50,587 bases of DNA from Candidatus Kapaibacterium sp. (GTDB lineage: Bacteria; Bacteroidota; Ignavibacteria; Kapaibacteriales; UBA2268), in assembly GCA_937995785.1 (NCBI GenBank), contig CALKJQ010000013.1, forward strand, positions 1-50,587, given 5' to 3'. The notes under the pieces were generated by a model that was not told where the DNA came from, searched no databases, and saw nothing but the letters and a program-made list of their open reading frames with translations. This document shows positions 1 to 50,587 of the stretch, one piece after another (position 1 is the stretch's first letter; the number at the start of each line of letters is the position of its first letter). The position numbers were made by a program, and so were the translations under genes.

Positions 1-1
1 A

Positions 2-1036
2 AATCCAAAAATAAATTACCCCAATAAATTTATAAAAAAAATACAATCAATGGTTGTCCAATCTTTTGTTCAGCCCGATTCGCGCAGATTTTGGATGAAA
101 TACGCATTTAAAAAAGCAAAGACAATAATGAATGAAAACAAGATTGATTTGATTTTTGCAACTGCACCGCCATTTACGAATTTCTTGATTGCCAATGCAT
201 TGTCCGAAGAATACGATATACCATTTGTTGTTGATTATCGCGATTTATGGGTAGATAATCCATATTATTTTTATCCTACATTTTTTCATAGAAATTATGC
301 ATTGAATTTGGAGTCGAGTATTTTAAAAAAATGTTCGAGGGCAATTGTTATATCTCGCGATATGAAAAATGCCTTACTTTCCAGATATCGATTTTTGGAA
401 CATAATGATGTTTCTATTATTCCCCATGGATATGACCAAGTAGATTTTGATTCTTCGACAAAGTTGCCAAAATCCGATGATAAGATTATAATAACACATT
501 CGGGAATATTCTCGGCTGATTTAACGCCAAAATATTTTATCAAAGCTGTCAACCTGCTTTTCGATGAAAAGCCTCAATTAGCTAAAAAAATCGAATTTCG
601 TTTCTATGGGATTTTGCAAAAACAATACCAAAAAATGATTAAAAAATCGAAATATTCCAGCTCTTTTATATTTTATGATTATTTGGAACATAAAGAATTA
701 ATGGCTCATCTTGCAAACTCAGACGTTTTATGGTTAATGTTTCCTAAACCAATTGTTACACCAAGTCGATTCTATGAATATTTGGGGGCGCGTAAGCCAT
801 TGCTTGTTAGTTCGTTCGAAGGAGATGTAACGCGTATTGCAGAATCGACAGGTGCCGCAATAATAACCAAGCCCAAGGATTCCAAATCAATTGCACTCGC
901 TATTCTTGAATTTTATAATAACTGGAAAAATAATAATTTACCTATTCCCAACGAAACTATAATAGAAAAATACGACCGAAAATACCTAACTAAGCTATTG
1001 TCGAAAGAATTAGGTTATTCATTAAAATCGAGTTAG
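2..1036 (+). CDS. glycosyltransferase (GT-B / group 1-like), 5'-truncated by the window edge
   Basis: The frame stays open from base 2 upstream of the listed ATG at 50 (NPKINYPNKFIKKIQSM...), so the gene probably starts outside the window. Contains 'VIPHGYD' and a C-terminal 'PSRFYEYLGARKPLLVS' donor-site-like motif. Confidence 0.75.
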   Translation, partial: NPKINYPNKFIKKIQSMVVQSFVQPDSRRFWMKYAFKKAKTIMNENKIDLIFATAPPFTNFLIANALSEEYDIPFVVDYRDLWVDNPYYFYPTFFHRNYALNLESSILKKCSRAIVISRDMKNALLSRYRFLEHNDVSIIPHGYDQVDFDSSTKLPKSDDKIIITHSGIFSADLTPKYFIKAVNLLFDEKPQLAKKIEFRFYGILQKQYQKMIKKSKYSSSFIFYDYLEHKELMAHLANSDVLWLMFPKPIVTPSRFYEYLGARKPLLVSSFEGDVTRIAESTGAAIITKPKDSKSIALAILEFYNNWKNNNLPIPNETIIEKYDRKYLTKLLSKELGYSLKSS

Positions 1037-1037
1037 A

Positions 1038-1913
1038 TTGAAAATTAGAAAAAATCCATATTTTCTTGGAATATTGGCTATTGCTGCTTGGTCGACAGTT
1101 GCTACTGCTTTCAAAATATCATTTCAATTTTTTTCGGTTTTGCAAGTGCTGTGCTTTTCGATTTTATTCTCATTTTTTTCAATCTTTATATCAGCAATAT
1201 TGTTAGGAAAATTTGAAGGAATTAAATCGCAAACAAAAAAACAATGGCTAAGTTCTGCTGGCTTAGGATTGATTAATCCTGTTTTATACTATTTTATATT
1301 ATTTTCGGCTTATGATGCATTACCAGCCCATGAAGCAATGATAATCAACTATACATGGCCAATTTTCTTTGGAATATCTTCGGCTATAATTGGAAAAATA
1401 AAGGTTTCAAAATTTCAAATTATCGCCCTTTTTATATCTTTCGTTGGTATATTAGTAATTGCAACCAAAGGAAATATTGTTTCGATATCTTTATCCAATA
1501 TTTGGGGTGATTTGCTTGCACTATTGAGTGCGTTGATATGGACATTATTCTGGTTGATAAATTTAAATGATACAAGAGATCCAATTGTCAAATTATTTTC
1601 AATATTTCTTTGTGGAACGCTCTACTCTATCACATTATTAATATTTTCAGGTGGATTTGATGATATCAACATAAATGGACTTATATCTTCTGCCTATGTA
1701 GGAACATTCGAAATGGGAGTTACATTTATTTTGTGGCTCAGTGCGATTAGTTTAAGCGATAGACCACATAAAATAAGTCAATTAGTTTATCTAACCCCAT
1801 TTTTATCGCTATTGGTAATTGGATTTATTTTAAAGGAACAAATCCACATTTCTTCAATAATTGGCTTGTTTTTCATAATTTTAGGAATTATTATACAACA
1901 AAAATCGAAATAA
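1038..1913 (+). CDS. EamA/DMT-family membrane transporter (probable TTG start)
   Basis: About 10 hydrophobic segments with an internal duplication typical of EamA; 'HEAMIINYTWPIF'. Confidence 0.8.
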   Translation: MKIRKNPYFLGILAIAAWSTVATAFKISFQFFSVLQVLCFSILFSFFSIFISAILLGKFEGIKSQTKKQWLSSAGLGLINPVLYYFILFSAYDALPAHEAMIINYTWPIFFGISSAIIGKIKVSKFQIIALFISFVGILVIATKGNIVSISLSNIWGDLLALLSALIWTLFWLINLNDTRDPIVKLFSIFLCGTLYSITLLIFSGGFDDININGLISSAYVGTFEMGVTFILWLSAISLSDRPHKISQLVYLTPFLSLLVIGFILKEQIHISSIIGLFFIILGIIIQQKSK

Positions 1914-1915
1914 AA

Positions 1916-3196
1916 ATGGAAGGAATTAATTTTATTGAATGCCCTAAATGTGGGTATAAAATCAACATAGAACAAGTGTTGGCAGATCAAACAGAAAAGC
2001 GTCTTAGAGTGGAATACGAAAGTAAGTTTCAAAGTCAATTATTAGAATATACCAAAAAAGAAATTCAATTACAAAAAGAAATTCAAGAATTCGAAACAAA
2101 GAAACAAAAGGAAAATGAACTATTCCAAGAAAGATTAATAAAAAAATTAGAAGAAGAGAAGAAAAAAACTGAAATTGAGTTACAAAATAAGTATTTCTCA
2201 CGATTTAAAGCATCCGAAGCAGAATTATCAAAGTTGAAAGAAGAAAACAATGCATTAAAGTTAAAAGAAATCGAGTTGTTGCGAAAAGATGAGGAAATCC
2301 GAACACTTAAAGAACGGCAAGATTTAGAAATCGAAAAAAGGTTGCTCGAGGAAAAAAATAAAATTACTCAACAATATCAAAATCAATTTGATGAACGATT
2401 GAAAATGCAATTAGAACAATTGAACGCTCAACATCAACTACAGGTTAAAGAATTAGAAATTAAATTAGAACAACAAAAGAAATTAGCCGAGGAATTAGCA
2501 AACAAAGCAAATCAAAAATCGATGGAATTGCAGGGTGAAGCACAAGAAAGAAAATTGGAAGAAATATTGAAATTGGAATTCCCTTACGACAAAATCGAAG
2601 AAGTCCCAAAAGGATACACAGGAGCAGATGTAATTCAATTAGTTATCGACGAATTTGGTAATGAAGTTGGAAAGATAATATTTGAAAGTAAAAGAACTAA
2701 GGATTTTGCGCGAGAATGGATTGCAAAACTAAAAGATGACCAACTAAAAGCACAAGCAAATATTGCAATTTTAGTTACCCAGGTTTTTCCAAAGGAGATG
2801 AACAAATTTGGTTATAAAGACGGAGTTTGGATATGTCATTTCGAAGAAGTTCCACAAGTTGTAAGCATTCTAAGGGAAAGCATTTTGCAAATATCGAAAA
2901 TAAAATTAGCCAACGAAAACCGCGGCGACAAAATGAAACTATTGTATGATTACCTAACTGGGCAAGAATTTGCAACAAGAGTAAAGAATATTATTGATAG
3001 TTTTTCTTCGATGAAATTAGAGTTGGAGCAAGAAAAACGAGCATTCCAAAAAATTTGGAAGCAACGTGAGGTTCAGATCGAAAGAGTGATAGCCAACACG
3101 ATCGATCTATATTCCACATTTAGTGCCATTGCGGGTCAAGGCGTCTTGCAAATAGATAGTCTGGAATTGCCAATGATAGAGGGAAAAGATGAATAA
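1916..3196 (+). CDS. DUF2130 domain protein: N-terminal zinc-ribbon-like CPKC, long coiled coil, C-terminal predicted nuclease-like core
   Basis: 'IECPKCGYKI' followed by K/E-rich coiled coil, then 'GADVIQLVIDEFGNEVGKIIFESKRTKDFAREWIAKLKDDQ'. Confidence 0.8.
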   Translation: MEGINFIECPKCGYKINIEQVLADQTEKRLRVEYESKFQSQLLEYTKKEIQLQKEIQEFETKKQKENELFQERLIKKLEEEKKKTEIELQNKYFSRFKASEAELSKLKEENNALKLKEIELLRKDEEIRTLKERQDLEIEKRLLEEKNKITQQYQNQFDERLKMQLEQLNAQHQLQVKELEIKLEQQKKLAEELANKANQKSMELQGEAQERKLEEILKLEFPYDKIEEVPKGYTGADVIQLVIDEFGNEVGKIIFESKRTKDFAREWIAKLKDDQLKAQANIAILVTQVFPKEMNKFGYKDGVWICHFEEVPQVVSILRESILQISKIKLANENRGDKMKLLYDYLTGQEFATRVKNIIDSFSSMKLELEQEKRAFQKIWKQREVQIERVIANTIDLYSTFSAIAGQGVLQIDSLELPMIEGKDE

Positions 3197-3467
3197 AATA
3201 ATCAAAGAGGAAGTTGAGATCATTAAAGAACAATTAAAAAATATACCAAAAATATGGGATGGTAAGCAGTGTATTTTAGAATTAAAGTAAGCAAATTATA
3301 ATTGGAAACAAGAAGAAATACTCATAATAATTTTCGATAAAAATTCAATTAAAAATTTATTAATTATGCAACAAGGTAGAAATTCGGATGGTAAATCACG
3401 AAAAACCAAGTATATGTTGGATTTAGAAAATATCAATGCGTTTGATTTTGTTCAATTTAAGGTCTAA
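3189..3467 (+). pseudogene. 92-codon reading frame broken by a single in-frame TAA (3288-3290); probable remnant of a restriction endonuclease or other R-M partner
   Basis: Hand translation MNKIIKEEVEIIKEQLKNIPKIWDGKQCILELK*ANYNWKQEEILIIIFDKNSIKNLLIMQQGRNSDGKSRKTKYMLDLENINAFDFVQFKV*. It overlaps the DUF2130 stop (ATGAATAA) and precedes the methyltransferase. Family assignment is inferred from context. Confidence 0.5.
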
Positions 3468-3480
3468 TTAAAGTATAATT

Positions 3481-4479
3481 ATGCAAGATAAATTTTATAA
3501 TATCGATTGTGTTGAAGGTGCAAAAAAATATCTTTTAGATAATTCTATTGATTTGATAATTACCGACCCTCCATATGGCATAGATGGCGATAAGCTTCAT
3601 AAGCATTATAATAGAAAAGAAGATTTTGTGATAGATGGATATGTTGAAATACCCAAAGAAGAATATGCAGAATTTTCGCTAAAATGGATAAAAGAAGCTG
3701 AGAGAGTTCTAAAACCAGGAGGTTCAATTTACATTGTTTCGGGATATACTAATTTAGTAGATATTCTCAATGCATTACGTCAAACAAATCTTCAAGAGAT
3801 AAATCATATTATTTGGAAATACAATTTCGGCGTCTATACTGCAAACAAATATATTTCTTCGCATTACCATATTTTATATTACTACAAACCCGGGAAAAAA
3901 AGAACATTTAATACTTATGCCTTACATAGCGATTACGAAAAAGATGAAAATGGAGGTTCGTTAAATTACAGGGATAGAGAAGATGTATGGATAATAAACC
4001 GTGAATACAAACCCGGTAGAGTAAAGAATAAAAATGAATTGCCTACCAAACTTTTAGCAAAGATGATTTTATACTCAAGCAACGAAAATGACGTTGTCTG
4101 TGATTTCTTTTTGGGTAGCTTTTCTACTGCAAAAGTTGCAATAGGATTGAACCGCAATAGCTGTGGTTTTGAAATCAACCCCACAGCTTTCAATATACAA
4201 ATGGAGGAACTAAAACAAACCGTTAAAGGTGAACTACTCTCTAAATATATCAACACAAAAACGAATATTCTCATCAACAAAGGGCAACATTTAGATGAGT
4301 TAACTAAAACTGAAATACTTGTCTTATATGAAAAATTAAAATCGTATGGGTTTAACAAAAAGGACGCAATAGCGAAAATTTCTGAAAATTTTGGCAGAGG
4401 TTTCTGGTCAATCTCCAAAATATTAAGCGAAACAAACAATCCACAAATCGAAAATACAAGCGGTAAACTTTTTGATTAA
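3481..4479 (+). CDS. DNA methyltransferase (N4-cytosine/N6-adenine, DPPY type, beta-like motif order)
   Basis: '[13 protein letters not shown]' catalytic motif precedes '[29 protein letters not shown]' SAM-binding motif. Confidence 0.9.
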
Positions 4480-4483
4480 TTAT

Positions 4484-4514
4484 TTTGTAAATTACCATTT
4501 TTATGTTAATTTTG
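4484..4514 (+). promoter_or_regulatory. Bacteroidota-type promoter TTTG-N19-TAATTTTG upstream of tRNA-Cys/accB
   Basis: TTTG at 4484-4487 and TAATTTTG at 4507-4514, 19-nt spacer; the tRNA starts at 4527. Confidence 0.6.
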
Positions 4515-4526
4515 TATTTCTATTAG

Positions 4527-4597
4527 GGTGTCGTAGCCAAGTGGTTAGGCATCGGTCTGCAAAACCGCGAACGCCGGTTCGAATCCGGCCGACACCT
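4527..4597 (+). tRNA. tRNA-Cys (anticodon GCA)
   Basis: Acceptor arms GGTGTCG/CGACACC, T arm GCCGG-TTCGAAT-CCGGC, anticodon loop CTGCAAA, U discriminator. CCA is not encoded. Confidence 0.95.
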
Positions 4598-4618
4598 CAC
4601 AATCCACCAAGGAGAGAT

Positions 4619-5107
4619 ATGGACCTGAACTACCTTCGCCGTCTTGTAAAAATTTTTGATGATAGTACATTAGAAAACTTAGAAATCGAAGAAGAAGGCA
4701 TTAAAGTTAAATTTACACGAACAAAATCAACCAATGTAATAAATTATTCTGTTCCCGAAACTGTATCGATTACTGCACAACAAAATTACCAGCCAATCCC
4801 TACAATAACTCAACCCGACACAATAGAAAAACCTTTAGTTAAAATTAATACTGAAGAGCATACCGATTTGTTCGAGATTAAATCGCCAATGGTGGGAACG
4901 TTTTATCGTGCTCCTTCCCCCGAAGCCTCGCCTTTTGTCGAAGTTGGTCAATCCATAAGGAAAGGTCAGGTGCTCTGCATTATCGAAGCAATGAAATTAA
5001 TGAATCAAATTGAATCCGAAGTTAATGGAACTATCGAAAAGTTGCTAGTGGAAAATGGTAAACCAGTGGAATTTGGGCAGCCACTTTTCTTAGTAAAGAT
5101 AGAATAG
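4619..5107 (+). CDS. accB: acetyl-CoA carboxylase biotin carboxyl carrier protein
   Basis: C-terminal biotinyl motif '[14 protein letters not shown]'. RBS AAGGAGAG before ATG 4619. The listed ORF start at 4472 reads through the tRNA and is not credible. Confidence 0.95.
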
Positions 5108-5117
5108 GAATTAGCCT

Positions 5118-6461
5118 ATGTTTCGCAAGATATTAATTGCCAATCGCGGTGAAATTGCTCTTCGTATAATAAGGGCGGCAAAGGAACTTGGTGTAAAAAC
5201 CGTAGCAGTATATTCCGAAGCAGATAAATATTCATTGCACGTTAGATTTGCTGACGAAGCAATTTGCATTGGTCCGCCTCCATCCAAACAGAGTTATCTT
5301 AATATTCCTGCAATCATAACCGCAGCAACTGTAACAAATTCTGACGCTATACATCCAGGTTATGGTTTTTTGGCTGAAAATCAATTTTTTGCAGAAATAT
5401 GCAACGACCATAATATTACATTTATAGGTCCATCCCCCGAAGCAATTTCCAGAATGGGTGATAAAGCCGTTGCCAAAGAAACTATGAAAAAAGCAGGTGT
5501 GCCTGTTGTTCCCGGAAGCGATGGAGTTGTTACCGACTTGAAAACCGCTATCGAAGTAGCCGAATCCACGGGTTATCCTATTATGCTCAAAGCAGTAGCA
5601 GGCGGCGGTGGCAAAGGTATGAGAATGATTTCGAACCGAAGTGAATTAGAAAAAGTATTCGAAGTAACTCGTAGCGAAGCATTAGCATTTTTTAATAACG
5701 CCGATTTATATATCGAAAAATTAATCACAAATTCAAAACATATTGAAATACAAATTTTTGGCGACCATCACGGAAATCACATTCATCTTAACGAAAGAGA
5801 ATGTTCAGTCCAAAGACGACATCAAAAATTAATAGAAGAAACTCCATCTGTTGCAGTTAGCCAAGAGTTAAGAGATATAATGGGTAAGGTTTCTGCTCAA
5901 GGTGCTAAGGCAGTTAATTATGTCGGTCCAGGAACGATAGAATATTTACTCGATACCGAAGGTAACTTTTATTTTATGGAAATGAACACAAGAGTTCAAG
6001 TGGAACATCCAATCACCGAAGAATCCCTTAAAATCGATATCGTGAAAGAGCAAATAAAAGTTGCTGCAGGAGAAAGATTAACTTTGACCGAACATCCCCC
6101 AAAATATCATTCTATCGAATGTAGAATTAATGCCGAAGACCCCTATAATGACTATCGTCCCTCACCCGGTAAAGTGGAAGGTTTACACGTGCCCGGTGGG
6201 CAAGGAATAAGAGTTGATACCCATATTTACCAAGGATACTTTATACCACCTTATTATGATTCTTTACTAGCAAAATTAATTACATATGGAAATAGTAGGC
6301 AAGAAGCAATAGACAAAATGAAAGTTGCATTAGATGAATTTATTATTGAAGGTATAAAAACAACTATTCCTTTTCATCAAAAAATGATGAACAATCCCGA
6401 TTTTGTTAACGGAAAAATAGACACCAAATATCTCGAAAGAGTGAATTGGATAGATTTGTAA
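5118..6461 (+). CDS. accC: biotin carboxylase
   Basis: '[22 protein letters not shown]', '[11 protein letters not shown]', '[16 protein letters not shown]'. Confidence 0.97.
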
Positions 6462-6484
6462 AAAAAATTATAAGGAGTAAATTT

Positions 6485-6862
6485 ATGAACATACCAGCAG
6501 AACTAAAGTATACGAAAGACCACGAATGGGTAAAAGTTGAGGGAAACATTGCATATATCGGAATTACCGACCATGCACAATCTGAATTAGGCGATGTTGT
6601 TTTCGTTGATGTACCATCAGATTTGGCTGAAGTTACAAAGGAGCAATCATTTGGAACAATCGAAGCAGTTAAAACGGTTGCCGAAATTTTTGCACCTGCA
6701 TCGGGCAAAGTTTTGGAAGTGAACTCAAAATTAAGCGGAGCACCCGAAACATTAAATACGGATCCCTATGGAGATGGCTGGATTGTTAAAATTGAATTAA
6801 CAAATCCATCGGAACTTAACGAATTGATGGATGCTGATGCTTATAAAGCATACTTAGGCTAA
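6485..6862 (+). CDS. gcvH: glycine cleavage system H protein
   Basis: 'KYTKDHEWV', '[25 protein letters not shown]' lipoyl site. Start refined to ATG 6485 after AAGGAG. Confidence 0.95.
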
Positions 6863-6886
6863 ACCCATTTTTTCTGTAACCTTTAT

Positions 6887-6919
6887 AAAAGACTACAATT
6901 TATAATTGTAGTCTTTTTT
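6887..6919 (+). terminator. Rho-independent-type terminator after gcvH
   Basis: AAAAGACTACAATT-TAT-AATTGTAGTCTTTTTTA perfect stem ending in a T run. Confidence 0.85.
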
Positions 6920-6960
6920 ATTTCCCACTCTTTTATCATTACTTTTCCACACAACCAGCC

Positions 6961-7016
6961 TTAAATATTTATTAACTCTAAAATAAATAAAACTTAACTT
7001 TCGATAGATAATTTTG
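6961..7016 (+). promoter_or_regulatory. Candidate Pho-box-like repeats plus -7 element upstream of the sugar cassette
   Basis: TTAAA 6961, TTAAC 6972, ATAAA 6983, TTAAC 6994 (11-bp phase), then TAATTTTG at 7009, 15 bp after the start of the last repeat. Confidence 0.45.
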
Positions 7017-7067
7017 GTTTTATTGAACTTTAAATTTCATAATCAGCCAAAGTTATATCAAAGTTAT

Positions 7068-8075
7068 ATGAAGAAAATACTATTTATTGGGGGATCTCTT
7101 AATCAATCAACCATTGTCCATCAAGTTGGCAAGCATCTCGAAAATGACTTTGATTGTTATTACTCTCCTTATTATGCAGATGGACTTATCGGGTATTGCG
7201 AAAAAAAGAATTTATTAAATTTTACAGTTTTAGGTTCAAATAGCAATTTTTTCCGACAAACATTAAATTACTTCGAAAATAATAACTTGAAAATTGACTA
7301 CAAAGGTCAACGCAATTATTATGATTTAGTAGTTACATCTTCAGATTTAATTATTCCAAAAAACATAAAAGACAAAAAAATAATATTAATTCAAGAAGGA
7401 ATGACAGATCCCGAAAATTTTGCTTTTTATTTAGCAAAATATCTTAAATTCCCGCGATGGATAGCAAGCACCTCGACTACCGGATTATCTGATGCATATA
7501 ATTATTTTTGTGTAGCCTCCGAAGGCTATCGGGATTTGTTTATCCGCAAAGGCGTGAAACCGGAAAAAATAGTTGTTACAGGGATTCCAAACTTTGATAA
7601 TATCGAACAATATAGAACAAATGAATTCCCTCATAAAAATTTTGTGTTAGCTGCAACTTCGGATTCCCGCGAAACCTTCAAGTTCGAAAATAGGTACGAG
7701 TTTATCAGAAAAGTCAAAACTATTGCTAATGGGAGACAAATCATATTCAAATTACACCCTAATGAAATTTTTGATAGAGCAATTCGCGAAATTAAAGAAA
7801 TTATTCCCGATGCTTTGGTTTATACAGATGGAGATATTAAACCAATGATTGCAAATTGCGATGTCCTTGTAACTGCTTTTTCATCAGTTGTTTATTATGG
7901 TATTGCATTAGGTAAGGAAGTATACTCTAATTTCGATTTACACACATTAATAAGGATGACGCCAATCCAAAATGGTGGAACCTCGGCATTGAAAATTGCC
8001 AATATTGCAAGGAGTTTAATTACTCAGCCAGCTGCAAAAGAGAACTTGTTATTTGCTCTGAATACTCAATACTAA
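7068..8075 (+). CDS. GT-B fold glycosyltransferase/glycerophosphotransferase-like protein
   Basis: 'EKIVVTGIPNFDN', 'IIFKLHPNE', 'NCDVLVTAFSSVVYYGIALGKEVYS'. Start refined from 7014 to MKKILFIGG. Confidence 0.6.
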   Translation: MKKILFIGGSLNQSTIVHQVGKHLENDFDCYYSPYYADGLIGYCEKKNLLNFTVLGSNSNFFRQTLNYFENNNLKIDYKGQRNYYDLVVTSSDLIIPKNIKDKKIILIQEGMTDPENFAFYLAKYLKFPRWIASTSTTGLSDAYNYFCVASEGYRDLFIRKGVKPEKIVVTGIPNFDNIEQYRTNEFPHKNFVLAATSDSRETFKFENRYEFIRKVKTIANGRQIIFKLHPNEIFDRAIREIKEIIPDALVYTDGDIKPMIANCDVLVTAFSSVVYYGIALGKEVYSNFDLHTLIRMTPIQNGGTSALKIANIARSLITQPAAKENLLFALNTQY

Positions 8076-8079
8076 TAGA

Positions 8080-8883
8080 ATGAAAATCTTAATAATAATA
8101 CAATCGAGAATTGCTTCCACTCGCCTCTTTGGTAAAGTAATGTTGCAAATACTAAACAGACCTGTCTTGGCGTTAATGCACGAAAGAGTAAAAAGGTCAA
8201 GGTTTCACACCGATATTGTCATAGCAACATCAACCAATCCATTAGACCAAAATATTATCCAATTCGCCGAAAGAGAAAAAATTAATGTATTTGCTGGCGA
8301 CGAAATAGATTTGCTCGACCGACATTATCAAGCCGCAAAATTGTATAAAGCCGATGCAGTTGTTAAAATTCCATCTGATTGTCCTTTGATCGACCCTTTG
8401 GTTATTGATAATGTATTATCTTTTTACCTTAAAAATCATAACAAATTTGATTATGTTAGCAATTTGCATCCTGCCACCTATCCCGACGGCAATGACGTTG
8501 AGATTTGTTCGTTTCGTGCCCTCGAACAAGCCTGGAGAGATGCTGATCGCGATTATCAACGCGAACACACAACTCCATATATTTGGGAAAATACTGATAT
8601 TTTCAGAGTTGCAAACTTAGAATGGGAAACAGGATTTGAGTATTTCGATAAATATCGATTAACCTTAGACTATCCCGAAGATTTTGAATTAATCAAGAGA
8701 ATATACGAAAACCTCTATCCGAAAAATCCAAATTTTGGATTGAACGAAATTATTAAATTTTTAGATGAAAATCCCGAAGTTTATAATTTGAATAAAAAAT
8801 ATTTGGGTAAGTATTGGTACGATAACCATTTAGACGAAATTAAAAACATTGATAATTACAAAAAAAAGAAGTATGGAATATAA
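8080..8883 (+). CDS. SpsF-like cytidylyltransferase family protein (CMP-sugar synthase-like)
   Basis: 'ILIIIQSRIASTRLFGKVMLQI', 'KIPSDCPLIDP', 'REHTTPYIWEN', 'RLTLDYPEDFELI'. Confidence 0.85.
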   Translation: MKILIIIQSRIASTRLFGKVMLQILNRPVLALMHERVKRSRFHTDIVIATSTNPLDQNIIQFAEREKINVFAGDEIDLLDRHYQAAKLYKADAVVKIPSDCPLIDPLVIDNVLSFYLKNHNKFDYVSNLHPATYPDGNDVEICSFRALEQAWRDADRDYQREHTTPYIWENTDIFRVANLEWETGFEYFDKYRLTLDYPEDFELIKRIYENLYPKNPNFGLNEIIKFLDENPEVYNLNKKYLGKYWYDNHLDEIKNIDNYKKKKYGI

Positions 8884-9697
8884 CGAAAAACTATTAAAAC
8901 AATTAGCCTTTAATGGTAGAAAAAGCATTCTCGATATGACATTAAATGGGGGATGTTTTATTGGTGCATCGCTTTCTTGTGTGGATGTGCTAACTTACTT
9001 ATACAATTCATTTTTGAATATAAAACCTTCGAACCTTAGAGATCCAAATCGAGACTATTTTTTAATTTCCAAGGGGCACGCAGTGCCAGCCTTATATGCT
9101 GTGTTAGCGGAATGCAATATATTGGAAAAAAGAAGATTAGTAAATCATTTAAAGGAGAATGACCACATCTATTGGCACCCCAATACTAATATCCCCGGTA
9201 TTGAGTTCCATTCGGGATCTTTGGGGCACAATTTAAGTGTAGCAATTGGAATTGCTATCGACATAAAACTAAAAAATGACAAAAACAAAGTTGTTGTTTT
9301 GCTTGGTGATGGCGAACTAAATGAAGGTTCTAACTGGGAGGGACTATTATTAGCCCCATCCTACGAATTGAATAATTTGATTATTTTGATCGACAGAAAT
9401 CATTTACAAGCTAATTTAGAAACCGAAAATCTAATTAAGTTAGAACCTCTAAAAAATAAATTTGAGCAGTTTGGATTTAATGTATACGACATCACTGGGC
9501 ACGATTTCAATCAAATCCATCAATGTTTTAATTCATTAAAAGATAATTCCAAACCTCATATTTTAATTTTAGATACTATTCGTGGCAAAGGTATACCTTC
9601 GATTGAACGCAATCCCTCCAAATGGTATATGAAAATTGACCAAGATGAATATTCAGCACTTATTGATGAACTATCACGAAATTTGGAGGAGAATTAA
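8873..9697 (+). CDS. transketolase N-terminal (TPP-binding) subunit
   Basis: 'SKGHAVPALYAVLAE', 'GSLGHNLSVAIGIA', 'VVLLGDGELNEGSNWEGLLLAPSYELNNLIILIDRN'. ATG 8873 overlaps the spsF-like stop. Confidence 0.88.
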   Translation: MEYNEKLLKQLAFNGRKSILDMTLNGGCFIGASLSCVDVLTYLYNSFLNIKPSNLRDPNRDYFLISKGHAVPALYAVLAECNILEKRRLVNHLKENDHIYWHPNTNIPGIEFHSGSLGHNLSVAIGIAIDIKLKNDKNKVVVLLGDGELNEGSNWEGLLLAPSYELNNLIILIDRNHLQANLETENLIKLEPLKNKFEQFGFNVYDITGHDFNQIHQCFNSLKDNSKPHILILDTIRGKGIPSIERNPSKWYMKIDQDEYSALIDELSRNLEEN

Positions 9698-9698
9698 T

Positions 9699-10604
9699 AT
9701 GAATTACGAGCAATTTTTATTGGAATATATCCCAAATAATCCCGAATTTATTGTATTAACAGCCGAAAATCGAGCAGCAATAAGAAATTTGCCTAATGTA
9801 TTAACCAAAAATTTTGTCGATACTGGAATTACAGAACAATCGCTTGTTGGTATTTCGGCGGGATTGGCATTGCGTGGCCGGAAGCCTATAGCCCACGCTT
9901 TAGCGGCATTTTTGACTATGCGAGCATTTGAGTTTATTCGAACTGATTTAGGTTACGGAAACTTGCCCGTCAAGATTGTAGGTTCGTTTGCGGGATTTTT
10001 GTCCGAAGCCAACGGACCAACTCACCAAGCCATCGAGGATATCGGACTAATGAGAATGATACCTAATATGCAAGTGTTTGCTCCTGCAGACGAAGAGGAT
10101 ATGATTAAAATGTTACCAAAAATATTGAAGACTAATTCTCCTGCTTACATTCGATATAACAATTTGCCGAGTACAATCAATCACACCGATTTTGAAATTG
10201 GCATTGCCGAAATCATCGGAAATGGTAATGATGTATCTATTCTCACCTATGGAACATTGTTCAGTGAAACCTTGAAAGTTAAGGAATATTTAGAAAACCA
10301 AGATATAAATTGTACCATTGTCAATTTCAGAACACTTAAACCAATCGACAAAGATATTATTTTGGAATTGGCAAGGCAATCCAAATTATTGGTAACAATT
10401 GAAGATCATTTTATTAACTCAGGTTTGTATTCAATTGTATGTAATTATTTGTTCGAACACAAATTTGTTGTTGATGTTTTGCCAATCGGATTGAACGAAA
10501 GGTGGTTCAAACCCTTGATGCTCCAAGATATTCTCGAATACGAAAAATTCGATTACGTTAGTATTTCAAATCAAATTATCAATAAACTAAGTGAAATAAA
10601 ATGA
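9699..10604 (+). CDS. transketolase C-terminal (pyrimidine-binding) subunit
   Basis: 'FVDTGITEQSLVGISAGLALRGRKPIAHALAAFLTMRAFEFIRTDLGY', 'GPTHQAIEDIGLMRMIPNMQVFAPAD'. RBS GGAGGA before ATG 9699. Confidence 0.9.
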   Translation: MNYEQFLLEYIPNNPEFIVLTAENRAAIRNLPNVLTKNFVDTGITEQSLVGISAGLALRGRKPIAHALAAFLTMRAFEFIRTDLGYGNLPVKIVGSFAGFLSEANGPTHQAIEDIGLMRMIPNMQVFAPADEEDMIKMLPKILKTNSPAYIRYNNLPSTINHTDFEIGIAEIIGNGNDVSILTYGTLFSETLKVKEYLENQDINCTIVNFRTLKPIDKDIILELARQSKLLVTIEDHFINSGLYSIVCNYLFEHKFVVDVLPIGLNERWFKPLMLQDILEYEKFDYVSISNQIINKLSEIK

Positions 10605-11932
10605 TAGATGTTAATAATACAACAAACCAATTTCCTGTCATCAATAAATCCAATGAGTTATATGATAGAATTAAAAGGATCATACCATCAGGCACCCATA
10701 CTCTTGCAAAAGGGGTTTCGCAATATGTTGATGGAATTGCCCCAAAATTCTTGGAAAGAGGCAGTGGATCGATTGTTTGGGATGTAGATGGCAATGAATT
10801 CATCGATTTCACAATGGCAGTTGGACCTTTGTCGTTAGGCTATTCCTACTATAGAGTGGACGAGGCTATCAAAGAACAACTTGCCAAAGGTATATCTTTT
10901 TCTCTTCTTAACCCACTCGAATTGGAAGCCGCAGAGTTAATCCAAGAAGTTGTGCCTAATGCCGAGATGGTGCGTTTTGCCCGTGGAGGAGCCGACGTAA
11001 CAAGTATGGCTGTCCGTTTAGCACGAGCTTATACGGGGAAATCAAAAATATTATGCTGTGGATACCATGGTTGGCACGATTGGTATGTTTCGGTTACACC
11101 GCGAAACAACGGAATTCCCAATCAAGTTCAAGAATTAACCAACACATTTGAATACAATAATATTCAATCATTGATTGATTCAATTGATGAGAATGTGGCT
11201 GCTGTTATACTCGAACCTGTAACTTTTTTTGAACCAAAAGATAACTTTCTACAAAATATTGCCGAAGTATGCAAACAAAACGGAATCGTTTTGGTTTTCG
11301 ATGAAATGTGGACGGGTTTTCGAATGGCTTTAGGTGGAGCCCAAGAATACTTTGGGATAAAACCTGATTTGGCAACTTATTCCAAAGCAATAGCCAATGG
11401 AATGCCTTTGGCAGTAATAACCGGAAAATCTGAGATAATGAAACTTATAGAAAACGACGTGTTTATTTATAGCACATTTGGCGGCGAAGCACTTTCGCTG
11501 GCTGCTGCCAAAGCTACTATTAATGAATTGAAGGATAAAAAAGTTCCACAATATTTAAATGAAATCGGATATGTCCTAAAGAATGGTATTAATACTATTT
11601 TGGAAGAAGTGGGAATAGATTATATCAAAGCAATAGGCTATAATTTCAGGCTTATGCTTGATATAAATCATCCAACAATCGATAGTTTAATAGTTAAATC
11701 TTTCATACAGCAAGAATTAATTCGAAAAGGTATTTTGTGGAGTACGTATTATAATATGTCCTACTCACATACAACCGAACTTATTAATTATACCATCGAG
11801 AGCCATCGCCTTGTTTTCGAAAAATTAAAAAATGTAGTTGATAAAGGCAATATCGAAAACGAAATCAGAGGAATACCTATTCAACCTTTGTTCAGAAAAG
11901 TAAGCAATTTCAACACAAAACCGAGGCAATAA
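10601..11932 (+). CDS. class III PLP aminotransferase, glutamate-1-semialdehyde 2,1-aminomutase-like
   Basis: 'RFARGGADVTSMAVRLARAYTGKSKILCCGYHGWHDWY', 'LVFDEMWTGFR', 'ATYSKAIANGMPLAVITG'. ATGA overlap with the previous gene. Confidence 0.88.
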   Translation: MIDVNNTTNQFPVINKSNELYDRIKRIIPSGTHTLAKGVSQYVDGIAPKFLERGSGSIVWDVDGNEFIDFTMAVGPLSLGYSYYRVDEAIKEQLAKGISFSLLNPLELEAAELIQEVVPNAEMVRFARGGADVTSMAVRLARAYTGKSKILCCGYHGWHDWYVSVTPRNNGIPNQVQELTNTFEYNNIQSLIDSIDENVAAVILEPVTFFEPKDNFLQNIAEVCKQNGIVLVFDEMWTGFRMALGGAQEYFGIKPDLATYSKAIANGMPLAVITGKSEIMKLIENDVFIYSTFGGEALSLAAAKATINELKDKKVPQYLNEIGYVLKNGINTILEEVGIDYIKAIGYNFRLMLDINHPTIDSLIVKSFIQQELIRKGILWSTYYNMSYSHTTELINYTIESHRLVFEKLKNVVDKGNIENEIRGIPIQPLFRKVSNFNTKPRQ

Positions 11933-12735
11933 TGGATATATTTGATTTGACGGGCAAAGTTGCAGTTGTAACAGGTGCCTTAGGTTTAATTGGTCAAGAA
12001 CATTGCCGAGCATTAATAGCCTTTGGTGCAAAAGTAATAGCAACTGATATCGACGAAGTTGCAATTAAGCAATTTGCCAAAACAATGGGTGAAAATGCCT
12101 ATGGTTATCATATGGACATTACTAACAAGGAAAGTATAAAATCGGTATGCGACAGAGTTTTCGAAGAATTAGGTTCAATCGATATATTAGTAAATAATGC
12201 GGCAATCAATGATATGGTGGAAGACCCAAAATCGAGTTTGGAACTTTCGAAATTTGAGAATTATCCTTTGGAATTATGGGAAAAGTCCATAAAAGTAAAC
12301 TTGACGGGAACATTCTTGTGTTGTCAGGTTTTTGGTCAAAGAATGGTTAAACAAGGATTTGGCTCCATCATTAATATTGCATCAACCTATGGAATTGTTT
12401 CTCCAAACCAGTCTCTATATGTTGATGAGAACGGAAATCAAACATTTTTTAAACCACCGGCTTATCCCGTATCAAAAGCTGGGGTAATTATGCTAACCAA
12501 ATATCTTGCATCATACTGGGGAGAAAAAGGAATAAGAGTAAACTGCATTTCGCCTGGCGGAGTAGAAAATGGGCAAAATCCATTTTTCATTAAGCAATAT
12601 TCAGACAAAACTCCATCAAAACGAATGGCTCAAAAAAATGATTATCAAGGTGCTTTAATATATCTTGCATCGGATGCCTCGAGCTACACAAATGGAGCAA
12701 ACATTATAGTTGATGGTGGTTGGACAATATGGTAA
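11932..12735 (+). CDS. short-chain dehydrogenase/reductase, PtmA-like
   Basis: 'GKVAVVTGALGLIGQEHCRAL', 'LVNNAA', 'YPVSKAGVIMLTKYLASYWGEKGIRVNCISPGG', 'NGANIIVDGGWTIW'. Confidence 0.88.
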   Translation: MDIFDLTGKVAVVTGALGLIGQEHCRALIAFGAKVIATDIDEVAIKQFAKTMGENAYGYHMDITNKESIKSVCDRVFEELGSIDILVNNAAINDMVEDPKSSLELSKFENYPLELWEKSIKVNLTGTFLCCQVFGQRMVKQGFGSIINIASTYGIVSPNQSLYVDENGNQTFFKPPAYPVSKAGVIMLTKYLASYWGEKGIRVNCISPGGVENGQNPFFIKQYSDKTPSKRMAQKNDYQGALIYLASDASSYTNGANIIVDGGWTIW

Positions 12736-12785
12736 ACAAATTTAAAATATAATTATAAAATAATATTACAATAAGGAGAAATAAA

Positions 12786-13658
12786 ATGGCTGAAGTTAAA
12801 ATAGGGGATAAACACATCGGTGATGGACATCCCGTATATATAATTGCCGAAATTGGAATCAATCATAACGGTTCGATAGAAATTGCAAAAAAATTAATTG
12901 ATGCAGCTATTTTGGCTGGTTGCGATGCCGTTAAATTCCAAAAACGGACCCCCGAATTGGCAGTTCCAAAAGACCAATGGAACAAAATGAGGGAAACACC
13001 TTGGGGTTACATATCATATATAGAATATCGCCATAAAGTGGAATTTGGGCATAATGAATACCAAGAAATAGATGATTATTGCAAACAAAAAGGTATTACT
13101 TGGTTTGCTTCGGTTTGGGATTTGGAATCTGTTAAATTTTTGGAAGACTACAACCCCATTATGTATAAAGTTCCATCAGCAGCATTAACAGACAAAGAAC
13201 TACTAGGATTATTGAAAGAAACCAATAGACCAATTATGCTTTCCAGTGGAATGTCGCAGCTCGAACAAATTGACGAAGCGATAGATTTTATGAAAGATGC
13301 TCCATTAATGCTTGCTCAAGCCACTTCTACATATCCATGTGCTTTGTCTGAATTGAACCTGTCAGTAATAACCACTTTTAAAAAAAGATATGAAAATATA
13401 CCAATAGGATATTCGGGACATGAAGTAGGATTAGCACCAACCTATGCAGCAGTGGCATTGGGTGCAACATTTGTGGAGCGACATTTCACTTTGGATAGGT
13501 CGATGTGGGGCACCGACCAATCCGCTTCGGTCGAGGTTGGAGGAATGTTCCGATTAGTAAAAGATATTCGTGATATCGAAAAATCACTCGGTGATGGCAT
13601 AAAAAGGGTATATGATAGTGAAATACCCTCGATGCAGAAACTTAGAAAAGTGATGTAA
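12786..13658 (+). CDS. NeuB-family (N-acetylneuraminate synthase-like) protein lacking the C-terminal SAF domain
   Basis: 'PVYIIAEIGINHNGSIEIAKKLIDAAILAGCDAVKFQKR', 'MYKVPSAALTDKELL', 'IGYSGHEVGLAPTYAAVALGATFVERHFTLD'. Ends at 290 aa. Confidence 0.9.
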   Translation: MAEVKIGDKHIGDGHPVYIIAEIGINHNGSIEIAKKLIDAAILAGCDAVKFQKRTPELAVPKDQWNKMRETPWGYISYIEYRHKVEFGHNEYQEIDDYCKQKGITWFASVWDLESVKFLEDYNPIMYKVPSAALTDKELLGLLKETNRPIMLSSGMSQLEQIDEAIDFMKDAPLMLAQATSTYPCALSELNLSVITTFKKRYENIPIGYSGHEVGLAPTYAAVALGATFVERHFTLDRSMWGTDQSASVEVGGMFRLVKDIRDIEKSLGDGIKRVYDSEIPSMQKLRKVM

Positions 13659-13805
13659 TAACCAAAACTTTAAGAAATTATTCCTCCATCGGAAACAAAA
13701 TATTCTAATTATTAGATAATTAGAGAAGTTAATCATATTCAGTTTTTTTTGATTACGATTTTTTATTTTGCTTTTTTTTATTAATTTTGTAGAAAGAAGT
13801 TATCC

Positions 13806-13861
13806 TCAAATCCAAATAAACTAATTTTTAACAGAATTTTAACTCTTTCTTTTTACCTTTT
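13806..13861 (+). promoter_or_regulatory. Weaker candidate 11-bp-phased TTAAC array plus TACCTTTT upstream of rho
   Basis: TCAAA 13806, TAAAC 13817, TTAAC 13828, TTAAC 13839, TACCTTTT at 13854 (again 15 bp). Confidence 0.3.
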
Positions 13862-13873
13862 AGGATTCTATTT

Positions 13874-15214
13874 ATGAATAATCAAAATTATCAATCACGC
13901 AAAAATTATCAACACAACAAGAAAAAAGAATTGCCCGTTATTGATATAAACGAATTAAAAGCCAAAAAAATAGCTGAATTAGTTCAAATAGCAAAAAATT
14001 TAAATATACAGAATCTGAACAACCTTACTAAACAGGAATTAATTCTAAAAATTGTCGATATCCAAGCCCAGACGGTAACCAAGGAAAAAGATGTTGAAAC
14101 AGAAGAATTAATTTCGAGTGGTGGAGTATTGGAAGTATTGCCCGATGGATATGGGTTCCTGCGTTCTCCCGATTATAGTTATTTATCTTCGCCCGATGAT
14201 ATTTATGTATCTCCATCGCAAATTAAAAGGTTTGGATTACGGACTGGCGATACAATAGTCGGTAAAGTTAGAACTCCCAAAGACGGCGAAAAATTTTACG
14301 CACTCTTAAAAATAGAAACTGTAAATTATGGTTCACCCGAAATAATAAGGGATAGAACTATTTTTGATAATCTAACACCACTTTTCCCCGACGAAAAATT
14401 GATTTTGGAAACAAGCCCTTCAGTTTATTCTACAAGGATTGTCGACTTGCTTGCACCAATAGGTAAAGGTCAGCGTGGTTTGATTGTTTCTCCACCAAAA
14501 TCTGGAAAAACAATCCTTTTGCAACAGATTGCAAATAGTATTTCCAAAAATCATCCCGAAGTGAAATTAATAATTTTACTTATCGACGAACGCCCCGAAG
14601 AAGTTACCGATATGAAACGTTCTGTGAATGCCGAAGTTATTTCTTCCACATTCGACGAACCCCAAGAACGCCACGTTCAGGTTGCCGAAATGGTTTTAGA
14701 AAAAGCAAAAAGATTGGTGGAAGCCAAACAAGATGTTGTTATATTGCTCGACTCAATAACAAGATTGGCTCGTGCCCACAACACAGTGGTTCCACACTCG
14801 GGAAAAATTCTGTCGGGTGGTGTGGATGCCAATGCTTTACATAAACCAAAACGCTTCTTTGGTGCAGCTCGTAAAGTGGAAGAAGGTGGCTCGCTTACTA
14901 TCATTGCTACTGCATTAGTCGAAACCGGTAGCCGTATGGACGAAGTTATTTTCGAGGAATTTAAAGGCACTGGCAATATGGAACTCGTTCTTAATCGCTA
15001 TTTAGCCGACAGACGAGTTTATCCCGCTATTGATGTTAATCGTTCGGGCACTCGTCGCGAAGAAAAATTAATGAGTAGCGAGGAATTGAATAGAGTTTGG
15101 ATTTTACGTAAAGTACTAAGCGAAATGCAGTCAATTGATGCAATGCAATTTTTATTGGACAAAATGAAGGGTACCCGCTCGAATAAAGAGTTTATGAACT
15201 CCTTAAATTCATAA
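13874..15214 (+). CDS. rho: transcription termination factor Rho
   Basis: '[43 protein letters not shown]', '[25 protein letters not shown]', '[10 protein letters not shown]'. Confidence 0.97.
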
Positions 15215-15226
15215 TGGTTTCTTTAT

Positions 15227-16825
15227 ATGTTAAAAAGTAAGGATGCTATTGCTTATTTTATTTTTGCAATTATCCTATTCCCCGTAGTCTTTAATTTTAT
15301 TGGCACCGATTCTGCAATATATTTGCAAGCTGGTTCAACAATATTGAATGGTGGCAAAATATATGTAGATTTTATTGATATAAAAACACCGCTCTTTTTT
15401 ACTTCATACTCTATTATAAGTTTGTTGATTAATGATAAACCCGATTATTTACATTTTCTAATTTTTTTGATTATTCTATTTACTGCGATATCCCTTTATC
15501 ATTTCATAAAAAATGAATTCAACTATAAGATTGCAATTGCAACATCTATAATCTTTTCTCTCACCACCTTGATTGTGGGACATACTTTGTATTATCATTC
15601 CGAAATTATTTTTAGTTTTTTGCTATTATGGATAATCATGTATTTCAGTAAAGATAATAAAATTTATATTGATAGTAACGAAAAGCGTTCATTATTCCAA
15701 ACTTTAATGCTTGGTTTTTTATTGGGGTTCTACATATCAATAAAATACACGTTTGCGATAGTTCTCTTTCCCTTGTTATTTATCGATTTTTTATACAACA
15801 GCAACGATTCAAAATTTTTATTGAAAAAAAATTTATATATCTTCATCGCAATTGTAATTACAACATTAGCCGCCCATTTCTGGTTGTTCGATGCACAAAT
15901 CTTAGAAGGTTACAAAGAAACACTAAGATTATTAAGTAATTATGCTAATCAGCCCGAATTATCTACAAAATTATTGAGGGATATAGTTAAAGTAACAGGT
16001 CAATTTTTTGGTGATCATTTGTCTCTATTGTTCACCTTTTCGGCTTTTATTGGTTTTATAAGTATTTTTAAAAATACTTGGAGCGCCAAGCAAAAACTAA
16101 TAATTATTACTGCATTCTTTTTGGTTGGTTCTTTGTTGTTTTCTGTATATGTAGAAAGAAAATTAATTATTTATCATTTTGGACGTTTGTTGGTACCCTT
16201 TTCGATCCTTTCTGGAATTGGGATTGTTTTATTGATCGAAAAAATTAGAGTTTTTTGGAAGAATGATACTAATAAGACGATATATAGAACTGCAATATCC
16301 TTATTTGTTGCATTTTTGTTAATTATTGGTCCAATTGCACGCTACATAGGTATTTTGAGATTTCCATATAATGCCATTAAAGGCAAGGAAAGATATTATG
16401 AATTCATCGACCAGCAACGTCCCAATTTTTTTAATTATACAGAAAAATTAAAATTAATTGATTTTGTTAATCGTAATTATGATTCCACATATAAAACTTT
16501 TATAATATCCATTGGTTCCTTCGATTTAATTTATGAATTATCAACTAATGTTTTTAAAAAATTACCACAAAGAAACGCTTATTTACCCAAACAAACTAAT
16601 ACTTCTTTCTACGATAAGTTTATTAATTTTTTATCGGCATCGGATTTGTTGATATTTCAGAAAAATGATGGTATGTTCGAAAACCTTACTGGTAATACTA
16701 AATCATCTTTGCAACTTGCAAAAGAAGACAAACTTGTTAGCAATTTGCTCCAAAAAAATTTTGAAATTAAATATGAAACAAATGTGTATGTTTTATATGA
16801 AAAGAAGATAAAAAGATTAGATTAG
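15227..16825 (+). CDS. polytopic membrane protein, GT-C (ArnT/PMT-like) glycosyltransferase-like
   Basis: Many TM segments; N-terminal 'GTDSAIYLQAGSTILNGGKIYVDFIDIKTPLFF' GT-C-like loop. Confidence 0.65.
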   Translation: MLKSKDAIAYFIFAIILFPVVFNFIGTDSAIYLQAGSTILNGGKIYVDFIDIKTPLFFTSYSIISLLINDKPDYLHFLIFLIILFTAISLYHFIKNEFNYKIAIATSIIFSLTTLIVGHTLYYHSEIIFSFLLLWIIMYFSKDNKIYIDSNEKRSLFQTLMLGFLLGFYISIKYTFAIVLFPLLFIDFLYNSNDSKFLLKKNLYIFIAIVITTLAAHFWLFDAQILEGYKETLRLLSNYANQPELSTKLLRDIVKVTGQFFGDHLSLLFTFSAFIGFISIFKNTWSAKQKLIIITAFFLVGSLLFSVYVERKLIIYHFGRLLVPFSILSGIGIVLLIEKIRVFWKNDTNKTIYRTAISLFVAFLLIIGPIARYIGILRFPYNAIKGKERYYEFIDQQRPNFFNYTEKLKLIDFVNRNYDSTYKTFIISIGSFDLIYELSTNVFKKLPQRNAYLPKQTNTSFYDKFINFLSASDLLIFQKNDGMFENLTGNTKSSLQLAKEDKLVSNLLQKNFEIKYETNVYVLYEKKIKRLD

Positions 16826-17430
16826 ACAATAATAACGGCTCCTTGTCGAAGAATTTGGTATTGATTTCCCACAATCGACATCACAGTAGATTCCAACCCC
16901 GAAATACTCTGGTCGTCCTCGAGAATTAATTCAATTCTATTTCCGAATATTCCTCTTGCTTGCTCGGCACTTATTGCTGAAGGAAAGTTAGAAATATTGG
17001 CAGATGTTCCTACAAAAGGAACTCCAAGATTTTCAATTAAGTCAATTATAAATTTACTATCAGGAATTCTAATGCCAAGAGTGTTTGTGGAACTTGTTAC
17101 ATAATCGGGAACTATTTCATTTTTGGTAACAACAATAGTTAGGGCGCCAGGAAGGTATTTTCGACAGATATCATAGAAATTATTACCTTGTTTTTCGATA
17201 TATTTTTCAGCCATATTTACCGAAGAGAAATAAGCCGCAAGTGGTTTATTGAATTCCCGTCCTTTTAATTCATATATCCTTCTAACAGCATTTTCATTAT
17301 TATAAACACAACCTAAACCATAAACTGTATCAGTAGGAAAGACAAACAATCCACCACTTTGAAGCACATTGATAGCACGTTTTATAGCATAATCATAATT
17401 ACTGTTGATAGGGATTAATTCAGTTGTCAT
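16822..17430 (-). CDS. tsaC: L-threonylcarbamoyladenylate synthase (Sua5/YrdC/YwlC family)
   Basis: 'GGLFVFPTDTVYGLGC', 'LGIRIPDS', 'PFVGTSANIS'. Start refined to MTTELIPIN, overlapping the ftsY 3' end. Confidence 0.92.
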   Translation of the reverse strand: MTTELIPINSNYDYAIKRAINVLQSGGLFVFPTDTVYGLGCVYNNENAVRRIYELKGREFNKPLAAYFSSVNMAEKYIEKQGNNFYDICRKYLPGALTIVVTKNEIVPDYVTSSTNTLGIRIPDSKFIIDLIENLGVPFVGTSANISNFPSAISAEQARGIFGNRIELILEDDQSISGLESTVMSIVGNQYQILRQGAVIIV

Positions 17431-18421
17431 TTTCATTTTTGAATAATGCTTCCACAAATTCAATTGGATTGAACACCTGCAAGTCGTCTATTTTTTCGCC
17501 AACACCAATAAAACGTATGGGAATTCTTAATTCATCAACAATTGGTATAACCACGCCGCCTTTGGCTGTGCCATCAAGTTTGGTGAGTACTAACCCCGTC
17601 AATTTGGCAACCTTGCCAAATTCTTTTGCTTGAACAATTGCGTTTTGTCCCGTTGTTGCATCCAAAACTAAAAACACTTCATCGGGTCCAGTGGATTTTA
17701 ATTTTGTTATAACACGAGTTATTTTTTCTAATTCCTGCATCAAATTGCCTTTGGTATGCAATCTGCCGGCTGTGTCGATTATCACTATATCTTTGCCTTT
17801 GGCTTGGGCGGATTTTACGGTATCGAATGCAACAGCGGCGGGGTCTGCACCTTGTTTTTGCATAATTATTTCTACTCCCGCACGTTCAGCCCAAATTTCC
17901 AATTGCTCGTTGGCAGCGGCTCGGAAAGTGTCGGCAGCGCCTATTACGACAGATTTTCCCGCATTCTTGTAATTGTAAGCAAGTTTGCCGATGGTTGTTG
18001 TTTTGCCAACACCATTAACCCCAACAATCAATATTATATGTGGTTTTTCGGGGATATCAAAGTTATAGATATTCTCATTGTCGGGATTTTCTTCCACCAA
18101 AAGTTTTAGGATTTCTTCTTTTAGTAACTCGAAAAGCTGTTCGCTTGTTTCGTAATTTTCTTGTTTTACTCTTTTCTTTAAATTTTCGATAATTTTCGTA
18201 GTAGTCGCAACTCCGATATCGGCAGTGATAAGCAGCATTTCAATTTCGTCGAGCAAGTTTTCGTCTATCTTTCTTCCCGTTCCCAATAAGCTTTGTAAAC
18301 TCGAGACAAAATTCTTGCGGGTTTTTTCTAATCCATCAGAAATTTTTTTGAAACTTAGTGTTTCGGCGGCTTTTTCGGTGAAAGAAGTAATTTTTTCTTT
18401 TAAATTTGAAAAGAATCCCAT
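17420..18421 (-). CDS. ftsY: signal recognition particle receptor FtsY
   Basis: 'ILIVGVNGVGKTTTIGKLA', 'GAADTFRAAANEQL', 'DIVIIDTAGRLHTKGNLM', 'GLVLTKLDGTAKGGVV'. Confidence 0.97.
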   Translation of the reverse strand: MGFFSNLKEKITSFTEKAAETLSFKKISDGLEKTRKNFVSSLQSLLGTGRKIDENLLDEIEMLLITADIGVATTTKIIENLKKRVKQENYETSEQLFELLKEEILKLLVEENPDNENIYNFDIPEKPHIILIVGVNGVGKTTTIGKLAYNYKNAGKSVVIGAADTFRAAANEQLEIWAERAGVEIIMQKQGADPAAVAFDTVKSAQAKGKDIVIIDTAGRLHTKGNLMQELEKITRVITKLKSTGPDEVFLVLDATTGQNAIVQAKEFGKVAKLTGLVLTKLDGTAKGGVVIPIVDELRIPIRFIGVGEKIDDLQVFNPIEFVEALFKNENDN

Positions 18422-18544
18422 ATAAATATATTTTTGAAGTAAATTAATGTAAACTACAAAATTATGAAATTTAGTTTTTTATTTTGTCAATAAAAAGGAT
18501 TTTTACTTATTTCATATCTTTGTAAAAAAAATTGGAACATAATA

Positions 18545-19930
18545 ATGAAGAAAATTAAGGAATTGTACCACAGTTTTTCTCCGCAATTTTGGTTAGTAAT
18601 AGTTTTTGAATTTTTCGAACGTGGTTCATATTATGGGATGATGAGCATTTTGTCGGTTTATATGACAGATATATTGGGCTTTAGCAAAGAGAGTGTTGGC
18701 ATAATAAAAAGTGTGATACAACCTTTGTTATATTTTCTTCCCATTTTGGCAGGTTCGATTGCCGATAGATTAGGTTACCGCAAAACTTTGATGATTGCTT
18801 TTGGATTGCTCGGTACGGGCTATTTTCTAACAAGTCAGATGACAACCTATTCAGCCGTATTTATTTCTTTGGTAATTATGGGATTGGGTGCTGGCACTTT
18901 TAAACCACTAATTTCGGGCACGATTGCTAAATTAACAAATGAGAAAAATTCAACATTTGGGTTTGGAATTTTTTATTGGTCGATTAATTTTGGTGCTTTT
19001 CTCTTCCCATTGGTATTAGTGCCTATTTTAAAGGGTATTGCTTGGGAATTGGTTATTGTCGCAGCAGCCTTAGGAACGGGTTTGATGATTATTCCTACAT
19101 TCTTTTTCTATAAAGAACCCATAGATAAAAAGCAGATCCAAGGTAAATTTTTTGAGTCATTAAAGGATATTTTTCTGAAAATTTATCAGGTTGCCACCAA
19201 TTGGCGTTTTATTTTGTTTATATTTATATATTCTTGGTTCTGGATTTTGTATTTCCAAATGTTCGATAGCGTTTTGTGGTATGTCAAAACATTCGTTGAT
19301 GCGAGTGCGCTGGATAATGCCGTTAATTCGGTGTTGCCAATCAATTGGAAATTTGATGTGGAACATATCACGGTTATAAATGCCCTTACCATAATCGTTC
19401 TTCAATTATTTGTTTCAAAATTTGTAGAACGCTTTAAAGCGTTTCCAACCATAATCGCTGGTTTGGTATTTGCAACAATCGGAATGGCAATTTTATCTAT
19501 TAGTCATAGTATATGGATTTTGTTACTGGGAATAATTACCTTTTCATTTGGTGAGATGGTTGCCCATCCCAAATATATATCGTATTTGGGAACAATTGCT
19601 CCCGAAGATAAGAAGGCGACCTATATGGGATTTGGCTTTTTATACGGCGTTTTTGGTTCTGCGATAGGTGGCGTTTTTGGTGCTTGGTTATATGTTCGAT
19701 TGATAGATAATCCAATGATTATGTTTATAAAAACTCAGTTAAACAATATCCAAACAAAAGGCACAATAAATGAATTAATCGTAATTGCAACGAACAATGG
19801 CATTGATAAATCTCTAATTTTAGAACAAGCCCATACTAATCAATTTTGGCTAATTTTTGCGTTTATAGGAATTTTTGCCATAATTAGTTTGTTATTGTAT
19901 CAAAAATTTATCGGAAGTTCTAAACATTAA
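18545..19930 (+). CDS. MFS / POT-like proton-dependent oligopeptide transporter
   Basis: 'FFERGSYYGMMSILSVYMTDILG', 'GLGAGTFKPLISGTIAKL', 12-TM pattern. Confidence 0.8.
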   Translation: MKKIKELYHSFSPQFWLVIVFEFFERGSYYGMMSILSVYMTDILGFSKESVGIIKSVIQPLLYFLPILAGSIADRLGYRKTLMIAFGLLGTGYFLTSQMTTYSAVFISLVIMGLGAGTFKPLISGTIAKLTNEKNSTFGFGIFYWSINFGAFLFPLVLVPILKGIAWELVIVAAALGTGLMIIPTFFFYKEPIDKKQIQGKFFESLKDIFLKIYQVATNWRFILFIFIYSWFWILYFQMFDSVLWYVKTFVDASALDNAVNSVLPINWKFDVEHITVINALTIIVLQLFVSKFVERFKAFPTIIAGLVFATIGMAILSISHSIWILLLGIITFSFGEMVAHPKYISYLGTIAPEDKKATYMGFGFLYGVFGSAIGGVFGAWLYVRLIDNPMIMFIKTQLNNIQTKGTINELIVIATNNGIDKSLILEQAHTNQFWLIFAFIGIFAIISLLLYQKFIGSSKH

Positions 19931-20008
19931 ATGTAAGTTTAGAAAAAAATTATTATTTTGCTATTTCGTATTTTACAATAAAATAAAATCACTAAATAGG
20001 ATAATCAA

Positions 20009-21004
20009 ATGGCAAATTTAGAAACAACATATTTGGGTTTGAAACTTAAGAATCCTATAATCTTAGGAAGTTCGGGTTTAACTAGTACTCTCATCCAGGT
20101 AAAAAGAATTGAAGAAGCAGGTGCTGGTGCTGTAGTTTTAAAGTCAATTTTCGAAGAAGAAATTTTAAAAGAGTTCGAACAAACAGTCGATACCCACATT
20201 GAAGGGCATCAAAATTATGAATATTATGATTATTTCGATTATAAAATTAAAGAACAAAACTTAGCTCGCTACACAAAACTGATTTGGGATTTGAAACAAG
20301 AAGTGAACATACCAATTATCGCAAGCATAAATGCAGTAAGTAATCACGAATGGGCAAGTTTTGCCAAAAAATTCGAAGAAGCGGGGGCAGATGCGTTAGA
20401 AATTAATGCTTTCATTTTGCCAACAAGACTTAACAAAACCAGCGATGAAATCGAAAAAATGTATTTTGATATCATCGATTATGTTTTGAACTATGTCTCT
20501 ATTCCCGTTTCTTTGAAAATAGGTCCATATTTTTCGAATTTGCCGACCGTAATCGAAAAGTTTTCGAAAACGGGAATTAAAGGATTAGTTCTATTCAATA
20601 GAACCTACAATCCCGATATAGATATTAACGATTTAAAGCTAATACCTTCAAAAATATTTAGTTCAGATTGGGAATACACGTTGCCATTAAGGTGGATTGC
20701 CTTAATGTCGGGCAGAATTAAAACTGATATATCAGCATCTACGGGTATTCACTCTGCAAACGAAGTAATTAAAATGTTGTTGGCTGGTGCCAAGACCACC
20801 CAGATTGTATCTGCGGTTTATCGTCAGGGACTTTCGGTGATACCAAAAATAATTAAGGATTTAGAAGATTGGATGGATAGCAAAAACTATACTTCAATTG
20901 ATAATTTCCGTGGTACACTCAATAACTCGAATGTATCCGATCCGGCTTTTCTCGAAAGGATTCAATTTATGAAGTATTTTGGAGATAGGGAAGATATTAT
21001 CTAA
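20009..21004 (+). CDS. dihydroorotate dehydrogenase-like FMN TIM-barrel protein
   Basis: 'LETTYLGLKLKNPIILGSSGLTSTL', 'EEAGADALEINAFILP', 'VSLKIGPYFSNL', 'STGIHSANEVIKMLLAGAKTTQIVSAVY'. Confidence 0.85.
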   Translation: MANLETTYLGLKLKNPIILGSSGLTSTLIQVKRIEEAGAGAVVLKSIFEEEILKEFEQTVDTHIEGHQNYEYYDYFDYKIKEQNLARYTKLIWDLKQEVNIPIIASINAVSNHEWASFAKKFEEAGADALEINAFILPTRLNKTSDEIEKMYFDIIDYVLNYVSIPVSLKIGPYFSNLPTVIEKFSKTGIKGLVLFNRTYNPDIDINDLKLIPSKIFSSDWEYTLPLRWIALMSGRIKTDISASTGIHSANEVIKMLLAGAKTTQIVSAVYRQGLSVIPKIIKDLEDWMDSKNYTSIDNFRGTLNNSNVSDPAFLERIQFMKYFGDREDII

Positions 21005-21056
21005 ATTGAACTCTCTTACCAATTCATTTGCACATTATTGTGGTTATTAACAATTT

Positions 21057-22172
21057 ATGAAAATCCGAAGAATCGAGATTCGCAACTTTAGAAATCATAG
21101 TTATTCTCTAATTTCCTTAAATAACCTTATAAATGTAATCCACGGACCAAATGGTTCGGGCAAAACATCAATATTGGAAGCTATATCAATTGCAAGTTTA
21201 ACCAAACCATTCTCGAATGCTCTGGATTCGAACTTTGTGAAGTTCGGCGAAAGCAATTATCAAATAAAAATTAAAGCGAAAAATTATTTAGGATTGGATT
21301 ACTCGGCTGAAGTAAATTATGATAAATTAAATGGGAAAAAAATTAAGAATTCATTTAGCGATAATGTAAAATCAAAAGATTTGATTGGACTTTTGCCTGT
21401 TGTATTCTTGTCCCCCGATTTAAAAATTATCACTTCGGGTTCTCCCGAAAATAGAAGAGAATTTGTCGATAGGGTTTTGTCCCAAAGTTCAAAAACTTAT
21501 GTAGAGGATATTATAAAATTCAAAAGGGCATTAAAACAACGAAATTCGCTTCTGAACCATTATAAGAACTACAAATCATTTGATGAAAATGGATTTGAAA
21601 TATGGACAGAATTATTCATCAAATTATCACAATCAATAATAACAAAACGTCAAGAGTTTGTTGATGAATTTAATGGTTTATTCCAGAAATATTATCAAAA
21701 AATTACTAACAACACCGAACAAGTCTACATTCAATATCAGCCAAATACTATAAAGAATTCCGAAAAATCTATTGAAGAACAATTAAGAGAAAAAGCCGAA
21801 AGGATTAAAGAAAGCGAATTGAATAGGTGTTCTACCTTGTTCGGACCACAAAAAGACGAGTTGAGAATACAGTTGAATAATGGCAATGCAAGGGATTGGG
21901 CTTCGCAAGGACAACACAAATCTCTATTGATAGCAATAAAGCTCGCAGAGTTCGATTATTTGCAAAAATTTAGTAACGAAATTCCCGTGGTGTTACTCGA
22001 CGACATTTTTTCTGAATTAGATGAATACCGCTCCATACTCGTCTTAAATACATTGTTAAACAATCAGGCTCAAACACTAATCACAATGACCAATCCGGAA
22101 TTAATACAAAAAAATAGCGTGCTTAAAGATGTTGCAGAATTTATTAGAATAGAGAATGGAGAAATAATATAA
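21057..22172 (+). CDS. recF: DNA replication/repair protein RecF
   Basis: 'IRNFRNH', Walker A 'HGPNGSGKTSILEAI', 'SQGQHKSLLIAIKLAEF', 'PVVLLDDIFSELDEYR'. Confidence 0.95.
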   Translation: MKIRRIEIRNFRNHSYSLISLNNLINVIHGPNGSGKTSILEAISIASLTKPFSNALDSNFVKFGESNYQIKIKAKNYLGLDYSAEVNYDKLNGKKIKNSFSDNVKSKDLIGLLPVVFLSPDLKIITSGSPENRREFVDRVLSQSSKTYVEDIIKFKRALKQRNSLLNHYKNYKSFDENGFEIWTELFIKLSQSIITKRQEFVDEFNGLFQKYYQKITNNTEQVYIQYQPNTIKNSEKSIEEQLREKAERIKESELNRCSTLFGPQKDELRIQLNNGNARDWASQGQHKSLLIAIKLAEFDYLQKFSNEIPVVLLDDIFSELDEYRSILVLNTLLNNQAQTLITMTNPELIQKNSVLKDVAEFIRIENGEII

Positions 22173-22173
22173 T

Positions 22174-22449
22174 ATGGGCGGATTGAGCAACATTTTAGAA
22201 AGAATTTTTATCGATAATGGCAGAATAGATCTATTAATTCTTTCGCAAATCAAAAAAGCAATGTCCGAAATTATGCCCGAGTTCATAACAAAATATATCG
22301 AAATATATAAATTTTCGAAAGGGACTTTATACTTAAAATCTCAACACTCAATATGGTCTTCCGAAATCAAATTCAATAAAGCTATGATAATAAACAAATT
22401 AAATGAAAAATTAGGAAAGCACATCGTAAAAGACCTAAGAATAAAATAA
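22174..22449 (+). CDS. DUF721 (DciA-like) protein
   Basis: Small ORF between recF and gyrB; 'GTLYLKSQHSIWSSEIKFNKAMIINKLNEKLGKHIVKDLRI'. Confidence 0.8.
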   Translation: MGGLSNILERIFIDNGRIDLLILSQIKKAMSEIMPEFITKYIEIYKFSKGTLYLKSQHSIWSSEIKFNKAMIINKLNEKLGKHIVKDLRIK

Positions 22450-22496
22450 ACTAACTAATTGAAAAATAATATAATTATATCATAAAAAATTCGTAA

Positions 22497-24545
<2,049 letters not shown>

Positions 24546-24551
24546 ATTTAT

Positions 24552-25883
24552 ATGAAAAAAATAATACTCTTTCTTATTGTCGTAATTCTTTCATTTGAAC
24601 ATTCTCTCGCACTGCAAATCGATAAAACTTGGGCAGTAAAAGCAAGAGAGTTTATTAAAAAATATTATGATTTAGATTTTGAATTTTGCTATAAACAATT
24701 TGATGAATCTGTTAAGAAATCATTTTCGATTGATATGTTCAAGCAAGCCTATAGTCAAACCGAATTTAGGTATGGAAAGTTGATAGATATTGGCGAAACT
24801 GAAGCTTTTGATGCAAAAGGCTACCACATTACCGGCACACAAGTTAAGCACGAAAAGGGCAGTTTTACCATTGAAATTACTTATGGCGATAATGGAAAAA
24901 TATTTGGTTTTTACTTCAAACCACCTAAACCCGAGAAGTCCGAAGAACCAAAGAGCCCGAATTATTTAAATTCGGAGGAATTTACAACTCAAAACATTGA
25001 GTTTGGTTCCCAATTTAAACTAAAAGGAAAACTCACAATACCAAAAGAAGGAACAAACTTTCCTGTTCTAATCCTTGTTCATGGCTCGGGTCCAAACGAT
25101 ATGGACGAGACAATCGGACCTAACAAACCATTCCGCGATATTGCCGAAGGACTTTCATCACTTGGTATAGCAGTATTGCGATACAACAAAAGAACTTATC
25201 AATATGGTGCATCAATTTCACAAAACGATACCAATTTCACCTTGACAGACGAAGTGGTTAATGATGTTGAAGAAGCACTTAATTACCTATTAACACAACC
25301 TCAAATCAATAAAGAAAGGATTTTTGTTCTTGGACATAGTTTAGGGGGATATTCAATCCCATTAATAGCCCAAAGATTGAACCATGCGGCGGGGTTTATC
25401 ATTTTTGCTGGTTCCAATCAACCACTTGAAGATAAGATAGTTGACCAATATGAATATATAAGCAAACTAAAGAACAATCAAGGAATTAATGAAGATATAC
25501 TTAGAGTTGTAAATAACTTACGAAATAAAATTAAAAATCGAGATTTCAACGACCAAACACCTCGCGATAGTCTTCTTATGGGTATATCACCAATTTATTG
25601 GCGATTTTTATTAGATTATAAACCTTTAGAAATAATTAAGAAAATTGATAAACCGATTCTTGTTTTGCAAGGAGCGAGGGATTATCAAGTTACCGTATCA
25701 GAATTTGAACTATGGAAACAATCTTTAGCAAATAATCCAAAAGCACGGTTCGAACTATACGAAGACCTAAATCACCTGTTCATAACTGGTGAAGGTATGG
25801 CTACTCCCGAAGAATATATGGAGAAAGGTTTTGTTGCTGATAAAGTAATCAAAGATATAGGGTTATGGATCAAAAGTCATTAA
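24552..25883 (+). CDS. secreted alpha/beta hydrolase with N-terminal DUF3887-like domain
   Basis: Signal peptide; 'VHGSGPNDMDE' oxyanion-hole region, 'VLGHSLGGYSIP' nucleophile elbow, 'PILVLQGARDYQV'. Confidence 0.85.
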   Translation: MKKIILFLIVVILSFEHSLALQIDKTWAVKAREFIKKYYDLDFEFCYKQFDESVKKSFSIDMFKQAYSQTEFRYGKLIDIGETEAFDAKGYHITGTQVKHEKGSFTIEITYGDNGKIFGFYFKPPKPEKSEEPKSPNYLNSEEFTTQNIEFGSQFKLKGKLTIPKEGTNFPVLILVHGSGPNDMDETIGPNKPFRDIAEGLSSLGIAVLRYNKRTYQYGASISQNDTNFTLTDEVVNDVEEALNYLLTQPQINKERIFVLGHSLGGYSIPLIAQRLNHAAGFIIFAGSNQPLEDKIVDQYEYISKLKNNQGINEDILRVVNNLRNKIKNRDFNDQTPRDSLLMGISPIYWRFLLDYKPLEIIKKIDKPILVLQGARDYQVTVSEFELWKQSLANNPKARFELYEDLNHLFITGEGMATPEEYMEKGFVADKVIKDIGLWIKSH

Positions 25884-25935
25884 CTTAATCTTAACTTATA
25901 TTTAATCTGAATTTAACATAATGAGTATAATTTAG
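25880..25935 (+). promoter_or_regulatory. Pho-box-like array of four 11-bp direct repeats plus -7 element
   Basis: TTAACTTAATC TTAACTTATAT TTAATCTGAAT TTAACATAATG at 25880/25891/25902/25913; TAATTTAG at 25928 (TATAAT at 25926). Confidence 0.6.
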
Positions 25936-25946
25936 TGTTTAGCAAT

Positions 25947-26669
25947 ATGTACGAAAATAAAAGACCAGAAGTGATTACTCAAACAAATCAAAAAAATGTT
26001 ATCATTGTTGATGATGAACCAGATATTATTGAATTAGTAACCCTACATTTAAACAAATCTGGATACCGTGTTCGTTCATTCGAAAATGGCTCGAGTGCAT
26101 TGGATTACATCCAACAAAATCCCCCAGACTTAATTATTCTCGATTTAATGTTACCCGATTACGATGGATTAGAATTATGCAAAATGCTAAAAAAGGATGA
26201 TAAATATAGCTCAATACCCGTCATTATGTTGACGGCCCGCAATGAAGAAATGGACAAAGTTCTCGGATTGGAAATAGGAGCAGACGATTACGTAACCAAA
26301 CCATTCTCGCCAAGAGAACTCATTGCAAGAATCAAAGCAGTGCTAAGAAGAGAAGACAAATTTGTTAAGACCAATCTTTTAAATATTGGCGATATTTTGG
26401 AAATCGACTTGCAAAAATACGAAGTGTTTGTTAATAAAGAAAAAGTTGATTTAACTACTACAGAATTCAAAATACTCAAATTGTTAGCCGAAAAAAGGGG
26501 CTGGGTTTATTCTCGAGAAAGTATCTTAGATTTTCTTGGAGTGCAGGAAAAAGGAGTTTTGGATAGAACTGTGGATGTTCATATAAAAAATCTTAGAGAA
26601 AAATTAACTGTTGCTGCAAGATTTATCAAAAATATTCGTGGTGTGGGTTATAAGCTCGACGAGACATAA
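25947..26669 (+). CDS. OmpR/PhoB-family response regulator
   Basis: Receiver 'VIIVDDEPDIIELV', 'DLIILDLMLPDYDG', 'GADDYVTKPFSPRELIARI'; winged-helix C-terminus 'TVDVHIKNLREKL...IRGVGYKL'. Confidence 0.95.
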   Translation: MYENKRPEVITQTNQKNVIIVDDEPDIIELVTLHLNKSGYRVRSFENGSSALDYIQQNPPDLIILDLMLPDYDGLELCKMLKKDDKYSSIPVIMLTARNEEMDKVLGLEIGADDYVTKPFSPRELIARIKAVLRREDKFVKTNLLNIGDILEIDLQKYEVFVNKEKVDLTTTEFKILKLLAEKRGWVYSRESILDFLGVQEKGVLDRTVDVHIKNLREKLTVAARFIKNIRGVGYKLDET

Positions 26670-26680
26670 TAATTTAACCA

Positions 26681-28423
26681 ATGACAAAATTCTTTCTCAA
26701 ACTTTTTATTATTTTTTTAGTAATAATTATTACGTATACAATTATTTTATTCCTAATTAATTTTAATTCTACCAAACAACACTTTACAGAAACTTTCCAA
26801 AAAGACCTAAAAAATCTAAATATAATTCTCACCGAACCAATCACCAATTACCTCATTAAATCCGATACCGCCGCTATTATCGATTATGTTAATCAAATTG
26901 GCAGGCAGCTAGAAATCAGATTAACCATCATCGGAAACGATGGGGTTGTATTAATTGATTCGCGAGGAGAAGCCGCAAAAATGGATAATCACCTCACCCG
27001 ACCGGAGGTTATTCAAGCAAGGGATAATAAAGTTGGTTTTGGAATTCGATTCAGTAACACCACTCATGCCGAGATGTTGTATGTAGCCAGCAGATTAGAA
27101 ACAAACGGACAAACAATCGGTTATATAAGAACGAGTTACTATTTAACTCATATTAATGAACTTTTCAATAAATTAATCAAAGAAACTTTAACGATTATTG
27201 GTATTTTGATATTTCTTGTTTTTGTTGCAATCTACTTTATTACTTATTCAATATCACGTCCTTTAAAGCAAATGACATCTGCGTTCGAGTCCGTTGCTTC
27301 GGGCAACTTTGGATTAAAACTTCAAATTAATCGAAAAGATGAATTCAAAAAATTAGTTAGTAGCTTCAACAAAATGTCTGAAAAATTGGGTCAATACTTT
27401 TCCGAAATCCAAAGACAAAATGTTGAATTAAGGCATTTGTTTAATTCAATTCCCGATAGCATATTCCTCCTTAATCTCAAAAATCAAGTAATACTCGCAA
27501 ATATAACTTTTTATCGCAATTTTTCGTTAAACCCCGAAAACCTTCATATCGATAATACAAATCTACCATCTGAATTAATTAATAAGATTAAAAATGTAAC
27601 AAGTTCCAAAAAGTTCGATACATTAGAATTTGAGTTTAATCATAAGATTTATACTTCTACAATCAATTTTATTGAATTAAATAATGAAATTCTCGTAGTG
27701 ATTAGCGATATTACAGATATCAAAAAAATCGAGCAAATTAAAAAAGATTTTGTAATCAACGTTTCGCACGAATTAAAAACCCCATTAACAGCTATCAAAG
27801 GCTTTATCGAAACGCTTGAAGAGGAAATAACTGATGATGAACATTTGCACTACATACAAATCGTCCGCCGACATACCGACAGACTTATCACAATTGTTAA
27901 AGACTTATTACTTCTAACAGAACTCGAAGACGAAGCCTATACAAATAAACTTATAATAAGCAATGTTGATTTTACCATTTTAACCGAGAATATTAAAAGA
28001 TTATTTGAGCAAAAATTAAAAGAAAAAAAATTATACTGCAAAATTAACATCGACTCCGATGTACCCAAAATTCAAGCAGATGCATTCCGATTAGAACAAG
28101 TTTTCGTTAATTTATTTAATAACGCAATCAAATTTACTGATTCAGGAGGCATTGAGATTAACATAAAGCGTAACGAAGAATTCGTTTATGTTTACTTCCA
28201 AGATACGGGCGTAGGCGTGCCAAAAGAAGACCAAGATAGAATATTCGAGCGTTTTTACATAAGCGAAAAATCTCGTTCACGCAAGTTTGGCGGCACTGGA
28301 ATAGGTCTTTCGATAGTAAAACATATAATTTTGCTACATAATGGTTCAATCAATTTAGACAAAACTTACGAATGTGGGGCTAAGTTCGACATAAAAATCC
28401 CTATAACTTATTCATACAAGTAA
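26681..28423 (+). CDS. PhoR/WalK-like sensor histidine kinase (TM-periplasmic-TM-HAMP-PAS-HisKA-HATPase)
   Basis: 'DFVINVSHELKTPLTAIKGFIETL', 'VFVNLFNNAIKFTDSGG', 'DTGVGVPKEDQDRIFERFY', 'GGTGIGLSIVKHI'. Confidence 0.95.
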   Translation: MTKFFLKLFIIFLVIIITYTIILFLINFNSTKQHFTETFQKDLKNLNIILTEPITNYLIKSDTAAIIDYVNQIGRQLEIRLTIIGNDGVVLIDSRGEAAKMDNHLTRPEVIQARDNKVGFGIRFSNTTHAEMLYVASRLETNGQTIGYIRTSYYLTHINELFNKLIKETLTIIGILIFLVFVAIYFITYSISRPLKQMTSAFESVASGNFGLKLQINRKDEFKKLVSSFNKMSEKLGQYFSEIQRQNVELRHLFNSIPDSIFLLNLKNQVILANITFYRNFSLNPENLHIDNTNLPSELINKIKNVTSSKKFDTLEFEFNHKIYTSTINFIELNNEILVVISDITDIKKIEQIKKDFVINVSHELKTPLTAIKGFIETLEEEITDDEHLHYIQIVRRHTDRLITIVKDLLLLTELEDEAYTNKLIISNVDFTILTENIKRLFEQKLKEKKLYCKINIDSDVPKIQADAFRLEQVFVNLFNNAIKFTDSGGIEINIKRNEEFVYVYFQDTGVGVPKEDQDRIFERFYISEKSRSRKFGGTGIGLSIVKHIILLHNGSINLDKTYECGAKFDIKIPITYSYK

Positions 28424-28473
28424 ATAGAAAGAAGTAAATATTTTGTTGTTTTACTTGTTGTTCAAGATTCAAA

Positions 28474-28508
28474 AAAAATACCACCTTTTTGTAGAAAAAG
28501 TGGTATTT
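28474..28508. terminator. Hairpin between convergent genes, probable bidirectional terminator
   Basis: AAATACCAC..TTTTTGTAGAAAAA..GTGGTATTT flanked by A and T runs (one bulge). Confidence 0.65.
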
Positions 28509-28525
28509 ATAAGATTATAAAAATA

Positions 28526-30031
28526 TCAGTATCTAATCACTTTCCATTTTGATTGTCTTTCTTCTGCCAATTTCATCCATTGAGGGATAATTTTTTCGAT
28601 AAACTCATTCTTTTCGGTTCTAAATTTAGGCATATCCAATCCAATTAACTTTTGAGCATTTTCTTTTTTGGTAATATCGGGATAAGGCACTTCTTGATTG
28701 TATCCATATTTGGCTAAAATTCTTGCTAATTTTATTCTTGTATCTGTAATAATATCAATACCATTTGACAATATTCTTAGTCCTTCGATAGGAGCGTGGA
28801 AAGCACCGCCATGCGAAGCGGCAACAAAGTCCCATCTCCATTGCGACTTACGAATTCCTTGTAATATATCTTTCATTTCACCTTCATTTGCACCTAAATC
28901 CCATGCTTTTTTTGCTTCGAAATGGGCACGAACCAATAATACCTCTAATTTATCCCTTACCTCTACTACCTTATCAAAACGATCATAAACATTCTTAACT
29001 AAAGTTTGTTCACTTTCGCGATGACAAACTTGGCAAGTTTTATCAATGTATTTCAAGGGGCTTACTGTTTGGTGGGAAGAAAACTTTTGACCGCCTTCGG
29101 AAATATAAGGCATATGGCAATCAGCACATGCAACATTTCGTTGTCCGTGAATACCCATCATATAAAGTTCATAATCGGGGTGCTGTGCTTTTAGCATAGG
29201 TGCCTTGCTAATTGCGTGTGTCCAATCTGCAAACTCGTAAGAATCGTAGTATTCCTCAATCTTTTCTACACTCAAACCCTTATCCCAAGGAAATTTAACA
29301 AAGGATGCTCCTTCGACTCTTTTTTTGTCGAAGTAGTATTCAACGTGGCATTGGGCACAAACTAACGACCTCATATCTTGTAAGGTCGCTTTTTTGATAT
29401 CTTTTCCCATTGCTTGATAGGCTTCGATTAGTGCGGGGCTTTTTATGGTTAAATTCATTGTTTTTGCGTCGTGGCAGTTAAGACAACCAATGGGATTAAC
29501 AATCTCGGCACCCAATCGTGCCCATTTTCCCTTGTAATAATTTTCAACTCCTTGTTCGTTCATTACACGCACGACATCGGTTGACTTACAAGTCCAACAA
29601 GTTGTGGGTTGTGGACCAGCGGTATCACTCATAGGTGCACCTGTTCTCAATGTCTTTCTTACATCATCAATTGCCCAAGCATGACCGCGAGGTTTATTAT
29701 AATCTCGTGAGAAAAGATATCCCGCCCACAAAATTACCAACCTGGGATCTTCTTCCAATGCATCTTTAAACCCATTACCGTTATATTTAGTATGGAATGT
29801 TGTGTCTAATGTTTCTAACCAAGTTTGGAATTCACGAGGGAAGTTCTCGCCCCATATTTCGTTTCTCGATTCATTATCGTTAATTTGAACAATTGGTTTG
29901 TAAACATATTCTTTTTCTGCTTTTCTTTGGGTTATTGATGCGGCTAAGAGACCTAATACAAATACAACAACCGCTGTTGCAACAAATATTATCCAATATT
30001 TTACATTACTAGATTTTTTTGACTCAAACAT
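28526..30031 (-). CDS. nrfA: ammonia-forming pentaheme cytochrome c nitrite reductase
   Basis: One CWTCK active-site heme motif plus four CXXCH motifs (CLNCH, CAQCH, CADCH, CQVCH). Confidence 0.97.
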   Translation of the reverse strand: MFESKKSSNVKYWIIFVATAVVVFVLGLLAASITQRKAEKEYVYKPIVQINDNESRNEIWGENFPREFQTWLETLDTTFHTKYNGNGFKDALEEDPRLVILWAGYLFSRDYNKPRGHAWAIDDVRKTLRTGAPMSDTAGPQPTTCWTCKSTDVVRVMNEQGVENYYKGKWARLGAEIVNPIGCLNCHDAKTMNLTIKSPALIEAYQAMGKDIKKATLQDMRSLVCAQCHVEYYFDKKRVEGASFVKFPWDKGLSVEKIEEYYDSYEFADWTHAISKAPMLKAQHPDYELYMMGIHGQRNVACADCHMPYISEGGQKFSSHQTVSPLKYIDKTCQVCHRESEQTLVKNVYDRFDKVVEVRDKLEVLLVRAHFEAKKAWDLGANEGEMKDILQGIRKSQWRWDFVAASHGGAFHAPIEGLRILSNGIDIITDTRIKLARILAKYGYNQEVPYPDITKKENAQKLIGLDMPKFRTEKNEFIEKIIPQWMKLAEERQSKWKVIRY

Positions 30032-30064
30032 TATTATTACTCCTTATATATTATTTTGAAATTA

Positions 30065-30583
30065 TTATTTTTCGATAAATGCATTTGGGGACGAAGCCAG
30101 ACTATTTACTCTCTTATGAGGTTGTTCTCTATGACAATTCCAACAAAATCGATTTTCGAAAGCTTCGTGGTCGGGATTTTGGAATGTCATCAATGATATA
30201 TTTTTTACTAATTTTTCGTGGCAGCGTATGCAATTTTTTTGTACTGCTAACTTACCTGCTTCTTTAATCTTGATAACCTGTGGTTCTGCTCTTAAAGTGA
30301 AAATTGTGGCGTGTCTCATACCATCTTCGGCTTTAAAGAGCCATTTAGAAATAAAATTGTCATGGGGCACATGGCAATCATTGCAAGTGGACACCCGACG
30401 ATGCGAAGAATGTGCCCACGATGAATAGTGAGTGTTCATCACATGGCAATTCACACAAGTCGATGGGGAGTCCGATAAATATGATATCGCATTGGATGCA
30501 ATAAAATTATATGTTCCAATTCCAAAAATTAAACCGAAAAGTATCGAATATATTAATTTCCAGACTGAGGGAATATTTTTCAT
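30065..30583 (-). CDS. nrfH: NrfH-type tetraheme membrane cytochrome c (electron donor to NrfA)
   Basis: N-terminal TM; four CXXCH motifs (CVNCH, CNDCH, CIRCH, CWNCH); immediately upstream of nrfA. Confidence 0.95.
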   Translation of the reverse strand: MKNIPSVWKLIYSILFGLIFGIGTYNFIASNAISYLSDSPSTCVNCHVMNTHYSSWAHSSHRRVSTCNDCHVPHDNFISKWLFKAEDGMRHATIFTLRAEPQVIKIKEAGKLAVQKNCIRCHEKLVKNISLMTFQNPDHEAFENRFCWNCHREQPHKRVNSLASSPNAFIEK

Positions 30584-30676
30584 AGTTTACCTTTAAAAAA
30601 AGATTAAAAAATCTCATTATATTTAAATACAAATTTAGCAAAAATTAATTAATTTGCAAAATAATACAAAGGAATT

Positions 30677-31558
30677 ATGGAAAAAATTGCAATTTATGAA
30701 AATCAAAATAAGCCGGAAGCTATCAGATGGTCTGAATTTGCAGCAAAAGTACTATTCTCCAAAGGAATTGAATGTTATGTTTCCAACGAATTGTTCAAGA
30801 AATTATCGAACGAAATAAAGAAAACAGTTCAATCAGTTCCTACATCAAATTTCGAAAAAATTGCCGACGTAGTAATTACTTTTGGGGGAGATGGTACTAT
30901 ATTGTCGGCTGCAAGGTATGTGTTTAAAAGCGAAGTGCCAATTATGGGCATAAACGTAGGCAAACTTGGTTTTTTAGCCGAATACCCCCATAATAAAATC
31001 GAAGAGGCAATTGAAAATTTGCTGACAGGACAATATCGTGTGGTTGACCGAACAGTGCTGACTACTCATATTGATGACGAAAACATTTATGCCGTGAATG
31101 ACTTTGTAATCGAAAAAATGTTATCTTCGCGTATGATAACACTTCACGCATATTCCAATGAACATTATGTTGCTTCATATCGGGCAGATGGATTGATACT
31201 AACAACGCCAACGGGCTCGACTGCTTATTCGCTTGCTTGTGGAGGACCTATAATTGCACCATCGGCACAAGTGATGTGTTTAACTCCAATATCACCACAT
31301 TCACTCAACTTCCGACCACTTGTAATACCCGATGAAAATACTGTTAAAATAATTGTCGAATCACCAACAGGTGAAGCAAAATTAGTGGGCGACGGCCAGA
31401 TTGAAAAGGTATTGAGGAGCGGTGATGAAGTAATCTTTAGTATTGCTGAATATAGAATTAAACTTATAAAACCTCTTAAGAATTCATATTATGATGTTTT
31501 GCGGGCAAAATTGCTTTGGGCTGTCGATCCTACAACTCAAAAGAATTGTACAGAATAA
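30677..31558 (+). CDS. nadK: NAD kinase
   Basis: 'VVITFGGDGTILSAARY', 'GINVGKLGFLAEY', 'TTPTGSTAYSLACGGPII'. Confidence 0.95.
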   Translation: MEKIAIYENQNKPEAIRWSEFAAKVLFSKGIECYVSNELFKKLSNEIKKTVQSVPTSNFEKIADVVITFGGDGTILSAARYVFKSEVPIMGINVGKLGFLAEYPHNKIEEAIENLLTGQYRVVDRTVLTTHIDDENIYAVNDFVIEKMLSSRMITLHAYSNEHYVASYRADGLILTTPTGSTAYSLACGGPIIAPSAQVMCLTPISPHSLNFRPLVIPDENTVKIIVESPTGEAKLVGDGQIEKVLRSGDEVIFSIAEYRIKLIKPLKNSYYDVLRAKLLWAVDPTTQKNCTE

Positions 31559-31699
31559 TTATAGATATTAATAATCAATAAATAGTAAAATTGTTATATA
31601 AGTAACTTACTTAAAACTGAAGAATTTAAGAAATTGTAACACGAAGCTATAAGAAAGCAATCCGATTTTATTGAACTATGAAAAAAAACAATATGTATC

Positions 31700-31738
31700 A
31701 TAACCTTCCGAAGGTTTTCGCAAACTCCGGAAGGTTAT
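31700..31738. repeat. Intergenic inverted repeat (11-bp arms, 17-nt loop)
   Basis: ATAACCTTCCG (31700-31710) ... CGGAAGGTTAT (31728-31738); internal AACCTTC-C-GAAGGTT gives a competing fold. Confidence 0.6.
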
Positions 31739-31869
31739 TGTGTAATTCACTTTGCTATTAAGAATGAAACCTCATATAAATGTAAATTTAAGCATTATTC
31801 ACATTACTATGACAACGAGTTACTTCATAATGACCACTCACATTTTGTTCACTCTATTTTGATTTCCTC

Positions 31870-34209
31870 CTACATCTTTACAAATTTCTTGGCTACATAC
31901 CAACTGCCATCAAATTTTAATTTTACTATGTATATCCCCGATTGTAAATGCGACACGTCGTACTCTTCACCCGTGTTGTTGCTAATTTTTTGCTCTCGGC
32001 CATATATATCGAACACCTGTAAGTTAGTTAAGTTATAATAATTGTTTTGAATCCTTATTTTTTCACTTGCTGGATTGGGATATAATTCTATTGGCTTTAA
32101 TGTTACTATCTTGTTTTGCTCACCGACGCTCACGGGCTCGGTTTTTATCCTGAACAATCCTTCGGTTGTGCTGATATATAAATAGTCCTCAACTGCCAGT
32201 ATATCCGTTATTACATTCCCATCCAAATTTGGTGCTATATTTATCCATTCATTGTTTTTATCATCATACATTAGTAAACTTGATAATTTTTTTCTGGAAT
32301 CTAATAACAATAAAAATAATTTTTCATTTAAGTATATGAATTTATATGTATCAGGACGCATATTACCGTTAATATATGGAACTTGTAATTGTACGAAACT
32401 ACGACCAAAGTCTTTCGAAATATATACCGGAAAAGATATTCCTGAGGGTATATCTACTATAAAAATTATGATTGTATCTTTGGATGTTACAGTGGAAAAT
32501 AGAATTTTGTAATTTAATGTATCGGGCAGTTTCAAATTCATCGACCTTTCGTAATTCCAGTTCCTACCATCATCGGTGGATTTAAAAATTGACAAATCTG
32601 AATATCTAAAACTATAATATTGCCCGTCGCGCACAAATAAAAATTCACTTTTTTCAGGCAATTTTTGCAAAAACAATGAATCATACATTACCCATGTTTG
32701 CCCCGTGTCTAAACTATAATAAACATATTTCAGATGAGGTGTTAGATAATATTCATTAAGAAAAAACAATGTATCACCTCGTTCATACATATTTTTGTCA
32801 TTATCCCGGAAAAAGGCAGATACATCTGAGTATTTTTCCCACGTATCACCCTTGTCGTAACTTATATATGTTTTGTTGCTTCCTCGATCTACTGCAAATA
32901 ACCCATATTTGTTTTTATGAAATGTAAAGTTGTATAAGTTTCCTGTGTATGCATATTCAGTATAACCTATTGAATCAATTACATATTTGCGTTTCCAAGT
33001 TCTGCCTCCATCGTACGATTTCATCATAGTGTTATATAAATTATTTCTTGGTGCAGTTATATATTCATTTTCCCCGACCTTTACAATTCTTTTCCAGGGT
33101 CCTTGGTAAAAATAATCGGGTGAATCATATAAACCTTGTTGACGCTCTTCCCAAGTCTCCCCATCATTAGTAGAGGCCAATACTCCTTTGGCGCTTCTGG
33201 CTACTAATTCGCCATTTATCGAAAATAATTGTCGTATTGTGAAATATTCTTTTCCAACTTTTTCCCAACTAATTCCATTATCCTTCGATCGAACTAATAT
33301 TGGTTTATGATTGCTACTATCGAGTGCTTGTGCATAAATCATTCCTTTATGTTCGATTAAAAAATCTGTATTGAAATTGTTAAATTTTTCATCAACAATT
33401 TTTTCGTAACTCCCGTCATCTCTTGGTCGCCACAATGCAAACGGTGATAGTATCCACAATCTACCATTAATTTTTACTATGGATTTTACACCTCCTTGAA
33501 TTTCTGGAATTTGATGCTTTTGCCAACTCCATCCATAATCTGTTGAATAATAATAATGCTTGAAATAACTTAGTTTCGATGTGTAATAGACTGCATATAC
33601 AACCCTATCAATGTAAAAATATTTAAAATATTTCTCCTCGCTTGTTGTTTGGTAATCATTTGCTGCTGGGATTGTGTCAAATACAAATATTTCGTCCAGA
33701 TCTTTGCCGATTCCCTTAGATATGCATGTTCTCAGCTTTCTTACATATTTTGCGGAGTCGTCCTTTTCTGACCAACTTATCCTAAAAATTAATGTTGAAT
33801 CTGTTGCAATCATTATATAGTTATCTATATAAGTAAAAGAATCGGAAAAAGCAGGTCTAATGTGTTTAAATGCTTTCCATTTTAGTTGATCAGTGGAAAT
33901 AAAGTCAAAATTTACTATGTATACATTATTATATTTAGTTATAAAATCAACTTGTTTATATACGTAATTTTGATTATTATAATCAAGATAATCAAGTTGT
34001 TTAAATGGTTGCCAAGATTTACCACCATTGCTAGTATAAAATGTATTTTTTGTATATAAATACAAATAATTCTCCATATTATGAACAGAAGTATTCACGT
34101 CAAAACCTTCCATTCCCGAAGTACAATTTTCCCATGTGTTTAAATTCTGGGAAAATACTGGGTAAATCAAAATAAAGAAATTCCAATAATACCTTACATA
34201 AAACTTCAT
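31870..34209 (-). CDS. secreted BNR/sialidase-like beta-propeller protein with T9SS type A C-terminal sorting domain
   Basis: Repeated 'S.DGGRTWK / S.DKGDTWE / STDDGRNW' motifs; C-term 'ELYPNPASEKIRIQ...VFDIYGRE...LQSGIYIVKL...KKFVKM'. Confidence 0.9.
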   Translation of the reverse strand: MKFYVRYYWNFFILIYPVFSQNLNTWENCTSGMEGFDVNTSVHNMENYLYLYTKNTFYTSNGGKSWQPFKQLDYLDYNNQNYVYKQVDFITKYNNVYIVNFDFISTDQLKWKAFKHIRPAFSDSFTYIDNYIMIATDSTLIFRISWSEKDDSAKYVRKLRTCISKGIGKDLDEIFVFDTIPAANDYQTTSEEKYFKYFYIDRVVYAVYYTSKLSYFKHYYYSTDYGWSWQKHQIPEIQGGVKSIVKINGRLWILSPFALWRPRDDGSYEKIVDEKFNNFNTDFLIEHKGMIYAQALDSSNHKPILVRSKDNGISWEKVGKEYFTIRQLFSINGELVARSAKGVLASTNDGETWEERQQGLYDSPDYFYQGPWKRIVKVGENEYITAPRNNLYNTMMKSYDGGRTWKRKYVIDSIGYTEYAYTGNLYNFTFHKNKYGLFAVDRGSNKTYISYDKGDTWEKYSDVSAFFRDNDKNMYERGDTLFFLNEYYLTPHLKYVYYSLDTGQTWVMYDSLFLQKLPEKSEFLFVRDGQYYSFRYSDLSIFKSTDDGRNWNYERSMNLKLPDTLNYKILFSTVTSKDTIIIFIVDIPSGISFPVYISKDFGRSFVQLQVPYINGNMRPDTYKFIYLNEKLFLLLLDSRKKLSSLLMYDDKNNEWINIAPNLDGNVITDILAVEDYLYISTTEGLFRIKTEPVSVGEQNKIVTLKPIELYPNPASEKIRIQNNYYNLTNLQVFDIYGREQKISNNTGEEYDVSHLQSGIYIVKLKFDGSWYVAKKFVKM

Positions 34210-34234
34210 TTTAACTCCAATTTTTTATATTTGT

Positions 34235-34264
34235 GGTGGTTACAATTAAATCATTGTAACCACC
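34235..34264. promoter_or_regulatory. Perfect 12-bp hairpin between two minus-strand genes
   Basis: GGTGGTTACAAT-TAAATC-ATTGTAACCACC. Confidence 0.7.
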
Positions 34265-34307
34265 TTTATTATTAAAGTTTGTTGTTAATCACATTCTTTT
34301 TTTTTAT

Positions 34308-34820
34308 CTATTCACATAGAGGCATACAGGAATTAGCACGACAATTTTCAATCCCAAAAATTGTTCTATTTTCTAATACGGCTCCGGAATATTCATAAAC
34401 ACAGCAACTTGCGGCATTACTGCATGGAACTAACACTGCATTGTGTAATGGATCTGGACCTAAATAACCTTCCCATTGCCAACATCTTGAAGGAGTATAG
34501 ATGGTTGCTGTTCCGCCATTTTGCTGTGCAATTTGATTTGCAGCTTCGTCAAGTATATATCCAGATACTATGGGGTCATTGATTGCAGTACCCAGACAAC
34601 AGGGAGGATTTGAGGATGACGCTTTTATTTCTTTTATTATAAAAGTAACTGGGCATCCTTCCTCGAAATACACAGTATATGTACAAAGCCCACAATTAAT
34701 TTGATTTAATGTATAGGTGATTGGTTGTGGAAATGCATCTGGACAAGGATAACAAGGTGCTTGACTAAATAGAGTATACATACTAAGAACAAATACTACT
34801 TTTATAATAATTAATTTCAT
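34308..34820 (-). CDS. Cys-rich secreted protein of unknown function
   Basis: Signal peptide MKLIIIKVVFVLSMYTLFSQA; about 14 cysteines in the mature part including two CC pairs. Start refined to the ATG after GAAGG. Confidence 0.65.
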   Translation of the reverse strand: MKLIIIKVVFVLSMYTLFSQAPCYPCPDAFPQPITYTLNQINCGLCTYTVYFEEGCPVTFIIKEIKASSSNPPCCLGTAINDPIVSGYILDEAANQIAQQNGGTATIYTPSRCWQWEGYLGPDPLHNAVLVPCSNAASCCVYEYSGAVLENRTIFGIENCRANSCMPLCE

Positions 34821-35457
34821 ATTAACCTTCAATTTATTTTATTTAAATTAATTATTAATTTTTCGCAAGCAATTCATCCATTGCCCTTCAAATTAATTCT
34901 TGAAGGCTCGTGTGGAAATGGAAGGTGGCTTTTTCTCTAACTACCGGCCGCCACAAGGTAACGATAGTCGGGTCCTTGGAGCATATCAACTTATCTGCCT
35001 CGTTCCGCAATGAATTTCCACTCGCAGTTTTGTTAAAATAATTTTTTCCGACAAAATTTATTTGAACAATATGATTTTTCTTTCTTTGGATAATTTGAAT
35101 TAATCGTAGTTTCGGTACAATAAAAATAAATTTTAAGCATTTCCATAAAATCAAAAAGCCATAAAACGCATCCTATGACCATTTCTGAACTTTTACCTTT
35201 TTCTCAATTTATCCCTACCAATATCATTAAAAATGAAGTTATACTTATTTTGTAAATTTATTAAATTTCTAAAATGTATAACAAGTGAAATCGAAAAAAA
35301 TTACAAAAAAAGTGAAAATAATTGAATTTTTTTTCGGATTTGGTAGAAATGAAAACTTGTAGTGCAATATTGAAATTATTTGATAACAATTAGTATTTTA
35401 GCTAAATTATTATTTCTTAAAATTATGTAAATTTGTAAATATTATAAAGTAATTATT

Positions 35458-36789
35458 ATGACAAAAACTCCTAAACTAATACTACCAGATATACCAAATC
35501 TGTCGGATATAGATGTATATATCCAAAATGGTGGATATAATCAATATAGAGAATCGCTAAAACAATCGCCAGATGCCGTAACAAACGAAATTAAAAAATC
35601 ACGATTGAGAGGACGAGGTGGTGCCTGCTTTCCCACTGGGCTAAAATGGACATTTATGCCCAAAGACAATTCCAAACCCAAGTATTTAGCTGTAAATGGT
35701 GATGAATCCGAACCAGGTTCGTTCAAAGATCGACAAATTTTTGAATACAATCCCCATCAGTTAATCGAGGGTATAATGATATCGGGTTTTGCAATGGGCA
35801 TAAAAGCAGCTTATGTCTACATTCGCGGAGAATACCACAAATGGGTTAACTTGATGCAAAAAGCAATTGACCAAGCCTATGAGCGTGGATTTCTCGGTTC
35901 CCGAATGAAAGATACATTTGGCAACGACTACACAATAGATGTATATGTCCATAAAGGTGCAGGAGCCTACATTTGCGGCGAAGAAACATCTTTGATGAAT
36001 TCGATAGAAGGTTGGCGAGGTTATCCGCGATTTAAACCTCCGTTCCCAGCCCAATATGGGTTATGGGGTATGCCAACAACTGTGAATAACGTCGAAACTA
36101 TAGCAAATGTTCCGGCAATACTTAGAATTGGTGCAGATGAATACCTAAAAATTGGTGCTCCTGGTCATCCCGGCACTTTGCTATATGGTGTTAGTGGACA
36201 TATAAACAAACCTGGTGTTTATGAATTACCCACCGGAATTCCGTTGAAAGAATTGATATATGATATATGTGGGGGTATTCCAAATGGCAAGAAGATTAAA
36301 GCAGTTATCCCTGGCGGAAGTTCTATGCCACCTTTGACAGCAGCCGAAGTTGAAAATGCTATTATGGATGAAGATAGTTTATCTAAGATGGGAACGCATA
36401 TTGGAACAGCCGGTGTTATGGTTATGGACGAAGATACCGACATAGTTGCCGTTACTAAGCGAATTGCTCATTTTTATCACCACGAATCTTGTGGTCAATG
36501 CACTCCTTGCCGAGAAGGATGTGGTTGGATGGAGAAAATATTAGCACGAATAATCAAAGGCGATGCAACATCCAAAGATTTGGATTTGCTTGTATCTGTT
36601 GCGAATAATATCGAAGGTAACACAATCTGTGCTTTGGGGGATGCCGCTGCTTGGCCTGTTCGAGGATTTGTTACTAAATTTCGTGCCGATTTCGAAGCCC
36701 GAGTTCGAAAAGATCGTTCATTTGTGGCTCCAAATATTGTTCACGGAAGACGCAACACCGCCGACAAATTAGTCTTCGAAGAAGTATAA
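35458..36789 (+). CDS. nuoF: NADH-quinone oxidoreductase subunit F (51 kDa-type FMN/FeS subunit)
   Basis: 'SRLRGRGGACFPTGLKW', 'VNGDESEPGSFKDR', 'GAGAYICGEETSLMNSIEG', 'HESCGQCTPCREGCGWM', 'NTICALGDAAAWPVR'. Confidence 0.95.
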   Translation: MTKTPKLILPDIPNLSDIDVYIQNGGYNQYRESLKQSPDAVTNEIKKSRLRGRGGACFPTGLKWTFMPKDNSKPKYLAVNGDESEPGSFKDRQIFEYNPHQLIEGIMISGFAMGIKAAYVYIRGEYHKWVNLMQKAIDQAYERGFLGSRMKDTFGNDYTIDVYVHKGAGAYICGEETSLMNSIEGWRGYPRFKPPFPAQYGLWGMPTTVNNVETIANVPAILRIGADEYLKIGAPGHPGTLLYGVSGHINKPGVYELPTGIPLKELIYDICGGIPNGKKIKAVIPGGSSMPPLTAAEVENAIMDEDSLSKMGTHIGTAGVMVMDEDTDIVAVTKRIAHFYHHESCGQCTPCREGCGWMEKILARIIKGDATSKDLDLLVSVANNIEGNTICALGDAAAWPVRGFVTKFRADFEARVRKDRSFVAPNIVHGRRNTADKLVFEEV

Positions 36790-36909
36790 CTTTATTCTAT
36801 AACGCATATTTCTTCTTTTCTTTTATTTTACTTCTCATATAAGATTATATTATTTTTATAAAACAAATTTAGATTAATAATTTAGTGATTATTAAAAACC
36901 GATAAATCT

Positions 36910-38817
36910 ATGAAACTATTAATGACCACTTATGGATGGTCGCAAGAAGGAGGAGGAACACAATTCCCACGTTCACTCGCATTATCATTGCAAAAGAAAA
37001 ACATTGACGTTATAGTCGTTGCCGCCGAAGGAAAACATCCTATAGAATCAAAACCCTACTTTGTTGAAGAGACGGAGGACAAGGGCGTTAAGCTTTATAA
37101 AATATATAATCGTCCAACAACATTTTTGGATGCCGAAAATCCCCGTCGAGAAATTTTGGATGAAAATATCTATGCGATTTTTAGCAACATAGTTCAATCC
37201 CAAAAAATCGATATTGTTCATTTTCATAATTTTTTGGGATTATCTTTTGCAATTTCCGAAATTCCTAAGAAATTTAATTTACCAACCATTTTTACTGCCC
37301 ACAACTTCCATTTGATTGATCCGAATTTGTATATGTTCGATTTCAGCGAAAAATTATCTAAATGGAATAGTATCGATTTTTTTACAAATTCAAATTTGAT
37401 TAAATTATACCCAAAATTGCAAACTGATTATAAAATACGGCAAGAAATTGCAAAAAAAATACTTCGTGAAAATATTGATGTTTTTGTTGCTGTATCGCAA
37501 AAATATGCCCAAATATTCGATGAATTTGCTGGTATTAACAAAAAAACAGTGATTATTAATCAGGTCTCTGAGATATGCAATCATCATAAGCCTATTGCAA
37601 GAGAATTTACCGGAAAATTACGTGTTGGTTATATTGGTTCGATATATACGCATAAAGGAATTCATTTGATTTACCAAGCTGCAGAAATTTTGTCGAATTA
37701 CGATATTGAATTCCTCCTTTATGGCAATGCGGCTATCAATTATTTGAATGATTTAAAAAGAAAATATCCAAATTCAAAAATCAAATATTTGGGAAGTTAT
37801 CAACCCAAAGACCTAACAAACATAAGTAAAGATTTGGATTGTTGTGTTATATCAAGTATATTAGAAGAAGCAGGGCCACTTGTAGCCCCCGAAGCTCTGT
37901 CGCTTGGATTGCCAATTGTTGGTGCTAACATTGGTGGAATCCCCGATTTTGTAATTGATGGATTGAACGGGAAATTATATCAACACAACGACTCTACTGA
38001 ATTAGCAATGGCAGTAAAATTTCTTTACCAAAATCCGAAAGAATTGAAAAGAATGCAATTAAACTCATATTTATCTTTTAACTTTGATGACTATTTGGAG
38101 AATCTTATCAGGTTGTACAATGATCTAATTATAAATAGAAATAGTTTTCAGCCAAAAAGTCATCAATTATTGTTTTCTTCAAAATTAATTAATCGTACAA
38201 GTGAATTGAAAGATAATAACAAAAATCAAAATTTAATAGATATTGATGATTTATTACAATTAATAGACAAGGATTTAACAAAAGAAATTCGCAAAATCGA
38301 CTCGATAAATAAAGGGAAAGAGGGTGATTTATTTCGTCCATTAATGTTAAATCTTGCAAGTCAGGGCGAGGTTTTACCCGGTTTTATAAATATTGATAGA
38401 AATCCGCAAAATGATGGAGAAGTATTTGGGGATATAAGAAATTTAGACTACGACGACGAGTCTATTGAATTTATCATTGCTCGCAATATTCTCCAAGTTT
38501 TTTCACATCGAGAATATCAGAAAGTATTGTTGGAGTGGAAGCGAGTTCTCAAAAAAGGAGGCAAGTTAATTCTATCTGTACCCGACATACACTCAATATT
38601 GGTCTCATATTCTAATGGTATTTTGGATTATGATGAAACACAAAATGCAATTTTTGGTAATCAGCACAATGAATTTGATTACTTCTACAATGGTTTTGAC
38701 GAAAAATCTATTGTCGATGTAATACACAATGCGGGTTATGATGTTATTGAAATAAAAAAAATAAATTATACTTCAACAAAATATTTTGATTTATTTATTA
38801 GTTGTTTAAAAAAATAA
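36910..38817 (+). CDS. GT4 glycosyltransferase fused to a C-terminal SAM-dependent methyltransferase-like domain
   Basis: GT4: 'TTYGWSQEGGGTQFPRSLALSL', 'RVGYIGSIYTHKGIHLIYQAAEIL', 'EEAGPLVAPEALSLGLPIVGANIGGIPD'. C-term: 'LMLNLASQGEVLPGFINID...WKRVLKKGGKLILSVPD'. Confidence 0.88.
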   Translation: MKLLMTTYGWSQEGGGTQFPRSLALSLQKKNIDVIVVAAEGKHPIESKPYFVEETEDKGVKLYKIYNRPTTFLDAENPRREILDENIYAIFSNIVQSQKIDIVHFHNFLGLSFAISEIPKKFNLPTIFTAHNFHLIDPNLYMFDFSEKLSKWNSIDFFTNSNLIKLYPKLQTDYKIRQEIAKKILRENIDVFVAVSQKYAQIFDEFAGINKKTVIINQVSEICNHHKPIAREFTGKLRVGYIGSIYTHKGIHLIYQAAEILSNYDIEFLLYGNAAINYLNDLKRKYPNSKIKYLGSYQPKDLTNISKDLDCCVISSILEEAGPLVAPEALSLGLPIVGANIGGIPDFVIDGLNGKLYQHNDSTELAMAVKFLYQNPKELKRMQLNSYLSFNFDDYLENLIRLYNDLIINRNSFQPKSHQLLFSSKLINRTSELKDNNKNQNLIDIDDLLQLIDKDLTKEIRKIDSINKGKEGDLFRPLMLNLASQGEVLPGFINIDRNPQNDGEVFGDIRNLDYDDESIEFIIARNILQVFSHREYQKVLLEWKRVLKKGGKLILSVPDIHSILVSYSNGILDYDETQNAIFGNQHNEFDYFYNGFDEKSIVDVIHNAGYDVIEIKKINYTSTKYFDLFISCLKK

Positions 38818-38839
38818 TAGTAGCATTTACTAAAACCTA

Positions 38840-38881
38840 AAAAAAAGACCTGCAATATCAAATTGTAGGTCTTTTTTTTTA
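38840..38881. terminator. Bidirectional terminator between convergent genes
   Basis: AAAAAAGACCTGCAAT-ATCAA-ATTGTAGGTCTTTTTTTTT (one G-T wobble). Confidence 0.85.
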
Positions 38882-38893
38882 AGACTTTATTGA

Positions 38894-40156
38894 TTAAAAG
38901 AATATATATACTCCTAAAAGAAAGCGTATATTTGCGTAATCTTTTGTGTTTTCCACTTTTCCATCACTCTTCAAAGTGCCATAGGCTGCTTTTGTATATT
39001 CTGTTTCGAAAGCAAAGCGAGTTTTTCCGGAATTGAAAATAATTCGAGGTGAGATACGAAGAATATTGTCAATATTAGGATTACGTCCATAATAAACAAA
39101 GGCGTTATTTTCTTTGTAGCCTATTTCGTCTTGGGTTCCCATATTCATCGAATATCCTCCAAATAATCCAATATCCATACTATTGCTTTCATCAAATTTG
39201 GAAGAATAGATTAATTCTAACCACGAACTTAAAATATTCCAAGGAGTGTATTCCCAAACGCCATTGCTGCTGGATTTGACAGCATAGCCACCAATTTGAA
39301 GTAAATCCACAGCATTTTGGGTGAGAGCACTTTGAGCTTTAATCTGAAAGTCATTGAATTTAAATTTAAAATAACCCATTGCTGATATGGAATTGACCTT
39401 TTCGTCGTAAGCATCTTCATTATTACCGTTTTTTGTTCGCGGAACTATACTCTTATAGCCACCACTTGCACCAATTAGAATTTCGTCTTTTCCGCTTTTA
39501 TTGTGGAATTCCAATTTAGCATTTAATTCGGGAATTCCAGAGTTCCGTAAATAAATTGAGGATGATCCATTAGGACCGGTACCGGTCATATCTCGCTGCG
39601 AAAATGCAGTTAAATAGAATTTTAAATCTCCTATTAAATTTTGTCTTAAACGAATTTGGGGATTGCGAGAGAATAATTGAATAGGTGCGCCGGTATTAAA
39701 GGAAACAACATCTGGAAAATTCGAAGTTATAAACATTGGATGCCAAGTTTGTCCAACCAATAATTCAGTTGAACCCCAATCGCAAACAACGTAAGCATGT
39801 CGTAAACGAAAGCCATTTACATCTCCATCAGAAGTGCCAAAGAATTCACCTTCAACATATCCAAATGATTTAGCTCCGAATGCCTCGGGTGCAGTGATTT
39901 TGCCCCACAATCGTGATTGAATGGAAAGGATGTTGAAATTGCCTTTTTCGTTTATATCCACACCATTTTTATCTAATGATTCGGGTAATGGATAGAAAAG
40001 GAAGTGCCCTTCGCGAATGCCCGAAAATTGGCGGGTGTCATAGAAAGCGTCGGTTTTGAGAAATCCGCCCCATCCTATTCCAAACTTTTGTTCGGTTTGA
40101 GCCAATAGGGTAAATACGCAAAAGAAAACGGCGATAGAAGTAAAGAATTTGTTCAT
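38894..40156 (-). CDS. outer-membrane beta-barrel/porin-like protein
   Basis: Signal peptide, alternating aromatic strands, terminal '...NIRFLLGVYIFF'. Confidence 0.6.
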   Translation of the reverse strand: MNKFFTSIAVFFCVFTLLAQTEQKFGIGWGGFLKTDAFYDTRQFSGIREGHFLFYPLPESLDKNGVDINEKGNFNILSIQSRLWGKITAPEAFGAKSFGYVEGEFFGTSDGDVNGFRLRHAYVVCDWGSTELLVGQTWHPMFITSNFPDVVSFNTGAPIQLFSRNPQIRLRQNLIGDLKFYLTAFSQRDMTGTGPNGSSSIYLRNSGIPELNAKLEFHNKSGKDEILIGASGGYKSIVPRTKNGNNEDAYDEKVNSISAMGYFKFKFNDFQIKAQSALTQNAVDLLQIGGYAVKSSSNGVWEYTPWNILSSWLELIYSSKFDESNSMDIGLFGGYSMNMGTQDEIGYKENNAFVYYGRNPNIDNILRISPRIIFNSGKTRFAFETEYTKAAYGTLKSDGKVENTKDYANIRFLLGVYIFF

Positions 40157-40184
40157 TAAATTGCTCCAATATAATTTAAATTAA

Positions 40185-40886
40185 TTAAAATTTACCTTCG
40201 GACATATTTAAAATCTGATCTCGAACTTGCTTTATTGGATTAATAATTGTTTTACTCATAAAATATGCAATTAATATAGAAATAATCATAACAAAAAACA
40301 TTCCAATTAAAACCTTGTTTCTAATGTCATCTACGGATTTTTCAATATCATCTATCCAAGCACCAGTAGCAACAACATAATTCCAATACCTATTATACAT
40401 TCCAAATGACTTTTTAAGTAGAGGTAAATTGGGGTTGTCGGGTTTTGGGAATGAGTACTCTACATAACCTTCACCATTTTCGGTTGTAATTTTTGTGATT
40501 TCATAAATGTACCTAACACCATTTAAATCGGCTTTATCGCTATAATCTAAGCCGATAAGTTTTTTATTGGGATGGTAAACAAAAACGTTTTTATTATCAT
40601 TTATCCAAACATAATTTTTGCCTTTGTCATATTTTAATGAAGAGACAATTTCGATAATTTTAGTCTTTGCCTCATCCTTCGAAATTATGTTGTTTTCAAC
40701 TTTTGCTTGCATTGAATCCAAAAGAGTATTAACCATTTCGACGGGCGCACGGAGAGCAATCATCCTTTCCTGATATAATCCATCTTTAATTGATGGTAAT
40801 ACCCAGACAAAAACAAATAATGTAAACAATAAAACAACAACTATAATCATAGCCATTATTCGAAAAAAAATACTGGTATTTTTCAT
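40185..40886 (-). CDS. membrane-anchored Cache-domain sensor truncated inside the HAMP region (no output domain)
   Basis: TM-Cache ('KGKNYVWINDNKNVFVYHPNKKLIGLDYSD', 'YWNYVVATGAWIDDI')-TM-'INPIKQVRDQILNMSEGKF*'. Confidence 0.8.
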   Translation of the reverse strand: MKNTSIFFRIMAMIIVVVLLFTLFVFVWVLPSIKDGLYQERMIALRAPVEMVNTLLDSMQAKVENNIISKDEAKTKIIEIVSSLKYDKGKNYVWINDNKNVFVYHPNKKLIGLDYSDKADLNGVRYIYEITKITTENGEGYVEYSFPKPDNPNLPLLKKSFGMYNRYWNYVVATGAWIDDIEKSVDDIRNKVLIGMFFVMIISILIAYFMSKTIINPIKQVRDQILNMSEGKF

Positions 40887-41158
40887 AATAACATCACCAT
40901 AAACTATTTAGAAAAAATATTTTTCAAATTTATTTATTCAGTATTTTTGAATAAATATTATTTAGTCTTATTTCAAGATTAACACAAAATTAGTTAAATT
41001 TTCATAAAAAGATTTTACTCAAATTGAAAAAATTTGTTGTTAAACACAATTATAAATCTATTTTCGTTTATTTATTAAATTTTGAGTAATTTCGTAAATT
41101 CTATTTTTGGAGGAATAATAAAACTTAATTTTTACCCAAAGTTTTATTGAGAATATTT

Positions 41159-41968
41159 ATGTGGATAAACGAGATTACGTCGGAGGATAAAGAACAACAA
41201 TCTCTCCTTAAATCAAATTGTGCTCTCCCAAAACATATTGGGATAATTATGGATGGAAATGGCAGGTGGGCTGAACAAAGAAATTGGAATAGGCTGGAGG
41301 GTCATCGAATGGGCATCGAAAGCGTTAGGGACATAGTGAAAGCCTCATCCCAACTTGGAATTGAATATTTAACCCTTTATTCATTTTCTATTGAAAATTG
41401 GAATCGACCCGCCGAAGAGGTTAACGGCTTGATGCAATTATTAGAGTATTATCTTCGTAAAGAAATTTCAGATCTCCACAAAAACAATGTGAGAATAAAG
41501 ACAATCGGAAAGACAACATCTCTTCCATTAGTTGTCCAAAATTTATTATTCGAAGGTATCGAAAAAACTAAACACAACACCGGCTTGACCCTAACGCTTG
41601 CACTCAGTTACAGTGCAAGATGGGATATCGCCCGAGCAACTCAACTGATAGCAATGGATTACAAGTTAGGAAAAATTACCCCTGAAGAGATTAATGAGAA
41701 AAATTTCTCGAAATATCTCACAACAAAAGATTTGCCAGATGTTGATTTACTTATACGAACTTCGGGAGAATTACGTCTCAGCAATTTTATGTTATGGGAA
41801 ATGGCATACGGAGAGATTTATATCACAGATAAATACTGGCCCGATTTTCGTCGGGACGAGCTATATAAAGCCATTAAAAGTTTTTCGGGACGCGAAAGAA
41901 GATTTGGAAGAATCGGCAAACAAGTTGCCAAATCAAATATCAAATCAAAAGTTAGACAATGGAATTGA
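41159..41968 (+). CDS. uppS: isoprenyl transferase / undecaprenyl diphosphate synthase
   Basis: 'HIGIIMDGNGRWAEQRNWNRLEGHRMG', 'YLTLYSFSIENWNRP', 'DLLIRTSGELRLSNFMLWEMAYGEIY'. Confidence 0.95.
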   Translation: MWINEITSEDKEQQSLLKSNCALPKHIGIIMDGNGRWAEQRNWNRLEGHRMGIESVRDIVKASSQLGIEYLTLYSFSIENWNRPAEEVNGLMQLLEYYLRKEISDLHKNNVRIKTIGKTTSLPLVVQNLLFEGIEKTKHNTGLTLTLALSYSARWDIARATQLIAMDYKLGKITPEEINEKNFSKYLTTKDLPDVDLLIRTSGELRLSNFMLWEMAYGEIYITDKYWPDFRRDELYKAIKSFSGRERRFGRIGKQVAKSNIKSKVRQWN

Positions 41969-41970
41969 GA

Positions 41971-44331
41971 ATGAGGATAACAGCATTTATTTTCATATTC
42001 TTGCTTACTTTTTCAATTGGCAATTCACAATTACTAAATACTCAAAGCGAACAAAATAAGCCTATGATAATTGCCGGAGTGAGTGTGGAAGGTAATAATT
42101 TTGTTTCTGCCGAGACGATTATCTCGCTCTCGGGTTTGCGAGTTGGAGATGTGATTAATACAATAAACGAAACCAAAATTCAAAATGCAGTTTTTAATCT
42201 TTGGAAAAGAAAACAGTTTAAAAAGGTTGATATCGTTGTTGATAGAGTAACCGAACAAGGTATATTCCTTTTGATTAAAGTTCAGGAATTCCCACGATTG
42301 AACGAAATTTACATTAAAGATAATGATAAAATTAGTACCAAGGATATCATTAAAGTGATTGCAAAATCCAAAGGGGAAATTATTACCAATTACGATACTG
42401 CATTAATCAATCAAAGAATAAAAAAGTTATATACCGAAGAAGGTTTACTCCACGCTCAAATTTCGAGCGACATTCGTTATACTGAATTAAAGAATTATAT
42501 TGACCTAAATATATTTATCAACGAAGGAACAAAGTTTAAAGTTAATTCAATCAATGTTGTTGGAAATTCGTTGATTGATGCCGACGATTTGGTTGGAGCT
42601 ATGGAAGAAACCTCTGTTGTTCCTTGGTGGAAATTCTGGAAATCGGGTAAATTTGATGAGAAAAAGTATCAAGATGATAAGAAATTATTAATAAATTTCT
42701 ATAAGTCCAAGGGATTTATCGATGCAGATATTGTTAAAGATACGATTACATACGATTTGGATAAAGGTAAAGTGGATATAACAATTAATGTTTACGAAGG
42801 AAATCGTTTCTATATTCGCAATATAAAAATTGAAGGAAATACGGTTTATTCAGATGAGATTATTACACGTCGATTAGATTTTAGGACGGGTGATGTTTAT
42901 GATGTTGAGAAAATGAAAAAGAATTTAGAGGCTAACCAAGACCAAACTGATGCCGCCTCGCTGTATCTCGATAACGGTTATTTGCAAGCACGATTGTTGC
43001 CCGAAGCTAAAAGAGTTGGACAAGATTCTATCGATTTAACAATACTTGTCTACGAAGGTTCTCGCTATAAAATTGGAAAAGTCGATATCGTCGGGAATAC
43101 CAAAACCAAAGATAAGGTAATTCGGCGAGAACTCTATACCCGCCCTGGAGAATATTTTGACCGATCGGCTATCATTCGAAGTGTGAGAGCCTTAGGAGCA
43201 ATGAATTACTTTAATCCCGAAAAATTACGACCCGATGTGAAGCCTTCTGAGGTCGATAACACAAGCGTCGACGTTGTATATCAAGTTGAAGAGCGTTCCA
43301 CCGATACTTTCAATGCCTCAATTGGTTTTGCAGGAACATTTGGATTAACGGGATCGATTGGTTTTTCGTTTAATAATTTTTCTTTACTTGAGCCTTTGCA
43401 AGGAGGTTCGGGGCAAGTATTTAATTTTAATTGGGAATTCGGTCAGTTTTCACGATACCAAACATTCTCGGTTGGATTCACTGAACCTTGGTTGAACAAT
43501 GAACCTACAACTATCGGTTTTAATTTATTCGACACACGTTATTCCTATTATTTTGATATGAGAAGAACGGGTGCTACATTAAATTTAGGACGAAGATTCC
43601 GCTGGCCCGATGATTATTGGCGAGGGGATTGGAGCTTAAGATGGATGTATAACGATGTTGGTGCGGGTTCTTCATCATATTTTATTTCAGGAACCGAAAT
43701 ATCAATTTCGCAGAGATACTCCCGTATAAGTATAAACAACCAATTTTTTCCATCTGTTGGTTCGCGGTTTTCGTTGAGTAATGATTTTGCAATGGGAGCA
43801 CTTGGAATTGGCAAAACTGATTATTTTAAAACAGAATTAACTTTTGATTCGTTTACTCCCGTATTTAGCATCGAAGGAATAGATCGATTAGTGTTTATGC
43901 TTTCGACCAAATGGGGATATATCAATGGTTTTAAATCAGACTCGACTATCCCGCCAATTGAAAGATTCTATATGGGAGGTAATGGATTAAGTGGTTGGGG
44001 AGTAACACCATTGCGTGGATATCAGGACAGATCAATTGGAAGTGATGCTGGTAGTTATGTTTTAGCAAAATATACAGCAGAACTCCGTTTTGCGATTTCG
44101 ATGGATCCAATGCCCATATATATTTATGCATTTGCAGAAGCAGGTAATGTTTGGAACAAATTTTCCCGAATGGATCCATTCGAATTAAAACGATCAGCTG
44201 GTTTGGGAGTGCACTTATTCATCAATCCAATAGGTATGCTTGGATTTAGCTATGGCTATGGATTCGATCCAACTGTTGGCTCCAAATCACCATCTGGATG
44301 GCAATTTTTATTTCATTTAGGTCAACAATAA
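41971..44331 (+). CDS. bamA: outer membrane protein assembly factor BamA
   Basis: Signal peptide, repeated POTRA units ('IKIEGNTVYSDEIITRRLDFRTGDVYD', 'VDIVGNTKTKDKVIRRELYTRPGEYFD'), C-terminal Omp85 barrel. Confidence 0.95.
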   Translation: MRITAFIFIFLLTFSIGNSQLLNTQSEQNKPMIIAGVSVEGNNFVSAETIISLSGLRVGDVINTINETKIQNAVFNLWKRKQFKKVDIVVDRVTEQGIFLLIKVQEFPRLNEIYIKDNDKISTKDIIKVIAKSKGEIITNYDTALINQRIKKLYTEEGLLHAQISSDIRYTELKNYIDLNIFINEGTKFKVNSINVVGNSLIDADDLVGAMEETSVVPWWKFWKSGKFDEKKYQDDKKLLINFYKSKGFIDADIVKDTITYDLDKGKVDITINVYEGNRFYIRNIKIEGNTVYSDEIITRRLDFRTGDVYDVEKMKKNLEANQDQTDAASLYLDNGYLQARLLPEAKRVGQDSIDLTILVYEGSRYKIGKVDIVGNTKTKDKVIRRELYTRPGEYFDRSAIIRSVRALGAMNYFNPEKLRPDVKPSEVDNTSVDVVYQVEERSTDTFNASIGFAGTFGLTGSIGFSFNNFSLLEPLQGGSGQVFNFNWEFGQFSRYQTFSVGFTEPWLNNEPTTIGFNLFDTRYSYYFDMRRTGATLNLGRRFRWPDDYWRGDWSLRWMYNDVGAGSSSYFISGTEISISQRYSRISINNQFFPSVGSRFSLSNDFAMGALGIGKTDYFKTELTFDSFTPVFSIEGIDRLVFMLSTKWGYINGFKSDSTIPPIERFYMGGNGLSGWGVTPLRGYQDRSIGSDAGSYVLAKYTAELRFAISMDPMPIYIYAFAEAGNVWNKFSRMDPFELKRSAGLGVHLFINPIGMLGFSYGYGFDPTVGSKSPSGWQFLFHLGQQ

Positions 44332-44356
44332 TTAATAAAAATATAGGTAAATTATT

Positions 44357-44902
44357 ATGAAAAAAACAATTATTTTAGGAGCAATTGCAATCTTTTTTGT
44401 AGCTTTCCTCACTCAGTATCAACTTAATGCCCAAGCAAAAGATGCTGGATTAAAATTCGGTGTTGTAGATATCGAAACTATTCTTAAAGAAATGCCCGAA
44501 GCCATCGATGCCGATAAAAAATTAAAGGAAATTGGTACAAAATGGCAAGATACATTGATTACTATGAAAAAAGATTTTGATGATAGAATCCAAAAATATC
44601 AAAAACAAAAATCCTTAATGAACACTGAGCAACAAACCAAAGAGGAAGAATCTCTGCAATCTTTACAGATGAAAATGATGCAATATCAAGAACAAAAATT
44701 TGGAAATTCTGGTGAACTTAATCTAACTCGAGAAAAGTTTTTGGAACCCATACGTATCAAGGTACGGAATGCAATCCAAAAAGTCGCAAAAGATGAGAAA
44801 CTTTCGTTAGTTCTCGACAAAGGTAATCCTGCGGTTCTTTATTTTGAAGATAAATTCGATTTAACCTTCAAAGTTTTGGATGTAATAAAGAGAGGACAAT
44901 AA
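44357..44902 (+). CDS. OmpH/Skp family periplasmic chaperone, copy 1
   Basis: Signal peptide, 'KFGVVDIETILKEMPEA', coiled coil, 'LSLVLDKGNPAVLYFEDKFDLTFKVL'. Confidence 0.88.
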   Translation: MKKTIILGAIAIFFVAFLTQYQLNAQAKDAGLKFGVVDIETILKEMPEAIDADKKLKEIGTKWQDTLITMKKDFDDRIQKYQKQKSLMNTEQQTKEEESLQSLQMKMMQYQEQKFGNSGELNLTREKFLEPIRIKVRNAIQKVAKDEKLSLVLDKGNPAVLYFEDKFDLTFKVLDVIKRGQ

Positions 44903-44947
44903 AAAATATACTCTTTCCGAATTATTTTAATTATTAGAAGTCTTAAT

Positions 44948-45631
44948 ATGAAAAAATTAGCAATTTTTAGCTTGATATTCTTAATAACCGCTATGTCGGT
45001 TTTTTCTCAAAGAGTGGCATTTATCAATTCGAATATGATCCGTTCCAAGTTTTCGGAGTCCCAACAAGCCGAGCAAAGAGTACGTTCTTTTGTTGATGAG
45101 TGGAAACGCGAAATCAGCATTATGCAAAAGAATATTGATAATCTTGAATTCGAAATAAGTAAAAATCGTCTTATTTGGACTGAAGAAGAAAAAGGTAATA
45201 AGGAAAAAGAACTTAGGGAAATTCGCGAACAAAATGATGGCTATGCCAAAGCAAAGTTTGCTCCAAATGGCGAATATGATATGATCGTTCGTCAAATAAT
45301 GTTACCCGTCGATCAAAAAATTGCTGCTGCCGTCCAAAAAGTTGCTAATCAAAAAAACTTCGATATTGTTTTCGACCAAAGCATACAACCCCTTGCTTAC
45401 GTTAATTTTAAATACGATTTAACTCTCGATGTTCTCAAAGAATTAGGTGTGGATATTAGCGATATGGAAAAAGAACTACAAGAGAAAATTCAGAAAGACC
45501 CCGCAAACCAAAAGAAGGAAACAGTGCAACCCCGTCGTGTTTCTCGAACCAAAAAGCCACAACAAGAGCAAGAGATGGAGCGTCCCGACGAAAACAAACC
45601 AATTGAATTTTCGCAACCCGAGAAAAAATAG
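44948..45631 (+). CDS. OmpH/Skp family periplasmic chaperone, copy 2
   Basis: 'RVAFINSNMIRSKFSESQQAEQRV', coiled coil, 'FDIVFDQSIQPLAYVNFKYDLTLDVL'. Confidence 0.88.
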   Translation: MKKLAIFSLIFLITAMSVFSQRVAFINSNMIRSKFSESQQAEQRVRSFVDEWKREISIMQKNIDNLEFEISKNRLIWTEEEKGNKEKELREIREQNDGYAKAKFAPNGEYDMIVRQIMLPVDQKIAAAVQKVANQKNFDIVFDQSIQPLAYVNFKYDLTLDVLKELGVDISDMEKELQEKIQKDPANQKKETVQPRRVSRTKKPQQEQEMERPDENKPIEFSQPEKK

Positions 45632-45632
45632 T

Positions 45633-46655
45633 ATGAAAATTAATGAGATTATAGAACTTACAAGAGCCGAACTGATTGGAAATACAACCCAAGACATCTG
45701 TTCTTTGAATAGAATAGAATATGCTGGCATTGGTGAAATTACCTTTTATGCAAAAGAGAAATATTTAACTTATTTGCAAACATCGAATGCAACTGCAATA
45801 TTAGTTCCTTCAGATTGGAAAGATAGTCCCAAAGAAAATCAAGTTTTTCTTAAAGTTCCAGATCCCTATGGTGCTTTCCTTCAATTAGTTCTTTTTTTTG
45901 ATAGTAGAAGAAAAAGAGATTTGCAAGGTATACATTCAACTGCAATAATCGAGTCTTCGGCACAATTGAGTGATAATGTATTCATTGGATCGAATTGTTA
46001 TATTGGAGACAATGTTATAATAGGTGAGAATACTATAATTTATTCAAATTCAGTAATTGAGCGAAATTCTTTTATTGGCAATAACACCATAATCTATCCT
46101 AATGTATCAATTTATGAGGATACCAAAATAGGTGATAGATGTATAATACATTCAGGGGCAGTAATTGGTTCTGATGGTTTTGGATTTATTGAAAATTCCG
46201 ATAAATCATTTACCAAAATCCCCCAAATCGGGAATGTAGTAATTGAAGACGAGGTCGAAATTGGTGCTAATACAACTATTGATCGAGCTTTTGTTGGTTC
46301 GACGATTATTCGCAAAGGAACAAAATTAGATAATTTAATACAAATTGCACACAACGACGATATTGGAGAAAATACCGCAATGGCTGCACAAGTTGGTGTA
46401 TCGGGTACAGTTAAAATTGGAAATCGAGTGCGACTTGGTGGTCAAGCAGGAATTGCGGGTCATTTAGAAATTGGAGATGATGTTATAATACTCGCACAAT
46501 CAGGTGTTCCGAGTTCAATAACCCAACCTGGTGTCTACGTTGGTTCTCCACCTCGCAATAAAATGCACGCTTTTAAAATAGAAGCAGTAATCAACAATCT
46601 ACCCGAAATGTATAAAGATATTAAACGAATTAAAAACAAACTCGAATTAGATTGA
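45633..46655 (+). CDS. lpxD: UDP-3-O-(3-hydroxyacyl)glucosamine N-acyltransferase
   Basis: Left-handed beta-helix hexapeptide repeats; 'GSDGFGFIENSDKSFTKIPQIGNVVIEDEVEIGANTTIDRA', 'QVGVSGTVKIGNRVRLGGQAGIAGH'. Start refined from 45447. Confidence 0.95.
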   Translation: MKINEIIELTRAELIGNTTQDICSLNRIEYAGIGEITFYAKEKYLTYLQTSNATAILVPSDWKDSPKENQVFLKVPDPYGAFLQLVLFFDSRRKRDLQGIHSTAIIESSAQLSDNVFIGSNCYIGDNVIIGENTIIYSNSVIERNSFIGNNTIIYPNVSIYEDTKIGDRCIIHSGAVIGSDGFGFIENSDKSFTKIPQIGNVVIEDEVEIGANTTIDRAFVGSTIIRKGTKLDNLIQIAHNDDIGENTAMAAQVGVSGTVKIGNRVRLGGQAGIAGHLEIGDDVIILAQSGVPSSITQPGVYVGSPPRNKMHAFKIEAVINNLPEMYKDIKRIKNKLELD

Positions 46656-47420
46656 TTATAGATTCATTGTAAGTAATGTTCTGGGAGTTATTATCGCAAG
46701 ATAGTAACTCCTTTTTTCTTTTGGATACGGTTTATAATAATCTTGGGATGTTAAAGCGATACAGTAATCTATGTATGGATGATTGTTTTGCAATTCGTGC
46801 AATATTGCCATAGCTTCTGAGAAATCCTCGAATATTTGTAGAATATTTAAATTATCGATAGTCAATACTAATGGTTCCAAATTCAAACAAAATGCAAAAT
46901 AAGAGTCTTTGGCAGCCAATTGAAGGTCGTTATTTTTGATTATTGTTTGTATTGAAACGACTGGTATTCCATAACTCTCAATCTTTTTGGCAGCAATACT
47001 TGATATATCTATGATTCTTTTTCTAACAAACGGACCACGATCATTAATCAGTACTAATGTTGATTTATTATTGTTTGCATTTGTAACTTTAACAATCGAT
47101 CCAAAGGGAAGTGAGCGGTGAGCAGCGGTATACTTATTAGATAAAAATATTTCTCCGCTGGATGTTTTCCGGCTATGAAATTTTTTGCCATAGTAAGATG
47201 ATATTCCCGTTTGTGAATATTGAAGTTGTTCTGTTAAGCTTATATTTTGTTCTGCTATTTCAATTTCTCGTTCTTTTAGAATTAATTCTTCTGAAAACTT
47301 GAGAGGAAGATCGGTATAATCTTCTGCTTGGGTTATAAGGATAACAGATAAAATGAAAAGAACTGTAAAGGCAAATACCTTTGTGAATTTATAAAAGTAT
47401 CGATTTATTTTTGAAAACAT
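46656..47420 (-). CDS. rlpA: RlpA-like septal ring lytic transglycosylase family protein
   Basis: 'GISSYYGKKFHSRKTSSGEIF...AAHRSLPFGSIVKVTNANNNKSTLVLINDRGPFVRKRIIDIS'. Confidence 0.85.
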   Translation of the reverse strand: MFSKINRYFYKFTKVFAFTVLFILSVILITQAEDYTDLPLKFSEELILKEREIEIAEQNISLTEQLQYSQTGISSYYGKKFHSRKTSSGEIFLSNKYTAAHRSLPFGSIVKVTNANNNKSTLVLINDRGPFVRKRIIDISSIAAKKIESYGIPVVSIQTIIKNNDLQLAAKDSYFAFCLNLEPLVLTIDNLNILQIFEDFSEAMAILHELQNNHPYIDYCIALTSQDYYKPYPKEKRSYYLAIITPRTLLTMNL

Positions 47421-47715
47421 TCTGTTCCGAATTTATTTAACATAAAAATTTGTAAATATTTTGCCCCCAAAAACCTCCTTATGCTTTTTAGTTTGAATAA
47501 AAATACAAAAACTCAAGTGTGCAAAATAATAAAAATAAACGATTTAACAAAAAAAATGTTGTTTTAAAGAATAATAATTATTAATTAAGATGTTTTTTTG
47601 CAAACCAATTTTTTTCGAGAACAATGGAATTATAGCAACCTTTAATCCTTTTTGATATAATTGGAATTTAAAATAGTATATTAAAAAGGTTAAGAATCAC
47701 ATAAAAACCGAAATT

Positions 47716-48465
47716 CTATTCTTTATTTTCTTTACCCATAAAGGCTTTAAGAAAATCGATAGGAACAGGAAATACAATAGTTGAATTTTTTTCGGTAGCA
47801 ATATCCGACAATGTTTGCAAAAATCTCAATTGTAAAGCCGTAGGGTGTTTCTCGATTAATTGTGCTGCTTCGGTCAGCTTGTTGGCTGCTTGGAATTCAC
47901 CATCTGCATTAATAACTTTGGAACGTCTCTCTCGTTCGGCTTCAGCTTGGCGAGCCATAGCACGCTGCATTTCCAATGGCAAATCAATTTGTTTTAATTC
48001 CACCGAAGTTACCTTAACTCCCCAAGGTTCGGTGCTTTCGTCGATAATTTGTTGTAATTTATGATTTATCGATTCGCGTTCAGAAAGGATTTCGTCCAAA
48101 TCACTCTGACCCAATATGCTTCTTAAAGTCGTTTGTCCGATTTGATTGGTAGCATAAAGGTAATTTTCAACTTCAACTATTGCTTTGGAAGGATGAACAA
48201 CTTTAAAATAAAGCACAGCATTAACTTTGATGGATATATTGTCCTTAGTGATTACATCTTGTGGAGCAATATCTAAAGTAATCGTTCTAAGGCTTATTTT
48301 TACCATTCTGTCGATAAAGGGTATTAGTAGGAATAATCCCGGACCTTTGACTCCTATCAATCTACCCAATCGAAAAACGACTGCTCTTTCGTATTCTGCG
48401 GCAATTTTAATCGTAGAAAATAGAATAAAAGCAATAAGAATAAGTAATACTATGGATGTTTCCAT
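47716..48465 (-). CDS. slipin (SPFH/band 7 stomatin-like protein)
   Basis: '[65 protein letters not shown]', '[20 protein letters not shown]'. Confidence 0.93.
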
Positions 48466-48520
48466 TAATCCTCCAATTTTATTTGCAAATTAAGAAATAA
48501 TTATAAATTATATGCTTTAG

Positions 48521-49966
48521 TTAAATTTTTTTAACCAATCGGGCGGCAAAAGCACCATCGCAACTATGTCGATGAGGAAAAGTCTGCATCATTCCATCAG
48601 TACAAACTTTTTCGGGTAAATATTTTTCGGCAGGGTCTAACTCAAAATCCAGATGCTTTTCCAGAAAATATTTTATATTATCTGCATTTTCTTCGGGTTC
48701 GATAGTGCAAGTGGAATAGAGCAAAACCCCACCGGGTTTGACCATTTCGGCCGCATTGTCAATTATTGTTTTTTGGATTTTACTCAATTTTATTATATCC
48801 TCGCTTTCGCGTTTCCATTTGATGTCGGGCTTTTTGGAAATTGTCCCTAAACCAGTACAAGGAACGTCAGCAAAAACCAAATCGAATTGTTCGTCGGAAT
48901 CAAATTCGGCAGCATCGGCAGCCAAAGTTTGGATTATACTAATTCCTAATCTTTGGGCACCTTCTTCAATGGATTTTAATTTGGATGGATATTTATCCAT
49001 AGCAATAATCTCTCCTTCATTTTCCATTAGTTGTGCGATATAAAAGGATTTACCACCAGGAGCTGCACAAACATCAGCCACTTTCATCCCCGGTTTAGGG
49101 GTTGCAAGGTGGACAGCTAAGGAAGCACTTGGATCTTGAATTGCTATTTCGCCATTATGAAAGAATTCAGTGTCGAAAATATTAATTTTTGGATTGAAAA
49201 TCATTAAGGTATCAGTGTGATAGGAATAAGGTTTGTAGATTAATTCATTTGTATCCATAAACTTTTTGAATTCTATGCCATCGGATTTTAACCGATTAAT
49301 TCTTGCTGGAATATAAGGACGCTTATTCATAGCTATTAGCATTTTCTCAGTATCTTCCTTGCCTTGGTAATCAACCCATTTCTTTATTAACCATTTTGGA
49401 AATGAATAAATCACAGATAAGTAGTAGTAAGGGTCGTCGGTGATCTCAGGAAATCTAATGTTATCTATGTTTCGTAGAATATTTCGTAATACTCCGTTAA
49501 CTAAGCCCGCAGTTTTTTCACCTTGAACTGTCTTGACAATTTCTACTGTCTCGTAAATAGCCACAGGGTGTGGAATTTTGGTTAAATATAAGATTTGATA
49601 TAAACCCACCCGCATAGCATTCTTAACCCAATTTAAATTTTTTTGGAAATCGCCATGATAAAATCCAGTAAGTATCCAATCCAATTTAGCTCGCCATCTT
49701 ATCACTCCATTAACTATTTCAGTCAATAATGCTTTATCAAATTTATTGAATATTTCCTTCTTGAATTCGGCATTTAATAATTTATCGAGATATGCATCAC
49801 TTCTTTCATATCGATTTAAAATTTTTACTGCAGAATATCGGACGTTGTAATTCCGTTTGGGATTTGGATTATCTTCATTATTAGAATTATCATAGTTATT
49901 TTTATCAATATCCACAATTTTATCTTTTATTTCGTTATTAGTTGGGTCAGAAATATTATCATTCAT
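48521..49966 (-). CDS. rsmB: 16S rRNA (cytosine(967)-C(5))-methyltransferase
   Basis: N-terminal NusB-like domain, 'VADVCAAPGGKSFYIAQLM', 'DLVFADVPCTGLGTISKKPDIKW', 'LLYSTCTIEPEEN'. Confidence 0.95.
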   Translation of the reverse strand: MNDNISDPTNNEIKDKIVDIDKNNYDNSNNEDNPNPKRNYNVRYSAVKILNRYERSDAYLDKLLNAEFKKEIFNKFDKALLTEIVNGVIRWRAKLDWILTGFYHGDFQKNLNWVKNAMRVGLYQILYLTKIPHPVAIYETVEIVKTVQGEKTAGLVNGVLRNILRNIDNIRFPEITDDPYYYLSVIYSFPKWLIKKWVDYQGKEDTEKMLIAMNKRPYIPARINRLKSDGIEFKKFMDTNELIYKPYSYHTDTLMIFNPKINIFDTEFFHNGEIAIQDPSASLAVHLATPKPGMKVADVCAAPGGKSFYIAQLMENEGEIIAMDKYPSKLKSIEEGAQRLGISIIQTLAADAAEFDSDEQFDLVFADVPCTGLGTISKKPDIKWKRESEDIIKLSKIQKTIIDNAAEMVKPGGVLLYSTCTIEPEENADNIKYFLEKHLDFELDPAEKYLPEKVCTDGMMQTFPHRHSCDGAFAARLVKKI

Positions 49967-49981
49967 AAATAATCCACAAAA

Positions 49982-50587
49982 ATGAATAAGTTAAACATTT
50001 TAAATACGTTAATAACACTGTTTTTATTGTTTTTAATTGTTACTTTCTCTACTTCATTAACAAAAGCACAAGTTATTGAAAGTCCAATTTCTCCATATCA
50101 AGTTATTGTTCATGACTGGGAAATAGGATTTTTTGTGGGTATTGGAGCAAATTATAATTCGGGTAATTATGCCGCAGATTGCCCCGAATGTATTTTTGAT
50201 GATGTGTCGAAACTAGGATATACTATTGGAATTAAAACAGATTATCAATTGTCGAAAAGTATTTTCGTTGGTGCATCAATGGGATATGAAGATTTGTCTG
50301 TTCAAGGTGCATTTCGAAGAATAGAAAGCGTATCACTCGAGCGAGTTGATGGTACGAAAATATCCGTGCCTATTGAATTTCGGCATACATCAGATTTCCA
50401 AATCGGAACTATAACATTAATGCCAAATATTACCTATCGTATCGACAGGTTTTTGGATTTTCGATTAGGATTATATACAGATTTTGCTTTTAAAAACAAA
50501 TTCATTCATAACAAAGAACTATTAACTAAAAGTGTAATACTTCCCGATGGCGAAAAAGTATCCGTTGAAATTTCCCAACAGAAAAGT
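49982..50587 (+). CDS. outer-membrane beta-barrel protein (OmpA N-terminal-like), 3'-truncated by the window edge
   Basis: ATG 49982 opens 202 codons without a stop: MNKLNILNTLITLFLLFLIVTFSTSLTKAQ...EIGFFVGIGANYNSGNYAADCPECIFDD... It is absent from the ORF track because no stop falls in the window. Confidence 0.75.
   Translation, partial: MNKLNILNTLITLFLLFLIVTFSTSLTKAQVIESPISPYQVIVHDWEIGFFVGIGANYNSGNYAADCPECIFDDVSKLGYTIGIKTDYQLSKSIFVGASMGYEDLSVQGAFRRIESVSLERVDGTKISVPIEFRHTSDFQIGTITLMPNITYRIDRFLDFRLGLYTDFAFKNKFIHNKELLTKSVILPDGEKVSVEISQQKS

What the first reader, a model, noticed from the sequence alone, without database searches (positions are those of the whole stretch)
7068..13658. Seven-gene cassette that may make an unusual CMP-activated ulosonic acid
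Tightly packed co-directional genes with 1-11 nt overlaps: GT-B-like, SpsF-like cytidylyltransferase, transketolase N and C subunits, GSA-aminomutase-like PLP enzyme, PtmA-like SDR, NeuB-like synthase. NeuB enzymes condense an aldose with PEP, SpsF/NeuA-like enzymes activate with CMP, and PtmA/PtmB-like genes occur in flagellin-glycan pathways. A transketolase plus a GSA-type aminomutase replaces the usual UDP-GlcNAc route genes (no NeuC/LegG hydrolysing epimerase, LegB dehydratase or LegC aminotransferase is visible here). Inference: the C-skeleton is built by two-carbon transfer, aminated or isomerised, then extended with PEP, giving an amino-ulosonic acid not obviously matching sialic, legionaminic or pseudaminic routes.
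Basis: partly seen in the sequence, partly recalled or inferred. Interest (0 to 1): 0.75.

Follow-up and report, generated by a model that had tools for sequence, protein, structure and literature searches.

The report
Conserved operon for a CMP-activated ulosonic sugar
A tight seven-gene operon, found in nearly the same gene order in bacteria of at least four phyla, very probably makes and transfers an uncharacterised sialic-acid-like cell-surface sugar acid, and no described pathway that I could find uses this set of enzymes.

Summary
In detail: seven co-directional genes at 7068-13658 encode a GT-B enzyme, SpsF-like cytidylyltransferase, split transketolase (N, C), class-III PLP aminotransferase, SDR and a NeuB-family synthase. 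It is not local. The operon recurs as GTB-SpsF-TktN-TktC-GSAM-SDR-HAD-NeuB-FAH in Ignavibacteria, Bacteroidota (Hymenobacter and others), Chloroflexota, Myxococcota and a Methylomagnum plasmid; 41 of 44 loci holding five marker genes keep one order. The NeuB lacks the SAF domain and NeuB's Glu134. The simplest model is a phosphorylated, KDN-like route: NeuB joins PEP to a hexose-6-phosphate-like sugar, HAD removes phosphate, SpsF adds CMP, GTB transfers. SDR plus aminotransferase probably add an amino group. The transketolase has lost three usual substrate-binding residues and is missing from seven otherwise similar operons, so 'skeleton built by two-carbon transfer first' is unproven; 'aminomutase' is unlikely. 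FAH and nearby OlsF or OlsB/OlsA genes hint at a lipid acceptor. Product unknown, no activity tested. Verdict: new variant of a known kind, interest about 0.6.

The parts
7068..8075 (+). GTB: GT-B fold transferase, probably CMP-ulosonate dependent
   Evidence: Pfam Glyphos_transf 27.7 bits; AlphaFold model pLDDT 92.5, GT-B matches incl. UDP-GlcNAc 2-epimerases, TagF and a CMP-bound capsule polymerase; invariant Q109-E110-G111, H230-P231-N232-E233, S272 over 32 sequences
8080..8883 (+). SpsF-like cytidylyltransferase
   Evidence: CTP_transf_3 99.2 bits; below KdsB cut-offs
8873..9697 (+). TktN: N-terminal half of a split transketolase-like ThDP enzyme
   Evidence: Transketolase_N 92.9 bits; best solved relative 6yak, split transketolase of Carboxydothermus; no His at two conserved transketolase His positions in 33 of 33 sequences
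9699..10604 (+). TktC: C-terminal half of the split transketolase-like enzyme
   Evidence: Transket_pyr 95.6 and Transketolase_C 73.1 bits; best solved relative 6yaj; catalytic Glu46 conserved, acceptor-recognition Asp replaced by Asn105
10601..11932 (+). GSAM-like class-III PLP aminotransferase
   Evidence: Aminotran_3 174.8 bits; nearest model PRK06209 378.8 bits, below cut-off 486; HemL 259 against 527; PLP Lys262 invariant
11932..12735 (+). SDR oxidoreductase
   Evidence: adh_short_C2 172.4 bits; conserved NNAA and YxxxK-type motifs
12786..13658 (+). NeuB-family PEP-condensing synthase without SAF domain
   Evidence: NeuB 246.5 bits, no SAF hit; active-site columns conserved but the Glu134 equivalent lost
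6887..6917 (+). Terminator-like hairpin behind the upstream gcvH gene; suggests the cassette is a separate unit
   Evidence: 14-pair stem followed by a T run; the number of such sites in the region is not above shuffles, so weak

Best explanation
The cassette is one operon for making and transferring a CMP-activated 2-ulosonic acid by a phosphorylated, KDN-like route, with an amino group probably added. Proposed steps (all inferred from families, motifs and gene linkage; no activity shown): (1) the SAF-less NeuB condenses PEP with a phosphorylated aldose, most simply a mannose-6-phosphate-like hexose, to an ulosonate phosphate; (2) a KdsC/KDN9P-phosphatase-type HAD removes the phosphate (in the operon in many relatives; in the window's genome the only family member lies on contig C127); (3) the SDR oxidises a hydroxyl and the class-III enzyme transaminates it; (4) the divergent split transketolase adjusts or supplies the carbon skeleton, order unknown; (5) SpsF forms the CMP-sugar; (6) GTB transfers it to an envelope acceptor, possibly a lipid.
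For: Same operon in at least four phyla, 41 of 44 marker-complete loci in one order; protein distances of the other six genes correlate with NeuB distances (r 0.54-0.78, Mantel p 0.0005, n=32; partly shared ancestry). HAD between SDR and NeuB in many relatives, best named model KDN-9-P phosphatase NF058599 (163.6 bits, cut-off 180). NeuB-linked HADs carry Glu and Lys at positions 56 and 67 of BT1713 in all cases but one (Arg67); these two residues are the ones altered in PDB 4hgq/4hgr. Internal control: in two Chlorobi genomes the KdsA-linked paralogue has Arg56 and the NeuB-linked one Glu56/Lys67. In Anaerolineae and Poribacteria loci cytidylyltransferase and HAD are fused in one protein beside NeuB. 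NeuB lacks SAF and the Glu134 equivalent, arguing against a ManNAc-type substrate. KDN-9-P synthases using Man-6-P are known (PMC6200933). GTB has HP and E-G motifs typical of CMP/CDP-dependent GT-B enzymes (meaning of the motifs from own knowledge).
Against: No enzyme activity shown. The Glu56/Lys67 signature also occurs in the single HAD of two cassette-free relatives, so it is not proof in the window's own lineage, and the window operon has no HAD. In several genomes with an operon HAD it is the only KdsC-family gene over the cut-off, so it may serve Kdo as well. GTB's closest folds by TM-score are UDP-GlcNAc 2-epimerases, so its role is not settled. NCBIfam scores are all below equivalog cut-offs.
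Confidence: 0.6

Rival explanations
1. One reading: SDR, aminotransferase and transketolase first build a short amino-aldose phosphate (as in the aminoshikimate route, where a split transketolase releases an amino-tetrose), which NeuB then extends with PEP, giving an amino-ulosonate, perhaps shorter than nine carbons.
For: All genes in one operon; retained ThDP motif, catalytic Glu and some substrate His in the split transketolase; a fused transketolase replaces the split pair at the same place in four relatives, so this activity is wanted there.
Against: Seven otherwise similar operons have no transketolase between SpsF and GSAM; Chlorobi keep NeuB (61-64% identical) plus HAD without linked GSAM or Tkt, and the six tested have no close GSAM (best about 39%); the Asp that in the yeast enzyme recognises the acceptor aldose (own knowledge) is Asn here.
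Confidence: 0.2
2. Two modules: NeuB (with HAD) makes plain KDN or similar, while Tkt, GSAM and SpsF make a separate CDP- or CMP-activated amino compound that GTB (Glyphos_transf-like) transfers.
For: Glyphos_transf hit for GTB; HAD-NeuB alone in Chlorobi.
Against: A GTB homologue (54%) lies at a Poribacterial locus whose only cytidylyltransferase in view is fused to the HAD beside NeuB; the genes travel together.
Confidence: 0.15
3. An ordinary sialic, legionaminic, pseudaminic or Kdo pathway, or the PLP enzyme is the cell's haem GSAM.
For: Generic family names; the cassette GSAM is the best HemL match in all six genomes tested.
Against: No NeuC, LegB, LegC or PseB-type gene in the cassette; separate KdsA and WaaA genes over the cut-offs exist in 18 of 19 genomes tested; no HemA over cut-off in 8 of 8 genomes.
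Confidence: 0.05

Closest known systems
Bacteroides thetaiotaomicron / Prymnesium KDN route (KDN-9-P synthase, KDN-9-P phosphatase, CMP-KDN synthetase)
   Same: NeuB-family synthase, HAD of the KDN9P-phosphatase type (in relatives), CTP_transf_3 activator
   Different: Extra SDR, class-III aminotransferase and split transketolase; HAD not in the window's operon; NeuB without SAF domain; activity untested
Campylobacter legionaminic acid route (ptm/leg genes)
   Same: SDR distantly like PtmA, NeuB-type synthase, CMP activation
   Different: No LegB, LegC, LegG, LegH, PtmE or PtmF in the cassette; SDR far below the PtmA cut-off
Aminoshikimate (AHBA) front end with split transketolase, oxidoreductase, PLP enzyme and PEP-condensing synthase
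   Same: Same enzyme classes; a works-like analogy only (own knowledge)
   Different: NeuB family instead of aminoDAHP synthase, CMP activation, glycosyltransferase; no cyclisation gene
Shewanella Kdo8N (KdnA/KdnB) amination of an ulosonic acid
   Same: Oxidation plus PLP amination of a 2-ulosonate (own knowledge)
   Different: Different oxidoreductase and aminotransferase families; no transketolase

Membership tests
KDN-9-phosphate route | NeuB-family synthase acting on Man-6-P | not testable with these tools
   Family membership met, substrate not testable; SAF domain and the Glu134 equivalent absent
KDN-9-phosphate route | KDN-9-P phosphatase with Glu56/Lys67 | tested here: inconclusive
   Linked HADs carry the pair almost without exception and in Chlorobi differ from the KdsA-linked paralogue; the window's genome has only an unlinked HAD with the pair, and two cassette-free relatives have the pair too
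KDN-9-phosphate route | CMP-ulosonate synthetase | tested here: inconclusive
   CTP_transf_3 domain clear, no equivalog cut-off reached
Sialic / legionaminic / pseudaminic routes | UDP- or GDP-GlcNAc derived precursor genes (NeuC, LegB/C/G, PseB/C/G/H) in the cassette | tested here: not met
   None among the cassette genes; not searched for elsewhere in the genome
Kdo route | KdsA-type synthase | tested here: not met
   Cassette synthase is NeuB family; canonical KdsA lies elsewhere in the genome
GSA 2,1-aminomutase (HemL) | HemL equivalog score and HemA partner | tested here: not met
   259 bits against 527; no HemA over cut-off in 8 of 8 genomes; R-to-K at the carboxylate site and shortened loop
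Transketolase | ThDP motif, catalytic Glu, conserved substrate-binding His and Asp | tested here: inconclusive
   GDGELN motif and Glu46 kept; two His positions and the Asp replaced throughout the split family
UDP-GlcNAc 2-epimerase (for GTB) | Epimerase_2 score and N-terminal GTRPE-type motif | tested here: not met
   21.6 bits against 30.6; N-terminus FIGGSLNQ, not GTRPE; the fold is shared

The most novel reading that the evidence does not exclude
The operon makes an undescribed amino-nonulosonic (or shorter amino-ulosonic) acid and puts it on a membrane aminolipid, giving a new class of acidic glyco-aminolipid in Ignavibacteria, Hymenobacter, Chloroflexota and Myxococcota, with a ThDP enzyme of new substrate specificity.
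Probability: 0.22. Interest if true: 0.85.

Novelty: new variant of a known kind. Interest (0 to 1): 0.6.

Why it matters
Bacterial ulosonic acids are predicted from a few gene sets (Neu, Leg, Pse, KDN, Kdo). This operon is widespread in environmental phyla, is annotated piecemeal as sialic acid synthase, transketolase and haem aminomutase, and would be misread by those predictors. Showing its product would add a surface sugar, explain many 'sialic acid' calls in environmental genomes, and give enzymes for making new CMP-sugars.

Tried and rejected
Haem GSAM role: rejected, no HemA over the cut-off. Kdo replacement: rejected, KdsA and WaaA are present over the cut-offs in 18 of 19 genomes tested; the Anaerolineae one lacks both. 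GTB as NeuC: score below cut-off and motif absent, but the fold search does not separate transferase from epimerase. Viral contig scan with NeuB gave nothing. Glu56/Lys67 as proof for the window's own HAD: weakened because two cassette-free relatives have the pair too and one has Asp56. OlsF as a co-occurring partner: it is common in the window's family with or without the cassette, so only its adjacency counts. Two hmmscan calls failed on wrong coordinates and were repeated without them. Literature searches found no described pathway with this gene set. BT1714 (KDN-9-P synthase) could not be fetched for a direct comparison.
Full report
OBSERVATION. The seven ORFs exist as described. Overlaps are 11, 4 and 1 nt and gaps 4, 1 and 50 nt. 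G+C of the cassette is 35.1% against 33.5% for the rest of the window. Upstream is gcvH with a terminator-like hairpin, downstream rho, so this is a free-standing unit, not part of a visible O-antigen cluster. The cassette NeuB is the only NeuB-family match in the genome.

ORGANISM. The window lies in a 2.25-Mb, 94%-complete genome. A same-family relative, G034, has a 15,807-base contig with the cassette at the same coordinates as DIEP01000053.1, titled 'Ignavibacteria bacterium UBA5771', so the host is very probably of that group (inference).

CONSERVATION. Among 60 relatives, 13 carry a NeuB 61-65% identical to the window's; nearly all other NeuB-family matches in these genomes are below 40%, a clean gap. 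None of the four same-genus relatives has it, so presence is patchy. In 94 loci examined, 44 hold GTB, SpsF, GSAM, SDR and NeuB; 41 of these show the order GTB-SpsF-(TktN-TktC or a fused Tkt)-GSAM-SDR-(HAD)-NeuB-(FAH), genes in brackets being optional. The exceptions are L066 (probably a gene-calling artefact of one over-long ORF), SDR after NeuB in L110, and HAD after NeuB on the Methylomagnum plasmid. One locus (L044 = L098) is counted twice. Protein distance matrices of the other six genes correlate with that of NeuB (r 0.54-0.78), which fits inheritance as a unit, though common ancestry of the genomes contributes. The copy on plasmid NZ_AP019784 shows that the set can sit on a plasmid.

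Many relatives have a HAD phosphatase just before NeuB. Its best named model is KDN-9-P phosphatase (163.6 bits, cut-off 180), ahead of KdsC. Aligned to Bacteroides BT1713, NeuB-linked HADs carry Glu56 and Lys67, with one Arg67. PDB 4hgq and 4hgr are BT1713 with Glu56, and with Glu56 plus Lys67, changed to Ala, which shows that these residues were targeted; that they set substrate specificity is my own knowledge of that work. In two Chlorobi genomes the HAD next to KdsA has Arg56, while the HAD next to NeuB has Glu56/Lys67. In Anaerolineae and Poribacteria loci a cytidylyltransferase-HAD fusion sits beside NeuB. This supports a phosphorylated ulosonate intermediate for this NeuB family as a whole. 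For the window it is weaker: its operon has no HAD, its genome has a single unlinked family member (L127, 42%) with Glu and Lys at those sites, and two cassette-free relatives also have the pair. That single HAD may serve both Kdo and this route.

NEUB. At 290 aa it has no SAF domain hit; most relatives' ORFs are 289-303 aa. In Neisseria NeuB the motif is SGEC; here it is SAA or SAS, so the Glu134 equivalent is lost, while E22, K50, Q52, Y183, S210, H212, H233 and D244 are invariant in the alignment (residue numbering of NeuB and roles from own knowledge). This argues for the family's condensation chemistry on a non-ManNAc substrate.

TRANSKETOLASE. The halves are closest to the solved split transketolase of Carboxydothermus. 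ThDP motif, catalytic Glu and some substrate residues persist, but no His stands at two conserved His positions in all 33 TktN sequences, and the Asp of the DG(P/A)(T/S)HQ motif is Asn in TktC. Four relatives have a distantly related fused transketolase at the same place. Seven operons (L047, L051, L052, L055, L056, L081, L109) have none between SpsF and GSAM. So its substrate is probably unusual, and it is not strictly needed in the operon. Whether those seven genomes hold it elsewhere was not tested.

PLP ENZYME. Nearest model PRK06209; HemL 259 bits against a cut-off of 527. The mobile loop of GSAM is shortened and its carboxylate-binding Arg is Lys (role of the residue from own knowledge). 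The genomes tested have no HemA over the cut-off. Aminotransferase is therefore the better guess. In a cyanophage the slot between CTP_transf_3 and NeuB is taken by a DegT aminotransferase, with an SDR in front, which fits an SDR-plus-aminotransferase amination step.

GTB. The AlphaFold model is confident. Foldseek gives GT-B enzymes of several kinds, with TM-scores slightly higher for UDP-GlcNAc 2-epimerases than for TagF or the CMP-bound capsule polymerase. Sequence motifs (QEG, HPNE, no GTRPE) favour a CMP/CDP-dependent transferase. This is inference.

ACCEPTOR. An FAH-type membrane hydroxylase follows NeuB in many loci. Among the 60 relatives, FAH at 50% identity or more occurs in 9 of 13 cassette genomes and 0 of 47 others (Fisher p 5e-8, ignoring phylogeny), including two genomes where it is unlinked. 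Its nearest named model is OlsE, an ornithine-lipid hydroxylase, but far below cut-off. OlsF-like genes lie near the cassette NeuB, or near a lone duplicate NeuB (L059), in six loci; the two tested pass the OlsF cut-off. OlsB/OlsA-like genes plus LplT follow the cassette on the Methylomagnum plasmid. A lipid acceptor is therefore a reasonable, unproven suggestion. The window's genome has OlsF elsewhere but no FAH hit.

VERDICT. A real, widely conserved operon for which I found no description; the pathway class (PEP-condensed, CMP-activated ulosonic acid) is well supported, the phosphorylated route moderately, amination moderately, the exact product and acceptor unknown. The literature held here gave no pathway with this gene set, but most subscription journals are not in that library. 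Known relatives: KDN synthesis from Man-6-P (PMC6200933) and the Leg route (PMC4481668).

Noticed in passing
L033:11253-16071 (LR756508.1, 484-kb uncultured phage): A SAF-less NeuB (47% identical to the window's) stands among four genes matching GT29, the sialyltransferase family best known from animals; no cytidylyltransferase or HAD relative was found in a 50-kb stretch around it.
   Followed up: partly
L032:9361-12816 (MH319754.1, Kyanoviridae): Marine cyanophage-like genome with SDR, CTP_transf_3, DegT aminotransferase and SAF-less NeuB (50%) in a row: a phage version of the ulosonate core.
   Followed up: partly
L142, L143 and L058, L059: Two Ignavibacteria-type genomes hold the full operon with HAD and FAH plus a second lone short NeuB elsewhere.
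   Followed up: partly
L062, L065, L067, L071, L072, L074, L079, L085, L087, L090, L094: Chlorobi keep only HAD and NeuB together in a conserved housekeeping context (near inorganic pyrophosphatase-like and HtpG-like genes in most), without the rest of the cassette.
   Followed up: partly
L068, L075, L083, L089, L095, L099, L100, L102, L104, L106, L107, L110, L116, L118, L126: A small SMR-type membrane protein of about 120 aa follows FAH on the same strand in many Bacteroidota operons; a flippase role is possible.
   Followed up: partly
G000, G008, G034, G035, G036, G043: These genomes have no HemL over the cut-off, and no HemA over the cut-off either, so they probably lack the usual C5 route to haem precursors.
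   Followed up: no
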